The position numbers and the translations under genes are program-made. Shown piece by piece: positions 1-64,000 of a DNA stretch of 64,000 bases. Source of the stretch: Polyangiaceae bacterium (GTDB taxonomy: Bacteria > Myxococcota_A > Polyangia > Polyangiales > Polyangiaceae); NCBI GenBank assembly GCA_029941785.1, contig JAPYTK010000002.1, positions 1 to 64,000 on the forward strand. The letters are read 5' to 3'. Numbering within the stretch: position 1 is the stretch's first letter; the number at the start of each line of letters is the position of its first letter. The notes under the pieces are model-generated. The model saw only the letters and a program-made list of their open reading frames with translations. It did not search any database and had not been told where the DNA came from.

Positions 1-387
1 AAGAAGGCAAAGAAGAAGAAGTCCAAGGCAAAGAAGGCACCTCCTAAAACAGCGAAGCCAGCCGTCAGAAAAAAGAAGCGAAAGTGGGCCGCGCCAGGCA
101 CGCGCCACCCCGCGGGCCTCGCCATCGATGTCGGCGGCTTTCGAAAGAAGAGCGGGCGCTGGCTGAGCATCGCTCACCATTTTGACGGCAAGGTCGGAAG
201 CGCCACCTGCGGCCCCAACGCAAAGCCTGCTCAGTCGGAAGAAGCTCGCGAACTACGTAAGATCGTATGTGAAACGGCCAAGCTCGGCCTGTTCACCTAT
301 GTCCTGACGCCGAACTTCGACCGAGACCACTTCGACCACTTCCATATGGAAATCAAAGGATCCGTTCACTGGTTTCTCTACCATTAG
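1..387 (+). CDS. Extensin-like C-terminal domain protein (3' part, truncated by window start)
   Basis: Frame-1 reading is open from base 1 to TAG at 385-387: Lys-rich segment, then ...AIDVGGFRKKSGRWLSIAHHF...LTPNFDRDHFDHFHMEIKGSVHWFLYH*. The RDHFDHFHME motif is typical of extensin-like C-terminal domains. Absent from the ORF track because it has no start in the window. Confidence 0.75.
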   Translation, partial: KKAKKKKSKAKKAPPKTAKPAVRKKKRKWAAPGTRHPAGLAIDVGGFRKKSGRWLSIAHHFDGKVGSATCGPNAKPAQSEEARELRKIVCETAKLGLFTYVLTPNFDRDHFDHFHMEIKGSVHWFLYH

Positions 388-484
388 CGACGTCGCTTGC
401 CCCCCGAGGTCTACTGAACACCTGCACGGTGCCGTCATTTCGCACTGGCGAAGCTCCCCCAACACGGGCTATAAGGCCCCCGCT

Positions 485-610
485 ATGCCCCAGCGACCGA
501 ACGTACGCCGTAAGCAAAAGACCCGCCACTCACGCAAGCTCGCCGCCTGGCGACAAAAGCAAGAGCAGGCACAGACGGCTCCGAAAGCAAAGAGTACCGA
601 CAAGGGGTGA
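485..610 (+). CDS. Small basic protein, 41 aa (MPQRPNVRRKQKTRHSRKLAAWRQKQEQAQTAPKAKSTDKG)
   Basis: ATG-to-TGA reading below the ORF-track length cutoff; AAGG about 10 nt upstream; Arg/Lys-rich composition of a ribosome- or nucleic-acid-associated small protein. Confidence 0.45.
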   Translation: MPQRPNVRRKQKTRHSRKLAAWRQKQEQAQTAPKAKSTDKG

Positions 611-619
611 GCCTCGCGC

Positions 620-1231
620 TCACGCCGGTATCGGACCAATCTCCTGCTCATCCGTGATCACGGTGTCGACCGCGACATCGTGGTCGGACCGTGGCAACGC
701 CTCGCAAAGCTGCATCTCGTAGCACACGCCGATCGCCACTGCGGGAGGTCGGTAGCGCGGTAGAGCTCCATCGTAATAGCCCCCGCCGTAACCGACACGA
801 AACCCTGCCGCGTCGAACAACAAGCCCGGCACGACGATGACGTCGATACGGTCGATGAGCGGAGCGCTCGCTTCGGGTTGCTCGAAACCCCGGCGGCTGG
901 GGACGAGCAACCCAACCTCGTCGAGACGGCGAAAGACCATGGGAAAGCCCGGCGCCTCGATGAACGGATACGCCATCTGACAGCCGCGTTGACGAAGAAC
1001 AGCATCCACACCGCGTAGATCGACCTCGCGCAGCCGAGCGATCGGCCAAAAGAGAGCCACGGTCTGGGCCTGTGCGAGCTCGGGTCGCGCCAACAACCGC
1101 CGTTCGATTCGTTGGTTGAGAGGCGCCACTTCACTGGGCGACATGCTGGCGCGACGACGACGAGCCCGCTCACGTAGCTCCTGTTTGGCCAACGACGTTT
1201 CCGACCGCTGAACGAGATCCTCACCAGTCAC
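620..1231 (-). CDS. 5-formyltetrahydrofolate cyclo-ligase
   Basis: Motifs VPGLLFDAAGFRVGYGGGYYDGAL and N-terminal KQELRERARRRR. The 5' end is uncertain (GTG at 1231 or TTG at 1192); the longest ORF reaches 1351 and would overlap the divergent glycosyltransferase. Confidence 0.85.
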   Translation of the reverse strand: MTGEDLVQRSETSLAKQELRERARRRRASMSPSEVAPLNQRIERRLLARPELAQAQTVALFWPIARLREVDLRGVDAVLRQRGCQMAYPFIEAPGFPMVFRRLDEVGLLVPSRRGFEQPEASAPLIDRIDVIVVPGLLFDAAGFRVGYGGGYYDGALPRYRPPAVAIGVCYEMQLCEALPRSDHDVAVDTVITDEQEIGPIPA

Positions 1232-1334
1232 CGCAAGATGGTGCCTCGACCCGCGGCACGACGCAATCCGGAGATGGGCCAAGACGGGCCCTGCCCTTGC
1301 CGTAAAGGCCGCGTCGGTGCAAGACTGCTCCGAC

Positions 1335-2084
1335 ATGCGCGTCGGTATCATCGTCCCCGCCTTTCAAGCTCAGGCGAGTATCGGACCCGTAGTGCGCGGA
1401 TTGAAAGCCCATTGGCCCGAAGCGGGCGCAGTACTGGTCGTCGATGACGGTTCGACCGACGAAACGAGCCCCCGCGCCAGAGAAGCGGGAGCCGAAGTCC
1501 TGCGGCACCCTGAAAACCGGGGCAAGGGCGAAGCGCTGCGAACCGGACTGCAAGAGCTGGCCGCCCGGGGATTCGACGTCGCCGTGTCGGTCGATGCCGA
1601 TGGCCAACATCCTCCCGACGAAGCCTGGCTTTTGCACATCGGATGTGACGACCCCAACGCCATGGTGATCGGCGTCCGTGATCTCGCAGATGCTGGCGCT
1701 CCCCGCAACAATCAGTGGTCCAACGCCTTCTCCAATCGAGTCTTGTCCGCTTTTACGGGACAGCGACTCGACGACACACAATCGGGACTACGGCGTTACC
1801 CGATCACGAAAACGCTCGCCCTACACGGACGCGCACGCGGCTACGCCTACGAGGCAGAGGTGCTCATCCGCGCCATCGCCGCCGAAATCCGTATCGTGCA
1901 CATCCCCATCGACGTCATCTACCCTCCCGAGGACGAGCGGATCTCACACTTTCACCAGGTACGCGATCCGGCGCGCATCGTCGTCCGCGTGGTGAGCACG
2001 GTCCTCGAAGAACGCTGGCGAAAACTCTTCAGGCGTCGCAAGAGCAAACTCTCCCCTAGCGGTACAGCTCATGAACTCGAGTGA
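1335..2084 (+). CDS. Glycosyltransferase family 2
   Basis: MRVGIIVPAFQAQASIGPVVRGL...VVDDGSTDETSP...VDADGQHPPDE: GT-A fold with DDGS and DADGQH motifs. Confidence 0.9.
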   Translation: MRVGIIVPAFQAQASIGPVVRGLKAHWPEAGAVLVVDDGSTDETSPRAREAGAEVLRHPENRGKGEALRTGLQELAARGFDVAVSVDADGQHPPDEAWLLHIGCDDPNAMVIGVRDLADAGAPRNNQWSNAFSNRVLSAFTGQRLDDTQSGLRRYPITKTLALHGRARGYAYEAEVLIRAIAAEIRIVHIPIDVIYPPEDERISHFHQVRDPARIVVRVVSTVLEERWRKLFRRRKSKLSPSGTAHELE

Positions 2085-3651
2085 GCAACGACCCGCGTCG
2101 CGCGGACGACGTCGAGACAGAGGCCGGCGCAGTCCACCGCCTTCAACCAAGAACGGCGGCTTTACCTTGAACCGACGCCTCCGCTTCGTCGCCCTCGTGA
2201 TCGCCACACCCATTGTGGCTCACCTGGGCGTCGTGCTGCTCACGCGCATGGAGCCACCCGACGTTCGCGTCTCCCCCCTTTCCATCTTTTCCGCGTCGGA
2301 CGACCCGGATCGGCGCGAGGTGAAGCTCTCGTCCACGAAGCCGGAGACAGCACCATCGATGTACGCACGCAAGCGCGGACAAGTAGGAGAGGTGAGACTT
2401 CAGGGATCGCCTGAACAAATAGGTTACGCCCACAGCCGGTTGCTTCACGCATCGATGGTTGCCACCGAACGAGCCGTACACGCGCAGTTCGCCGAACATG
2501 TCCCACTGGCTCCGCTACGCACGCTGATCACCGACTTGGGACGATTCCGGTTTCGGCACATCGATCGCTTCATACCCACCTCCTATCGCCGAGAGCTCGC
2601 CGCTCAAGCCCTCGGTTTTCGGCCCGACCCCTTCGCGTCGCACATGGACACCTTTCAGCGTTTCGTGTTCCTGCAGTCCTTGTACGACATCGCGCTGTCC
2701 TTCGAGAACTCGCCCCTCGTCGGGTGCTCCAGCTTCACCTTGAGCGGGGCGCAGACCCAAGAAGGGCATGTCTTGTTGGGACGGAACTTCGATCTCGAAG
2801 GTCCCGAAGTACTGGATCGCGAAAAGGTCGTCTTCTTGGTGTTCGAGCGCGACGATCGTGGTCAAGCGGCCATCCCCTACGCGTCGATCTCCTGGCCCGG
2901 ATTCGTGGGAGCGGCGACGGGGATGAACGCCGCTGGACTGGCTATCGTCCTGCACGGCGCGCGAGGGGGCGAAGCGGGGCACGAAGGTGAGCCTGTCGCC
3001 CACACCTTGCGCGAACTTCTCGCCACGGCCCGATCGACGACGGAGGCTATGAAACAACTCAAAACCAAACGAGCCATCGTGTCACATATGGTGCTCCTCG
3101 CAGACGCGAGCGGGAAAGTGGTCGTCGCGGAGCGTGTGCCCGGGCAAGCAACCCATTTCCGAGAGGCACCGCTCACCCGTCTCACGAACCACCTCGAGGG
3201 GCCCCAAAAACTCTCCCCGGAGAACCTTCGCGTAGAGCGCGAGACCTCGTCTTTAGCAAGACGCCAGCGCCTCGACGAACGTATTGAGAATCTTTCGAGC
3301 CCCGCGACCGTCAAAGACGTGGTGAGCATCTTGCGAGACAAACGAGCTGCGGGCGGAGACAAGCTTCCGTTGGGACATCGGGACTCCATCGACGGTTTGC
3401 TCGCTACCCACAGCGTAGCGATGAACCTCTCGACCCGCGAACTGTGGGTGAGCGAGGGACCAGCCACCTTAGGCCGCTTCGTTCGCTTCGATCTCAGCAA
3501 ACTGCTCAATCCTCGGTACCGTCCGTCTGGCCCTCCGCGTGTGGAGACGATCGAGGCTGACCCCATTCTTCGCGATGGACGCTACGATGCGTGGAAGCAA
3601 GCCGGCGGCCAGCATCACGACGCCCGGCCATTACCCGGATCTGCACCCTAG
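2071..3651 (+). CDS. C45-family (acyl-CoA:6-APA acyltransferase-like) Ntn-hydrolase with N-terminal TM/signal segment
   Basis: LVGCSSFTLSGAQTQEGHVLLGRNFDLEGPEVL...GMNAAGLAIVLHGA; Cys nucleophile context GCSSF; overlaps the GT2 stop by 14 nt. Confidence 0.75.
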   Translation: MNSSEQRPASRGRRRDRGRRSPPPSTKNGGFTLNRRLRFVALVIATPIVAHLGVVLLTRMEPPDVRVSPLSIFSASDDPDRREVKLSSTKPETAPSMYARKRGQVGEVRLQGSPEQIGYAHSRLLHASMVATERAVHAQFAEHVPLAPLRTLITDLGRFRFRHIDRFIPTSYRRELAAQALGFRPDPFASHMDTFQRFVFLQSLYDIALSFENSPLVGCSSFTLSGAQTQEGHVLLGRNFDLEGPEVLDREKVVFLVFERDDRGQAAIPYASISWPGFVGAATGMNAAGLAIVLHGARGGEAGHEGEPVAHTLRELLATARSTTEAMKQLKTKRAIVSHMVLLADASGKVVVAERVPGQATHFREAPLTRLTNHLEGPQKLSPENLRVERETSSLARRQRLDERIENLSSPATVKDVVSILRDKRAAGGDKLPLGHRDSIDGLLATHSVAMNLSTRELWVSEGPATLGRFVRFDLSKLLNPRYRPSGPPRVETIEADPILRDGRYDAWKQAGGQHHDARPLPGSAP

Positions 3652-4305
3652 ATGAGCCTTCCGCTTCAACGACGCCATCTGCTCTCGCTGCTCGCCTGCG
3701 CCGCCCTCGTGTGCGGGTGGCCGAGGGCCAGTGAAGCAAGCGAGCGGGACGTCGTTCTCGACGGCGTAAAAAAAGCCCGCACGGGCCTGAAAACCCTGCG
3801 CGCGGACTTCAAGCAGGAGCGGAATATCAGCCTGCTCGCCACCCGCGTGAAGAGCACGGGCACGATCGCCATGGTGCGGCCAGACCGACTGCGATGGCAA
3901 CTCCATGCTCCGGACGCAGTGACCTACTGGATCGGGCCCGAAGGGGTGGCCATCGCCACAAAGGAGGGCGTCTCGAAGATCGGTCGCGAAGCCGCTGGCC
4001 GTTTCGCCGCGGTGCTCAGTGACTTGATGCAGCTCTTGGCGGGAGACATCGACAGCCTCGGCCAACGCTACCGCCTCGAGGCAAAGCGAGGCCCCAAGTA
4101 CACCACGCTGACCGCGACGCCGAAGGAGGCGGCTCTCAAGAAACAGCTTACCCGCCTCACGCTGCGATTGAAGAACGACCAGCTCTGGGCGATGGACCGC
4201 GTCGTCATCATCGAAAAGAACGGAGACCAGAGCGACATTGTTTTCTCCAACCCGGAGCGCAACGTCGCGATCGATCCCAAGACCATGAAGCCTCCCAAAC
4301 GGTGA
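3652..4305 (+). CDS. LolA-like outer membrane lipoprotein carrier protein
   Basis: ARTGLKTLRADFKQERNISLLATRVKSTGTIAMVRPDRLRWQLHAPD, typical LolA N-terminus after a signal peptide. Confidence 0.8.
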   Translation: MSLPLQRRHLLSLLACAALVCGWPRASEASERDVVLDGVKKARTGLKTLRADFKQERNISLLATRVKSTGTIAMVRPDRLRWQLHAPDAVTYWIGPEGVAIATKEGVSKIGREAAGRFAAVLSDLMQLLAGDIDSLGQRYRLEAKRGPKYTTLTATPKEAALKKQLTRLTLRLKNDQLWAMDRVVIIEKNGDQSDIVFSNPERNVAIDPKTMKPPKR

Positions 4306-4349
4306 ACGAGAGAGTTGCCGCTGGCAGGTCGGCGCCGAGCCGCTGAGAA

Positions 4350-6689
4350 CTACAACATCGACACGGGATCCACGTCGATGACCGCCCGTACCTGGCGGTC
4401 GAGCTTGGGCAGCTCAGTGGAGAGGCGCGACAGAACCTGGCGAAGGGGCGCCCGGGTCGCGGCGCGAAGCATCACACGAAAACGATAACGGTTGCGCAAG
4501 CGAGCGATCGGCGCCGCCGCGGGCCCGAGAACCTCCACCTCGCCTGCTTCCGGCGCAGCTCGCGCGAAGGCCGCCAAACGACCGGCCGCTCGTCGAGCGA
4601 GTTCTTCGTCCACCGCATCGATACGCAACAACGCAAGACGGTGAAAAGGCGGATAGCAAACCTCTTTCCGATCACTCAATTCACGGTCGAGAAAACCTCG
4701 TACATCATGGCGACATGCAAAAGCGATCGCCGGATGGTTGGGGTCCCGCGTCTGCACCAACACGCGACCACGTTGCTCACGGCGACCGGCTCGACCAGCC
4801 ACCTGCACCAGCAACTGAAACCCCCGTTCGGCAGCCCGAAAGTCCGGCATGGACAAGGCCGCATCAGCATTCACGACGCCGACCAATGTCACCCCAGGCA
4901 AATCGTGACCTTTGGTCACCATTTGCGTCCCTACCAGGATGTCGACCTCGCCCCTACGAACGCGATCGAGAACGCGCTGAGACTTCGCACCACCGGCCAC
5001 GTCCCGATCCAAGCGAGCCACGCAGGCATCGGGGAAAGCCTCAGCGATCGTCCGCTCGAGTTTCTCGGTACCGAGGCCCTCGAGGATGATCTCGCCAGAT
5101 TTGCACTCCGAACACCGCTCGGCCAGCTTCGCACCGTAGTCGCAATAGTGGCACCGCATGCTGCCACCCCGGGACCGATGATAGGTCAGGGCCACCGAAC
5201 AGTGTGGACAGGTCTGAGCCACACCGCAGCCATCACACACAATCGCCGGCGCAAAGCCGCGGCGGTTGAGGAAGATGATGCTCTGTTCGCCCGCCTCGAG
5301 GGTTTTCTCGATGGCCCGAAACAAGGGAAGGGACAATAAACGATCACCCGTGGGCCCTGAACGCATGCGCTTCAAATCGACCGTTTCGACCAGGGGCAAC
5401 GGTGCCTGTGTCGCTCGATTGGGCAATTCCAACATGCCGAGCTTGCCGCGACGAACGAGGGCCATCGACTCGATCGAGGGTGTTGCAGAGCCAAGCACAG
5501 CGATCGCGCCCGCCCGATGGGCACGAAGCAAGGCCATATCCCGCGCATGGTAGCGAACGCCATCCTCTTGTTTGAACGAGCCGTCATGCTCCTCGTCGAC
5601 GACCACCAAGCCAAGATCGGGTACGGGGGCAAACAGTGCCGAGCGAGCCCCCACCGCCACCCGCAGCTCGCCGGCCCGCAACCGTTTCCACATCGCGTGA
5701 CGGTCCGCGTTGGAAAGCGCGCTGTGCACGACGGCGACAGCATCTCCGAAACGAGCGCGAAAACGACCGAGGAGCTGAGGCGTCAACCCGATCTCTGGCA
5801 CCAGAACCAAGGCCCCTCGACCTTGGTGCAGAGCTCGCTCGATGGCGTGCATGTAGACCTCGGTTTTTCCCGACCCCGTGACACCGAACAGCAGGAAGTT
5901 GCGGGTGGCCGCGCCGCTTCCGTTGAGCGCCTCGATGATGGCCGAGGAGGCCGCGGCCTGAGCCTCATTCAGCTCGGGCGGTTCGTCGCGTGCGACCGCG
6001 TCGGCGACGGGCCCGGACAGCTCGACACTGCGTTTTGCGGTCGACACCAGGCCGAGCGTCTCGAGCTTCCGGACAGCGTTGCGCGCGTTTTTGAATTGCC
6101 GCGTGAGAACCGCTACCGATTCTTCTCCATTGGCGCGCAAGCGGGCCAACACGGCGGCCGCTTGGCCCCGAAGAGAGCCGGGAGCCTCGACCTTGTCGGT
6201 AGGCGAGGCGAAGAGCTGCTCGCGACCGCCAACCTTCGACCCCCGACCGAGCTTGTCGCCGGGCAACAGCTCTCCCTGACGCTGCAGTGCGCGAAGTTGG
6301 CCGCGCTCTACAGCAGGTAAGGCGAGCCTGAGCACCTCCCCAATAGGCGCAAAGTAGTATTGGGCGAGCTCCACGAGAAAGGAGAGGAGCTCCGGCGGTA
6401 GGACCGATTCCTCGTCGATCACCGCCCGCAGAGGCTTGATCTTCGCTGGATCGATCGTCGGCACGCGCCTCTGCACCGAGAGCACGACACCGAGCACCTT
6501 GCGACGGCCCAGATCGCAGAGCACCCTCGCGCCAGGTTCAACTCGGTCGACGAGTTCCGGAGGGACGAGATAGGAGAAACTGTTCGCGAGCGGAACGGGA
6601 ACCCCCACGTCCGCGAGGAGCAGGGCTCCGGCCGGGGCCGGCGAAGTCTCAGCGGGTGTAGATACCACCGGTATTGAGTCGAGTACCAT
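4350..6689 (-). CDS. priA: Primosomal protein N' (replication restart helicase PriA)
   Basis: GVTGSGKTEVYMHAI, DEEHDGSFKQEDGVRYHARDMA, zinc-binding CDGCGVAQTCPHCSVALTYH...CHYCDYG...CSECKSG, GTQMVTKGHDLPGVTLVGV. Start codon uncertain (overlaps the upstream Kelch ORF). Confidence 0.95.
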   Translation of the reverse strand: MVLDSIPVVSTPAETSPAPAGALLLADVGVPVPLANSFSYLVPPELVDRVEPGARVLCDLGRRKVLGVVLSVQRRVPTIDPAKIKPLRAVIDEESVLPPELLSFLVELAQYYFAPIGEVLRLALPAVERGQLRALQRQGELLPGDKLGRGSKVGGREQLFASPTDKVEAPGSLRGQAAAVLARLRANGEESVAVLTRQFKNARNAVRKLETLGLVSTAKRSVELSGPVADAVARDEPPELNEAQAAASSAIIEALNGSGAATRNFLLFGVTGSGKTEVYMHAIERALHQGRGALVLVPEIGLTPQLLGRFRARFGDAVAVVHSALSNADRHAMWKRLRAGELRVAVGARSALFAPVPDLGLVVVDEEHDGSFKQEDGVRYHARDMALLRAHRAGAIAVLGSATPSIESMALVRRGKLGMLELPNRATQAPLPLVETVDLKRMRSGPTGDRLLSLPLFRAIEKTLEAGEQSIIFLNRRGFAPAIVCDGCGVAQTCPHCSVALTYHRSRGGSMRCHYCDYGAKLAERCSECKSGEIILEGLGTEKLERTIAEAFPDACVARLDRDVAGGAKSQRVLDRVRRGEVDILVGTQMVTKGHDLPGVTLVGVVNADAALSMPDFRAAERGFQLLVQVAGRAGRREQRGRVLVQTRDPNHPAIAFACRHDVRGFLDRELSDRKEVCYPPFHRLALLRIDAVDEELARRAAGRLAAFARAAPEAGEVEVLGPAAAPIARLRNRYRFRVMLRAATRAPLRQVLSRLSTELPKLDRQVRAVIDVDPVSML

Positions 6690-8190
6690 TCTGGTCCCGA
6701 CCGCCCCAAACGATCATGCTCTTTCCGGTGGAGACCGCCGAATGTTCGGCGCGACCTTCGAGCGCGGTGGGCGTCGTCCCATCCCATTTGTTGGTCGCCG
6801 GATCGAAAACGCCGCCCGTGTTCTTATACTGGTTCGACGGCCCGATCCCTCCCCACACGACCATCACCTTTGAGTCCTCCAACCATGTCGCCGTGTGCAG
6901 ATGCCGAGAGCCCGGGCCGTTTCCGCTGAATGGCGACCAGCTATTAGAGGCCAGTGAGAAGCCGTCGTTGAAGTACAGGTCGTTAACACTATCGAATCCG
7001 CCGTACACGACCATGCGCGTCCCATCGAAGATCGCCGTGTGTTCGTAACGCGAAGCGGGCTCGCCGACGTTCTCAATCTTGCCCCAGGTGTTGTCCCCGA
7101 CCCGATACACACGCCCGCCGACGATTCCGTCACCAGGTATAGGAATATTGTTTGTGTTTGGACCATCACCAAAGCCACCCCACACCAACATCTGTTTATT
7201 CGCTTCGTCCCACACGGCGGTGTGTCGATCGCGGCCGGACGGCGACTCGACAATGGAGGTGGCGAACCACATGTTCTGGTTCGGATCGTATCGCGAGCCG
7301 GAGCTGAGATGATTGCCCGCCTCGTCGCGACCTCCCCAAATGATCATCTCGTTATCGGTCCATACGGCAGAGTGGAGGTAGCGAGCGGACAAGTCCTTCG
7401 CCGGAATCACTGTCCAGGTGTTCGTGGCAGGGTCGAGTGCGCCACCATCTGCCAGGGGCATATTGTCCTTCCCACGCCCTCCCCAAACCATCATCACGCT
7501 GCCGGACCACACGGCCGTCGCGTCGCTGCGAGCCGCCGGAGCATTGACGATGCTCACGTCGCGCCAGGAGCTCGTCGCCGGATTGTAGATCGCCCCCGTG
7601 TTCATGGCGCCCGTGCCGCTCGCATTCGTCGAGCCACCCCAGATGATCATCTCGGTCCCCGTCCACACCGCGACATGGCGCGAGCGGGGACTCGGCGCGT
7701 CCTCCAAAGCTGTCGGCTCCCAAGGATCGGCACAGGACCCCTCGGCGCAGGCACCGAAACACGCATGGCCACAACTGCCGCAATGCTCGGATGAGGTCTG
7801 CAGATCAACGCATAGGGCCGGTGGACAAAAACTGTCGACGCCGGGACAGTCGCAGGTGCCCGCGTCGCAAACGGTTCCCGGCTGATGCGAGCAGTCGTCT
7901 TGATTGAGGCATTCGACGCAGATCCACTTCGCGGTGTCACATACGTTGGTCGGTTCGGGGCAATCGCTGTTCGATTCGCAAGTGATGGTCGATGCACCGC
8001 CAGCACCGCCGCTGCCAGTTGCCGTTCCACCGCCTACTGAACTCGCCGCACTCCCGCTCGTGGTCGCACCGGAGTTCGGCGGCTCAATTCTGAGGGCATC
8101 CGAGCAGGCGACAAGTGCCACCAGCCACACGAGACTCAATAGCTTCCAAGCTGAATTGCGGTCGAATTTGAAACCAAAAGCGAAATTCAT
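6649..8190 (-). CDS. Kelch-repeat lipoprotein with Cys-rich N-terminal segment
   Basis: Start MNFAFG at 8190 preceded by GGAG; lipobox LVAC; repeated RHVAVWTGTEMIIWGG / RHTAVW...MLVWGG / RHLHTATW...VVWGG blades. Confidence 0.85.
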   Translation of the reverse strand: MNFAFGFKFDRNSAWKLLSLVWLVALVACSDALRIEPPNSGATTSGSAASSVGGGTATGSGGAGGASTITCESNSDCPEPTNVCDTAKWICVECLNQDDCSHQPGTVCDAGTCDCPGVDSFCPPALCVDLQTSSEHCGSCGHACFGACAEGSCADPWEPTALEDAPSPRSRHVAVWTGTEMIIWGGSTNASGTGAMNTGAIYNPATSSWRDVSIVNAPAARSDATAVWSGSVMMVWGGRGKDNMPLADGGALDPATNTWTVIPAKDLSARYLHSAVWTDNEMIIWGGRDEAGNHLSSGSRYDPNQNMWFATSIVESPSGRDRHTAVWDEANKQMLVWGGFGDGPNTNNIPIPGDGIVGGRVYRVGDNTWGKIENVGEPASRYEHTAIFDGTRMVVYGGFDSVNDLYFNDGFSLASNSWSPFSGNGPGSRHLHTATWLEDSKVMVVWGGIGPSNQYKNTGGVFDPATNKWDGTTPTALEGRAEHSAVSTGKSMIVWGGRDQNGTRLNTGGIYTR

Positions 8191-8292
8191 CAATTGCTCC
8201 TCGCGGCCACCCTGGACCGACGACCTTTCGTTGCCACACGTTAGCAGGGGTTGGCACATAGGCGAAGTGCGGGTTAAGGTCCGCGGCCCCTC

Positions 8293-8970
8293 ATGGATCT
8301 GACCCCGATTTTAGTACGAATTCGAGCCTCCGCGGCCGCGGCGGTGCTGTTGGCGCTCGTTTCGGCATCGGTGGGCTGCACCCCAAAGGTGGGCGATAGC
8401 TGCGACACGGCCGTCGATTGCTCGACCTTGGGCGATCGGCTGTGCGACACAAATCAGCCCGGTGGCTACTGTACGATCTTCAACTGCGAGCCGGACGGGT
8501 GCCCCGACGAGGCGGCCTGCGTCGCCTTCGATATCGAGCTCGATCCCGCATGTGGGCCGCTCGACGACGCGCACGCGCCGCGCTTTGGACGCACGTTCTG
8601 CATGCGAGTTTGCGAGGCCGATGACGATTGCCGCAGCGGCTACAAGTGCCTCAAACCGACAGAGCAAGACGCCTTGATGCTGGATTTGGAACAGGAAAAT
8701 GCCACCAACACGCGGGTGTGCTTGGTCGAGACAATCCCGATACCGGCGCCCTCCACCCCCCCCGGGATCTGCGAACCCGGCGACGGGGGAGGCGGCCTCA
8801 CGCCTTATCAGCCCACGTCGACCACTGGCGCGGGCGGAAGCGGCGGCGCGGGCGGAAGCGGAGGGGCCACGTCGACCAGTGGCGCGGGCGGAAGCGGCGG
8901 GGCCACGTCGACCACTGGCGCGGGCGGAAGCGGCGGCGCGGGCGGAAGCGGCGGCGCGGGCGGAAGCTGA
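8293..8970 (+). CDS. Putative lipoprotein with Cys-rich domain and GAGGSGGA repeat tail
   Basis: Signal/lipobox VLLALVSASVGC; CDTAVDCSTLGDRLCD...; C-terminal STTGAGGSGGAGGSGGA repeats; the +2 frame repeats are not conserved-protein-like. Confidence 0.7.
   Translation: MDLTPILVRIRASAAAAVLLALVSASVGCTPKVGDSCDTAVDCSTLGDRLCDTNQPGGYCTIFNCEPDGCPDEAACVAFDIELDPACGPLDDAHAPRFGRTFCMRVCEADDDCRSGYKCLKPTEQDALMLDLEQENATNTRVCLVETIPIPAPSTPPGICEPGDGGGGLTPYQPTSTTGAGGSGGAGGSGGATSTSGAGGSGGATSTTGAGGSGGAGGSGGAGGS
8817..8967 (+). repeat. Imperfect tandem repeat of ggcgcgggcggaagcgg-type units, interspersed with gccacgtcgaccactggc
   Basis: Direct reading of the 3' end of the preceding CDS; encodes the Gly/Ser/Ala/Thr linker. 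Confidence 0.9.
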
Positions 8971-10001
8971 TGTTTGGGCTACGCCCAATGCGACGAAAAT
9001 TCACGGCGGCGCAGCGAGATCTCGGCGCTGACAATCCGGTTGTGCGGGCGGGTGCAGCCGCCGATTTGCCAAGGCACGAAGCGGGGCACCGCGATGAGGT
9101 GATCGAACTTCTGTCGAGTGCGCTGCAGGACGACCACGCGCAAGTGAGAGGGGCCGCAGCACTCGCACTCGCGGACCTAAGCGGCCTCGAAGCGATTCAC
9201 GCCTTGCGAAAGGCGGCGCGCGACAGTGCTCCACACGTTCGGCAGATGGCGCTCACAGCGATCGGTGAAATAGGTGACAAAAGTGCACTGCCCGAGGTCA
9301 AACGATCGCTTCAGGACGAATCGGCGGCGGTCCGCTTTCAGGCGGTCATCGCCTTCCCGCGAATATGTCAAGATCCTGAAACGGCGACCGTCGCCCTTCT
9401 CAACGCCACACGAGATGACGACGATCTCGTGTGTCACATCGCTCTACGCATGGCAGAGGAACTCGGCCACGCGAGCGATGTGGTCGATCCCCGGATTGCC
9501 GATCGCTCCCTCGAGATGCTCGACCATGATTCGGAACGCGTCCAGTTGGCGAGCGCGGTCATCCTGGGCCGAATCGGTCGTCTGGAAGGTCGGGAGATCC
9601 TGCTCGACGCCGCGCGCGGCGTCTTCCGAACAGGAGAACTCGACGATGAGGCTGCAGCGATCGAACTGTGCGGAGAATTGCAGATCCACGATGCCATCGA
9701 CGGGCTCGCCGCCAGAGCTTTTCAACGGCGTCTTTTTCACCGAGATCCGCTCACCTGGCAGGCCCGAGTGGCTCTCGCACGGATGGGTGAGGCTCGCGCC
9801 ATCTCATGGATCGAGCGCGAACTCAGCGCTTGGACGCGCGAGCGGCGAACCTTGGCGGTCGCGGCGGCAGGAAAAGCAAAACTCGCAAGCCTGAAGGCGA
9901 AGCTCGAGGACATGCGGGACAAGCCGCATCTCGCCGATTCTTTCGCCGTGGCCGAAGCTCTCGCCAATCTGGAGGCCTCCGATGAGCCCGTTGAACATTA
10001 A
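8970..10001 (+). CDS. HEAT-repeat protein
   Basis: ATG at 8970 overlaps the upstream TGA; repeated ...VRGAAALALADLSGLEAIHALRKAARDSAPHVRQMALTAIGEIGDKSALPEVKRSLQDESAAVRFQAVIAFPRI.... The track ORF starting at 8628 runs back into the repeat tail in the wrong frame. Confidence 0.85.
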   Translation: MFGLRPMRRKFTAAQRDLGADNPVVRAGAAADLPRHEAGHRDEVIELLSSALQDDHAQVRGAAALALADLSGLEAIHALRKAARDSAPHVRQMALTAIGEIGDKSALPEVKRSLQDESAAVRFQAVIAFPRICQDPETATVALLNATRDDDDLVCHIALRMAEELGHASDVVDPRIADRSLEMLDHDSERVQLASAVILGRIGRLEGREILLDAARGVFRTGELDDEAAAIELCGELQIHDAIDGLAARAFQRRLFHRDPLTWQARVALARMGEARAISWIERELSAWTRERRTLAVAAAGKAKLASLKAKLEDMRDKPHLADSFAVAEALANLEASDEPVEH

Positions 10002-10983
10002 CGGCGTCCGCTACGACGACCGCGAAAGCGGGGGACACGTCGAGAGTTACTTCTTCAAAGCAACCGCGCCCGATGCCGAGCGAGCCTTCTGGATCAAGAC
10101 GACGATTTTTCGAGACCGAACAGGTACACGCGCCGAAGCTTGGGCGATCGCCTTCGACCATCGCGATGCGAGCCGCACGCACGTTGCGGCGAAACACTCG
10201 CTACCCATGTCTCAGGCCAGCTTTGACCGCGATGCCCTCGAGGTGCGCTGGAGAACCGATCACGGTGATCAGATTCACGTCAGCGCAAATCACTTGAGCG
10301 GCCGTGTACACACCGAAGATCATGACTTGTCCTGGGATCTCCGCTTCGAGTCGCGCGGCGCACCGTTCATCACCCTGCCGATGGAACGCATGTACCGCTC
10401 ACGATTCCCGTCTTCCAAGACGGTCACTCCCCATCCTGATGCGTCGTTCTTCGGATCGCTGACCGTGGACGGCGAAACGTGGTCGATCGACGACTGGCGA
10501 GGAATGCAGGGTCACAACTGGGGTCGCAGCCACGCCGAATTGTACGCTTGGCTACACTGCAATCAGTTCAATTGCGGCGATGACCTGGTCATCGAGGCGG
10601 TCAGCGCGAGGATTCCGCTCGGCCCACTCCGACCAACGATGACCGTGATCTACGTGAGGCATCGCGGTCGGGATTTCGCCTTTCACGGGCCGCGCGAACT
10701 TGTGACCTCACACGGCGACATCGGCCTTCGTCGATACAGCTTTGAGGCCAAGAACCGCAGCGCGAGGATCCGCGGCGAAGTCGACGCTAAAACCGCCGAC
10801 TTCGTGGGTTTGTACTATCCCAATCCCGACGGCCCGATGACGTACTGCTTGAACAGCAAACTCGCCTCGCTTCGAGCCCGGATTGAAATCACCGGGACGG
10901 AGCCGATCGACTTCACGTCGCGCGCCGCCGCCCTGGAAATTGGCACGCGAGCGAGCGATCACGGAGTGAGGATGTACGTATGA
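9982..10983 (+). CDS. Two-domain lipocalin-like protein (AttH/CrtC/tocopherol-cyclase-like)
   Basis: ...WSIDDWRGMQGHNWGRSHAELYAWLHCNQF...; overlaps the HEAT gene 3' end and is coupled to the next gene by ATGA. Confidence 0.5.
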   Translation: MSPLNINGVRYDDRESGGHVESYFFKATAPDAERAFWIKTTIFRDRTGTRAEAWAIAFDHRDASRTHVAAKHSLPMSQASFDRDALEVRWRTDHGDQIHVSANHLSGRVHTEDHDLSWDLRFESRGAPFITLPMERMYRSRFPSSKTVTPHPDASFFGSLTVDGETWSIDDWRGMQGHNWGRSHAELYAWLHCNQFNCGDDLVIEAVSARIPLGPLRPTMTVIYVRHRGRDFAFHGPRELVTSHGDIGLRRYSFEAKNRSARIRGEVDAKTADFVGLYYPNPDGPMTYCLNSKLASLRARIEITGTEPIDFTSRAAALEIGTRASDHGVRMYV

Positions 10984-11606
10984 GCGACCAGCCGGCTGCA
11001 GGTGAAGATGTCTTCAGCGAAGACGATCTGGGACCAAGCGCACATGACATTCGCCAAGCGAGGCGCCGACTCGGCGAGCGCATAGCCACAGCGATCGCGG
11101 CCACGTGCTGCGGCGTGTGGGCCGGTGGTTTGATCGCGCTGGGTGCCTGTGCTGCACCGTTGGTTTTCGAGCTAACCCCCTACCCACACTCCGGCAATGC
11201 AATGACCGCCGTGTTCGCACGTTTCGACAGTATTGCCGTGGGCTTGGCGGTCGTGGTACTCGGCTGCGAGGCGGCTCGCACACTCCTCGCCTGGCGAAGC
11301 GGACAGCTCCTCGCGGCCCGTTTTCGGCGTTATCTCGCGATACTCGCCGCGCTGGGCGCGGTCTTCAGCGCCACTCGGCTCACTCCCGCAATACAGTCGT
11401 TGTACTCGCGCGGCGCCCGCCGGGGCTTCGGCGAGGCGGGCCGTCAGTTCGAGGCCCTGCACGCCCAATCCGAAATGGTCGGCAAAGCGACCGTCGTGAT
11501 CGCGGTCGTGCTTATCTTTCTCCACATTTTTACGCTCCAGGGACGCCAAGACGAGGAGACTGACAAAGTGCCCACCCCGCTGCCTCCGGGCGGCCGCCTC
11601 CCCTGA
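10980..11606 (+). CDS. DUF4149-like integral membrane protein
   Basis: GVWAGGLIALGACAAPLVFELTPY...MTAVFARFDSIAVGLAVVVLGCEA; several TM segments. Confidence 0.6.
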   Translation: MSDQPAAGEDVFSEDDLGPSAHDIRQARRRLGERIATAIAATCCGVWAGGLIALGACAAPLVFELTPYPHSGNAMTAVFARFDSIAVGLAVVVLGCEAARTLLAWRSGQLLAARFRRYLAILAALGAVFSATRLTPAIQSLYSRGARRGFGEAGRQFEALHAQSEMVGKATVVIAVVLIFLHIFTLQGRQDEETDKVPTPLPPGGRLP

Positions 11607-11671
11607 TCGGCCCGAAGCTCCCGACCAAGACGAGTGTTGTCGCTCCCGGTGGCGACTTGTACAAAGGAGTC

Positions 11672-11977
11672 ATGAGCGACGATCGCCTGCTGAGCGGCTT
11701 CATGAACCACGATTACGTGATCACCTTTGAAATCGCTGACAAAGATGCACGCCAGGCGATGACCAAGCTGTGCGAGGACGACTGGGACGGCGATGCGATC
11801 ACAACCACGACCTGGGAAATCTCGACCGAGTTGAGCCCCGACAAAATGGAAACCGCCGTGGCAACACACCTCTCGGAAGGCGACCGAGCGGCCTATTATT
11901 ACCTGACCCCGCCTCTTGGCAGCGGGATCCCTGGCGTGGCGGACGCAAAACGAATTTTTCGCGTGGTTTTGAGTTGA
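11672..11977 (+). CDS. Hypothetical protein (about 100 aa)
   Basis: MSDDRLLSGFMNHDYVITFEIADKDARQAM...; AAAGGAG just upstream; no recognisable family; start uncertain. Confidence 0.5.
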   Translation: MSDDRLLSGFMNHDYVITFEIADKDARQAMTKLCEDDWDGDAITTTTWEISTELSPDKMETAVATHLSEGDRAAYYYLTPPLGSGIPGVADAKRIFRVVLS

Positions 11978-12083
11978 TTGGCGGCTTGACGCGATCCTCG
12001 TGCGAGCCCTAGTTTCGAGATTCCAAACGGCGAGGCCTAAGGTTGTAGGCCACCCCCCATCATTCCGGTAACATGCGGCGGAC

Positions 12084-12989
12084 GTGAGCAGCTTCGACGA
12101 AAAGACCCGAGTTACTCAGGTCATTCGACCCTCGGATGCGAATGAAGAGGACGGTATTGACCGTACCGATTGCTTGGTCATCATTTACACGAAGGAGCCC
12201 ACGCTGCTCGGCAAGCGCTTCGTGATCGAAGACAGTCCGATGCGCATCGGTCGCGGGGCTGACAACCATATCGTGCTCGACAGTGACTCCGTCTCCCGCA
12301 GCCATGCTCACTTCATGAAGCAGGAGCAAAAATGGCTGCTGACCGACGACGGGAGCACGAACGGCACCTATTGCAACGATGAGCAAGTCGTCCGCGAGGT
12401 GGCCTTGCTCAACGGCGACCGCATCAAGGTGGGCTCGACCATCTTCAAGTTCCTGTCGGGAGCGGATGTCGAAGCGCAGTACCACGAGGAGATTTATCGG
12501 CTCACCATCGTCGATGGGCTGACCCAGGTACACAACAAGCGGTATCTCTTCGAGGCCCTCGAACGCGAGCTGATCCGTGCTCGACGCCACAACCGAGATC
12601 TCACGGTGTTGATGTTCGACATCGATCACTTCAAGCGGATCAACGATCTTCACGGGCACCTCGCAGGCGACTTCGTGCTGAAAGAACTCGCACGCATCGT
12701 GCAGTCGCGCATTCGTCGAGACGAGGTCTTCGCCCGCTACGGCGGCGAGGAGTTTTGCATCATCCTTCCGGAAACGAAAATTGACGGTGCACTCGAGCTG
12801 GCCGAACGCCTGCGAGGCGAGATCGAAGATCATCTCTTCGTCTTTCAACAAGATGAAATCAGAGCGACGATCAGCATCGGCGCCGCAGAGCTCGCCGAAG
12901 ACGACCGGAACGCATCCGAACTGCTGAAGCGTTCTGACGAGTGTCTGTACGAAGCCAAGAACTCTGGCCGCAATCGCGTCTGCGCATGA
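12084..12989 (+). CDS. FHA-GGDEF diguanylate cyclase-like protein
   Basis: FHA: MRIGRGADNHIVLDSDSVSRSHAHF...DDGSTNGTYCND; GGDEF: DIDHFKRINDLHGHLAGDFVL...FARYGGEEFCIILPET. GTG start at 12084. Confidence 0.9.
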   Translation: MSSFDEKTRVTQVIRPSDANEEDGIDRTDCLVIIYTKEPTLLGKRFVIEDSPMRIGRGADNHIVLDSDSVSRSHAHFMKQEQKWLLTDDGSTNGTYCNDEQVVREVALLNGDRIKVGSTIFKFLSGADVEAQYHEEIYRLTIVDGLTQVHNKRYLFEALERELIRARRHNRDLTVLMFDIDHFKRINDLHGHLAGDFVLKELARIVQSRIRRDEVFARYGGEEFCIILPETKIDGALELAERLRGEIEDHLFVFQQDEIRATISIGAAELAEDDRNASELLKRSDECLYEAKNSGRNRVCA

Positions 12990-14314
12990 GCGCCGACTCT
13001 GCGTCGGACCTCAAAGGTCTCGAGCTGGCGCGACGCTTGGCAGCTGTCGATTGCCCAGCCTTCGCCCACCGCCGCAACAGCCGCGCCGGCGCAAGTCCCG
13101 ACGGACCTCCCCCGATCGTTCTTGCGCGGGGCCGCGGACACGAGGTCACCGACGTCGATGGACGCACCTACGTCGATCTCGTTGCCGGCTTCGGGTCCCT
13201 GCTACTCGGCCACGATCACCCCGCCATCAGACAAGCGATCGCGAAGCAATCGACCAAGCTCGTACAAGGGATGGGCGACGTCTACGCGAGCGACGTGAAA
13301 GTCGAGATCATGGAGCGCATCGCCGCGCTCAGCGCCGCGGCCTTCGATTGGCCAGACGCGCAGGTGCTCCTGTGCCAATCAGGCGGAGATGCCGTCACCG
13401 CGGCGCTCAAGACCGCTACGCTCGCAACCGGCCGCGACACGATTATCGCCTTCGATGGCGCCTACCATGGTCTCGGATACGCCCCACTGGCGGCCTGCGG
13501 TTTTCAGGCGGGCTTTCGAGCACCTTTCGCGGAGCAACTCAGCAAACACATCCTCTTCGCCCCCTACCCGGGCGTGCGCGGCGCGACGGAGAGACACGCC
13601 CTCGACTTCGTCGCGCAATGCCTGGAGCAAGAGAAGGTCGCCGCAGTGCTCGTCGAGCCAATCTTGGGACGAGGTGGCTGCATCGTGCCCCCAACGAACT
13701 TCCTTCGGCAACTCGCCGCCCAGGCTCGGGCGAGCGGCGCGTTGCTCATCGCCGATGAAATCTGGACCGGCTTGGGCCGCACGGGCACCCTCGTTCGATC
13801 CGCTGACGAGGGTGCACATGCCGACATCGTCTGCTTTGGCAAAGGGCTGGGTGGTGGTCTGTCGCTCTCCGCCTGCGTCGCGCCGGCGGCGATCATGGGC
13901 GCATGGGCCCAAGGAGGCCAGGTCGTCCACTCCTCCACTCACGCCGGCCACCCCCTGTCGTGCGCCACGGCGCTCGCCACGCTCGAGACGCTCGAACGCG
14001 AACAACTCGTCCGTCGCTCACGCGAAGTGGGATCGCGGTTCGTGGCCACGCTACAGCGCGAACTCACCAGCCTCGAAGCGGTCACGGAGATCCGCGGAGA
14101 AGGCCTGCTCATCGGAATCGAGTTGAGTTCGGCCGCCCTCACGCAACGCCTGGTAGGCGAACTGCGCGAAGCCGGCTTTCTCGTCATCACGGGCGGCGTC
14201 GCCGGCGACACCCTCACGCTAAGTCCCGCACTCACAATCGAGGAAGCGGAATTGAACCGCTTCGCCACGACCTTGTCCTCGCTCCTGCACTCAGCTGCCG
14301 CCGAGACCGATTGA
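12986..14314 (+). CDS. Class-III (PLP, fold type I) aminotransferase
   Basis: AFDGAYHGLGYAPLA, LLIADEIWTGLGRTGTL, FGKGLGGGLSLSACVAP (PLP-Lys context), STHAGHPLSCATALATLE. ATG at 12986 overlaps the upstream TGA. Confidence 0.9.
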   Translation: MSADSASDLKGLELARRLAAVDCPAFAHRRNSRAGASPDGPPPIVLARGRGHEVTDVDGRTYVDLVAGFGSLLLGHDHPAIRQAIAKQSTKLVQGMGDVYASDVKVEIMERIAALSAAAFDWPDAQVLLCQSGGDAVTAALKTATLATGRDTIIAFDGAYHGLGYAPLAACGFQAGFRAPFAEQLSKHILFAPYPGVRGATERHALDFVAQCLEQEKVAAVLVEPILGRGGCIVPPTNFLRQLAAQARASGALLIADEIWTGLGRTGTLVRSADEGAHADIVCFGKGLGGGLSLSACVAPAAIMGAWAQGGQVVHSSTHAGHPLSCATALATLETLEREQLVRRSREVGSRFVATLQRELTSLEAVTEIRGEGLLIGIELSSAALTQRLVGELREAGFLVITGGVAGDTLTLSPALTIEEAELNRFATTLSSLLHSAAAETD

Positions 14315-14324
14315 AGCCTCAGCC

Positions 14325-15449
14325 ATGACGGTGACGACAGCAGAGGCCAGCCTCCGGCGAAGTGACGCCCTGCACGAGCGCGTGCAGCGGTTCATTCGGC
14401 AATCCATGAACGCGCAGCCCGAGACCACGTTCGATTCGCTGGCCATCGAGATTGCACGCTTCCAATACGACACCAACCCGCTGCTCGCGCGTCTTTACAA
14501 CGCCCGTCAGGTGCAAATCCATTCGGTGTCGGGGTCGGAGCAGCTGCCTGGCGTTCCTACCGACTTGTTTCGCCTGAAGCGCGTCGCCAGTCACCTCGCT
14601 CAACACGACCGTCGATGCTTCGAGACGAGCGGGACGACAGCTCACGACAGCCAACGCGGGCGCCACCCGATGCGCACGACGGCCACCTACGAACTGTCGG
14701 CGATGAGTTGGGCTCCCCAGTGGCTGTGGCCCGACGGCGACGATCTGGACTTCATCGTGCTCGCTGCACCCGAGGATCGAGAGCCTCAGTCCTCACTTGG
14801 TTTCATGCTCGCCCGTTTCGCGGAGACCTTGCAGGGAACGACGAGCTGGCACCTCTCGGGAGAGAAACTCGACATTCAGAGCGTTCGCGCTAGGTTCGCC
14901 TCTTCGATCCGAGAAGGTCGACGCGTTCTCATCGCGGGCACATCTTTCGCCTTCGTGCACCTTTGCGATGCATGGATCGACGACCCTGTCTCGCTGCCTG
15001 CAGGAAGTCGAATCATGCAAACCGGCGGCTTCAAGGGGCGATCGCGCGAGATCTCACCTGATCGGCTCGCTCACATGATGAGTGACCGCCTCGGGATCCC
15101 CCTCGACCACATCGTCGGCGAGTACGGCATGACCGAGCTTGGCAGTCAGCTGTATCAAGGGCAGCTTCGCGGTGGAGTGGACCGCTATCACCCGCCGCCG
15201 TGGTTGAGAGTAAAGGCCGTCGATCCGCTCTCCCTCGCTCCTGTCGAGTCAGGACAGATCGGCATCGCCCGTTTCGTCGATTTGGCCAACGTCGATTCCG
15301 CCGTAGCGATCCAAACAGCCGATCGCATCCGGCTCCACAGCGACGGCACGGTCGAACTGCTCGGCCGTTTGCCCGGTGCCTCTCCACGCGGATGCTCGCT
15401 GGCGCTCGAGCACCTCTTCGACGACGAGAACGCGGAACCCAGAGGATGA
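14325..15449 (+). CDS. LuxE-like acyl-protein synthetase
   Basis: Starts 11 bp after the aminotransferase; CFETSGTTAHDSQRGRHPM, AGTSFAFVHLCDAW, IMQTGGFKGRSREIS, VGEYGMTELGSQLYQ, C-terminal PRGCSLALE (candidate acyl-Cys). Confidence 0.85.
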   Translation: MTVTTAEASLRRSDALHERVQRFIRQSMNAQPETTFDSLAIEIARFQYDTNPLLARLYNARQVQIHSVSGSEQLPGVPTDLFRLKRVASHLAQHDRRCFETSGTTAHDSQRGRHPMRTTATYELSAMSWAPQWLWPDGDDLDFIVLAAPEDREPQSSLGFMLARFAETLQGTTSWHLSGEKLDIQSVRARFASSIREGRRVLIAGTSFAFVHLCDAWIDDPVSLPAGSRIMQTGGFKGRSREISPDRLAHMMSDRLGIPLDHIVGEYGMTELGSQLYQGQLRGGVDRYHPPPWLRVKAVDPLSLAPVESGQIGIARFVDLANVDSAVAIQTADRIRLHSDGTVELLGRLPGASPRGCSLALEHLFDDENAEPRG

Positions 15450-16543
15450 GCCAGACAGAAGCGAAGCTACGGGTCCAGCACCTGCTCGCCGCGGCGCGGG
15501 CCGTGCGCGATGAAACGCACCCTGTCGGCATGAAGGCACGGCAGCGGCTCGTCTATGAGGTCGGGCTGACTCCACAGGGCGTCGAGCTGGCCCTCGGCGA
15601 GTACCTCGAATGCGATCCCGATCCGGTTTGCCTCGAACGTTTGGTCGCGCGGGCAAAACCCGCCAGCGCGTGCCACGTCCTGCTCTCGGCAAATGTCTGC
15701 ACGGCGGCTCATCGCGCCATCGCCTTCGCCCTTGCCAGCTCAAAGCATGTGCTCGTCCGCCCCTCGCGCCGCGACCCCGTAGTCGCGGAGCTGTTGATCC
15801 AGCAACTGCAAGCCAATGACGCGTTTGGCGCGTGTGGCTCGATCGAGCGGGTCGATTCCATCGACCCTCGACCAGGGGAACAGCTGCATCTGTACGGACA
15901 TGACGAGACCCTTTCCCACATCACCAGCTCCTTGCCCGCGGGCATCGACCTGTACGCTCACGGGACCGGTTTTGGGCTCGCCCTCGTCGGGCCAGCACAG
16001 GACCGGCCTCCCCTCGCTGCATCCCTCGCACAAGACCTGGTCGTGTTCGACGGCCAAGGGTGTCTCTCGCCGCGCGTGGTGCTTCTGGGAAATGCCACCG
16101 CCACCGAGATCGAGGCCTTTGCCGCTCAGCTCCACGAGGACCTGCAGCGCCTGGGGCAAGCGGTTCCACGCGCTACTCTAAGCGACGAAGAAAGAGCTTC
16201 CCTGCGCCGCGCACAGTCGACCTTTGAAGCCCTCGGCGGCTGGCTCCACGGCCCTCATCATGCCATTGGCATCGATCTCGAACCCGAGCGGCTTCACCTG
16301 CTCCCCGCTTTGCGCTCGGTCGTCGTGACGGGTGGCGGAGCCGACCAACTCGCGTCCTACCTCGGCCCGCACAGCCACATGATCACCTGCGTGGCAGGAG
16401 ACAATTCGCCCCCATGCTTCGGCCCGCTGCTCAAGCCTCTCGGACGCGCCCGCCACTGCGCGCTCGGCGACATGCAAAAACCACCCTTCGATGGCCCAGT
16501 GGACTTGCGGCAGGCCGATGACGCCGAGCGAGCCCAGTGCTAG
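15446..16543 (+). CDS. LuxC-like acyl-CoA reductase
   Basis: SANVCTAAHRAIAFALASSKHVLVRPSRRDP, catalytic Cys context DLVVFDGQGCLSPRVVLL, QLASYLGPHSHMITCVAGD. ATG at 15446 overlaps the luxE-like TGA; the track start at 15200 is upstream extension. Confidence 0.85.
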   Translation: MSQTEAKLRVQHLLAAARAVRDETHPVGMKARQRLVYEVGLTPQGVELALGEYLECDPDPVCLERLVARAKPASACHVLLSANVCTAAHRAIAFALASSKHVLVRPSRRDPVVAELLIQQLQANDAFGACGSIERVDSIDPRPGEQLHLYGHDETLSHITSSLPAGIDLYAHGTGFGLALVGPAQDRPPLAASLAQDLVVFDGQGCLSPRVVLLGNATATEIEAFAAQLHEDLQRLGQAVPRATLSDEERASLRRAQSTFEALGGWLHGPHHAIGIDLEPERLHLLPALRSVVVTGGGADQLASYLGPHSHMITCVAGDNSPPCFGPLLKPLGRARHCALGDMQKPPFDGPVDLRQADDAERAQC

Positions 16544-16556
16544 GTTAAGCCCTTCG

Positions 16557-17930
16557 ATGTCGCGTCAAGAAGAGGAAGCCTCCGATAGCGTCGGGACGCT
16601 GCTTGCGCCAAGCCCCTCGCCGCCGGCTACGGCTACGGCTACACTGCACGACACTCCGGGCAGCCGCGTCGACGCGGTGCTCGACTACCTCGCCTTTGTC
16701 GCAAAATCACGTGCCCTCAGTGTCCTGCTCGATGAGGCGCCGAAGAAGATTGCGGGCTGCATCCAGGCCGACGTCGCCTCTCTGTATTTGCTCGAGGGCA
16801 ACGGGCGGAGTTTGGTCATGCGCGGTAACGTCGGCTTTCCGAAACGTGCGCGCGGCACCGTACGGCTCGAAGTCGGCGAGGGGATCACGGGTTTGGCCGT
16901 CGAGCTCGCTTACCCAATATCCGTCGCCTGGGCCCCGGGCCATGCCCACTACCGCGACTTTCCCGAACTACACGAAGACCGTTTCCCCTCCTTCTTGGCG
17001 GTCCCCATCGTCGGACAAGGGGGGGCGCTGGGCTGCGTCGTCGTTCAGCGAGAGGCTCACCTCCCCTTCACCGAAGCGGACGTGAGCTTGCTCGCCGCGC
17101 TGACCGCGCCGATTTCCTCTGGCTTGCGCATGGCCCGGCTGCTCGACGACTTGCGAGAAAAACCGACGAAGCGCACCGGATCGGGAACCCGAAAAGTCAC
17201 CTTGCCCGCCACGCCGATCGTCCCTGGACGCGCGCTCGGCGCTGTCGCCGCCTTGCGTCGACCCGCGAAACACGCACCGGCGACCAACAGCACGATGGCC
17301 AAGGAAATGCTCGCGGCCGCCTTCGAAACCGTCGACCAAGCGGTCAAGGAACTCAGCGGCCGCGCGGAAGGCCGAGAACAGTCAGAGGAGACGGCGTTCT
17401 TGAGCAGCTACGCCCTGATGCTCGCCGACCAGAATTTGAGGCGCCGCGCCTTCACGCAAATTGAGGAAGGCTCCAGTATTTCCGACGCGTTGAGCGACCT
17501 CGCGCGCGAGTCTTCGCGAGCCGCATCGCGCACCGGCGATCGCTTCATGATCGACCGGGCCCGCGACATGGAGCAACTGTGCGACGCCTTGCTGATGATC
17601 GCCTCGCCGGACTCGCGCGCCGTCCTGCCTTCGAAAGCCATCGTCGTCGCCGACACCCTGAGCATCTATGACGTTCTCATCTCTGCACGTGCTCAACCGG
17701 TTGGCTTCGCACTCACTGAGCACGGCACGCGCCCGCGCATCCGCGCCTTGCTCGAACTCATCGGGGTACCCGCGATCGTCGACGTCGTCGGTGCCTTCCG
17801 ATGGATCGGGCCGGGCGATATCGCCTTGCTCGATGCCGACCACGGATTTTTGATCGTCAACCCAAGTCGCGCCGAAGTCGCTGCCTACCGCCAGGAGCGA
17901 AAACGCCGCCTGTCGCCTGCCAAATCATGA
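16557..17930 (+). CDS. GAF domain plus truncated PTS enzyme I(Ntr)-like N-terminal/mobile domains, lacking the C-terminal PEP-binding barrel
   Basis: GAF: AGCIQADVASLYLLEGNGRSLVMRGNVGFPKRARGTVRLEVGEGITGLAVE; EI N-terminal-like: ETAFLSSYALMLADQNLRRRAFTQIEEGSSISDAL...; mobile-like: KAIVVADTLSIYDVLIS...IGVPAIVDVVGAFRWIGPGDIALLDADHGFLIVNPS. Confidence 0.75.
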   Translation: MSRQEEEASDSVGTLLAPSPSPPATATATLHDTPGSRVDAVLDYLAFVAKSRALSVLLDEAPKKIAGCIQADVASLYLLEGNGRSLVMRGNVGFPKRARGTVRLEVGEGITGLAVELAYPISVAWAPGHAHYRDFPELHEDRFPSFLAVPIVGQGGALGCVVVQREAHLPFTEADVSLLAALTAPISSGLRMARLLDDLREKPTKRTGSGTRKVTLPATPIVPGRALGAVAALRRPAKHAPATNSTMAKEMLAAAFETVDQAVKELSGRAEGREQSEETAFLSSYALMLADQNLRRRAFTQIEEGSSISDALSDLARESSRAASRTGDRFMIDRARDMEQLCDALLMIASPDSRAVLPSKAIVVADTLSIYDVLISARAQPVGFALTEHGTRPRIRALLELIGVPAIVDVVGAFRWIGPGDIALLDADHGFLIVNPSRAEVAAYRQERKRRLSPAKS

Positions 17931-17934
17931 CCCA

Positions 17935-18477
17935 TTAGCTCGACGGGACGAACATCTCGCGACGGTAGTAGCGAAGTTCCTCGATCGATTCCCGAATGTC
18001 GTCGAGCGCGCGGTGGGTCTCCGCTTTGGCCGGGGGCGCGAACCGGTCAGGGTACCACCTTCGCACGAGCTCTTTGATCGAAGACACATCGATGGTCCGG
18101 TAGTGCAAGAACTCGCTCAACCGCGGCATATAACGCTCGATGAATTGTCGGTCCTTCCAGATCGAGTTACCGCACAGCGGGGCCTTGTTCGGCTCGCAAT
18201 AATCCTTCAAGAAAGCGAGAGTCTCGCTCTCCGCCTCCTCGAGCTCGATGGTGCTCTGACGGATTCTGTCGATCAGACCGCTCCGCGTATGCATCTTGGT
18301 CACGAAGGCATCCATCGATTGCAACGCCGACTCCGGTTGATGAATCACTCTCTCGGGACCCTCGGCGAGGATCCCCAGGTCGGAATTAGTCACGATCGTC
18401 GCGATTTCAACGACCACGCAGGTCTCTGGGTTCAGCCCGGTCATTTCCAGATCGATCCATACGAGATTCGCCGACAT
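17935..18477 (-). CDS. orn: Oligoribonuclease
   Basis: MSANLVWIDLEMTGLNPETCVVVEIATIVTNSDL...LCGNSIWKDRQFIERYMPRL...THRALDDIRESIEELRYYR; DEDDh exonuclease motifs. Confidence 0.95.
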   Translation of the reverse strand: MSANLVWIDLEMTGLNPETCVVVEIATIVTNSDLGILAEGPERVIHQPESALQSMDAFVTKMHTRSGLIDRIRQSTIELEEAESETLAFLKDYCEPNKAPLCGNSIWKDRQFIERYMPRLSEFLHYRTIDVSSIKELVRRWYPDRFAPPAKAETHRALDDIRESIEELRYYRREMFVPSS

Positions 18478-18642
18478 ATCGGGTCGATAGCATCGCCGCG
18501 GTGGAACCCAAAGCCCCCAGTCGGACGAGAGAATGTCGTTTTTGGCTTCATGCCCTCTGCCGCGGGCGGTAAAGAGTCATGCGACGACCAACAGGAGGCC
18601 AACAGGACCCCCCAACGAGGCCTGTAGGCAGAGATTGAGGAG

Positions 18643-19080
18643 ATGCGAATGCAGCAGAAGACCCGAAAAGCAGCGGCGATGTGGGTGGGCATCGGCTTGC
18701 TGAGCATATGTGCGCTTGGCGGTTGCCATGGAAAGATCGCGCAGTGCAATGTACTGATCGAAGTGATCAACTCCGAGGGGAAGAATATCCCCAAAATGTC
18801 GACAAAAAATCTGGAGTCCTATGTAAAGGCCGCAAAATCATTAGAGAAGGCGGCAAAGCGCACGGCCGGCGTCGAGCTGAAGGACAGCAAACTGGTCGAG
18901 TTTCGCGATGAGTACAAAGAGATGCTCGGCGATCTGGTGAAGGCCGCACGCAACGTGCCGGTCGCGCGCGAGAGCAACGATCCGGTAAAGATCAAGAAGG
19001 CGGACGAAAAGATGGACTCCTTCAAGAACCGCGAGACCGACTATCTTGAGCGTTTGAACGCCTATTGTAGCGGCGGATGA
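18643..19080 (+). CDS. Putative small lipoprotein
   Basis: MWVGIGLLSICALGGCHGK signal/lipobox followed by a Lys/Glu-rich helical segment. Confidence 0.65.
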   Translation: MRMQQKTRKAAAMWVGIGLLSICALGGCHGKIAQCNVLIEVINSEGKNIPKMSTKNLESYVKAAKSLEKAAKRTAGVELKDSKLVEFRDEYKEMLGDLVKAARNVPVARESNDPVKIKKADEKMDSFKNRETDYLERLNAYCSGG

Positions 19081-19125
19081 CCTTGTGACTTTTCGGTGTC
19101 GCCCGAGCGCGCTACACCGAGGGTC

Positions 19126-20354
<1,229 letters not shown>

Positions 20355-20358
<4 letters not shown>

Positions 20359-21152
20359 GCGACATCCCGCTCGCCACCTCTTGGTTCAAGCGCATCGGTT
20401 CTCTGCGGGATCCTGCCTTGCGCCGGACCTTCGCCCAAAACGAACTGTATGGCGCGGACGCAAGCGCGGTCGCCGAAGCCCTCGACGTGGTTTGCCACCG
20501 CGTCGATCGGCGCCGACCCGGTGGTCGGGAGACCTTGACGGCTTTCGCGCCGACCCTCACCAACCTCGATCACATCGACCGAGTGGAAGCTGTTCGCAGC
20601 GCGGCCATCGAGGAGGAACGGCAGGCCTCGGCTCGCTTGCTGCGCTGCAGCACGCGTCAGGGCCACACGACAAACGACAGGCTCCAGCAAAGCCTCGAAG
20701 GGGCGATCGAGCGCGATGGTCGGCCGTTGAGTCTCGGAGAGAGACGCGCCCTCGCCCGGCAGCCTTCACGCTCAACCCTGCGCAAACTCCTACGGGATCC
20801 CCACCCCATGGTCGCCCATCTCGTGCTGACCAATCCGCGCGTCACCGAAGAGGACATTCTCGTCATGGCCTGTCGCCGCCCGGCCATCACCTCCATCCTG
20901 CACGAGGTCGCGCAACAGTGGTTTCATAATGCGCGCGTCCGTATGGCGCTCGTTTTCAATCCCGGATCGCCGGCGGCCATCAGTGTGCCGCTTCTCGGTC
21001 TGCTCGTGCGGCATGAACTCGCTCAGATCGTCAACGCCATGGATATTCCGCCCATCGTGCGAGACACCGCCCGGCAGCTGTATGCCTTGCGGCCCCCGCT
21101 CGACACAGACGAGGTGGCCGACGAGCCCGTTTCGGAGCGGCCCGAAAGTTAG
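20355..21152 (+). CDS. Hypothetical protein, helical-repeat-like
   Basis: GTG start overlaps the thiolase stop (GTGA); ...[43 protein letters not shown].... Confidence 0.6.
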
Positions 21153-21568
21153 GCGCTCTCCGGCCGCTGAAAGACCTCCGCCACGTCGGCTGGAAGTCGC
21201 CGCAGACGAAGTTCGTCGTTCACGCATGCGAGCACCGTTTCCGCTTCGCAGATCGCATCGTCACCACGGGTGATCCGATACACGAAACGCACCGAAGCAC
21301 GAGAGAGCTGAGCCATCACCGTTTCGATGCGTAGGCGGTCGTCGAACTGAGCCGCTTTCTTGAAGTCCAGCTTCGCGCGCACCACCGGCAGGTGCACCCC
21401 GTGCGCAACCCAGCTCTCGTAGGAAACGCCGCGCTTGTGAAGCCAATCCACACGAGCCGCTTCGCAGTAGATGAGATAGTTCGCGTGATGCACGATCCCC
21501 ATCAAGTCGGTTTCGCAGAACCGCACCTGAAGCTCATGATGGGACGTGAGGGCGGAAGGATCAGCCAT
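21149..21568 (-). CDS. Acyl-CoA thioesterase (4HBT/YbgC hot-dog family)
   Basis: HHELQVRFCETDLMGIVHHANYLIYCEAARVDWL...; canonical YbgC-like motif. Confidence 0.88.
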   Translation of the reverse strand: MADPSALTSHHELQVRFCETDLMGIVHHANYLIYCEAARVDWLHKRGVSYESWVAHGVHLPVVRAKLDFKKAAQFDDRLRIETVMAQLSRASVRFVYRITRGDDAICEAETVLACVNDELRLRRLPADVAEVFQRPESA

Positions 21569-21574
21569 CGGGAG

Positions 21575-23518
21575 CTAATACCGCAAGAGATCGCGCAGTT
21601 CGACCCCTCGACTCGATTTCCGCACTCGAGCGGTAGCGAGTCGAACCCTCGCCCCGATAAGAAACGCGTCATGAGGGGTCAGTTGCTCGATGCCATCGAG
21701 CAGCTTGTCGGCGGCTCGGAACATGCCGAACAGGCTCAGCGCAGCGGTGTGTTCCTTGAGCGTCTTGACCACGATCCTCACGCTCGAGTCATCTCGGCTG
21801 AGCGCGTCGTGCAGCCCACTGAGCACGCGATTGTCCGCGCTCGTGAAAATGTGGCCGGCCGAAGACAGTCGATCCGACCGGCCGAGTCTCGCGGGCACGT
21901 AGCGAAGCCAAGGTCCTTCCACTTTCAGGTGCCCCACCAAGTCCTTGCTCCACGTTTCGTCCAATTCGACGAGGAGCGGACGCTGATCGGCCAGCGCCGA
22001 TAGACCAAACTCGCTCGCCTTGCCGGTCAATGCATAGTCCCGCAGCAGTTTTGACACCGAAGGCTCGGCAGGGACGAGATTGGCCGTCACTCGGCCGTGA
22101 TTCAACAAGGGAACCGGAATCACGAGAATGTCAGGGCGCTCCCCCGCCAATGCTTGAGCCGACCACAGCCGCCATGCCAGGGCAGGGGAGTGAACGAGGA
22201 CGGCAGCCCGATCGGGAAGTACACGCAAGGCGTCATCCGTCCAGGCGCGCGCCGCATGATGCTGACTGCGATCCGCAGCGAAACCCGCCTCTTCACACGC
22301 CACAGCGGCCACCGACAAGTGAAAGACGACCACCATCGATGCCGCGGAGCGGGCCATCGGAACTTGTAGGTGCCAAAGGAAGTGCACGATGGCGCCGATC
22401 CCCAATGCGCCAGCCACGGCAAACATCGCAAGCGATAAGCAACGCAAGGCCACGAGCGGATCGGCGGTCAAGCCGCTCGCCCCGGCCAAGGGATAGATGA
22501 GGTCGATGAGCGCCAACGTCACCACCGGAGCCACCCAAACGCGGAGACGCTCTCGCATGAGTCCAAAGGCCAAGCCAAAAGCGGCGATCCCGAGAGACAC
22601 GAGCCCGATTTCGTCGAACCAAGCGTGAAGGGCGAGCTTTCGGGTCGCTGTCACGGCAAGGCTTCCGAGATCTGCTCTCGACAAGGCACGGCCCACATCC
22701 CCCCAGTTTCCAGGCGCCAGGGGGCGCAACCATATGGGTGCCAATAGCAGGGCAGCCGCGACAGTCGCCATGCCCGCGAGAGGCCACCGCAAAGCACGTG
22801 GGGGCGGCCGAATCGCGGTCATACTGGCCACCGTCACCACGGCAAGCAGGGCGACGCCCGCCGGCAGGCTCTCGGCCATGGTCGCCCCGACGAGCGCCCC
22901 GATCGCCAACCAACGACGGGTGGCCAGTGGGGTCATGGCAGCCTGATGAGGGTCACTCACTTCCAGCGTGAGCCATGTCCCAGCGAGAACCAGTGCCACA
23001 GCCACGAGCGCGCCGCCGCCCACCGTCGCCTCGAGTTGCCAACTAGGACTCAGCGAGGGGATCAATGCGGCAATTCCGCTGAGAGCAGGCGCGAGGCGGC
23101 GCGGAGTGCGCGCTTGCTCCAACACGCGTCGGGTCAGCCGAAACAAGCACCAGGTGGCGACGCCCAGCGCTCCGACCGAGACCAATGCCGCCCGAAACTG
23201 CAGTGAACCAAGCGGCAACAGGCCAAAACACTGCGTAAGCGCAGTCGTCACCGCGCCCCCAAAGTCGATCACGACGAGGTGAAGGTCCCTCACAGCCGCC
23301 ATGTCGCCACGCCATTGCGGGCCGGCCGAGGTTCTCCACAGACCGATGGTTACGGCCAGAAACACGACGAGGATCTCGATGAGGTTATCGAGTCTACTGC
23401 GCAGGCGCGGCGCACTCACTCCTGGGAAATGCCACGCGACGCTGTCTGGTGACAAGTTTTCGCCAAGAAAAGCGGGTGGTTGCGCGGGCGAAATCAGGCC
23501 CTTGCCCCGGTCCTTCAA
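21575..23518 (-). CDS. DUF2723-like multi-pass membrane protein (glycosyltransferase-like)
   Basis: Many TM segments; GIAALIPSLSPSWQLEATVGGGALVAVAL...; start uncertain. Confidence 0.6.
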   Translation of the reverse strand: MKDRGKGLISPAQPPAFLGENLSPDSVAWHFPGVSAPRLRSRLDNLIEILVVFLAVTIGLWRTSAGPQWRGDMAAVRDLHLVVIDFGGAVTTALTQCFGLLPLGSLQFRAALVSVGALGVATWCLFRLTRRVLEQARTPRRLAPALSGIAALIPSLSPSWQLEATVGGGALVAVALVLAGTWLTLEVSDPHQAAMTPLATRRWLAIGALVGATMAESLPAGVALLAVVTVASMTAIRPPPRALRWPLAGMATVAAALLLAPIWLRPLAPGNWGDVGRALSRADLGSLAVTATRKLALHAWFDEIGLVSLGIAAFGLAFGLMRERLRVWVAPVVTLALIDLIYPLAGASGLTADPLVALRCLSLAMFAVAGALGIGAIVHFLWHLQVPMARSAASMVVVFHLSVAAVACEEAGFAADRSQHHAARAWTDDALRVLPDRAAVLVHSPALAWRLWSAQALAGERPDILVIPVPLLNHGRVTANLVPAEPSVSKLLRDYALTGKASEFGLSALADQRPLLVELDETWSKDLVGHLKVEGPWLRYVPARLGRSDRLSSAGHIFTSADNRVLSGLHDALSRDDSSVRIVVKTLKEHTAALSLFGMFRAADKLLDGIEQLTPHDAFLIGARVRLATARVRKSSRGVELRDLLRY

Positions 23519-23540
23519 CCATCAGTAGACTGGTCGAGAC

Positions 23541-25277
23541 ATGGTGGGCGAGCGCAACAAGAACGTCGGCGACACCGTCATCGACTCGGACGATATCGAA
23601 CTATCGACCGAGATCGAATCGGTCGGCGTGGACACCGATGAGCCCGACCTACCCAATGATCGCGTGTACTTGATCGTGGATTACGGTGCCCGGCGTGACG
23701 TCGTCGACGTCCCGAGCGAAGGCTGCATCGTGATAGGCCGGGGTGAAAATACCGACATCGTAGTGGCCGAAACCAAGGTCTCCCGGGAACACGCCACCAT
23801 ACAGCGACGGGGCCTCTTCTTGATTTTGCGTGATCTCAACAGCACGAACGGAACGCGCCTCAACGGCAGCACGCTGCGCAACGACGAGCGACGCCTGGCG
23901 AGCGGCGACCACATTCGCGTCGGCAGCGCAGAGCTCACCGTTGCGGCAGCCGCCGGCTCATCGATGGCCGCGCGCGCGACATTGGGCCGACTCGACGTCG
24001 AGCTCAATAAGCTCGAACGAGCGACGCTGGTGCGGATCGGCCTGCCCCCAAAACTCAACGCGGGAGCCCTGGAGATGATGGCCAACGCCTTGAATACAGT
24101 GGGATTCGTCGAAGAGCGGGGCGAGGAAGGTCAGTACGCCGCCCTGCTCGATACAAGCGATCCGCAAACCGCGGCGGCACTAACGAAGCGACTCGAAAAA
24201 CTCATCGAGGGGATCGACATTGGCATCGCTCGGTTCCCCGACGACGGATCGACGGTCAACGACCTGTGGAGAGCCGCCGCGAGCAACCAAGACGACGATC
24301 TGGACGACGCACCGAAGAGCGGTGTCGCTGTGGCCGATCCAGCGATGGTCAAGGTCTTTCGGGTAGCACGACGCGTCGCGAAGACCGACACGACGGTCTT
24401 GGTGCTCGGTGAGACAGGCTCCGGAAAGGAAGTCTTGGCCGAGTACATTCACAACTGCAGCTTACGCGCGGGCAAACCGTACATCCGGCTCAATTGTGCC
24501 TCCTTGCCGGAGAGCCTCTTGGTCAGCGAACTGTTCGGTCATGAACGGGGAGCCTTTACGGGCGCGGAACGAAGCAAAGCGGGTTACTTCGAGGCGGCGA
24601 ATGGCGGCACCCTGCTGCTCGACGAAATTGGAGAATTGAGCGCCAGTGCCCAAGTCAAACTACTGCGCGTGCTCGAGAACCGAACCGTCATGCGCCTCGG
24701 CGCAACCGAAGAGATCCCCGTCGATGCACGGGTCATCTGCGCGACGCACCGCACGCTCGAGGAGGAAGTCAAGGCAGGCCGTTTCCGCGAGGATCTGTAT
24801 TACCGCATGTGCACCTTCACGCTGACCTTGCCCCCGCTGCGCGAGCGCCCGGCAGAAATCGGCCTCTTGAGCGAGTTGTTCCTGCGAAAACTCAGCGCAC
24901 GCATGGACCGATCGGCACCGACCCTGAGTGACGAGGCGAGTGCCCAACTCACATCCCACCACTGGCCCGGCAACGTACGCGAACTGCGCAACGCCATCGA
25001 GCACGCTTTCGTCATGTGCGACGACGGGAAAATTCTTCTCGAACACCTCCCGCCCACCATCCGCCAGTCGGCCGGCTCAGGCCGGACCGACGCGATGGCC
25101 GCCGACTCCGCTGGTGGAGTGCGAGACAAGCTCGCCCAAATCGAGCGGGCCAGCATCGTCAAGGCCCTCGCCGACCAAGGCGGCAACCAAACCCGCGCCG
25201 CAAAACAACTCGGAATGTCCCGCCGCGCGCTGATTTACAAGATGGGCAAGTACGATATCAAGCGCAGCCGAAGCTGA
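23541..25277 (+). CDS. FHA-domain sigma54-dependent enhancer-binding protein
   Basis: [31 protein letters not shown]...NSTNGT; AAA+: [35 protein letters not shown]-terminal Fis-like [25 protein letters not shown]. Confidence 0.93.
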
Positions 25278-25295
25278 TCGAACCTCGCCCCGCGC

Positions 25296-26495
25296 CTAGC
25301 GCAAGAGCAGGTAGACGACGCACGCCACCAAAATCAGCGCGAGGGATCGCCACACACCGAGGGCACGACGCAATCCGTCCCGCCGCTTCTTTTCGGCGCC
25401 CGCCAACCGCAGCGCCTCGGTGAGACTTCCCCCCGGAGCTTCCGTCGGTGCGTTGGGATCGTCGCTCGCCTTCGGTGCCACGGTCCGCGCCCCTGCAGCC
25501 ATCGCTTCTCGACGGCTCTGCAGTTGTTCGGCGCGTCGCTCAAACTGCTCAAGCTGCGTGGCCCGCTCGGCGAGGGGCTTCGCCGCCCGCTGCAAGACCC
25601 ACTCACCGATGCGCCGGGAGCTCGCCACCGCGAGGCAATCCTCGATCGCCATCGCAAACTCGCGGGCGCTCTCGTATCGGGCATGGGGCTCCCGGCTCAA
25701 CCCCTTCATCACCACCGCATCGAGCTGCGCCACGAGCCCGTCCGCCCGCGTGCTTGGCGGATCGATCTTCCCTTCGACAACCTGAGGAATGATATCGACC
25801 TGTCGCCCATTGGGGCCCGCTTCAAACAAGCGCTCGCCGGTCAGCATCTCCCAAAACACCACCGCCGCCGCATACAGATCGCCTCGCTGAGTCGCCTCCT
25901 CCCCCATGAGCACCTCGGGAGGCATGTACCCGAACTTCCCTTTCAGCTGGCCTGCCCGTGTCACTTGGTCCCGGCCTTTGCCCTGCGCGATTCCGAAATC
26001 GAGTAGTCGCGGAAGGCCATCCACGCCCACGATCACGTTTTCCGGTGACACGTCCCGGTGCACGATGCTGAGCCACTTTCCATCGCCACCGCGCGCCAGA
26101 TGCGCTGCGTTGAGACCCTCGAGCACGCCGCAGATCACACCGGCCGCCATTTTCGCTTCGACCTTGCCGCCGTTCGAGCCGAACACGAGCTGCGCGAGCG
26201 ATTGCCCGACCACGTGTTCCATGACGAGAAACATCTCGCTCCCTTCGCGCACGATATCGAGGGTAGCCACCACGTTTGGGTGCCCAATTCGTGACGCCAG
26301 CCGGGCCTCCTCTCGCAAGACGGACTCGTGCTCTGGGGAGCCAACGAGATCGTCCTGGAGTCGCTTGATGGCCACGATTCGCCCAAAACCGCCATCGGCG
26401 GACACGCGCCCCAAGTGAACGGTGGCCATCCCACCACTTGCGATAGGGTCGCCAAGCGCGTACCTACCGCCAAGTATGTCTTCGGGTACTGTCAT
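25296..26495 (-). CDS. Ser/Thr protein kinase with C-terminal TM segment
   Basis: YALGDPIASGGMATVHLG, VHRDVSPENVIV, LLDFGIAQ, C-terminal SLALILVACVVYLLLR. Confidence 0.92.
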   Translation of the reverse strand: MTVPEDILGGRYALGDPIASGGMATVHLGRVSADGGFGRIVAIKRLQDDLVGSPEHESVLREEARLASRIGHPNVVATLDIVREGSEMFLVMEHVVGQSLAQLVFGSNGGKVEAKMAAGVICGVLEGLNAAHLARGGDGKWLSIVHRDVSPENVIVGVDGLPRLLDFGIAQGKGRDQVTRAGQLKGKFGYMPPEVLMGEEATQRGDLYAAAVVFWEMLTGERLFEAGPNGRQVDIIPQVVEGKIDPPSTRADGLVAQLDAVVMKGLSREPHARYESAREFAMAIEDCLAVASSRRIGEWVLQRAAKPLAERATQLEQFERRAEQLQSRREAMAAGARTVAPKASDDPNAPTEAPGGSLTEALRLAGAEKKRRDGLRRALGVWRSLALILVACVVYLLLR

Positions 26496-26592
26496 CTCGC
26501 GTATTTCACGAAGCCTACAACATCGGCAGGCTCTGCGTTAGAGTGCGGCGCGTTCCTGCCACGATGGCGGACCAGAGGAAAGGAAGGCCGGT

Positions 26593-28530
26593 GTGGCCAG
26601 GTTCATCGACGATTTGAAACGAACACATCGCTGCGGGCAGCTTCGCACGAGCGATATCGGACACGAAGTTGTGCTCTTCGGCTGGATCGCCCATCGACGG
26701 GACTTCGGTGGCTGCATCTTCGTCGACTTGCGCGACCGTCACGGCATGACGCAAATTGTCTTCGACACCTCCTACGAGACCGGAGAGGTCACGCGATTGC
26801 CCGGGCGGGAAGCTGAGCCCCTGTGGGACCAAAGCCAGGTGGAGCAAGCCCATCAGCTCGCTGACGAGGCCCGTCGAGAGTGGGTCATCGGGATCCGCGG
26901 GATCGTCGTGCACCGAGGCGAAGACAACATCAACACCAATTTGGCCACCGGCGAGGTGGAGGTGCGGGTCGCCGAGACGGTGATCTTCAACCGCGCCGAA
27001 ACGCCCGCCTTCTCGCTCGAAGACGACATCAGCACCGACGAGGAAGTTCGACTCAACTACCGCTATCTCGATTTGCGCCGAGCACCTCTGCAACGCAGCT
27101 TGCGCCTCCGGCACGAGCTCAACCAGGCGACGCGTAGCTACCTCTCGTCGGAGGGGTGCCTCGAACTGGAAACGCCCATTCTCTGCAAGTACACGCCGGG
27201 AGGGGCCCGCAACTTCCTCGTTCCTTCACGCCTCCAGAGAGGCAAATTCTACGCTCTGGCCGAAAGTCCGCAGCTCTTCAAGCAGCTCTTCATGGTGGCG
27301 GGCTTCGACCGCTATTTTCAAATCGTCAAATGCTTTCGAGACGAAGATCTGAGGCTCGATCGTCAACCCGAGTTTACCCAAATCGATGTCGAGCTTTCCT
27401 TCGTGAACCAAGACGACGTCTTTCGACTGCTCGAAGGGCTGATGTTCCGCATTTTCGACGAGACCAAGACCACCGACTTGAACGCTCTCTTTCCGTCCGG
27501 TCGCTTTCCGCAAATGAGCTTCGCCGAATCGATGAATCGCTTTGGCAACGACAAGCCCGATCTTCGTTTTGGACTTGAGCTCAAGGACATCACCGACCTG
27601 GTCATCGAACACGACGGCGGAGAGATCCCGCTGCTCGCCCCCATCGCCGAGAAATTCAAGAACGGCACCTACCGTCGCGAAGTACCCGCGGAAATTGTGA
27701 AGGTCTTCATCATCCCCGCCAAAGCCGGATTTTCTCGACCACAGATGGAGCAACTCGAGAAGAACCTGAGGGAAATCAAGGGCTTCAAGGGGCTCGCGCG
27801 CGCGAAAATTGGCGAAGAGGGCAAGTGGACGCAATCGCCTTTCGCCAAGCATGTGAGTGACGACTTTCGCACGCTTCTCAACAAGGAGCTCGGGGTCGAA
27901 CAAGGTGACGTCATCTGTTTTCAGCTCGGCAAGACCGCCGTCGTCAACGCCGCGTTGTCCAAGCTGCGCCTCGACGTCGGAAAGAAAATGGGACTCATCC
28001 CCAACTACGGCCACGACGGAAAGTGGGAATTCTTGTGGGTCGTCAACCCGCCACTATTCGAAGAAAATGACGACGGCAGCTGGGCCGCTGCCCACCACGC
28101 CTTCACGCGACCAGTGGACGAGCACATCGAACTCATCGAGACCGATCCGGGGCGCGTCCTGTGCTACCGCTACGACTTGGTGCTCAACGGCTTCGAAATC
28201 GGTGGAGGATCGATCCGACTTCACGATCCCGAGGTACAGCAGCAGGTCTTCACGGCCCTGGGTATCGATCACGACAGCGCCAAGGAGATGTTCGGCTTCT
28301 TTCTCGATGCTCTGCGGTCCGGCGCTCCGCCCCACGGCGGAATCGCGATCGGCATGGATCGTTTGGCGATGCTCATCAGCGGCGCACCCAACCTTCGAGA
28401 CGTCATTCCCTTCCCGAAGACCAACCAGGGCGTCGATCTGATGTCGAAAGCTCCGGTCAGCATCGATCAGAGTCAGCTGGACGAACTGTACGTCACCTCC
28501 ACCGCGACCAAGCCCGAACCGGGCGAGTGA
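26593..28530 (+). CDS. aspS: Aspartyl-tRNA synthetase
   Basis: [46 protein letters not shown]...[23 protein letters not shown]...[28 protein letters not shown]. Confidence 0.97.
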
Positions 28531-28556
28531 TCGCCGCGCTCGGATTGAAAAATCGG

Positions 28557-28641
28557 CGGAGGAGGAGGGATTCGAACCCCCGGTAGCTTGCACTACGCCG
28601 GTTTTCAAAACCGGTGCCTTCGACCACTCGGCCACTCCTCC
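28557..28641 (-). tRNA. tRNA-Ser (anticodon TGA)
   Basis: Reverse strand GGAGGAGTGGCCGAGTGGTCGAAGGCACCGGTTTTGAAAACCGGC...GGGGGTTCGAATCCCTCCTCCTCCG: acceptor stem, long variable arm, T-loop GTTCGAATC; CCA not encoded. Confidence 0.95.
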
Positions 28642-28674
28642 TCGCTGCGAGAACGCAGCGAAAAAACTCAGGGG

Positions 28675-28761
28675 CGGAGAGAGCGGGATTCGAACCCGCG
28701 GTAGGTTTCACCCTACGCACGCTTAGCAAGCGTGTGCCTTCAGCCGCTCGGCCATCTCTCC
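28675..28761 (-). tRNA. tRNA-Ser (anticodon GCT)
   Basis: Reverse strand GGAGAGATGGCCGAGCGGCTGAAGGCACACGCTTGCTAAGCGTGC...GCGGGTTCGAATCCCGCTCTCTCCG with long variable arm. Confidence 0.95.
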
Positions 28762-28890
28762 AACTTCGTGGCGGGCTCACGATAAAACCCTACGAAGGGC
28801 CGGGACCATGCCCGAGGATGACCCCGACTTCAAGAGTGGAAAACGCCCTTGGATCTAGTCAGATCGCCGCCAAAGCGGTATCGATAAGTC

Positions 28891-30495
28891 ATGTCTGTAC
28901 GACGACCCGTGCTAGTTGGCTCTGTTCTCATCTTTCTGTCTGCCCTTTGGGCAGGGTGTGCGGCTTCGCCCCCACCCGCAAATGACGACGACATCTCAGC
29001 GGCATCCGGCGGCGGGCAGGGCGGCGCGGGCGGGCAGGCAGGCGCAGACGGAGAGGCTTTCTTGTGCGGGATCGATTGCACGACCATCGCCACCGGCAAC
29101 CCCTGCAAACGTTCGATATGTGATGAAATGAGCGGCAACTGCGCCATCGTCGATGCCGACGACGGCGTCGCCTGCAACGATGAACAGTTCTGCACGACCG
29201 GCGACGCTTGTTCGGCGGGCACATGCGTCGGTGGGCCTCCCAACACGTGCGGGATGGAGGTCCCGCAATGCCAACTGGTGGTCTGCAACGAGCTGACGAC
29301 GAGCTGCTCGGTCGTTCCCGCCACGGACAGCACCGGCTGCAGCTCCGACAATCCTTGCCTGATCAATAGCCAATGCTCCAACGGACTGTGCATCGGGCAG
29401 GAGAAAGACTGTTTCTTCGCGCCGGTGCCCAACGAGTGCTTCGTGGCCAGCTGCAACCCCGAAAGTGGTCTGTGTGAGCCGCAGCCCGGCAACGAGGGCA
29501 AGTCCTGCACCGATGGGTCGGACCTGTGCACGGTCGACAAAACATGTTCCGATGGCTCCTGCGTCGCCGGCACGCCCAAGAACTGCAGCTCCCTCAATCA
29601 GGGCTGCGAAGCAGGGCTTTGTGATCCCGGCACCGGTGATTGCAAAGCGATCCCGATCCCCAATGGCGCGAGCTGTAACGACCACAACGGCTGCACGACC
29701 GGCGAGCTTTGCACCAGCGGCCTGTGTGGAGGCGGCACGGTCACCATGGCGTGCGTCGACAACGATCAGTGTTGCGCACAAGGGTGCGATGAGAACAACG
29801 ACACCGACTGCATCCTGAAGATCCTGCTCCTCGGTGAGAGTGTGCAGGACACGATGCAGCTCCCGCACTGGCAGATGTACCGCGACGCGCTGCAGAGCGC
29901 GGGCGTCCTTTGGACCGAACACAATCTCAACAACCTCCCCTTCCCGACGCAAAACGAGCTCGACACCTACAACACGATCATCCACTTCGACCAGAGCTCC
30001 GCCATCATCAGCGATGCAAGTTGCCAAATCCTCGCCAACTGGCTCGACGGCAGCACCGGGCGAAACATGTTCGTCACGGGGCGTGACCTCTTGTGGGATT
30101 TTGCCAACAGCTCGATCAATAGTGGCGAGCACAACCTGTACTCACTCTATGGCGTGACCTACCTGGGCAACTCCTTCATCTCCTCGAACGACGGTCGCAT
30201 CAACGGGGTGATGGGCGATCCGATCACGGGCGCCTTCCTCTCACCCAACGGCCTCGAGCTCGCAACCAGCGGAAAATCTGGCGGCGACTACGCCGACGAA
30301 ATGGTCGGACCCGCCAGTCACATCGGCGTCTTCGCGGGCACCACCGGGATGGGGATCGGCAACAGCGCAATGAGTCGCTACGCAGCCAGTGGTTACAAGG
30401 TCGTGTGGCTTGGCATCAATTTCCACGATGGCCTGGATTTGCAATCGGAGCGCAACACGCTCATGGCCAACGTGCTGACCTATTTCAAGAACTAG
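28891..30495 (+). CDS. Cys-rich repeat lipoprotein with C-terminal globular domain
   Basis: Lipobox LWAGC; repeated CNPESGLCEPQPGNEGKSC / CDPGTGDCKAIPIPNGASC units; C-terminal KILLLGESVQDTMQLPHWQMYRDALQSAGV.... Confidence 0.75.
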   Translation: MSVRRPVLVGSVLIFLSALWAGCAASPPPANDDDISAASGGGQGGAGGQAGADGEAFLCGIDCTTIATGNPCKRSICDEMSGNCAIVDADDGVACNDEQFCTTGDACSAGTCVGGPPNTCGMEVPQCQLVVCNELTTSCSVVPATDSTGCSSDNPCLINSQCSNGLCIGQEKDCFFAPVPNECFVASCNPESGLCEPQPGNEGKSCTDGSDLCTVDKTCSDGSCVAGTPKNCSSLNQGCEAGLCDPGTGDCKAIPIPNGASCNDHNGCTTGELCTSGLCGGGTVTMACVDNDQCCAQGCDENNDTDCILKILLLGESVQDTMQLPHWQMYRDALQSAGVLWTEHNLNNLPFPTQNELDTYNTIIHFDQSSAIISDASCQILANWLDGSTGRNMFVTGRDLLWDFANSSINSGEHNLYSLYGVTYLGNSFISSNDGRINGVMGDPITGAFLSPNGLELATSGKSGGDYADEMVGPASHIGVFAGTTGMGIGNSAMSRYAASGYKVVWLGINFHDGLDLQSERNTLMANVLTYFKN

Positions 30496-30498
30496 GGC

Positions 30499-31824
30499 TC
30501 AACGAACGACGAGCGGATAAAGCTCGTTGAGCGTCGCGCTGAGCGCGGAGCATCGTAGACCCGGCGAGTGGCGGGCGAGGATCACGACGCGATCGGCCCA
30601 TCGGCGCCACGCGATCGCGCCCCGCTTTGGTTTCTCGGCGCATAATTTGGAAAAGGTCTTCGTCAGCACGCCGCCCACTTCCTCGGCGTCCCGCACGGTG
30701 TCAAAGCGCAATTGCCACAACACCAAGTGGGCGGATTTCGCTGTTGCTCCGTCCTGCACAAACACGGTGTAGCGGTCGCCGCCCCAGCCCGCTGCGGCTC
30801 GAGCCGCCTCTTCACGGTGCACCCATTGCTCGAGCACGATTCGCAAGCCCTGCTCACCCATGGCAGCGGTGTCGAGAACCCGAAAGCGACCCGATGACAT
30901 CGCGCTCGCCGCGACCAGGGCAACCTCGAGAGCCGGCTCGCGCCGTAGGTACTTTTCCACGTGGATGAGCTGCTCGGTCGTCTGAGGCGGTTGTTGCCAT
31001 GCGCGGTCGACACGTGCCCAGCCACCACGACGCCTCAATTCCTGAACGAACCGGTAGCCATCGACATAGGACGCGGCAAGTCCGGCTTGAAGCACGCGAG
31101 GCGTCGACGCTCCCTCTTCGGAGAGCGCGAGGGAAGCCATCAGCGCAAGTCGCAACACCGACGGTGACAACGAAGTGCCGGGCGCCGTGATCTCGAAGGT
31201 CGCGGCGGTCGCTTCTCCTTCGCACAAGCCGTGCACCGCCGACAAGGAGTCACTCTGTCCCGGTCGATAACGCAGCCGCCCTGCCAGATCGAAGTGCTGA
31301 TCCTGCAAGGCGTGCACGAGTTCATGAGTCAAGGTCTCCTGAGCCATGACATCGGTCAAATCGTCGATCAGAAACATGCGATCGGTGTGCTGGTCGTAAA
31401 AGCCCGCGAGATTGGCCCGGGCAAGTCGGTAGACCCGCTCCGCCAGGTCGTCCTCGGGTCCGATCAGCCACAGCGCGCGTAGCATCTCTCCCTGGGCCCG
31501 CATCACGGCCGACGGCATGCTCTTTTCGTTGAGCGCCACGATACGCGCGTACGCCTCCTCACGTGAAATCACTGTGGGCGCCTGGCGCGATTTCCAGCCG
31601 AGCTGACGCGCGCTCGCCACTTGGTCGAAGATTCGCGCCTGCCTCGGCGTCAGTGGAGAATTCGGGGAAGGAAGCGTCGCGGCGACCGACGCGACACCCG
31701 CCGGCCGCGTCGTACGCTCGCCCCGCCGAGGCGCCTCCGGCTCCCCTGGCGATGACGACGCACAGCCACTCACGAAGAGGCAGGACGCGATCGCCAATAG
31801 AGGCGGTCGGAGCCTAGACCACAT
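30499..31824 (-). CDS. Putative lipoprotein metallopeptidase-like (HExxH)
   Basis: Start [21 protein letters not shown] (lipobox); [22 protein letters not shown] contains HELVH. Confidence 0.6.
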
Positions 31825-32527
31825 CGGTCGAGCCGGCCGCTTCGCGAATGACGTCGATTTTCTTTCGATACACCGCAGCGCGCTCTTCGAGCGTTGCGTC
31901 GGGGGCGACCTCCCCTTTACCAAATACCGCAGATCCCGCGACGAGAACGTTCGCGCCCGCCGCAGCCGCAGCCCCTGCGGTCGCGCCGGACACCCCGCCG
32001 TCGATCTCCAAATGAGGAGACACCCCGAGCTCGGCCGACATGCGGCGTAGGGTCTCGATCTTGGGTAAGACTTCGTTGATGAACGACTGACCTCCGAAGC
32101 CTGGATTGACGCTCATGACGAGCACCAAGTCGGCCAAATGGAGAACGTGTCGCAGGTTTTCGGCAGGCGTATGAGGATTGATCACGACGCCCGCCTTCGC
32201 ACCCAATTCCTTGATTTGACACAATGTTCTGTGAAGATTGGGCGATGTTTCCTCGTGAACGCTGACAACATCGGCGCCCGCCCTGACGAAATCCGCCACA
32301 TAGCGCTCGGGCTCCACAATCATCAAGTGCACATCCACCGTCAGCGTCGTCGCCGCGCGCACGGCTTTGACGATCGGAGGCCCGAGGGTGATGTTGGGGA
32401 CGAAGCGCCCGTCCATCACGTCCACATGAATCCAATCGGCTCCCGCCTGCTGCGCAGCCTCGACATCGAGAGCGAGACGGCCAAAATCCGCAGACAAGAT
32501 CGAGGGGGCGATCAACACCTCAGGCAT
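31814..32527 (-). CDS. rpe: Ribulose-phosphate 3-epimerase
   Basis: [52 protein letters not shown]...[14 protein letters not shown]...EIDGGVS. Confidence 0.96.
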
Positions 32528-32662
32528 AGGTCCCTGTAGCGAACTTTACGAAGGGCGTGTACTAGTACCTGGTCACGCCCACGGTATGGGCAAGCAGGGG
32601 ATTCGGGGGGAAATGATATTTGATGTTGCAAGCCAGTCGCGGGTCGTGCACCACGGCGCACA

Positions 32663-33169
32663 ATGGAAACGAGTCACGTCTTGAGCCCCAATCTGCAACC
32701 AGAGCCGATGCAAAGCTTAGCGATGACGACCCGGCCTGTCACCAAGGCGGATTATGACCACATCGTGAGGGTGATCGACCATTGGTGGGGGGGCCCGAGC
32801 AGCGCGCTTGCCCATCCGATCTTCTTTTACGAACTCGGCGAAACCGCCATGGTGATCGAAGCGGAAGGACAACTCGTCGGCTTCCTGTTCGGCTTCATCT
32901 CGCCTCAGGGCCCGACGGGCTATGTGCACCTGGTCGGCATTCACCCCGAGTTTCGCCGCCAACACGTAGGCAGCAAGCTGTACAAGTCCTTCGAACTCGC
33001 GTGCGCGCGAGCCGGATGCCTCAAATTGAAAGCCATCACGACGAGCGGCAATGAGGGCTCGATACGCTTCCACGTCGCCCAAGGCTGGAACATGGAAGAA
33101 CGCGCTGACTACGCGGGGCCCGGGCGCACACGGATCGTGTTCACCAAACAAGTCCGCCCACAGGAATGA
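32663..33169 (+). CDS. GNAT-family N-acetyltransferase
   Basis: VGFLFGFISPQGPTGYVHLVGIHPEFRRQHVGSKLYKSFEL...; start may be internal (MTTRPVTKADYDHI). Confidence 0.85.
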   Translation: METSHVLSPNLQPEPMQSLAMTTRPVTKADYDHIVRVIDHWWGGPSSALAHPIFFYELGETAMVIEAEGQLVGFLFGFISPQGPTGYVHLVGIHPEFRRQHVGSKLYKSFELACARAGCLKLKAITTSGNEGSIRFHVAQGWNMEERADYAGPGRTRIVFTKQVRPQE

Positions 33170-34347
33170 CCCGGTTTCTCGGCCGTGGCAAACCGCTTCT
33201 CGCGACGGCGCTCGTCCTCAGCACCAGCGCCTTCACCATGGCCCCGTGCGGCACGTCTCGCGCGGCAGGGCAGACGGTTTCCATCCAGATTCAGCCGGGC
33301 ACCGATCCCGCCACGAGCGCGGCCATTGCCCGCATCATAGAAGAGAGGCGCCAGTCTCTGCCCCCGCGACCACTGCCCTCGCCGGGCGTTTCGCCGGAAG
33401 GTGTCGCCAACAAACACCGGATCCGCGCCATCGCTCAGGCCCTACTTCGCGCGCGACGCCACGAGGAAAACGCCGCCTGGAGCGCTTGCGCCAAAGAGGC
33501 CGGCGACCGTCTCGGAGATGCCACGGAATTGCTGAGTCGATCACACCGACTCGACCTGCTGCGCGAATTGCATCTGCAGATCGGATCCTGTCTCAGTCTC
33601 AGTGAGACCCCAGCGGACGCGATGCCCCATTATCGAACCGCGACGCTCCTCGACGAAGGACAACCTGCGCGTGGAGACCACCGCGAAGAAGCAGAATTGC
33701 GCCTCGCCAAAGCGCGCACCGAAATCTTGGCACGCAAGCGGGGCACCATCACGATCGAGACCTCCCCCCCTGGCGCGACGGTTTGGCTCGACGGCCGCCG
33801 TCTGCCGAGCGTGTCGCCGCTTCGCACACCGGTCCGACTTGGTCATCATTTCATTTCCTTACGCCGGTTTCGCTACGAGCCGCAGACCGAACAAGTGCTC
33901 CTACAACCGGGCAGCAAACTGAAGCTCGTGATGACCCCTGCGCGATCGGACACGCTTCAAGATCAACTTCAGCCGCAAGCACGAGGGCAACTGAGCGCGT
34001 CGGTCCACGAACAGCGCCTCGCTCAGGCCGCGTGGGCAGGCGCAGCGCAACTCGCTGTCATTGCGCCTGCGCCACTACCCGCACGCGGATGGAGACTCCA
34101 ACTCTTCGACGCCACGACGGGAGCCCGACTCAAGGACGGAATCGTCGTGGAGCAAGCGGGCAGTGACCACTTGCGAAACCGCGTGTGCCAGGTTCTCGGC
34201 GAACACTGCGAGCCCATCAAGGCGGGGATCCCCTGGTATCTCTGGCCTATCGCCGCAACGGCCGTGACCGGAGCTTCGATCGCCATCGGCTTCGCCATCG
34301 ACGCTTCGCGTGACACCGTGCTGTGCCCGCCAAGCGGCTGCCGATGA
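33166..34347 (+). CDS. PEGA-domain secreted protein
   Basis: GTITIETSPPGATVWLDGRRLPSVSPLRTPVRLGHHFISL; ATGA overlap with the GNAT gene. Confidence 0.7.
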   Translation: MTRFLGRGKPLLATALVLSTSAFTMAPCGTSRAAGQTVSIQIQPGTDPATSAAIARIIEERRQSLPPRPLPSPGVSPEGVANKHRIRAIAQALLRARRHEENAAWSACAKEAGDRLGDATELLSRSHRLDLLRELHLQIGSCLSLSETPADAMPHYRTATLLDEGQPARGDHREEAELRLAKARTEILARKRGTITIETSPPGATVWLDGRRLPSVSPLRTPVRLGHHFISLRRFRYEPQTEQVLLQPGSKLKLVMTPARSDTLQDQLQPQARGQLSASVHEQRLAQAAWAGAAQLAVIAPAPLPARGWRLQLFDATTGARLKDGIVVEQAGSDHLRNRVCQVLGEHCEPIKAGIPWYLWPIAATAVTGASIAIGFAIDASRDTVLCPPSGCR

Positions 34348-34350
34348 GTT

Positions 34351-35421
34351 TCAGCGCGGCTGAACACAAAACACGTGCGCAGTCCTCGCCCGCACCGTCC
34401 AGTGTCCCGACGCCGCCGCGATCACAGCGCTCTGACCCCGACCCAATAAGAGAGAGCCGAGGGTCGTCTCGATCGCGGCTTGTCCCGCGACGCAGGTCAG
34501 CGCGCTGAGACTCGGGCCGCCCTCGATCCGCGCCTCGCCGGTCCCGCGCCATTGGTCGACGACGAAGTGATCCCAGTCCACGAGTCGCCGACGAGCGAGC
34601 GGGCCCGCTGAGATCGACTCCCCCGTGCGGCGGCACGAAGCCACCAGGTCATTACCCCGCGGAGCATCCCAGCTTGTCACCGCGAGCGAGCGCGCCACAT
34701 GCAGGGACCTCGGTTTGCCGTCGGGCGAGAATCCGCCACTCGCGTCGTAGCGGCGATTCCAATCCCAAAATCGATAGGTCATACCCGTTCGTCCTGGTTG
34801 CACCCGCTGAGGCTCGAGCAAGGTCACACCGCGACCGATGGCGTGAGGTGTGCCCGCCTCGATGACAAAAACATCTCCCGGGCCAACCGGAACAAAGTTC
34901 ATGAGCTGGTCGAGCGGGCCGTTCGCGCCAAGACAACGCTCGACCTCTTGTCGATTCACGCCGTCCCGGAAGCCGAGAAACAAGCCCGCTCCCGCAGCCG
35001 CTCGAAGCACAACCCACGCCTCGGGCTTGCCGCTCTCGTCCGGCCCGAGAGCCTCATCATCGTCGGCGGGGTGGACCTGCACCGAGAGGTTGTCGGCCGC
35101 ATCGAGCAATTTGACCAACAGTGGCAATTGACGGTCATTGTTCGTCGCCACGTTGAGGCCGAGCCACGCCTCCGGCGCACGCGCAATGATTTGCGACAGC
35201 TCCTCTCCTTCTTCCGTCACACTCGGAAAGCTCGGCTCGACCGAAACCTCCCACGACTCACCGATGACGCCAGGCGCCGTCGGAAGCGAAAGCTCGCTCT
35301 TGTAGTCCGTACCAATACGACTCCCTCCCCAAGGAGTCCGGCTCGGTGGCGTGAAGTTGTCGGGCCGCAGTCGTCTCGGCCTCAGCTCGTGTTTCTCCGA
35401 GCCGCGCACCTCAGCGGTCAA
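34351..35421 (-). CDS. manA: Mannose-6-phosphate isomerase, class I type
   Basis: TPWGGSRIGTDY, LPLLVKLLDAADNLSVQVHPADDDEALGPDESGKPEAWVVL, VFVIEAGTPHAIGRGVTLLEPQ. Confidence 0.85.
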   Translation of the reverse strand: MTAEVRGSEKHELRPRRLRPDNFTPPSRTPWGGSRIGTDYKSELSLPTAPGVIGESWEVSVEPSFPSVTEEGEELSQIIARAPEAWLGLNVATNNDRQLPLLVKLLDAADNLSVQVHPADDDEALGPDESGKPEAWVVLRAAAGAGLFLGFRDGVNRQEVERCLGANGPLDQLMNFVPVGPGDVFVIEAGTPHAIGRGVTLLEPQRVQPGRTGMTYRFWDWNRRYDASGGFSPDGKPRSLHVARSLAVTSWDAPRGNDLVASCRRTGESISAGPLARRRLVDWDHFVVDQWRGTGEARIEGGPSLSALTCVAGQAAIETTLGSLLLGRGQSAVIAAASGHWTVRARTAHVFCVQPR

Positions 35422-36751
35422 CCTTCATTTTGTAGCGGCGAAGAGTACGAAACAACGTGCCACGATCCACCCCCGCACGGCGAGCAGCTTCGGCCACGTT
35501 TCCCTGTCCCTCATCGAGCAAACGACGAATGTACTGTCGTTCAAATTGCTCGATGAGTTGAGTCTTGGCAATACGTAGTGGCAAGTCGTTGAAGCAGGAA
35601 AGCGTATCGGCGCTGGGCGCGCTCGCCCCGCTCGCCGTGAGGGTCGGCGCCACCTGCAAGACGACCAAGTGCTCGAGGTAGTTGCGCAACTCACGAACAT
35701 TGCCCGGCCACGCATGCCCGGCCAGCGAATCGAACAAGGCCTGATCCGGCTCGATGTGCACATTCACGCCGCGATCTTCGGCGATGCGATCGAGCAGGGC
35801 GGGAACCAACATCGGGAGATCCTCCAGCCGCTCCCGAAGAGCTGGCATGGGCACCTGAATCACCGCGAGTCGGTAGTACAGGTCGGCCCGAAAAGTCCCC
35901 TTGTTGACCTCACGCCGTAAGTCGCGATTTGTCGCCGCAACCACGCGAACATCGACTCGCTGGGTGTGGTGCGAACCGATCTGACGAACCTCCCCCTCTC
36001 CGAGGGCGCGCAAGAGCTTCGGTTGAAGCTCCAGCGGAAGTTCTCCGAGTTCGTCCAAGAACAGGGTGCCGCCATCCGCGCGCTGAAAAGCGCCCACACG
36101 ATCCTGGTGAGCATTGGTAAACGCTCCTCGCGTATGTCCAAACAACTCACTCTCTATCAAGGTAGGCGGCAGTCCCCCACAATCGACGATCTCGAAGACC
36201 TCGTCTTTGCGGCCGCTCTTATCGTGAACCGCTCGAGCCGCGAGCTCTTTGCCCGTTCCGCTCTCGCCCGTGATGAGCACCGGAGCGGTCGTAGGCGCCG
36301 CCCGCTCGAGCAAGCGATAAATCTGCCTCATCGCGGGAGAACCGCCGATCATCGCACCGAAACGCGACGCTTCGCTGGCCTCGACGAGTGCATGCTTGTT
36401 TGCGAGCTCTAGGCGCAGCTTGGACTTGCCGACCCGAAACTCGGCGGCCCGCGTGAGCACGACCTCGCCTAAGCGCACGCCAACGAGCCTCGTGCCGTTG
36501 GTGCTATCGAGGTCGCGCAACACGATGCCGTCTGCCGTGGCCACGAGCTCAGCATGGAAGCGGCTGACCGTGGGATCGCTGAGTCTTAAATGTACGCCAT
36601 CCGCCGTCCCAATCGTCAACTGACCGGCCTCGGCATCCACACATCGGCCCTCATCTGGCCCCTCGATCACCTGAACCGAGAATCGTGGCGTGCGGACCGA
36701 AACACCGGCCTCGCTTCGGTCGATGACAACGGTGCTCCCCTCGGTGCTCAT
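35411..36751 (-). CDS. FHA-domain AAA+ enhancer-binding-type regulator with Fis HTH (GAFTNA variant)
   Basis: FHA: LTIGTADGVHLRLSDPTVSRFHAELV...DSTNGTRL; AAA+: GESGTGKELAARAVH, ELFGHTRGAFTNAHQ, GGTLFLDELGEL; HTH GQGNVAEAARRAGVDRGTLFRTL. Confidence 0.92.
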   Translation of the reverse strand: MSTEGSTVVIDRSEAGVSVRTPRFSVQVIEGPDEGRCVDAEAGQLTIGTADGVHLRLSDPTVSRFHAELVATADGIVLRDLDSTNGTRLVGVRLGEVVLTRAAEFRVGKSKLRLELANKHALVEASEASRFGAMIGGSPAMRQIYRLLERAAPTTAPVLITGESGTGKELAARAVHDKSGRKDEVFEIVDCGGLPPTLIESELFGHTRGAFTNAHQDRVGAFQRADGGTLFLDELGELPLELQPKLLRALGEGEVRQIGSHHTQRVDVRVVAATNRDLRREVNKGTFRADLYYRLAVIQVPMPALRERLEDLPMLVPALLDRIAEDRGVNVHIEPDQALFDSLAGHAWPGNVRELRNYLEHLVVLQVAPTLTASGASAPSADTLSCFNDLPLRIAKTQLIEQFERQYIRRLLDEGQGNVAEAARRAGVDRGTLFRTLRRYKMKVDR

Positions 36752-36811
36752 GAGGCCTTGAGCTTAGCAGATGCAGCAAGAAAACGAGGTCAGCACGGAA
36801 AGAGTCGCGCG

Positions 36812-38542
36812 CTATTCGAAACGCGCGCGCGCGCCTCGCGTCTCGGAAACGACGACCGTCGCCGTCACGAGATGATCGTCCTTTCTCGATTGGGCGACGA
36901 GCTGATACGTGCCGCACGGCCAACGATAACTGCCTGGCGTCTGTACCGTGGTTGGCCCGCCTCGCACCGTAAAGCTTCCCTTGGAGGAGAGGAGAATATC
37001 GCCCTTGCACGACGACGCTGGTGAGGAAAGAGACACGGCAGAGGCCGAAGCCGGTGCGATCGCAGCGGCGCTCGTAGCCGTGGTCGATGATGCCTCGCGG
37101 GCGGATGGCGCAGCTTGTCTTGCGCCCCCCCCACGTGCGAGCCCAGGCGACGCGGGAGGGCGAGGGGACCCGGGGCGCTCCGCGCTTGCAGTCAACGCCG
37201 GTCCGCTCTGCATCTGAGCACTCGCCGGAGGAGCTGCGCTCAGGGCCACCGGGGGCGACGCGCTCGGGGCGCTTTCCAACTCGCCGTGGTCTGTCGAAGG
37301 GTGCGCCACGGGACGTAGAACCAATGGATAGACCAGCGCGGCGAGGCCCACCATGGCGGCGACCAACAAGGAGGCCTTGGCCCTTGTCGACAGCACCGAA
37401 TCGAGAGGAAGGCGGCCCGCGTCGGCCGGCGGGACTTGCCCGACCTCATCGGCGCCCGATCCCGCGAGCGTTACGGCGGTCCGGATGGTCGAACCCTCGG
37501 CGAGCGTCGAGTCGAGCAAACGCATCGTGAACACACCGCTCGCTTCGCTGCGCGAGATCTCCGTCGGTCCCTTGCCAGCCAGCCCCACCACCGGCCTGTT
37601 GCGAGATTGCGTCTGCTGCGCGACCTCTCGCACGATCTCAGCGAGTTCGTCAGCGCCCGCGCGATACTCATGGGCCTCCGCGAGGCGCCCCAGCTCCTTC
37701 ATCATCGTCCGTGCATCGACGAAGCGATCGTCCGCCTTGGGGGCCAGAGCCTTGGCAACGAAGGCGTCGAGCGACGAGCCCACATCCTCCCGCAAGCTCG
37801 AGACGAGCGGCGAAATTCGATTGGACGGCTTCCGCGGGATCTCCGACGCGTGGTCCTCCGGAAAAGGCAGACAACCTGCAAGCAGGTAGAACGACACGAC
37901 GCCTACGGCGTACAGGTCGGCACGGGCATCGAGCGGCTCGCCGCGCGATTGTTCGGGCGCCATGTAAACGGGCTTGCCGGCCCGCACGCTCGGCGGACCT
38001 TCTCGATCTTGCGTCACGAGCGCGACGCCAAAGTCGGCTATTTTCACCTCGCCCACCGAAGACAACAGGACATTGCCTGGGCTGACATCACGGTGCACGA
38101 GCGTTCGGCCGTCAGCCATCGCGTAGCGGTGCGCATGACCCAATCCCCGAAGAACCTGGGCCATGATGAACAAGGCGATGTCGATGGGTACGGGCTGCTC
38201 GCGGCGCTCATAAGCCGCGATGAGCACGCCGAGATCTACGCCTTCAACCAGCTCCATGACGAGAAAATAATCGTCCTTCTCCCCCTGCCCGAAGTCCATC
38301 ACCTGCACGATGTTCGGATGGATGAGCTGCGACATGAGTCGGGCCTCTTCGACGAACATGTCCGAGAGCAGCGTATCGCCACCAAGTCCTGGCAAAATCC
38401 GCTTCACGACCACAGCCTTCTCGAATCCGCCCGCGCCCAGAGTGACCGCACGGAAGACTTCGCCCATGCCACCGCGGCCGATGCGTTCTTCGAGGCGGTA
38501 TCGCGCCAATGACGGCTCTCGCTTCGCTTCGGGTCCCGTCAC
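36812..38542 (-). CDS. Ser/Thr protein kinase with TM segment and C-terminal extracytoplasmic domain
   Basis: YRLEERIGRGGMGEVFRAVTLG, VHRDVSPGNVLL, IADFGVA; TM near ASLLVAAMVGLAALVYPLVL. Confidence 0.92.
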   Translation of the reverse strand: MTGPEAKREPSLARYRLEERIGRGGMGEVFRAVTLGAGGFEKAVVVKRILPGLGGDTLLSDMFVEEARLMSQLIHPNIVQVMDFGQGEKDDYFLVMELVEGVDLGVLIAAYERREQPVPIDIALFIMAQVLRGLGHAHRYAMADGRTLVHRDVSPGNVLLSSVGEVKIADFGVALVTQDREGPPSVRAGKPVYMAPEQSRGEPLDARADLYAVGVVSFYLLAGCLPFPEDHASEIPRKPSNRISPLVSSLREDVGSSLDAFVAKALAPKADDRFVDARTMMKELGRLAEAHEYRAGADELAEIVREVAQQTQSRNRPVVGLAGKGPTEISRSEASGVFTMRLLDSTLAEGSTIRTAVTLAGSGADEVGQVPPADAGRLPLDSVLSTRAKASLLVAAMVGLAALVYPLVLRPVAHPSTDHGELESAPSASPPVALSAAPPASAQMQSGPALTASAERPGSPRPPASPGLARGGGARQAAPSAREASSTTATSAAAIAPASASAVSLSSPASSCKGDILLSSKGSFTVRGGPTTVQTPGSYRWPCGTYQLVAQSRKDDHLVTATVVVSETRGARARFE

Positions 38543-38554
38543 CGCGCGCCTCGC

Positions 38555-39193
38555 CTATTTGGACGTCTTCTGACCCTTCGAAGCCCGACGTACGTACACC
38601 CGGCACATGCCGTGCTTGGCCTTGGAGCGTGCATAGGGGAGTGGCGTCTTGCTCTTCTTGGAGCGCACGTACAAGCCACTCCCAACGGCCGGAGATGGAA
38701 TGACCGCCCCGAGGGCCTGTGGGCGTTCTTGCGGTAGCTCTTCTACGGTGACGATGACATCGCCATCGACGAGGTCCACCGCCTCGATGGATGGCCTCCT
38801 GCCGGAAGCCCTGCCCCCAGGGCACATCGAGCCCTCCGTGCGAATGGCGAGGACCACATCGTCCGGTGCTACCCAGGGTCTCTCACCAGCCCATTGAAAA
38901 CGAGGCTCCTCGGCCGCTCCGATGACAACGTCGAGACAGTTACATCTCGCCGTCAACGTTGCCGTTTTGCTCGCCGTTAAATCGTGGCGCACGCCCCGCA
39001 GCACGTATTGCGACCGGTCAATCTCCGTCACGTCGGACTGAAACAAAGAACTCGGGTCGCGCCCAGCAACCCGCTGATGCTGATCTTCGGTCCAGTTCAT
39101 ATCGGCAAAGTGGTCCTGCGCCCCGCTACAGGAAACGAGCAGGCTGAGCCCAAGTGCCGCATGCAGCCGGGGGGGACGGTAGGCAGCAACCAT
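38555..39193 (-). CDS. Putative lipoprotein, hypothetical
   Basis: MVAAYRPPRLHAALGLSLLVSCSG lipobox; no recognised family. Confidence 0.55.
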   Translation of the reverse strand: MVAAYRPPRLHAALGLSLLVSCSGAQDHFADMNWTEDQHQRVAGRDPSSLFQSDVTEIDRSQYVLRGVRHDLTASKTATLTARCNCLDVVIGAAEEPRFQWAGERPWVAPDDVVLAIRTEGSMCPGGRASGRRPSIEAVDLVDGDVIVTVEELPQERPQALGAVIPSPAVGSGLYVRSKKSKTPLPYARSKAKHGMCRVYVRRASKGQKTSK

Positions 39194-39273
39194 ATGGAGG
39201 AGCTTCGCACCACGGTCAAATTGGGGCAAGTTTGGCTGATCCCTCCAGACCTCGTTTGAGGCATAATATACAC

Positions 39274-40428
39274 ATGAAGACCTTCTTTTCTTTTTTGACG
39301 ACAGCGACTCTCGCCTTCACGGTCGCCGGCTGCGGCGGAGACGACGCCAGCTTCGACTTCAAGGTGAGCCGCGTCGCCTCGGCGGGCAATGGCCATACGT
39401 GCAACGTTCGCTACAATGGGACGATTGCGTGCTGGGGTCAAAACGAACACGGCCAACTCGGCGATGGTTCCAAGAAAGGCTCGGAAGTTCCGATCCAAGT
39501 CGCGCCCGATCCGGTGTGGGTCAGCGTCGCCTCGGGAGCGCGCCACACGTGTGCGCTGCGCAATGACAGCTGGCTGTGGTGTTGGGGGTGGAACGAACAC
39601 GGTCAACTTGGAACCGGATCGAACCAGGACCAGTACCAACCGCTCCTCACAGGCGCCGGTTCGCGCTGGACACAAATCGCCGCCGGCGGAGTCCACTCCT
39701 GCGCCATTCGAGACGACGGCACCTTATGGTGCTGGGGAAACAACAACCACGGACAAATCGGTAATGGCAGTGGTGGCGTCGAGGAAGACAAGGTCTTCAG
39801 CCCCGAGCAGATCGGTGATGCGACGACCTGGTCTGCCATCGCGGCCGGCGAGGGACACACCTGCGCGCTTCGTACAGACGGCTCGCTGTGGTGTTGGGGC
39901 AACAACTCCGACGGACAAATCGGTGACAACACGACCATCCATCCCAACACGCCCCAAGAGATCGCCGCTGGCTCCACCTGGCGATCGGTCGACACGGGCG
40001 ACTTTCACACCTGCGCCATTCGAACCGACGGCTCGCTGTGGTGTTGGGGATTCAACCAATTCGGACAACTCGGCGACGACACGACGACTCGCTCTTTGGC
40101 ACCGACACGCATCGGTGAGCAAGACGACTGGCTCGCCGTCGAACTCGGCGATTTTCACACCTGTGCCCGTCGACTCGACCAATCGATCTGGTGTTGGGGT
40201 TCAAACGCCTACGGACAGCTCGGCGACGGCACCGTCTTCGAGATGCAGAAGGTCCCGGTGCAGACGACGTCGGAAAATCGCTGGATCGATCTGACGGCAG
40301 GAAACGACCACACCTGTGGTCTGTGGGATGATGAGTCGCTGTGGTGTTGGGGACGAAACGATTACGGGCAACTCGGGGATGACTCGAAGGTGAATCGCTC
40401 GCTTCCGATCAGCGTCGACTACCAGTAA
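39274..40428 (+). CDS. RCC1-repeat lipoprotein (seven repeats)
   Basis: Signal/lipobox LAFTVAGCGG; seven units HTCxxRxDGxLWCWGxNxxGQLGDG. Confidence 0.93.
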   Translation: MKTFFSFLTTATLAFTVAGCGGDDASFDFKVSRVASAGNGHTCNVRYNGTIACWGQNEHGQLGDGSKKGSEVPIQVAPDPVWVSVASGARHTCALRNDSWLWCWGWNEHGQLGTGSNQDQYQPLLTGAGSRWTQIAAGGVHSCAIRDDGTLWCWGNNNHGQIGNGSGGVEEDKVFSPEQIGDATTWSAIAAGEGHTCALRTDGSLWCWGNNSDGQIGDNTTIHPNTPQEIAAGSTWRSVDTGDFHTCAIRTDGSLWCWGFNQFGQLGDDTTTRSLAPTRIGEQDDWLAVELGDFHTCARRLDQSIWCWGSNAYGQLGDGTVFEMQKVPVQTTSENRWIDLTAGNDHTCGLWDDESLWCWGRNDYGQLGDDSKVNRSLPISVDYQ

Positions 40429-40440
40429 CAGAGCCAGCGC

Positions 40441-40755
40441 CTACCCGTCGCGCTGCGAGAGTTGCTCGTAAGCCTGATTGATCTCTTTCATCCGTTTCTC
40501 GGCGAGTTTCTGTAGCTCGTCCGCTGCGGTATGCAGGCGATCGGGGTGATATTCTTGGATCTTTTTCTGGTAGGCCCGCCGAATCGTCTGCTGGTCCGCG
40601 CCCGGCTGCACTTCGAGAATCTCGTACGCGGATCGCTTCGTTTGCCTCTTGGGGGTCGCCGAAGAGCCGATCGATCGCGCCATCGGCTTCGCTCGCGCGA
40701 TCAGGCGGTAGAGAAACAAGCCGATCGCAAAGAAGGCGAAGATCTTGCCTAGCAT
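40441..40755 (-). CDS. J-domain (DnaJ-like) membrane-anchored protein
   Basis: N-terminal TM; AYEILEVQPGADQQTIRRAYQKKIQEYHPDRL. Confidence 0.88.
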   Translation of the reverse strand: MLGKIFAFFAIGLFLYRLIARAKPMARSIGSSATPKRQTKRSAYEILEVQPGADQQTIRRAYQKKIQEYHPDRLHTAADELQKLAEKRMKEINQAYEQLSQRDG

Positions 40756-40762
40756 GGGGCGC

Positions 40763-41266
40763 TTAGGGGCAGCGTTTCCCGCGGCTGCCGACGGCGTCGT
40801 TGTAGTAGTTCAATGCGTCGACGGCATGTCCGTTTGCCTGGTTCTTGTTGGCACGAGACACGAGCGCCATCGTCATGCCAACGAGCGCAACGGCGATCCC
40901 GGTACCGAAAATCGCGTAGGCCTTCCCCGGATCCTCTTCGACGAAGGCGAGACCCGACAAGCCCCCGAGACTACCGGCGCCTAGAACGATTCCGGCGACC
41001 GCGAGGCCCGTCGCAGCTTGACCCGCAGACTCGGCGTCTTCGGCGTGCTCCACAGCGCGCGGAACGCAGTGTACGTAATCGGCAAGCCCGGAGAAGCGCG
41101 GCGCCTCCGTGAGCATCTCGCGCCCCGCGTAAATCTGAACACCATCGGCGTAAGCGAGACTCAGTTCGTGCTTGGCGATGATCCGGGGTCGGTACTGACT
41201 CGTCGCGCTACATCCACCTAGCGCAGCGATCGACAACAGCGCGACGGGGAGCCGGGTTCGGGACAT
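40763..41266 (-). CDS. Putative lipoprotein
   Basis: MSRTRLPVALLSIAALGGCSA; C-terminal TM-like segment and ALNYYNDAVGSRGKRC. Confidence 0.65.
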   Translation of the reverse strand: MSRTRLPVALLSIAALGGCSATSQYRPRIIAKHELSLAYADGVQIYAGREMLTEAPRFSGLADYVHCVPRAVEHAEDAESAGQAATGLAVAGIVLGAGSLGGLSGLAFVEEDPGKAYAIFGTGIAVALVGMTMALVSRANKNQANGHAVDALNYYNDAVGSRGKRCP

Positions 41267-41814
41267 CACTTGGCTCCCTTTCTTGCGGCGATGATTCCGC
41301 ATGTCCGCCAAGCGTGCCGAGCGTCATCGTTGTAGCGATTGATACGATCTATCTCGTCGGCAACTTCATCTTCAGGCTCGGGGTGGCCGAGAGCCAATCC
41401 CACAGTGACGATCGGCAGGGCGATCAATGCGCCGACGGCGAGCACGGTGAGTACCCGCGGGTCGGCTTCGCCGTCCCCTCCGCCTCCGGTGCTCCGGTGG
41501 TGCCCCGAATGGCCGTGGTGGTGATGATGACCCACCGGCGCGACGACGATGACGTTCACTGAACTCGCGTGGTGGTGGCGGCGCTCCTGCTCGTCGGGCA
41601 CCCAATAGCCCGTCGGTGTCGCGCGTGCATCGCGATCGGGCGCGAGCTCTCCTCCACGACAAACCGGTGGCTCGGTACTCGGTGCGTACATGACGACCTT
41701 GTCGCCTTGCCAGACCGCCCGCGCGCGAGCGTCGGACGGTGGCTGGTAGTTTGAATGGTAGCTACAGCCGGCGGTCAAGAGACAAAGGGCGGCAAGAGGG
41801 TGGATTGTTCGCAT
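41266..41814 (-). CDS. Putative lipoprotein with His-rich segment
   Basis: MRTIHPLAALCLLTAGCSY; PVGHHHHHGHSGHH; C-terminal INRYNDDARHAWRTC. The track start at 42210 is upstream extension. Confidence 0.65.
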   Translation of the reverse strand: MRTIHPLAALCLLTAGCSYHSNYQPPSDARARAVWQGDKVVMYAPSTEPPVCRGGELAPDRDARATPTGYWVPDEQERRHHHASSVNVIVVAPVGHHHHHGHSGHHRSTGGGGDGEADPRVLTVLAVGALIALPIVTVGLALGHPEPEDEVADEIDRINRYNDDARHAWRTCGIIAARKGAK

Positions 41815-41852
41815 GGCGGACACGACTAGTGTGGCCGATTCGAGAAGCGGGC

Positions 41853-42548
41853 TCAACCAGCGCGCAGAAAAGGCTCCCATTGGGGATAGCCTGAGCGACT
41901 TCCTTCTGGACTGGACAGAAGACCGGCGCGCAAGAGCAGACGCGCGGCGAAGGACCAATGCGGCATCCGAGGGCGTGAGCGCAGCGGCATGTGCGCTTCT
42001 TGGGGCGTGTGCCCGCCCTTGCGGCGGTTGCAGGTTTGGCACGAGGTCACGAGGTTTTGCCATTCGTTTTGGCCGCCACGGCATCGGGGCATGACGTGAT
42101 CGATATCCAAATCCTGCTCGGGAAAGGTGTCGCCGCAATACTGACAACGCAGTCCATCCCGCAACATCACGTTTTTTCGAGTGAGTCGCACGGCCGGATG
42201 ATAACGACACGAGTAGTGGTGCAGGCGGACGATGCGGGGTGCGCGAAGATCTCCGCGCAAGGTGCCGATGGCGTCATCGTGGGCTCGTACAACCATCGTC
42301 GCCCAGGTCGGGAAGTCGTGGAGGTGGCCGCCTTCATCGAGCACGTTCGCCCTCTCGCTGTAGACCAAGCGCAGTGCCTGGCGCACCGTGCAGATCGTCA
42401 CGGGTTGAAACCCGCGCCCAAGCACGAGCACCGGAAGGGCGAGCACCTGGCCGCCGCTGCGTTCGAGCAGGCGAAGAGGCCGATTGTTTGGCCGGTTGGT
42501 GATTCCGCGGTGGTTGGATGTGCCCATTGAGAGACCGAGGCTGCTCAT
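41853..42548 (-). CDS. HNH endonuclease family protein
   Basis: LRDGLRCQYCGDTFPEQDLDIDHVMPRCRGGQNEWQNLVTSCQTCNRRKGG. Confidence 0.9.
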   Translation of the reverse strand: MSSLGLSMGTSNHRGITNRPNNRPLRLLERSGGQVLALPVLVLGRGFQPVTICTVRQALRLVYSERANVLDEGGHLHDFPTWATMVVRAHDDAIGTLRGDLRAPRIVRLHHYSCRYHPAVRLTRKNVMLRDGLRCQYCGDTFPEQDLDIDHVMPRCRGGQNEWQNLVTSCQTCNRRKGGHTPQEAHMPLRSRPRMPHWSFAARLLLRAGLLSSPEGSRSGYPQWEPFLRAG

Positions 42549-42711
42549 GCGAGCATTTCCTTAATTTTCGTAGCATGGTGGATTGAGCCCAACAAAGTTA
42601 TGTGTCCCGACGAGGAAGAAGCTCGCGGCGGGCGGATGCGTTCACCGCCCAGCTCGCCAGTGTGCCATAAATTCCCGTAATGACACGGCTATTGGCGCAT
42701 GTGCCACTATG

Positions 42712-42726
42712 GCATGATTTGTGCCA
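42712..42726 (-). promoter_or_regulatory. Candidate sigma54 (-24/-12) promoter
   Basis: Reverse strand TGGCACAAATCATGC: GG and GC correctly spaced; upstream of the HNH gene. Confidence 0.4.
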
Positions 42727-42730
42727 ATAT

Positions 42731-43474
42731 TCAATTTTGGAGCGCGTAGCGCTCGAGAAATCGCCGAATGAGGTGCGTGCTTTCGTCTCGCCCCACGCGA
42801 AACAGACTTGAGGGGGGCGCCTCATCCTCGAGGGGGCGAAGGCTTCGATGATAGGCGACGTAACGGTCGGTCGCCTCGGCGCCGCTCAAGTCGGGGTGAA
42901 ATTGGGTGGTGTAGATAGGTGCACCTTTGACTCGGAAGATCTGGGTTGGCAAGGCATCGTTCGAAGCGAGCAGCTGCAAGGAGTCGGGAACCTCCCCAAC
43001 GTGGTCGCTGTGGCCTGTATGAACATCGAAGGTCGGTCCAAATTCGGAGATCAGGGGATCGGAGCGACCCTCAGCGTTGAGAGTGATGGTGGTCGTACCG
43101 AGTTCGGCGTGGTTGACGTCGGTGTTGACGGGGGCACCTAGATGATAGGCGAGGAGCTGATGACCGAAACAGATCCCGAGCGTAGGCGTGCTTCGGGTGA
43201 GAATGGTTTCGAGTAGGCCGCGCAACTGATTCACCCATGTAGCGCTCCGTGGGTCGTGGACGCTGTAATCACCGGAGCCACCGATGATGATGGCGTGGAA
43301 GTCCTCGGTCCACGAGGGGCGGGGCGGATCGGTGAAGATGTTTCGGGTGGTCAAGCGCACTCCGGGGCCGGCTCGGCGGACCACGCATTCGCGCTCATGG
43401 CTTGCCATCGGGTCGTTGGGTTGCCGGACCTGCACCAGCAGCAGGTCGATAGGGGGCTCTGTTTGGGTCGTCAT
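42731..43474 (-). CDS. Class-I glutamine amidotransferase (GMP synthase GATase-like)
   Basis: TLGICFGHQLLAYHLGA (nucleophile Cys), TTQFHPDLSGAEATD. Confidence 0.88.
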   Translation of the reverse strand: MTTQTEPPIDLLLVQVRQPNDPMASHERECVVRRAGPGVRLTTRNIFTDPPRPSWTEDFHAIIIGGSGDYSVHDPRSATWVNQLRGLLETILTRSTPTLGICFGHQLLAYHLGAPVNTDVNHAELGTTTITLNAEGRSDPLISEFGPTFDVHTGHSDHVGEVPDSLQLLASNDALPTQIFRVKGAPIYTTQFHPDLSGAEATDRYVAYHRSLRPLEDEAPPSSLFRVGRDESTHLIRRFLERYALQN

Positions 43475-43494
43475 GCGTCTCTCGCTCTTCAGAA

Positions 43495-43510
43495 TGTTTC
43501 ACGTGAAACA
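43495..43510. promoter_or_regulatory. parS (ParB-binding centromere-like site)
   Basis: Exact 16-bp palindrome TGTTTCACGTGAAACA, matching the widely conserved bacterial parS consensus. Confidence 0.93.
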
Positions 43511-44194
43511 TGGGTGGTCAAACACACTCTCCTCCGCGCTGAACCGTTGAACGCGAGCCGCTCCAAAAGGAAGCCAGCCCACCACTTCCTGCCCAGATAC
43601 GCTTTCAATCTCCCGCGCATTGGACCGCACGAAGCCCTCATCGGACTCGCCGTTGGCACCGCAAAGCACCACCCCGGCCACCTCGACGCCGCGCGACCAA
43701 AGAGCCTCAAGGGTGAGCACGGTGTGGTTGATGGTCCCCAGCCCGTCGGTTGCGACGACCAACACCGCGAGCCCGAGTCCTACCATCAAGTCCGCCACTG
43801 TCAGCTCCGGGCCGACCGGAACCATGATCCCCCCTGCCCCTTCTACCAGAAGAACCTCACACCCCACGGCCCGCGCCCTGGCCAACATGGCTTGCACATC
43901 TGTGATCGCCATCTCCGAGCCTTCCGACCTCGCCGCGACCCCCGGCGCAACCGCCGCCTCGTAACGGAAACCACAAACCTCATCGAGACGCAGATCCGCC
44001 GTCATCGCCGCGAGCAACCGTATCGCGTCCTCTGGCACGAGCTCCCCCGAGCTCCCTCGAACACAGCCTGACTCCGCAGGCTTCAACGCACATGTCCGAA
44101 GTCCTCGCTCACTCGCCTCGGCAAGCAGCGCACACGCCACCGTGGTCTTCCCGACCCCGGTTCCCGTTCCGCTCACGAACAACTCCATCACCAT
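43499..44194 (-). CDS. bioD: Dethiobiotin synthase
   Basis: ELFVSGTGTGVGKTTVACALLAEA, LKPAESGC, LLVEGAGGIMVPVG. Confidence 0.93.
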   Translation of the reverse strand: MVMELFVSGTGTGVGKTTVACALLAEASERGLRTCALKPAESGCVRGSSGELVPEDAIRLLAAMTADLRLDEVCGFRYEAAVAPGVAARSEGSEMAITDVQAMLARARAVGCEVLLVEGAGGIMVPVGPELTVADLMVGLGLAVLVVATDGLGTINHTVLTLEALWSRGVEVAGVVLCGANGESDEGFVRSNAREIESVSGQEVVGWLPFGAARVQRFSAEESVFDHPCFT

Positions 44195-44253
44195 GTTTCC
44201 TACGTAAACATTAAGTGCTCCCTCAGGAAGCCACCTCGACTAGCCTAGCCGAG

Positions 44254-45525
44254 ATGACCCCAGAGCTGCACCACGTGCTCCTCCTGTCCATCTTGTTCAT
44301 CCTGCCGAAGGCTCTGCAAAAGTTCGGACTCCCGTCCGCTATCACGAGCTTCGCCCTCGGCGCCCTGTGCGCCTTCGGCCACCACGCCGTGAACCTCTTC
44401 CGAGACAACCCCATCGCGCAGGGCCCCTTCGTCGGCGATCCAACCGTCAAAGCCCTGGGCACCTTCGGCATCGTCGCCCTCTTTCTGTACGCCGGCCTCG
44501 AGATCGACGTCGACGAACTCAAAAAAGGCGCGCGTACCATCGCCACCCACCTCGTCCTTCGGCTCATGGTCTTGTCCGGCGTCTCCTTCGCACTCGTCAA
44601 GTTGATCGGCCTGCCCGTTCGCCCCGCTCTCGTCATCGCCCTCGCTCTGCTCACACCGTCCACCGGTTTCATCATCGAATCCATCAACACACTCCCCCTC
44701 AGCGACGACGAAAAATACTGGATCAAGACCAAAGCCATCTCCAGCGAGCTGGTCGCGCTCTTCGTGCTGTTCTTCGTCCTTAACAGCGACTCCCCCGTGC
44801 GACTCGGACTCTCGACGCTCGCCCTCGTGGCCATGATCATGCTCCTGCCCGTCGCCTTCCGTCTCTTCGCACGCTACGTCGCGCCGCACGCTCCCAAGAG
44901 CGAGTTCGCGTTCCTCGTCATGATCGCGGTGGTCTGCGCCTACATCACCAAATCCCTGGGCGTGTACTACCTCGTCGGCGCGTTCGTCGTCGGCCTCGCC
45001 GCACAATGGTGCCAGCGCGAGCTACCCGCCATCGCATCGCACAACATGCTCCACGCCATCGATCTGTTCGCCTCCTTCTTCATTCCCTTCTATTTCTTCA
45101 AGGCAGGGCTCTCACTGCAAGCCTCCGATTTTAGCTTCAAGGCGGTGCTCGTTGGCGCCCTGTTCCTCATCGCCGTCATCCCTCTGCGGCTTCTCATCAT
45201 TCTGATCCAACGGCGGATCGCGAACCAAGAACTCGCCCAGCGCAGCCTCCGCATCGCCATCCCGATGCTCCCCACATTGGTCTTCACCCTCGTGTTGTCG
45301 AGCATCTTGCGCGAGCAATACGAGAGTCAGATCGACGCCTTCCTCTTCGGTGGCCTGCTCATCTACACGCTCGTCAACACCATCGTGCCGGGCTTTGTCA
45401 TGCGCGGCGCGGCAACCGATTACGAGCGCGATTCCTTGCGCCTCTCTACGATACCGCAAGCCGCCCCGGCGACGGTCCATCCCGACAACGCCGCGCCCGA
45501 TACCTCCTCGCCGACGGTCAAATGA
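44254..45525 (+). CDS. Cation:proton antiporter (CPA2/Kef-type)
   Basis: Multi-TM; ITSFALGALCAFG, LFLYAGLEIDVDELKK, TPSTGFIIESI. Confidence 0.85.
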   Translation: MTPELHHVLLLSILFILPKALQKFGLPSAITSFALGALCAFGHHAVNLFRDNPIAQGPFVGDPTVKALGTFGIVALFLYAGLEIDVDELKKGARTIATHLVLRLMVLSGVSFALVKLIGLPVRPALVIALALLTPSTGFIIESINTLPLSDDEKYWIKTKAISSELVALFVLFFVLNSDSPVRLGLSTLALVAMIMLLPVAFRLFARYVAPHAPKSEFAFLVMIAVVCAYITKSLGVYYLVGAFVVGLAAQWCQRELPAIASHNMLHAIDLFASFFIPFYFFKAGLSLQASDFSFKAVLVGALFLIAVIPLRLLIILIQRRIANQELAQRSLRIAIPMLPTLVFTLVLSSILREQYESQIDAFLFGGLLIYTLVNTIVPGFVMRGAATDYERDSLRLSTIPQAAPATVHPDNAAPDTSSPTVK

Positions 45526-47479
45526 TCAACCGTACGCCACCGAGATCGGCAATGTTGTGCGGAAAGCGATCGCCCGGCGTTCCCAGAAACATGTAGTTCT
45601 TCGGCACGCCTAGGCGCTGCGACAACTCGTGGATGAGCGCCGGTCCAAAGGCGCCCTTCACCAACACGAGATCGATGCGCAGCTCCGGGTAGATCTCGTC
45701 GATTTTACGCAGCTGGGAGACCAAATGTTCTTTATCGAGTTGCTCCTCGGCGTCGAACACGTGCACGACTTTCAGCCGCTTCGTCTGCTCGTTCTGCAGC
45801 ACGTACAATGCGGCCCGATTGAGGTTCGCGAGATTGTCACCCTTCGTAAAAAAGACGACCCGTTGGTTCTTGACCTCCTCGAGCTTCGCGAGAAGCCAGC
45901 GACTGAACGGCGCCAAGGTCGCCAGCAACGCTTTGAGCAGCCGCGCCCGCAGGAACGTCACCGTCACCACACCCAAGGTAACCAAGAAATACGTGGTGAA
46001 CACCATGAGCCGCTCCGGGAAATCGATCCAGGCGTTCGCCACCAAGCCGACCAGCACCGCGGCGAGCCCCACGATGACCGCCCCCCAGCTTGCGTGGACG
46101 TCACGGCGCAAACGCTTACGCTTTATCTTGAGCAGCATGTTGCCCACTGCGAACAGTGCCATCACACCCAAGAATGAGATCGTGTAGACGCCCGCCAAGG
46201 TCGTCAACAGACCGTCCGCGCCTCCTGGGCCGCTGGTGGTCATCACGACAATCGACGCACAGAGAAGAAAAAACCCGACAATGATCCAATGGTTCGTTCC
46301 CCTCGCCTGGTTCTCTCGCAAGAACAGCTGTGGCAAACAGCGGTCGAGCGCCATGCGTCGCATCAGTCCCGTGACCCCTACGTAGGCTGTCAGCACCGCA
46401 CCGGAGAGCACCAGCACCGCGTCGATACTCACCATGTACCTGAGCCAGGGCCCGGCGCACTGCTCGGCCATGAACGCGAGAAAGTCGCTGCGGGGCTCCG
46501 TGCCCCCTTCGTTCAGCGCGCTCTGCAGCGGCATGACGGCCATCGCGAGCAAGCTGATCAGCGGGTTGAAGACCGCCACGGCGATCCACATGTTTCGAAG
46601 CGTCTTCGGAAAGACGCCCTTCTCCTGCTCCTCGATGAAGTTCGCCGAGCTCTCGAAACCGCTGATCCCGAGCAGGCCGGCCGCGAAGCCCAAGATCAGA
46701 GCCTTGGTCAACGATCCGCCTGGAGGTGGTTGCGCCCAGTTCTGCGCGAAGATCGTGAAGTCAAACCCGAAGGCGATGACGGCACTTCCGACCAACAGCA
46801 GCAAGGTGAAGATATGAAAGACAAATATACCGATTGCCACCGTCGCCGATTCCGTGATCCCGACGAGCGACAGCACCATGAAGAGCCCGAGAAGGGCGAT
46901 GGTCGCGGGAATGATCGGCAAGCCATGCACCAAGTTGTGCAAGTAATGCATCGCCTCGTAGGCGCTGATGCAGGCCGTGGCCATGTACGACAGGATCGTG
47001 AGACAGGCCGCAATCGACGCGCGGTACTTCGACGTCGTGTTAAGCAGGGCGTTGTATGCCCCACCATTGAGCGGCAGCGCCGTGCCAACCTCGGCGTAGA
47101 TGTTGCGAAACAAGTACAGCATCGCCGCGACGGCCCCGAGACAGATGAACCCGTATTTGCCGCCGTACAAGGTCGCGAGTGCAGCCACGTACAGACAGCT
47201 GGACGTGATGTCGTTTCCACAGATCGCCGTTGACGCCAATTCGCCGAGCTTCTTGTGAACCTTCACTCCCTCAGGGCGAGGTGGCCCGTGAAGCTTCTCG
47301 TCGAAATCGTCGAACAACTCGACCGTTCCCCAGCCAGCGAAATCGAGTTGCGAATCGGGCGGGTTCTCCACCAACTCCGCGTGAAGACTCGGCGCCGTGC
47401 TCGAGTCGAACAGTTCGCGGGGCTTCTTCTTGTCCCCCTTCGGCGGATCAGCTTGTGACTCGTCCATGGCGTCGGCCAC
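45518..47479 (-). CDS. APC-family amino acid permease with cytosolic C-terminal domain
   Basis: Multi-TM with TALPLNGGAYNALLNTTSK, LLGISGFESSANFIEEQEKGVFPKTLRNMW; C-terminal UspA-like segment. Confidence 0.85.
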   Translation of the reverse strand: MADAMDESQADPPKGDKKKPRELFDSSTAPSLHAELVENPPDSQLDFAGWGTVELFDDFDEKLHGPPRPEGVKVHKKLGELASTAICGNDITSSCLYVAALATLYGGKYGFICLGAVAAMLYLFRNIYAEVGTALPLNGGAYNALLNTTSKYRASIAACLTILSYMATACISAYEAMHYLHNLVHGLPIIPATIALLGLFMVLSLVGITESATVAIGIFVFHIFTLLLLVGSAVIAFGFDFTIFAQNWAQPPPGGSLTKALILGFAAGLLGISGFESSANFIEEQEKGVFPKTLRNMWIAVAVFNPLISLLAMAVMPLQSALNEGGTEPRSDFLAFMAEQCAGPWLRYMVSIDAVLVLSGAVLTAYVGVTGLMRRMALDRCLPQLFLRENQARGTNHWIIVGFFLLCASIVVMTTSGPGGADGLLTTLAGVYTISFLGVMALFAVGNMLLKIKRKRLRRDVHASWGAVIVGLAAVLVGLVANAWIDFPERLMVFTTYFLVTLGVVTVTFLRARLLKALLATLAPFSRWLLAKLEEVKNQRVVFFTKGDNLANLNRAALYVLQNEQTKRLKVVHVFDAEEQLDKEHLVSQLRKIDEIYPELRIDLVLVKGAFGPALIHELSQRLGVPKNYMFLGTPGDRFPHNIADLGGVRLII

Positions 47480-47569
47480 TTATAGGCCATCGCCCTCGAC
47501 ACGTCACCGCTTGGCGCGATCCTCCCGGCACGCCTCCTCTCGAGGTCCGCCGCTCGGCCTTCACCGTCG

Positions 47570-48985
47570 TCAAAGTCTCGGCAGACACATGCCGCCCAAG
47601 GCGGGCAGACCACCTGGACACGCGGCAGCGCACTGGCCGCTGATCAAATCTCGCGCCTGACCAGAAGGACACGCCCCACCGCTTGCGGGCGGCGGCGCCG
47701 AGGGGGGCTTGTAGCCGGGTAGGGGCGGCGCGCACAAGCCCGCGGCGGGAGGACCTCCTCCGGCACAAGCTGGCGCACAACGTCGGTAGATGAGATCGGT
47801 CGCCTGGCCCGCTGGGCACGCGCCCGCCGACGGCGACGGCCCGGGTGCAGGCGGTTGACCGGGTGCAGGCGGAGGAGCTGAGGGATCCGCAACCCGCACG
47901 CGGTAGGCGTATCGAAGTTGGTTGCGGACCATGTTCTCGGAGATCCAAGCGTAGCCGTTGTTGCCCCAACGCGAACCCCAACTGTTGTGGATCAGGAACT
48001 GCTTCTGAAACCCAACGGAACGGTAGCCGGCAAGTACGACAGCGTGGCCCGTCCTGCCGGCGGGCACGTAGTCCTGAATGACGTTGTTCACCATGGCGCG
48101 GCTTCGCCACGCTTTGCTGTTCATGTTGAACGCCACCCACAAGTCGTCACCTCCGGCGATCAAGCTCGCCAAGTGCTGGGGATCGTGATTGCCGATCTTC
48201 TCGATGCCAACGAGTTGGTACCGCCCGGCGGCATCGGCCGCTGCCTTCTTCGAGACAATCTGCGGATCACCGTCCGCACTGCCAGGAAAAACGCCATACG
48301 CGATACCGCAGGAGTCGCCTGGTCGCTGAAGCATCTTGCACGCGACGGCGGGATCGTAGGGCCAAATCGTCGAACTCGCCAACCGCTTGTCGACGTTCGA
48401 ATTACCAGCCGTACCCATCCGAGGCACCTTGTACTGTGACCAAATGTGCAGCGCCGAAACATTGTCCGTGGCGCCGACTCGCCTCAGCGCGTGTTCCATC
48501 GCCGTCGACAATGACACCGCCGTACAGGTACCGACCGAGCCTTGGCTCTTGATCGGCCCCTCCATTCCGATGGCGCGATGGTCGACGCTCGTCGGCAACG
48601 GACCGGTGATGAACTGCTGAGGCCGGACAAACGAGGTCGCCCGCGTGATGAGCGTCGGCAGGGAGCAATCCATACCGACCCAGTTGCCAGGCGAAACCTC
48701 GACGGGCGCACAGGGAGACTGCGCAAGAGCAGCCAAGAGACCACCAACATTGATGGGACGAAACACCGCCGGCGCAGCAGCTGGAGGGGGCAGCCACTGT
48801 GGTGCGCGCGACGGTCCGGTGCGCGCTGCTGGAGCATGAGGAGGCATGCCATACGGTGAGTAGGCTCGGCCCGGAGCCGCAGGGTAGCGGGGCATGGGCC
48901 TCGAAGACGGTCCTTCTCCGCAAGCCACCGCCAAGGTGGCGGCGAGCGTAAACATCGAAATGTGCCGGAGCGTCTTCATGGTCAT
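47570..48985 (-). CDS. Papain-like (C1) cysteine peptidase lipoprotein with Cys-rich C-terminal repeats
   Basis: IKSQGSVGTCTAVSLSTAMEHAL (Gln/Cys), GHAVVLAGY (His), IHNSWGSRWGNNGYAWI (Asn); repeats ACPAGQATDLIYRRCAPAC / ACPSGQARDLISGQCAAAC. Confidence 0.85.
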   Translation of the reverse strand: MTMKTLRHISMFTLAATLAVACGEGPSSRPMPRYPAAPGRAYSPYGMPPHAPAARTGPSRAPQWLPPPAAAPAVFRPINVGGLLAALAQSPCAPVEVSPGNWVGMDCSLPTLITRATSFVRPQQFITGPLPTSVDHRAIGMEGPIKSQGSVGTCTAVSLSTAMEHALRRVGATDNVSALHIWSQYKVPRMGTAGNSNVDKRLASSTIWPYDPAVACKMLQRPGDSCGIAYGVFPGSADGDPQIVSKKAAADAAGRYQLVGIEKIGNHDPQHLASLIAGGDDLWVAFNMNSKAWRSRAMVNNVIQDYVPAGRTGHAVVLAGYRSVGFQKQFLIHNSWGSRWGNNGYAWISENMVRNQLRYAYRVRVADPSAPPPAPGQPPAPGPSPSAGACPAGQATDLIYRRCAPACAGGGPPAAGLCAPPLPGYKPPSAPPPASGGACPSGQARDLISGQCAAACPGGLPALGGMCLPRL

Positions 48986-48989
48986 ACCT

Positions 48990-50579
48990 TTAGACGGCAG
49001 ACGCTTCGTAACTGTTCAATACGGTCTGAATATCGTCGGGCTCCGCGCCTGCATCGCGCAGCAGCTTTTCGACGTCACCGTGATCGAAGGAAGCCACAGG
49101 CGGAGCAGGGCTCGACCGCCGCCTAGGGGCCAATCCGCCATCGCGCACGGTCGGCTCTTGAGACGACACGGCCCCGGAAACACGTCGCTCCGCTTCGGAC
49201 GCACGCTCCGTCATTTCCGAAATATTGATTCGCCGGAAGGGCCCGGTTTCTTCCTCGCCCGACTCGGGCGACTCGAAAGCGTCCACGAGCGTCTGGTCCA
49301 ACGATTGGGCAGCCAGCGCGTCGTCGGCGCTGCTCTCCGCCCGCACCCGAGGAGGATCTATCGTAGTGCTGTCGAGCGATGTCCTGCGCGGCGGGTCGAT
49401 CGTCGTCCGCTCCAGGTCATCGGGAGCCATGCTGGAAACGAGCGTGCTCGACGACACGCGCTCTCTCCCTGCTGACTCGAGCGTGCTGGAGGCGCTTTCA
49501 GCGCCCGCTTCGAGCAAACCCTCGCCCGGAGTCCTCTCGTCGCTGCCCACCAGCCAGCTCAGATCGGGCGTCGGTTTCGCCGTCGAAAAAACCCGCTTCC
49601 AGTCGGTTGTCTCACCGCCAATTTCGATGCCGGCCGCGACGCGCATCCCCGCCAGCGTCCGAACATTCGACACGGGAAGACTGCCCCGCCAAATGACCAT
49701 GCACCGCTGAGACACCGTATCGATGGCGAGGGTGTCGGCAACCAAGGACAGCTCTTCCCCCTCTTGTTCGTCAACAGCGGTCGACCCCCACCTGCGCGCG
49801 ACAACCCGGTCCACAGGCAGCCTCGATTGCACTCTTCGCTCTGTCGGGTGAAGTCCCTCGAGCACGAGCCATTCGTCCCCTCGCAGATAAGGAACCTGCT
49901 GATCGTGGGGCGACGATTGAAAGAAAGACCAGTCGAAACTCTCGTCGAATTCGGGAACCGCTTTGTTCAAACCGTAACGCTGATCGGCCGTGACGCACTT
50001 TCGCCGAGCTCGCCAGTAGCGTGACACCGGTCCCAGACCGGCTACCGCAAGCGATCCTTCTGCCGGAATGATGTTAGGAACTCGCCCCCTACCGTCGCAC
50101 CCTACAGGGTTGTTCTGCTCATCGAGAACGGCACGCTCGTAACAAAGCGGGATCGACCGAAAGAGCTCCGGCCGCGCGTCGACATCGGCTCGATCACCGC
50201 GAACCACCAACGACTTGTCCAGCACTGGGAGCGCATCGTGGAACACCGCCAAACGTATGGTCGAGCTACGCACCGCGACGCCAGCTGGTGCATGGATCTT
50301 CCCCGTGCACCACACATCACATCGCGGCCGGAAGGCAATGCGCTCGCTCGCCCAACGAAGACTCTTGGTAGGATCTCCCTCGACATGACTCTCATGAGCG
50401 ACAACCTCTTCGGGAACGTCGAGAATCATGTTCTCACCGTTCTCCAAGCTGAACGTCGCCTTCACAATGACCGTCAAGTGCAGCAGGCCCTGCGTCCGCC
50501 ACAGCATGCTCGACGTCGCCACCGCGCCGATCGGCGAGATCGGGACCGGCTCGAGAATGTCACCCTTGATCACCGTCAT
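48990..50579 (-). CDS. DUF2169-like protein with low-complexity C-terminal region
   Basis: LLHLTVIVKATFSLENG...FRSIPLCYERAVLDEQNNPVGC, typical DUF2169; start ATG at 50579 overlaps the ABC gene end. Confidence 0.7.
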   Translation of the reverse strand: MTVIKGDILEPVPISPIGAVATSSMLWRTQGLLHLTVIVKATFSLENGENMILDVPEEVVAHESHVEGDPTKSLRWASERIAFRPRCDVWCTGKIHAPAGVAVRSSTIRLAVFHDALPVLDKSLVVRGDRADVDARPELFRSIPLCYERAVLDEQNNPVGCDGRGRVPNIIPAEGSLAVAGLGPVSRYWRARRKCVTADQRYGLNKAVPEFDESFDWSFFQSSPHDQQVPYLRGDEWLVLEGLHPTERRVQSRLPVDRVVARRWGSTAVDEQEGEELSLVADTLAIDTVSQRCMVIWRGSLPVSNVRTLAGMRVAAGIEIGGETTDWKRVFSTAKPTPDLSWLVGSDERTPGEGLLEAGAESASSTLESAGRERVSSSTLVSSMAPDDLERTTIDPPRRTSLDSTTIDPPRVRAESSADDALAAQSLDQTLVDAFESPESGEEETGPFRRINISEMTERASEAERRVSGAVSSQEPTVRDGGLAPRRRSSPAPPVASFDHGDVEKLLRDAGAEPDDIQTVLNSYEASAV

Positions 50580-51265
50580 CGCACGCTCGCCACTCCCCCA
50601 CGTCTTAGCATGATGCGACGGACGGGGACGGCGCCTCCTAGGGAGCCGCTTGCGCATAGCGGCTCGAAGAGACTGGGATCGTGACTGACGATGACAATCA
50701 TCGCGCCGCGTTCCCGTTCTTCGGCCAACACGGCCAACAAGCGATCGGTGCTCTCCTGGTCCAGACCGGTGCAGGGTTCGTCGAGTAACACCAGATTGGG
50801 TCGCGCCACCAGCGCCCGCGCGAGCGCCACCCGCTGCCGTTGACCACGCGAGTTCGTGCGCAAGGGTCGCTCCGCAAATGACCCCAAGTCAAAGCGTTCG
50901 GCGGCCTGCTCCCAGGCCGGGCCCGCTTCAAAACCATGAAATTTCGCTGTGATTTCAATGTTTTGCCGCCCAGAAAGATCACCGTAGGCCAAACTTTCGT
51001 GCGACAACCAACCGATCTGCTTGCGCACCACGCGAGAAGCCTTGCCCAAGGGCTCGTAGCGCACCGACCCCGTCGAAGGCCTGAGAATCGTGCCCAAAAT
51101 GCGCAGCAAGGTGCTCTTCCCAGAGCCGTTCGGCCCTTCGATCATCACCAGTTCGCCTCGCTTGATGATCGCGCTCACACGCCGTAGCGCAGCGGTCGCA
51201 CCGAAGGTCTTTCCGACACGATCGATGACGACGCGCCCTATGACGTCGGCTTCAGCAACTTTCAT
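50576..51265 (-). CDS. ABC transporter ATP-binding protein
   Basis: GPNGSGKSTLLRIL, NSRGQRQRVALARAL, LVLLDEPCTGLD. Confidence 0.9.
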   Translation of the reverse strand: MKVAEADVIGRVVIDRVGKTFGATAALRRVSAIIKRGELVMIEGPNGSGKSTLLRILGTILRPSTGSVRYEPLGKASRVVRKQIGWLSHESLAYGDLSGRQNIEITAKFHGFEAGPAWEQAAERFDLGSFAERPLRTNSRGQRQRVALARALVARPNLVLLDEPCTGLDQESTDRLLAVLAEERERGAMIVIVSHDPSLFEPLCASGSLGGAVPVRRIMLRRGGVASVR

Positions 51266-52392
51266 TCTTCATCCCGCGTCTCGGAAAGATCGGTACCGAG
51301 CTGCCCGCGCCGTGAATCGTCCATGACCTCGGTCCCGTCCTCACGGAACCGACTTACCATGACTTCCGTGTCTTCTGACAAAGGTCCGCGATCGAAGCTC
51401 GCTCGACGCTGAGCATCGGACGACCACATCGGCGGCGTGATGCCTTGCTCTCCCCATAACTTCTCGACCTGCTCTACCGCGGTGGCGAAGGCTCGAGCGC
51501 TTTGAAAACGCTCCTTGCTGTCTTTCGCCAGTGCACGGTTGAACAGCGCCGCGAGAGGTTCAGGAACGAAGGGAATGAAATCCGCGAGCGGCTTGGGCCG
51601 AGCTCTCAAGATTTCGATCAAGAGGGTATTGTAATTGTTCGCGACGAAAGGGCGCTGGCCGGTCAGCGCTTCGTACATGACGACGCCAAGCGCCCACAAA
51701 TCTGCTCGCTGATCGAGTGAACTGTCGCCGCGAGCCTGTTCTGGCGCCATGTAATAGGGTGTCCCCATCACCATTCCCGATCGCGTCAGCCGACAATCCT
51801 TTGGCCCGCCATCGAGGTAGCTCGAAATGCCAAAATCGAGCAGTTTCGCGAGGGTCTTCGTTCCGGGTCTCGTCTCGACAAGGAAGATGTTCTCGGGCTT
51901 CAGATCACGATGCATCACGCCCTTCACATGAGCCGCCTCCAAGGCTCCGAGTACCTGCTTGAGCGAGGTGGCAAGATCGCTAAACTCGAAAGGCCCGTCG
52001 TTCGCGATCCGACGCGCAAGCGTCTCGCCGCACAATCGTTCCATCACGATGTAGGGAGAGCCCTGGTCGGTATTCCCCACTCCGAAAATACGACAGATGT
52101 TGGGATGCTTGATAGCGGACAGGATCGTCGCCTCGCGATGAAGACGAGCGACAGCATCGGAGTCGGAAGCCAAGGTAGGATGAAGTAACTTGATCGCCAC
52201 ACGCCGATCGTCCCCTTCGGTCGTCGCTTCGTAGACTGAACTCATCCCGCCCTTGCCTATCAATCGGCACAAGCGATAACGACCGTCGACGAGCTGACCA
52301 ATTCGCTCCGATCCATGTCCCCCCCCTCCTTTTCTTTCTCTCCGATTCACGCCAACTCCTGCAGGGTGCGTGAAACAGTCAGACGTGGCCAC
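51262..52392 (-). CDS. Ser/Thr protein kinase
   Basis: YRLCRLIGKGGMSSVYEATTEG, MHRDLKPENIFL, LLDFGISSY, MAPEQARG. Start uncertain within about 70 nt. Confidence 0.92.
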   Translation of the reverse strand: MATSDCFTHPAGVGVNRRERKGGGGHGSERIGQLVDGRYRLCRLIGKGGMSSVYEATTEGDDRRVAIKLLHPTLASDSDAVARLHREATILSAIKHPNICRIFGVGNTDQGSPYIVMERLCGETLARRIANDGPFEFSDLATSLKQVLGALEAAHVKGVMHRDLKPENIFLVETRPGTKTLAKLLDFGISSYLDGGPKDCRLTRSGMVMGTPYYMAPEQARGDSSLDQRADLWALGVVMYEALTGQRPFVANNYNTLLIEILRARPKPLADFIPFVPEPLAALFNRALAKDSKERFQSARAFATAVEQVEKLWGEQGITPPMWSSDAQRRASFDRGPLSEDTEVMVSRFREDGTEVMDDSRRGQLGTDLSETRDEE

Positions 52393-52764
52393 CCCAAATT
52401 GCCCCTGTTTGCCTGTGGATAGCCAACCCTAAGCTTGTGTATGCAATCAGCCGATCCGGGACCAAACCTGTGGACAGATCCCGTCGCCTACATAAGTACA
52501 CAACTAACCTACCTAACAATACACCGGTTTTACCCCGCCAAACATCACATTAACTTATTGTTATTATTATTATTATTGCTTTTATCCCCACTTTCCACAG
52601 GCCCTACTACGACGATCAAATATATAAATATCTAATATTCATCGGCCCTAAATGTGGATATCTCTGGTGTAGGTTGATGTAGGTTTTTAACTGATTTCGA
52701 TTTGTGTCCCTTCCGTCTTTCGCCCGCCCAAATCCCTGCTAAAGATGACTGGAAGCCTGGCATC
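52393..52764. other. Candidate replication origin (oriC): AT-rich region with DnaA-box-like sites
   Basis: TGTGGATAG 52414-52422, TGTGGACAG 52469-52477, TTATCCCCA 52582-52590, CTTTCCACA 52591-52599, TGTGGATAT 52653-52661; TTA trinucleotide tract 52561-52577; immediately upstream of dnaN. Confidence 0.65.
52561..52577 (+). repeat. (TTA)n trinucleotide tract, AT-rich
   Basis: ttattattattattatt read directly, adjacent to the TTATCCCCA box. Confidence 0.9.
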
Positions 52765-53889
52765 ATGAAGCTCGTCGTCCCCAAAAAGAACTTGTTGAGA
52801 CTCTTGCAGCGATGCCAAGGAGTAGCCGACAAAAAAAGCACGATGCCGGTGCTCGCCAACGTTCTCATTTCGGCCCGTGACAACCTCGTTGAAGTTGCAG
52901 CAACCGATTTGTACATCTCGGTTCGTGGATCGACTGAGGCGGAGATAGAACGAGAAGGCGCGGTGGCCATTCCGGCTCGCGATGTTTTCAATCGTGTAAA
53001 GTACATGCCCGAAGGACCGATCGAGATCGACGTCGCGGATGGTGCGACGACGATCATCAAATCGGGAAGCAGTGCGCGTCGTTACACCTTGCACGGATTA
53101 CCTGGGGCCGATTTTCCAAAGTTGCCCATTCCGAATGAGGAAGGTGTCAAGATCGATCTTCCGATCAACACCTTGCAACAACTCATCGCGCGGACTCATT
53201 TTTCGATTTCGCATGACGAAACACGCGCCCACTTGAACAGCGCTTTGTTCGAGTGCGGAGACGGAGTGGTTCGGATGGTGACCACCGATGGTCATCGCTT
53301 GAGCAAGATGGAAATACCGGTCGAAAAACTGAGCGGCTCGACGACCATGCTCGTGCCTCTCAAGGCCGTCATGGAGCTTCGAAAACTGACCGATGAAGTG
53401 ACGGAGAACCGAGAAACGACGGTCATTCGTGTATCGCAAGCTGGTCCGAACGCTTTCTTTGATCTGTGCGGCGTCCAGTTTTCAGTGAAGCTGATCGATG
53501 CTCAATTCCCTCCTTATGAGGCGGTCATTCCCGCAACCACCGATCGAGCCGTACGCACCTCTCGTAGCGCCTTGGCGGATGCCCTCAAGGCGGTTTCCCT
53601 GGCAGCTAACGAGCGAACAGGAGGCGTGAAGCTCAGCGTGGCCGACAACTCGCTTCGAATAAGCAGCGAGAGCCCAGAGAGCGGCAATGGTTACGATCAA
53701 GTGCCGGTCGACTACGAGGGCCCGGAGATCTCCGTCGGCTTCAACGCACACTATCTGCTCGACGTTCTTCAATCGATCGATGATGAGGATGTGACGCTCG
53801 GATTATCTGGCGAGCTCGATCCCGCGGTGGTTCGCCCGGCCAGCGAGCATGACGACTACATTGCCGTCGTCATGCCGATGAGGATCTGA
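52765..53889 (+). CDS. dnaN: DNA polymerase III subunit beta (sliding clamp)
   Basis: MKLVVPKKNLLRLLQRCQGVADKKSTMPVLANVLI...MVTTDGHRLSKME...DYIAVVMPMRI. Confidence 0.97.
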   Translation: MKLVVPKKNLLRLLQRCQGVADKKSTMPVLANVLISARDNLVEVAATDLYISVRGSTEAEIEREGAVAIPARDVFNRVKYMPEGPIEIDVADGATTIIKSGSSARRYTLHGLPGADFPKLPIPNEEGVKIDLPINTLQQLIARTHFSISHDETRAHLNSALFECGDGVVRMVTTDGHRLSKMEIPVEKLSGSTTMLVPLKAVMELRKLTDEVTENRETTVIRVSQAGPNAFFDLCGVQFSVKLIDAQFPPYEAVIPATTDRAVRTSRSALADALKAVSLAANERTGGVKLSVADNSLRISSESPESGNGYDQVPVDYEGPEISVGFNAHYLLDVLQSIDDEDVTLGLSGELDPAVVRPASEHDDYIAVVMPMRI

Positions 53890-53897
53890 GCGGCTCG

Positions 53898-55028
53898 GTG
53901 GCTGCGCAGCGCCGTCTGGTCTTGGCGAGTTGCGCCGTACAGTCGATCCGCAACTTGCAATCGGTGCAGCTCGAGGCGGCGCCGCGGCTGAACGTGATCA
54001 GCGGTGAGAACGGCCAGGGCAAGACGAGCTTGCTCGAGGCGATCTATCTACTCGCGACGTCGAAGAGTTTTCGCACGTCCCGACTTGCGGATGTGGTTCA
54101 TCACGAAGCCACCGTGGCCAGCGTGCGAGGAAAGTGGATAGAGACCTTCGCTTCCGGACCCATACTCACCCGCACGCAGACGTTCGGCATCGAAGGCCGT
54201 CGTCGTCATGTGACGATCGATGGTGAGCGGATCAAGCGTCTCACGGATTACGCGACTCGTTCACCCGTTGTGGTCTTCGAGCCGCGTCAGCTGAGCATCA
54301 CGACGGGACCGGCTGCGGAGCGGCGAACCATGCTCGACCGCCTCACCTTGTTTACCCATCCGAGCGTGGTGGAAGATCGCAGCCGGTACAACAAGGCCCT
54401 CAAGGAGCGTCAGCGCTTGCTCAGCGAGTGTTCGTCCATCCGTGCGGTGGAGAGTGAACTCGAGGCTTACGAGCGCCTGTTGGCCCGCCACGGGGCCGCC
54501 ATCACCCAGGCTCGAAGTGAAGCGACGACGAAGCTTCGGGTCGCTTTTCAATCCGCATTTGAGGAGATCGCGGCCCCCGGACTGCTGCTCGAGGCGAGTT
54601 ATCAAGCTGGTGGCTGCGACGAAGAAGATGCCGCTGCCCAGCAGTTGTTCGAGGATCGACCCAAGGATCTTCGGCGCAAACGCACGAGCTTTGGTCCCCA
54701 TCAAGATGACCTGTATCTACAGATCGACGGGCACCCGGCTCGCATCGTGGCTTCACAAGGGCAACATCGTGCCCTGACCCTCGCTCTGAAGGCTGCCGAA
54801 TTGAGGTGCATCGCCGAAGCCCGTGACGTGTCACCCATCCTGTTGCTCGACGATGTATCGAGCGAACTCGACCCGGAACGCACACGTGCATTGTTTGCTT
54901 ACCTCGCCAAAACAGACAGTCAGATCTTCCTCACGACCACCCGCCAAAACTTGATTGTCAGCGAGGAATTGGCGCGCGGTGAGCGCCGTGATTTCCATGT
55001 TGTCGAGGGGGCCATTCAAAGTGCGTGA
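53898..55028 (+). CDS. recF: DNA replication and repair protein RecF
   Basis: LNVISGENGQGKTSLLEAIYLLATSKSFRT, QGQHRALTLALKAAEL, PILLLDDVSSELD. Confidence 0.96.
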   Translation: MAAQRRLVLASCAVQSIRNLQSVQLEAAPRLNVISGENGQGKTSLLEAIYLLATSKSFRTSRLADVVHHEATVASVRGKWIETFASGPILTRTQTFGIEGRRRHVTIDGERIKRLTDYATRSPVVVFEPRQLSITTGPAAERRTMLDRLTLFTHPSVVEDRSRYNKALKERQRLLSECSSIRAVESELEAYERLLARHGAAITQARSEATTKLRVAFQSAFEEIAAPGLLLEASYQAGGCDEEDAAAQQLFEDRPKDLRRKRTSFGPHQDDLYLQIDGHPARIVASQGQHRALTLALKAAELRCIAEARDVSPILLLDDVSSELDPERTRALFAYLAKTDSQIFLTTTRQNLIVSEELARGERRDFHVVEGAIQSA

Positions 55029-55192
55029 AGACGTGCTGTGAGCAGGGCTTTGTGCTAGGATTCGAGGTGATTCTGAAGCCCCCGAAGGGCCTCTTTAAAG
55101 CACGAATAATACAAGAGAAATTTGTCTTACCTTCCTGACGATCTTCGAGGTCGACAGGGACGCGTCAGCAGGCGCTACGGACAACCTCCACC

Positions 55193-57688
55193 ATGACTGA
55201 AATAAGCCCCGATCCGGCCACCGACGGCCCCAGTTCGTCGCCACCGCCGGACAGCTCTCCCAGCTACGATGCGAAGAGCATCACCGCTCTCGAGGGTCTG
55301 GAAGCCGTGCGAAAACGTCCCGGTATGTACATCGGAGATGTGCATGACGGTTCGGGGCTTCACCACCTCGTGTGGGAGGCCGTCGACAACGCCGTCGACG
55401 AACACCTCGCGGGACACTGCGACCTCATTGTCGTTCAGCTGCACTACGACGGATCCGTCAGTGTCTCGGACAATGGACGGGGGATCCCTGTCGACAAGCA
55501 TGAGAAGGGCGTGAGCGCAGCGGAGGTCGTGATGACGATGCTGCACGCCGGAGGCAAATTCGACAACGCGAGCTACAAGGTCTCCGCGGGCTTGCACGGC
55601 GTGGGCGTGAGTGCCGTCAATGCCGTATCGGAGTCTCTGAAACTCGAGATCAAACGCAAGGGCAAGGTCTGGGTTCAGGAGTACGTGTCGGGCGTGCCGA
55701 AGGCGCCGCTTGAGGCGGTCGGGGAAACGGACCAGACCGGCACTCGGATCACATTCAAGCCGGATACAAAGATCTTCACGTTCACGGAATTCAGCTTCGA
55801 TATTCTCGGTGCGCGCTTGCGAGAGATTGCCTTCCTGAACCCGGGGCTGAGCATCGAATTGAAGGATGAACGTCCTGGCGGCAACAACGAAAACTACCAG
55901 TACAACGGTGGTATTCGTGAATTTGTTCGGTTGCTCACGCAGTCGAAGGAGCCCATCCACGAGGAGGTCATCGCTTTCAAGGCGATTGGTCAAACCACGA
56001 TTGACGGTCGTCAATCCCCCGTTGTGATCGAGGTTGCTCTGCAGTGGGGAGGCACTTACTCCGAGGCGATCTTTTGCTACACGAACAACGTCAAGAACAA
56101 GGACGGCGGCACTCACCTCACGGGTTTGCGAGCCGCCCTGACCAAGACGGTCAATTCCTACGGATCGAAAGAGGGCTTGTTCAGGGACTTCAAGGGCACA
56201 CTCAGTGGCGAGGATGTTCGTGAAGGATTGACCTGTGTGCTCAGCATCAAGCATCCCGATCCTTCTTTCGATTCGCAGACGAAGAGCAAGCTCGTCTCAA
56301 GCGAGGTCAAGGGGATCGTCGAAGGTGCGGTGAACGATAAGCTCGGCCAAGTCTTCGAAGAACAACCGGAGACGGCCCGATGCATCATCGGCAAAGCGGT
56401 CATCGCGGCAAAGGCCCGAGAGGCTGCGCGCAAAGCACGAGAGGTGATCCGCAAGAGCACCCTGGACGTGACCTCCCTCTCCGGCAAACTCGCGAGCTGC
56501 CAGACTCGTAACCCCGAAGAAGCCGAGATTTACATCGTCGAGGGCGAGAGTGCAGGAGGTAGCGCCAAGATGGGCCGCAACCGGCGCAACCAAGCCGTGC
56601 TGCCGCTGAAGGGAAAGATCCTCAACGTCGAACGAGCCCGCCTCGAACGCATGCTCGGCTCTGCCGAGGTTGGCACACTCATCACCGCCCTCGGTTGCGG
56701 TGTATCTGGCGCGGGCGGTATCGATTTGGAGCGGCTTCGCTACCACACCATCATCCTCATGACGGACGCGGACGTCGACGGGTCTCACATTCGCACGCTG
56801 CTCTTGACGTTTTTCTATCGCCAAATGCGCGAGGTGATCGATGCGGGGCATCTGTATATCGCTCAGCCGCCGCTCTTCAGGGCACGCAAGGGCAAGAAGG
56901 ACCTGTACCTCAAGGACCAAGCGAGTCTCGATGAAGTGCTCACCAAGAACGCCGTCGACAAACTCGAATTGCGAGCTTCCAGTTCCTCGGTGCCCATCGC
57001 CGGGCAGCCCTTGTTTCGGCTTGCGGCGAGCCTCAAGCGTTTTCGTCAGGCCTTGGCCAATTTGGACAAGCGTTGTGATTCGCGGGTAACCGCTGGCGTG
57101 TTGCGCACCAGCGGGATCGACCGCGAGGATCTTCACGTGCGAGACAAGGTTGACCAAGCAGCCGATAAGCTCGGGAGCTATCTCTTGAAGCGCTACGCGG
57201 ACATGTTCCCGCTCAACATCTCGGTGAGCTGGGACAACGAACACGGCGCAGGACGAATTTTGGTCGAACCGATGTCCCGCTTTCGTGGCCGGTCGAGCGT
57301 CGTGGATTGGACGCTTGTCGAGTCGAGCGAATACCAAGAGGCGTTGGCGGCACAGCGCGATCTGGAGAGTCTAGGCGAGGCGCCTTACATCGCGACGGTC
57401 GGTGGAGTGGAGACGGAGCTTGCCAACGCCGAAGCGTTGACCGACTTCATCGAAGCGCGTGGCCGCAAAGGGATCAGCATTAGTCGTTACAAGGGTTTGG
57501 GCGAGATGAATTCCTCCGAGTTGTGGGATACGACCATGAATCCCGATAGTCGCGTGCTGCGCCAGGTCAAGATCGACGATGCACTGAGCAGCGACGAGCT
57601 TTTCAGCATCCTGATGGGCGACCAAGTCGAGCCGCGACGCAAATTCATTCAGCAGCACGCGCTACAGGTTCAAAACCTCGACATCTAG
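55193..57688 (+). CDS. gyrB: DNA gyrase subunit B
   Basis: ALEGLEAVRKRPGMYIGDVHDGSGLHHLVWEAVDNAVDEHLAG, ESAGGSAKMGRNRRNQAVLPLKGKILNVE, GLGEMNSSELWDTTMNP. Confidence 0.97.
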   Translation: MTEISPDPATDGPSSSPPPDSSPSYDAKSITALEGLEAVRKRPGMYIGDVHDGSGLHHLVWEAVDNAVDEHLAGHCDLIVVQLHYDGSVSVSDNGRGIPVDKHEKGVSAAEVVMTMLHAGGKFDNASYKVSAGLHGVGVSAVNAVSESLKLEIKRKGKVWVQEYVSGVPKAPLEAVGETDQTGTRITFKPDTKIFTFTEFSFDILGARLREIAFLNPGLSIELKDERPGGNNENYQYNGGIREFVRLLTQSKEPIHEEVIAFKAIGQTTIDGRQSPVVIEVALQWGGTYSEAIFCYTNNVKNKDGGTHLTGLRAALTKTVNSYGSKEGLFRDFKGTLSGEDVREGLTCVLSIKHPDPSFDSQTKSKLVSSEVKGIVEGAVNDKLGQVFEEQPETARCIIGKAVIAAKAREAARKAREVIRKSTLDVTSLSGKLASCQTRNPEEAEIYIVEGESAGGSAKMGRNRRNQAVLPLKGKILNVERARLERMLGSAEVGTLITALGCGVSGAGGIDLERLRYHTIILMTDADVDGSHIRTLLLTFFYRQMREVIDAGHLYIAQPPLFRARKGKKDLYLKDQASLDEVLTKNAVDKLELRASSSSVPIAGQPLFRLAASLKRFRQALANLDKRCDSRVTAGVLRTSGIDREDLHVRDKVDQAADKLGSYLLKRYADMFPLNISVSWDNEHGAGRILVEPMSRFRGRSSVVDWTLVESSEYQEALAAQRDLESLGEAPYIATVGGVETELANAEALTDFIEARGRKGISISRYKGLGEMNSSELWDTTMNPDSRVLRQVKIDDALSSDELFSILMGDQVEPRRKFIQQHALQVQNLDI

Positions 57689-57725
57689 TTCCTATTTGAA
57701 GGCGGATCGGGCTACCGTTTGGTCC

Positions 57726-58862
57726 ATGTTGCGAACAATGCATGGCTCTCGCTGGTTTGGCATCGGGTGTTTGGTAGCGGTGTCACTGAGTTGCTCTTTC
57801 GCGTGGGCGGAAGATCCCGCTGAAGCGGAGCCAAGCGCCAAGGCAGACGTCGAGCGTGCCGAGGAGGCGTATGAAGAGGTTGAACCCGAAGAAGATGGCG
57901 CCGATGCGCAGAAGCGCGAAGTTGCCCTGAAGCACTTCAGGGCCGGTCTCGCCTTTATGGACGATCCCGAGGGCGAGCAGTTCGAGCAGGCCTATCGACA
58001 GTTCAAGAAGGCCTACGACCTGAGCGGATCGGTCAATGCGCTGCAGAATCTTGCCGTATGCGCCTACAAGCTCGAACGCTACGGCGAGGCCATGTCCTAT
58101 TACGAAGCCTTTTTGCCGAAGCAGCCCGAACTCAGCGAGGAAGACCGAACGCGCTTCGAAAAGGACCTGCTCACGATGAAGCAGAGTGTGGCGTATGTCG
58201 TGCTGGATAGCGCGCGAAAGCCAGCCAGCGTGAGGAACACCCGATCCGCCACGAAAGGTACCGTCACGAACATCTACAGCCTGCGGGACAAGCCCTTGAA
58301 GTTGGGCGTCCATCCGGGCCATCACAACTTCTCGCTGACGGACGAGGACGGTAATGAAGACCTCTGGAAGGTCGCGCTCGAGGACGGGCAGACTCTTTCT
58401 CACCGCTTCGAATTCAAGACGCCTCCTCCTGCGGAGAGCCAATCAAATGTCGGCGTGTGGGTAACCGGTGGGGTCGGGGCGGTGGCTGCGGTGGCGGGCG
58501 TCGCTTTGGTGATTGTCGGGGTGGGCAAGACGGCCGACGGCGAGGAGCGAAAGGCGGAGGCCGATCGCCTCAAAGCACAGGGTACGGGCCAACCGTCCGG
58601 AGCCAAGATGCAGGAGATTGCGGGGATCATGCGCGAGGCGGACGACCTCTCGGACACCGGCAGCAGTCTGACCACGGCGGGCGCTGTGGCCTTGGGTGTG
58701 GGCGGTGCGGCGGTTGGCGCGGCTGTGGTGATGGCGCTATTATCTGGAGCCGATGACGAGGCGCAGGGCGGACGTCGCGGTCCTTCCTTCGGTCGAACTT
58801 GGGGTATGGGCATGCGGCTGGACACGGCTCAGCCCGGATTCACCGCTTGGGCGGCTTTCTGA
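57726..58862 (+). CDS. TPR-like secreted protein with C-terminal TM segments
   Basis: Signal peptide; ALKHFRAGLAFMDDPEGEQFEQAYRQFKKAYDLSGSVNALQNLAVCAYKLERYGEAMSYYEAFL. Confidence 0.7.
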   Translation: MLRTMHGSRWFGIGCLVAVSLSCSFAWAEDPAEAEPSAKADVERAEEAYEEVEPEEDGADAQKREVALKHFRAGLAFMDDPEGEQFEQAYRQFKKAYDLSGSVNALQNLAVCAYKLERYGEAMSYYEAFLPKQPELSEEDRTRFEKDLLTMKQSVAYVVLDSARKPASVRNTRSATKGTVTNIYSLRDKPLKLGVHPGHHNFSLTDEDGNEDLWKVALEDGQTLSHRFEFKTPPPAESQSNVGVWVTGGVGAVAAVAGVALVIVGVGKTADGEERKAEADRLKAQGTGQPSGAKMQEIAGIMREADDLSDTGSSLTTAGAVALGVGGAAVGAAVVMALLSGADDEAQGGRRGPSFGRTWGMGMRLDTAQPGFTAWAAF

Positions 58863-58879
58863 CTTCGCGTGCGACAGCT

Positions 58880-59800
58880 CTAGCTGCGGGACCCGGCCGC
58901 ATCGCTCTTCGGTTCGTCCCTGTTCGTGCTCATCGCGTCGAGCAGGCTCTTTCCGGTGGTGGTCAAGATGATGACTGCGCCACCAAGCACCGCGAAGAGT
59001 CCCGGCCGCTCGCCGTGCACAAGCCAAGCCCATAGCGGGTTGAGGGTAGGCTCGATGAGAATGATCAGGGCCGCTGTGAGAGCGGAGACATGCCGGAAGC
59101 CGTACGTGAGAAACACATAGGCCAACCCGATCTGAATCGCGCCGAGATAAGCGATGACCAACCAATCGGCGCTTGTGGTGTTGGTCGTCGCGACCGGCAA
59201 GGCCCAGAACAGCGCCAGCGCGAAGGCCATCGCGTTGCCCACGATCACCGCTCCCAGACCGCTGCCATGACCGCGGTCGTCCGTTTCGGTCTTTCCCGCT
59301 TCGAGCCAACGCAAACCGAGCAAGGTCAGCGCCCAGCTCAGTCCCGCGCAGGCACCGAGGACGTTTCCGAGGAAGGGGTTCGTCGCGTGCGGTCCCGCTG
59401 GCTGCACGTCCACAAAAAAGAGCAGCATGCCCGCCGCGATCAGGAGCATGACCACGACATCACGGCGTCGGGTCTTCTCCCGGAGCAGCCATGGCGCGAG
59501 CAGGGCGATGTAGAGCGGCGCCGTGGACTGCAGAAAAATCGCATTGGCAGCCGTGGTGAGCTTGTTGCCGAGGACGAACAGGATCATGGTCGCCGCGTAA
59601 CTGAAGCCCACCCCGATCGTGCGTAGGCTAATGCTTCGGCGCGCGGCGGGAAAGGCGACGGCGAGCACCACGGCGGCCACACCCGATCGAAAGCTCGCAA
59701 TTTGCCATCCGCTCAGGGCGCTGGCCTTGATGGCTGCCCCACCGGTCGAAAAGAGGACGGCTGCCGCCACGATGGCGAGTCGATGGGACAGTGTGCTCAC
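58880..59800 (-). CDS. EamA/DMT-family transporter
   Basis: Ten-TM-like pattern; STGGAAIKASALSGWQIASFRSGVAAVVLAV...; LIILIEPTLNPLWAWLVHGERPG. Confidence 0.88.
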   Translation of the reverse strand: MSTLSHRLAIVAAAVLFSTGGAAIKASALSGWQIASFRSGVAAVVLAVAFPAARRSISLRTIGVGFSYAATMILFVLGNKLTTAANAIFLQSTAPLYIALLAPWLLREKTRRRDVVVMLLIAAGMLLFFVDVQPAGPHATNPFLGNVLGACAGLSWALTLLGLRWLEAGKTETDDRGHGSGLGAVIVGNAMAFALALFWALPVATTNTTSADWLVIAYLGAIQIGLAYVFLTYGFRHVSALTAALIILIEPTLNPLWAWLVHGERPGLFAVLGGAVIILTTTGKSLLDAMSTNRDEPKSDAAGSRS

Positions 59801-61101
59801 TGGGCCGCGGTCGGGCGCCAGGCGTTGTGACGAGCGCCGGCAACCCCGTACAGGATCGAGGGGGCGACCTTACGCATGCCTTTGCCGATCTCTTGCCACG
59901 AAGGCGCAGAGGCGGGGCGTCCACTTGTCACTGCCGTCAGACCACTCATCAAACCGTCTAGCACCACGCTCATCACCTCGGGAGAGTCGCCAGGATACGA
60001 CGAGCGTCCGGTGGCGATGATGTCGGAGTTCACGAAGCCGGTAGGATCCTCGGGCGTTGCTTTGCCTTCGGCGACCTGGCCTGTGTAATAGGCGTACGAC
60101 TGACAGGAGTGCATGCCGATGATTTGATACTCGTCAGAGTAGGCGTCCAGATTGGACAAGAAGGGTTGGTGTCCGTAATTGGAGTGCCCGTTGTAGTACA
60201 CGAACTGGTAGTGACCCAGCGCTTCGTGGAAGGTGTCGGCGAAGTAGCCTACGGTCGGATCGAACAAGTCTACGACGATCGTCGCTCCGCCTTCGACCCA
60301 GACGTATCGAAGGAAATGATCCTCGACGCTGGCGTCCACGCCGGTGAGCCGGTCGAGTTCGCGCCGATGCGCGTCGAAGCGACTCTTCGGGTCGTTGTCG
60401 CCACGGTTGGGAAGGATGGCCGCGAAGAATCCACGAGTCCCGTTGTCGAGCTCGCCTAGCAAGCGATCATACTCGGGGTACACCTCGGGGTTTGGATAGA
60501 CCTTGACGACCTCGATGCTCCCCGTCGTCATGGGAATGGTGCAGCCGTCTGCCTCGGGGTTGAAGTAGTAGTAGTACTTGTACTCAGTGAGTGTGTAGTT
60601 GCCATAGTCGGACGCGCAGGTCGCGCCGGCCTTCTCGTAGACATCGATGGGATCGGCGGGAATGATCGCCTCAAATTGTGTCTCGGGCAGGTCGCCCGGC
60701 GCTGCCACGTCGCGCCTTGGGATCGCCTTGCGAATCATGTCCACGGAGGCTTCGTAGCGAATACGTACCGTGTCGCCTTCGACCATGACCTCGGCGCTCA
60801 GGATCGAGTCTGGCATCAAGTTGACCTGAAAGTCAGCCTTCTTCATCCGGTTTTTCGCGTAAGAGATGTGACTCGTGATGACCTCGGCTTGCTTCTCTTC
60901 GTTGGTCGCGAGATCCGCGTAGTCGCCCGTCGCGACGTGCTCCAAGGTGGCCCTGAAGACCGCGTTGATCTCGAAGGAATTGTCGCCGACCCACTCGGTG
61001 TCATCGAGTTGTTGGGAACCGGTGTCGACAGCGCAACCGTTGACGCTCGCCAAGATGAGGCTGGCCGCGGCAAGAAAAACGAAGTTGTGTTTGGTGGCCA
61101 T
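59797..61101 (-). CDS. Secreted lipoprotein with caspase/CHAT-like His and Cys motifs
   Basis: Lipobox LILASVNGC; HYQFVYYNGHSNYGHQPFL...YQIIGMHSCQSYAYYTGQ. Confidence 0.55.
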   Translation of the reverse strand: MATKHNFVFLAAASLILASVNGCAVDTGSQQLDDTEWVGDNSFEINAVFRATLEHVATGDYADLATNEEKQAEVITSHISYAKNRMKKADFQVNLMPDSILSAEVMVEGDTVRIRYEASVDMIRKAIPRRDVAAPGDLPETQFEAIIPADPIDVYEKAGATCASDYGNYTLTEYKYYYYFNPEADGCTIPMTTGSIEVVKVYPNPEVYPEYDRLLGELDNGTRGFFAAILPNRGDNDPKSRFDAHRRELDRLTGVDASVEDHFLRYVWVEGGATIVVDLFDPTVGYFADTFHEALGHYQFVYYNGHSNYGHQPFLSNLDAYSDEYQIIGMHSCQSYAYYTGQVAEGKATPEDPTGFVNSDIIATGRSSYPGDSPEVMSVVLDGLMSGLTAVTSGRPASAPSWQEIGKGMRKVAPSILYGVAGARHNAWRPTAAQ

Positions 61102-61330
61102 GGGTCGACTTTCCTAGGTAGCGAAATATGCTCTTATATAGCACACTGTATGCCTATGTAGGACAAATTAATAAAACAACGTAATTACAAGAACATACAT
61201 ACTATTTATGGCCTTCGGCCTCTCCTTGGCTCAGGGCAAAACGAGCGAATTGACCGCGCTCATGGGAGCATGAGGCGATGGCTGCTTGCAGTTTGCTCCG
61301 TGGCCGGAAACTGCTATCCGGCTTTTGCCT

Positions 61331-62458
61331 ATGCAACAGCGTCTTGCTACCCCCGAGCGGATTGTCGAGCCTGATGGTTCCGTTCATGTTGGCTGGTTTG
61401 AGCGCCCTTTTGCCATTGCGAATGTGCAGGATGCACCGGTCGATCATTTCATGAGCGGCTTTCGCGGGACCCCTCTGGGCTTTGCTGAGCGCGGGTTCAA
61501 GAAGCTGCGGCTCAAGCAGTGGCATTACACAAGCGTGGCATCGGACCGTTTTCTGTTTGCCTGTGCGGTCGTCGATGCGGGTTATGTAGGAACGGCCTTC
61601 GCCTACTTGGTGGACCGCAAGACCAAGAAGAAGTTCGAGTGGTCCACCTTGCGACCCTTCGCCAAGGGGATCGTGATCGCCGAAAATTCCCTCGATGGAC
61701 GAACATCGATCGAGCTCGATGGCTGGGGCCACATCTTGCTCGACAACGATGCCGCCACGGGAAGGCGACACATCGACGCCTCCTTTATTGGTCGTCTGGG
61801 ACGGGACGCGACGCCGGCTTTGCGGGCACATTTTGAGATTCTGGATGACAACGCCGAGCCGGATCCGATCGTCGTGGTCGAGCAGGTCGAGGCGAGCCGC
61901 TGGCTGTACACTCACAAATGTTATGGCCTCGCGGCGAAGGGGGAGGTTCGCTGTGGTTCGCTCGACGCGCGCATCGAAGCTGAAGAGGGGCACGCTGGAC
62001 TCGATTGGAACCGCGGTTATCGCAAGCTCGAGACCTATTGGAATTGGGCTGCAGCGGGCGGGCGTTGTACGACCGGAGAGCGTGTGGGATTCAATCTCAC
62101 CGCCCATCGTCCGTGGAAGGGATCGGGCGCCGAGACGGGCGGTGATGCCTTCGCGGTCGATGCTGGAGACTGTGCGCTGTGGCTCGATGGGCAGTGCATC
62201 AAAATTCCATCCGTACAGTTTACCTATGAACCGACGGATCGGACTGCGCCATGGACGATTCGTGACGCGGAGGGCCTCGTCGATCTCCGTTTCGAGGCGG
62301 ACGGCGAACGTGCCGACGACGTGAATCTCGGCTTGGTCGTGAGCAAGTTCTACCAGCCGTATGGCCATTTTACCGGCAGCCTCAAAGATCGGGAGGGCCG
62401 GTCCTTCGAGGTCGATGGCCTCTACGGCGTGACCGAGCAACACTACGCGCGCTGGTAG
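61331..62458 (+). CDS. DUF2804-like protein
   Basis: MQQRLATPERIVEPDGSVHVGWFERPF...GLDWNRGYRKLETYWNWAAAGG...GFNLT.... Confidence 0.7.
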   Translation: MQQRLATPERIVEPDGSVHVGWFERPFAIANVQDAPVDHFMSGFRGTPLGFAERGFKKLRLKQWHYTSVASDRFLFACAVVDAGYVGTAFAYLVDRKTKKKFEWSTLRPFAKGIVIAENSLDGRTSIELDGWGHILLDNDAATGRRHIDASFIGRLGRDATPALRAHFEILDDNAEPDPIVVVEQVEASRWLYTHKCYGLAAKGEVRCGSLDARIEAEEGHAGLDWNRGYRKLETYWNWAAAGGRCTTGERVGFNLTAHRPWKGSGAETGGDAFAVDAGDCALWLDGQCIKIPSVQFTYEPTDRTAPWTIRDAEGLVDLRFEADGERADDVNLGLVVSKFYQPYGHFTGSLKDREGRSFEVDGLYGVTEQHYARW

Positions 62459-62536
62459 CGGGCTAAGCTTGCGGCCCACTCGAGGCCTTGCGAAGCTGAG
62501 CGTCGTGCTTACTTTGGCGGTACGGCGAGTTTATCC

Positions 62537-64000
62537 ATGACTATCGATCGCATGACCACGAAAGCCCAGGAAGCGGTGCGAGGCGCCGTCGAAATGGCGT
62601 CCCGCGCGGGTCATCCGGAAGTGCACCCGGAGCACCTGCTCGATGCCCTCTTGGCACAAGACGGCGGTGTATGCGGGCCGTTGGTCCGAAAGGCTGGCGG
62701 CGAGCCAAGTCGGCTGATCGAACAATTCGCCAAACGACGCGAGCGCTTTCCTCAGGTTCATGGAGGTGCCGATCCTCGGCTCAGCACGCGAGCCCTCATG
62801 TTACTGCAGGCCGCTGACGACGAGCACAAGGCGATGAAGGACGAGTTCATCTCCACGGAGCACGTGTTGATTGCGGCCGCCAAGAAGGACGAGCCGGTTC
62901 GTGAGGTGCTCGCTTCGCAGGGCGTCGCGGCACAAGACTTGCTGGCTGCCTTGCAGGAAATTCGTGGCCAGCAACGCGTGGCGGATCGCGATCCCGAGGC
63001 GAAGTTTCAGGCCCTGGAGAAGTATTGCCAAGACATGACCGCGGCGGCGCGGAGCGGAAAGGTCGATCCCGTGATCGGTCGGGACGAAGAGATTCGCCGA
63101 GTCATGCAGGTTCTGTCCAGGCGGAGGAAGAACAACCCGGTTCTCATCGGTGAGCCTGGTGTTGGCAAAACGGCGATCGTCGAGGGGATTGCGCTTCGCA
63201 TTGTGAATGGTGACGTTCCCGAGTCGCTCAAAGGAAAACGGCTGCTGTCGCTCGATTTGGCGTCGATGGTCGCCGGAGCGAAATTCCGCGGCGAATTTGA
63301 GGATCGGCTGAAGGCGGTACTCAAGGAAGTACAAGGCGCCCAGGGCGCACTGATATTGTTCATCGACGAGCTGCATACCTTGGTGGGCGCGGGCAATGCC
63401 GAGGGCGCCTTGGATGCGGCCAACATGCTCAAGCCCGCGCTGGCGCGGGGCGAACTTCGCTGCATCGGTGCGACCACCCTCGACGAGTACCGAAAGCATA
63501 TCGAAAAGGACGCCGCTCTCGAGCGAAGGTTTCAGAAGGTCGTCGTACAGCAGCCGAACGTGGAGGACACCATCGCGATCTTGCGGGGCCTCAAGGATCG
63601 GTACGAGGTGCACCACGGGCTCCGCATTCAAGACGCGGCTCTGGTGGCGGCTGCGACGCTGTCGAATCGTTACATCACCGACCGTTTCTTGCCCGACAAG
63701 GCGATCGATTTGATCGATGAGGCGGCCTCTCGGATCCGGATGGAAATTGAGAGTCTGCCCATCCCGATCGACCGTGTGCAGCGCGAATTGGTGAAGCTGC
63801 AAATGGAAGAGCAGGCGCTCAAGCGCGAACGGGACAAGGCGTCGCAGCTCCGTTTGAGCGAGGTCAAGCGAACCATTTCCGAGCTCAGCGCCGAGCGCGA
63901 CGACATGCGCGCACGTTGGCTCCAAGAGAAGGACATGATCGCCGAGTTGAGGCAGCTCAAAGAGCACGTTGAGCAGTTGCGATCCGAAGAAGAGAAGGCA
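62537..64000 (+). CDS. clpB: ATP-dependent chaperone ClpB (5' part, truncated by window end)
   Basis: [39 protein letters not shown]...[38 protein letters not shown]...[38 protein letters not shown]. Open to the window end (488 codons); absent from the track because there is no stop. Confidence 0.96.

Follow-up and report, generated by a model that had tools for sequence, protein, structure and literature searches.

The exact 16-bp palindrome that overlaps the 3′ end of bioD in the 64,000-nt stretch of Polyangiaceae DNA analyzed here (the window) raises the question of whether it is the chromosomal parS site of this bacterium, and of how a centromere could be accommodated in a gene for biotin synthesis. 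The palindrome and the genes around it are as follows:

43495..43510, no strand: parS (almost certainly), exact 16-bp palindrome TGTTTCACGTGAAACA
43499..44194, minus strand: bioD, dethiobiotin synthase, 231 aa (TIGR00347, 136 bits; Pfam AAA_26, aa 4–210)
42731..43474, minus strand: class-I glutamine amidotransferase gene (PF00117), starting about 20 bp beyond parS; no demonstrated role
44215..45525, plus strand: CPA2-type cation:proton antiporter gene (TIGR00932 below cut-off; synteny)

The scan of the window showed that TGTTTCACGTGAAACA is matched exactly at 43495–43510, as an earlier note on this DNA had claimed, and that this is the sole match in the window even when three mismatches are allowed. 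The site fits the parS pattern TGTTNCACGTGAAACA exactly, and its flanking A/T extends the palindrome to 18 bp, ATGTTTCACGTGAAACAT. It is also the only perfect copy in the whole 6.03 Mb assembly, where one site with two mismatches was found elsewhere (C64:12110); the reversed-pattern control gave zero matches in the same genome-wide search, and the number expected by chance from base composition is about 3e-4 (0.0003) per genome. The scan with one mismatch allowed was uninformative on its own, with seven matches in this genome versus 25 for the reversed control. The assembly consists of 415 contigs and is 98.8% complete, and a further parS site could be missing from it.

The location of the site was compared with the markers of the replication origin in the window:

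52702..53889, plus strand: dnaN, origin marker (TIGR00663, match from 52765)
52393..52701, no strand: predicted oriC, the AT-rich gap before dnaN, containing three near-DnaA-box sequences

The palindrome lies 9.2 kb from dnaN, beside the predicted oriC, whose near-DnaA boxes at 52414, 52582, and 52653 are all imperfect, and 9.4 kb from the cumulative GC-skew minimum of the 81.4 kb contig, at 52887. A random site would be as near to dnaN and the skew minimum with a chance of about 0.3%. Hence, the origin-proximal placement about 9 kb from dnaN that had been proposed earlier was confirmed, and the site combines the rarity and the origin proximity of a chromosomal parS. The clustering of matching palindromes around the skew-defined origin, which the earlier note had named as a test, was not visible, because there is only one site, some 9.3 kb away from both dnaN and the skew minimum. 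The recF and gyrB genes come after dnaN (dnaN–recF–gyrB, 52.7–57.7 kb), while dnaA is on a separate contig (C87), unlinked from dnaN and from the skew-defined origin. In the complete genome of a relative (G034), dnaA is at position 0, while bioD, parS, and dnaN are at 0.72 Mb, and the sampled skew stays negative until about 0.70 Mb, after which it is mostly positive. The skew turns at dnaN, bioD, and parS, and not at dnaA, so the origin is likely on the dnaN side; the position of dnaA, which lies 0.72 Mb from dnaN in G034, marks the origin poorly in this family. The GC skew in two other relatives, G022 and G048, was too weak for placing origins.

A single ParB above the TIGR00180 cut-off was found in the genome, on a contig other than that of parS:

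L033 (contig C23), 12298–13278: parB (TIGR00180 over cut-off), with parA directly before it

On this contig, which is without a parS site, parA and parB come after two genes that we take, by eye from their sequences, to be tig and clpP (8909–13278 for the whole group). This agrees with the earlier observation that parAB is not in the window. The best solved homologs of the protein are ParB chains, and it contains the motifs GERRWRA, GKSR, and GHGR, that is, both the CTP-binding motif and the parS-specific residues. GKSR and GHGR correspond, by an equivalence read from motif context, to R173 and G201 in Caulobacter numbering, which are the residues giving parS rather than NBS specificity (PMC7383237). 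The sole perfect copy, its position near the origin, and the canonical ParB together suggest that the palindrome is almost certainly the chromosomal parS of this bacterium.

In this genome parS and parB are on different contigs, and their apparent separation would be unlike the usual, though not defining, location of par operons within the origin domain (PMC7022226). In three relatives with complete, single-contig genomes, G034, G048, and G022, parB is 5.57, 4.69, and 4.36 Mb from parS, or 98%, 91%, and 71% of a half-chromosome, respectively; this is a small sample, and the origin is supported by skew in G034 alone. ParB was present in 58 of the 59 genomes searched in the order. The 92% complete assembly of G025 contains dnaA and gave no match to ParB, bioD, dnaN, or parS, and its origin region is probably missing.

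To describe how parS is accommodated in bioD, the reading frame was examined. The identity of the gene is well supported (TIGR00347, 136 bits against the NCBIfam cut-off of 83.3). The open reading frame ends with DHPCFT and a stop, encoded on the minus strand by TGT TTC ACG TGA at 43510–43499, and these last 12 bases are inside parS, which bears out the earlier reading of the last three BioD residues plus stop. Because homology to solved BioD structures ends at residue 215 of 231, parS encodes tail residues only. The overlap with the stop can be explained by the in-frame TGA of the palindrome, which can act as a stop codon. The antiporter gene is divergent from bioD and adjoins it also in G001, a genome of the same genus. 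The bioA gene is absent from the bioF–bioD neighborhood and located elsewhere, which rules out a linkage of the whole bio operon to parS.

The BioD of the window is not of the type usual in its family. It groups with the BioD of G026 (support 100/96), separately from a 29-member clade (99/98) of the usual BioDs, which includes those of the same-genus genomes G001 and G002. In G001 the antiporter neighbor is the same, and dnaN is at a similar distance as in the window. This pattern suggests an in-place replacement of bioD, its 3′ end carrying parS, and an ancient duplication followed by loss would be an alternative origin of this BioD lineage. The earlier note had asked whether the C-F-T-stop ending is conserved only where parS is. 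Among about 50 BioDs it was seen only in the window genome and in G005, both of which have parS at this place; G005, however, has the usual BioD type, yet the same ending over parS. The different lineages of the two carriers rule out C-F-T-stop as a conserved protein feature, and point instead to convergent re-use of the in-frame TGA of the site.

To see how far the placement at biotin genes extends, the 59 genomes of the order, including that of the window, were searched with the 14-bp core GTTTCACGTGAAAC; the exact 16-mer, found in 24 of them, understates parS, as its outer bases vary. The exact core was present in 45 of the 59 genomes, with zero matches to the reversed pattern, and 38 of these 45 have at least one copy no more than 5 kb from bioD or bioF (36 of them no more than 1.5 kb), counts which, as the genomes are related, show a conserved position rather than independent events. 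At the level of sites, 76 of 99 fall inside this 5 kb limit and 20 are inside the two genes. In the remaining seven genomes bioD is missing, the sites are on other or short contigs, or the sequence was outside the stretches compared. The distance from dnaN to parS, assembled by hand for the 22 genomes in which one contig carries both, is 3–71 kb, with a median of 12.7 kb. In two genomes of family f6, G041 (L037) and G055 (L038), parS adjoins a gene with a dnaJ-like match and there is no bioD match; here parS was apparently kept after the loss of bioD. The distribution in G020 is far more dispersed than in its relatives, with eight exact cores over 16 kb of contig C87 (L049/L050), in stretches without bioD or bioF matches.

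Outside the order, bioD or bioF is about 3 kb or less from parS in four of the five genomes taken from other families of the class. Of 27 class genomes sampled in addition, six carry the exact core no more than 1.5 kb from bioD, against a chance expectation of about 0.03; the f47 genomes in this sample have bioF–bioD with no core within the 1.5 kb flank. In four genomes from other classes of the phylum (G060, G089, G106, and G115) parS has the same 14-bp core, but is located beside parAB, within about 1.3 kb of parA or parB, a neighborhood resembling that in Myxococcus xanthus, with no bioF or bioD match in the stretches compared. Hence, the linkage to biotin genes is a feature of this class, patchy and strongest in the order of the window.

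Within the bioF–bioD region the sites recur at definite places, which are just upstream of bioF or early in it, including around codon 46, the bioD start, the region of bioD codon 60, and the 3′ end of bioD, the last in the window genome, G005, and G026. Because the site is palindromic, the same three readings are obtained on both strands: V-S-R-E-T, F-H-V-K, and F-T-stop. At the bioD start V-S-R-E-T is in frame in G021, G032, and G034, where its translation depends on the start codon used, and the same reading is found at bioD codon 48 in G030. Near codon 60, parS is read in frame as F-H-V-K in 12 genomes, 11 of them in one alignment column, while the G008 copy is offset by nine columns where the alignment has gaps. 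All 12 use the codons TTT CAC GTG AAA, for which the combined background probability in these genes is about 0.02, and F-H-V-K with other codons was not found in that region among the BioDs compared. Hence, selection in these cases appears to act on the DNA and not on the peptide.

The observed sequence, position, gene identities, and conservation, together with the canonical ParB, are consistent with the following model of ParB binding, loading, and segregation at this site, which we consider very probable as a whole. ParB from the distant parAB operon would load at the chromosomal parS in bioD, close as a CTP-bound clamp, and slide over the adjacent kilobases, probably as far as the predicted origin at a distance of 9 kb; the duplicated origins would then be separated by ParA. 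A single origin-proximal parS is sufficient in Pseudomonas aeruginosa (PMC4368675). The probably dispensable C-terminal tail of BioD could absorb the overlap of parS with the stop codon at little cost. The centromere of the order would have been held for a long time in or beside bioF–bioD near dnaN, with copies lost, gained, and shifted among a few places.

The long-held address could alternatively reflect a selected, functional association, in which ParB loading regulates the biotin genes or biotin expression tunes the loading. The recurrence of parS at definite places of bioF and bioD would fit such a role, as would its retention at bioD in the window genome despite a BioD of a different lineage, and in P. 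aeruginosa ParB is reported to repress promoters that adjoin strong parS sites (PMC5521831). However, plain conservation of gene order near the origin suffices without any function, parS is found without a bioD match in G041 and G055, many class members have bioF–bioD without parS within 1.5 kb, and bioA is elsewhere, which makes this explanation unlikely. Equally doubtful is its broader form, in which the order, and patchily the class, keeps its centromere in bioF–bioD, writing F-H-V-K into BioD, and parAB in the distal half of the chromosome, with the linkage held by a mutual influence of centromere and biotin genes.

That the palindrome could be a transcription factor operator, for bioD or for the amidotransferase gene about 20 bp beyond, is suggested by its perfect symmetry and its position shortly before the amidotransferase start codon (ATG at 43474). 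It is, however, the parS consensus that the palindrome matches, and 45 genomes share the identical 14-bp core, whose gene contexts vary and are often well inside coding sequence, so that an operator is very improbable. A chance 16-mer is untenable given the distribution of the core, since the placement is conserved in relatives and the expected number per genome is so low.

The chromosomal parS proposed here is in itself a canonical, textbook site, and intragenic parS sites are already known. The open-access papers searched contain no description of the order-wide biotin-gene address or of its separation from parAB, and nothing on point for parS with bioD or for ParB–parS of Sorangium or Polyangium. 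The comparative result is more useful than the single site, as it describes a centromere address conserved across the order independently of parAB. It also provides cases in which one stretch of DNA is both centromere and enzyme code, and a system for testing the need for parAB near the origin, which is assumed in the usual description of ParABS.

Among the known systems, Myxococcus xanthus, probably of the same phylum as judged from gene content and ParB similarity, similarly has canonical ParB/parS segregation near the origin, and its consensus TGTTCCACGTGGAACG differs from TGTTTCACGTGAAACA of the window in the core at two variable positions only (PMC3778016, PMC3899335). On the other hand, the 22–24 sites of M. 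xanthus precede parA by about 4 kb, and its parAB is about 30–35 kb from ori (PMC3778016, PMC3899335), while the window genome has one site, in bioD, and its parAB elsewhere. The P. aeruginosa sites are similar in that nine of ten are in coding sequences and that, of parS1–4, the four sites no more than 16 kb from oriC, one is enough (PMC4368675), while they differ in number, with ten in that genome versus one in the genome of the window.
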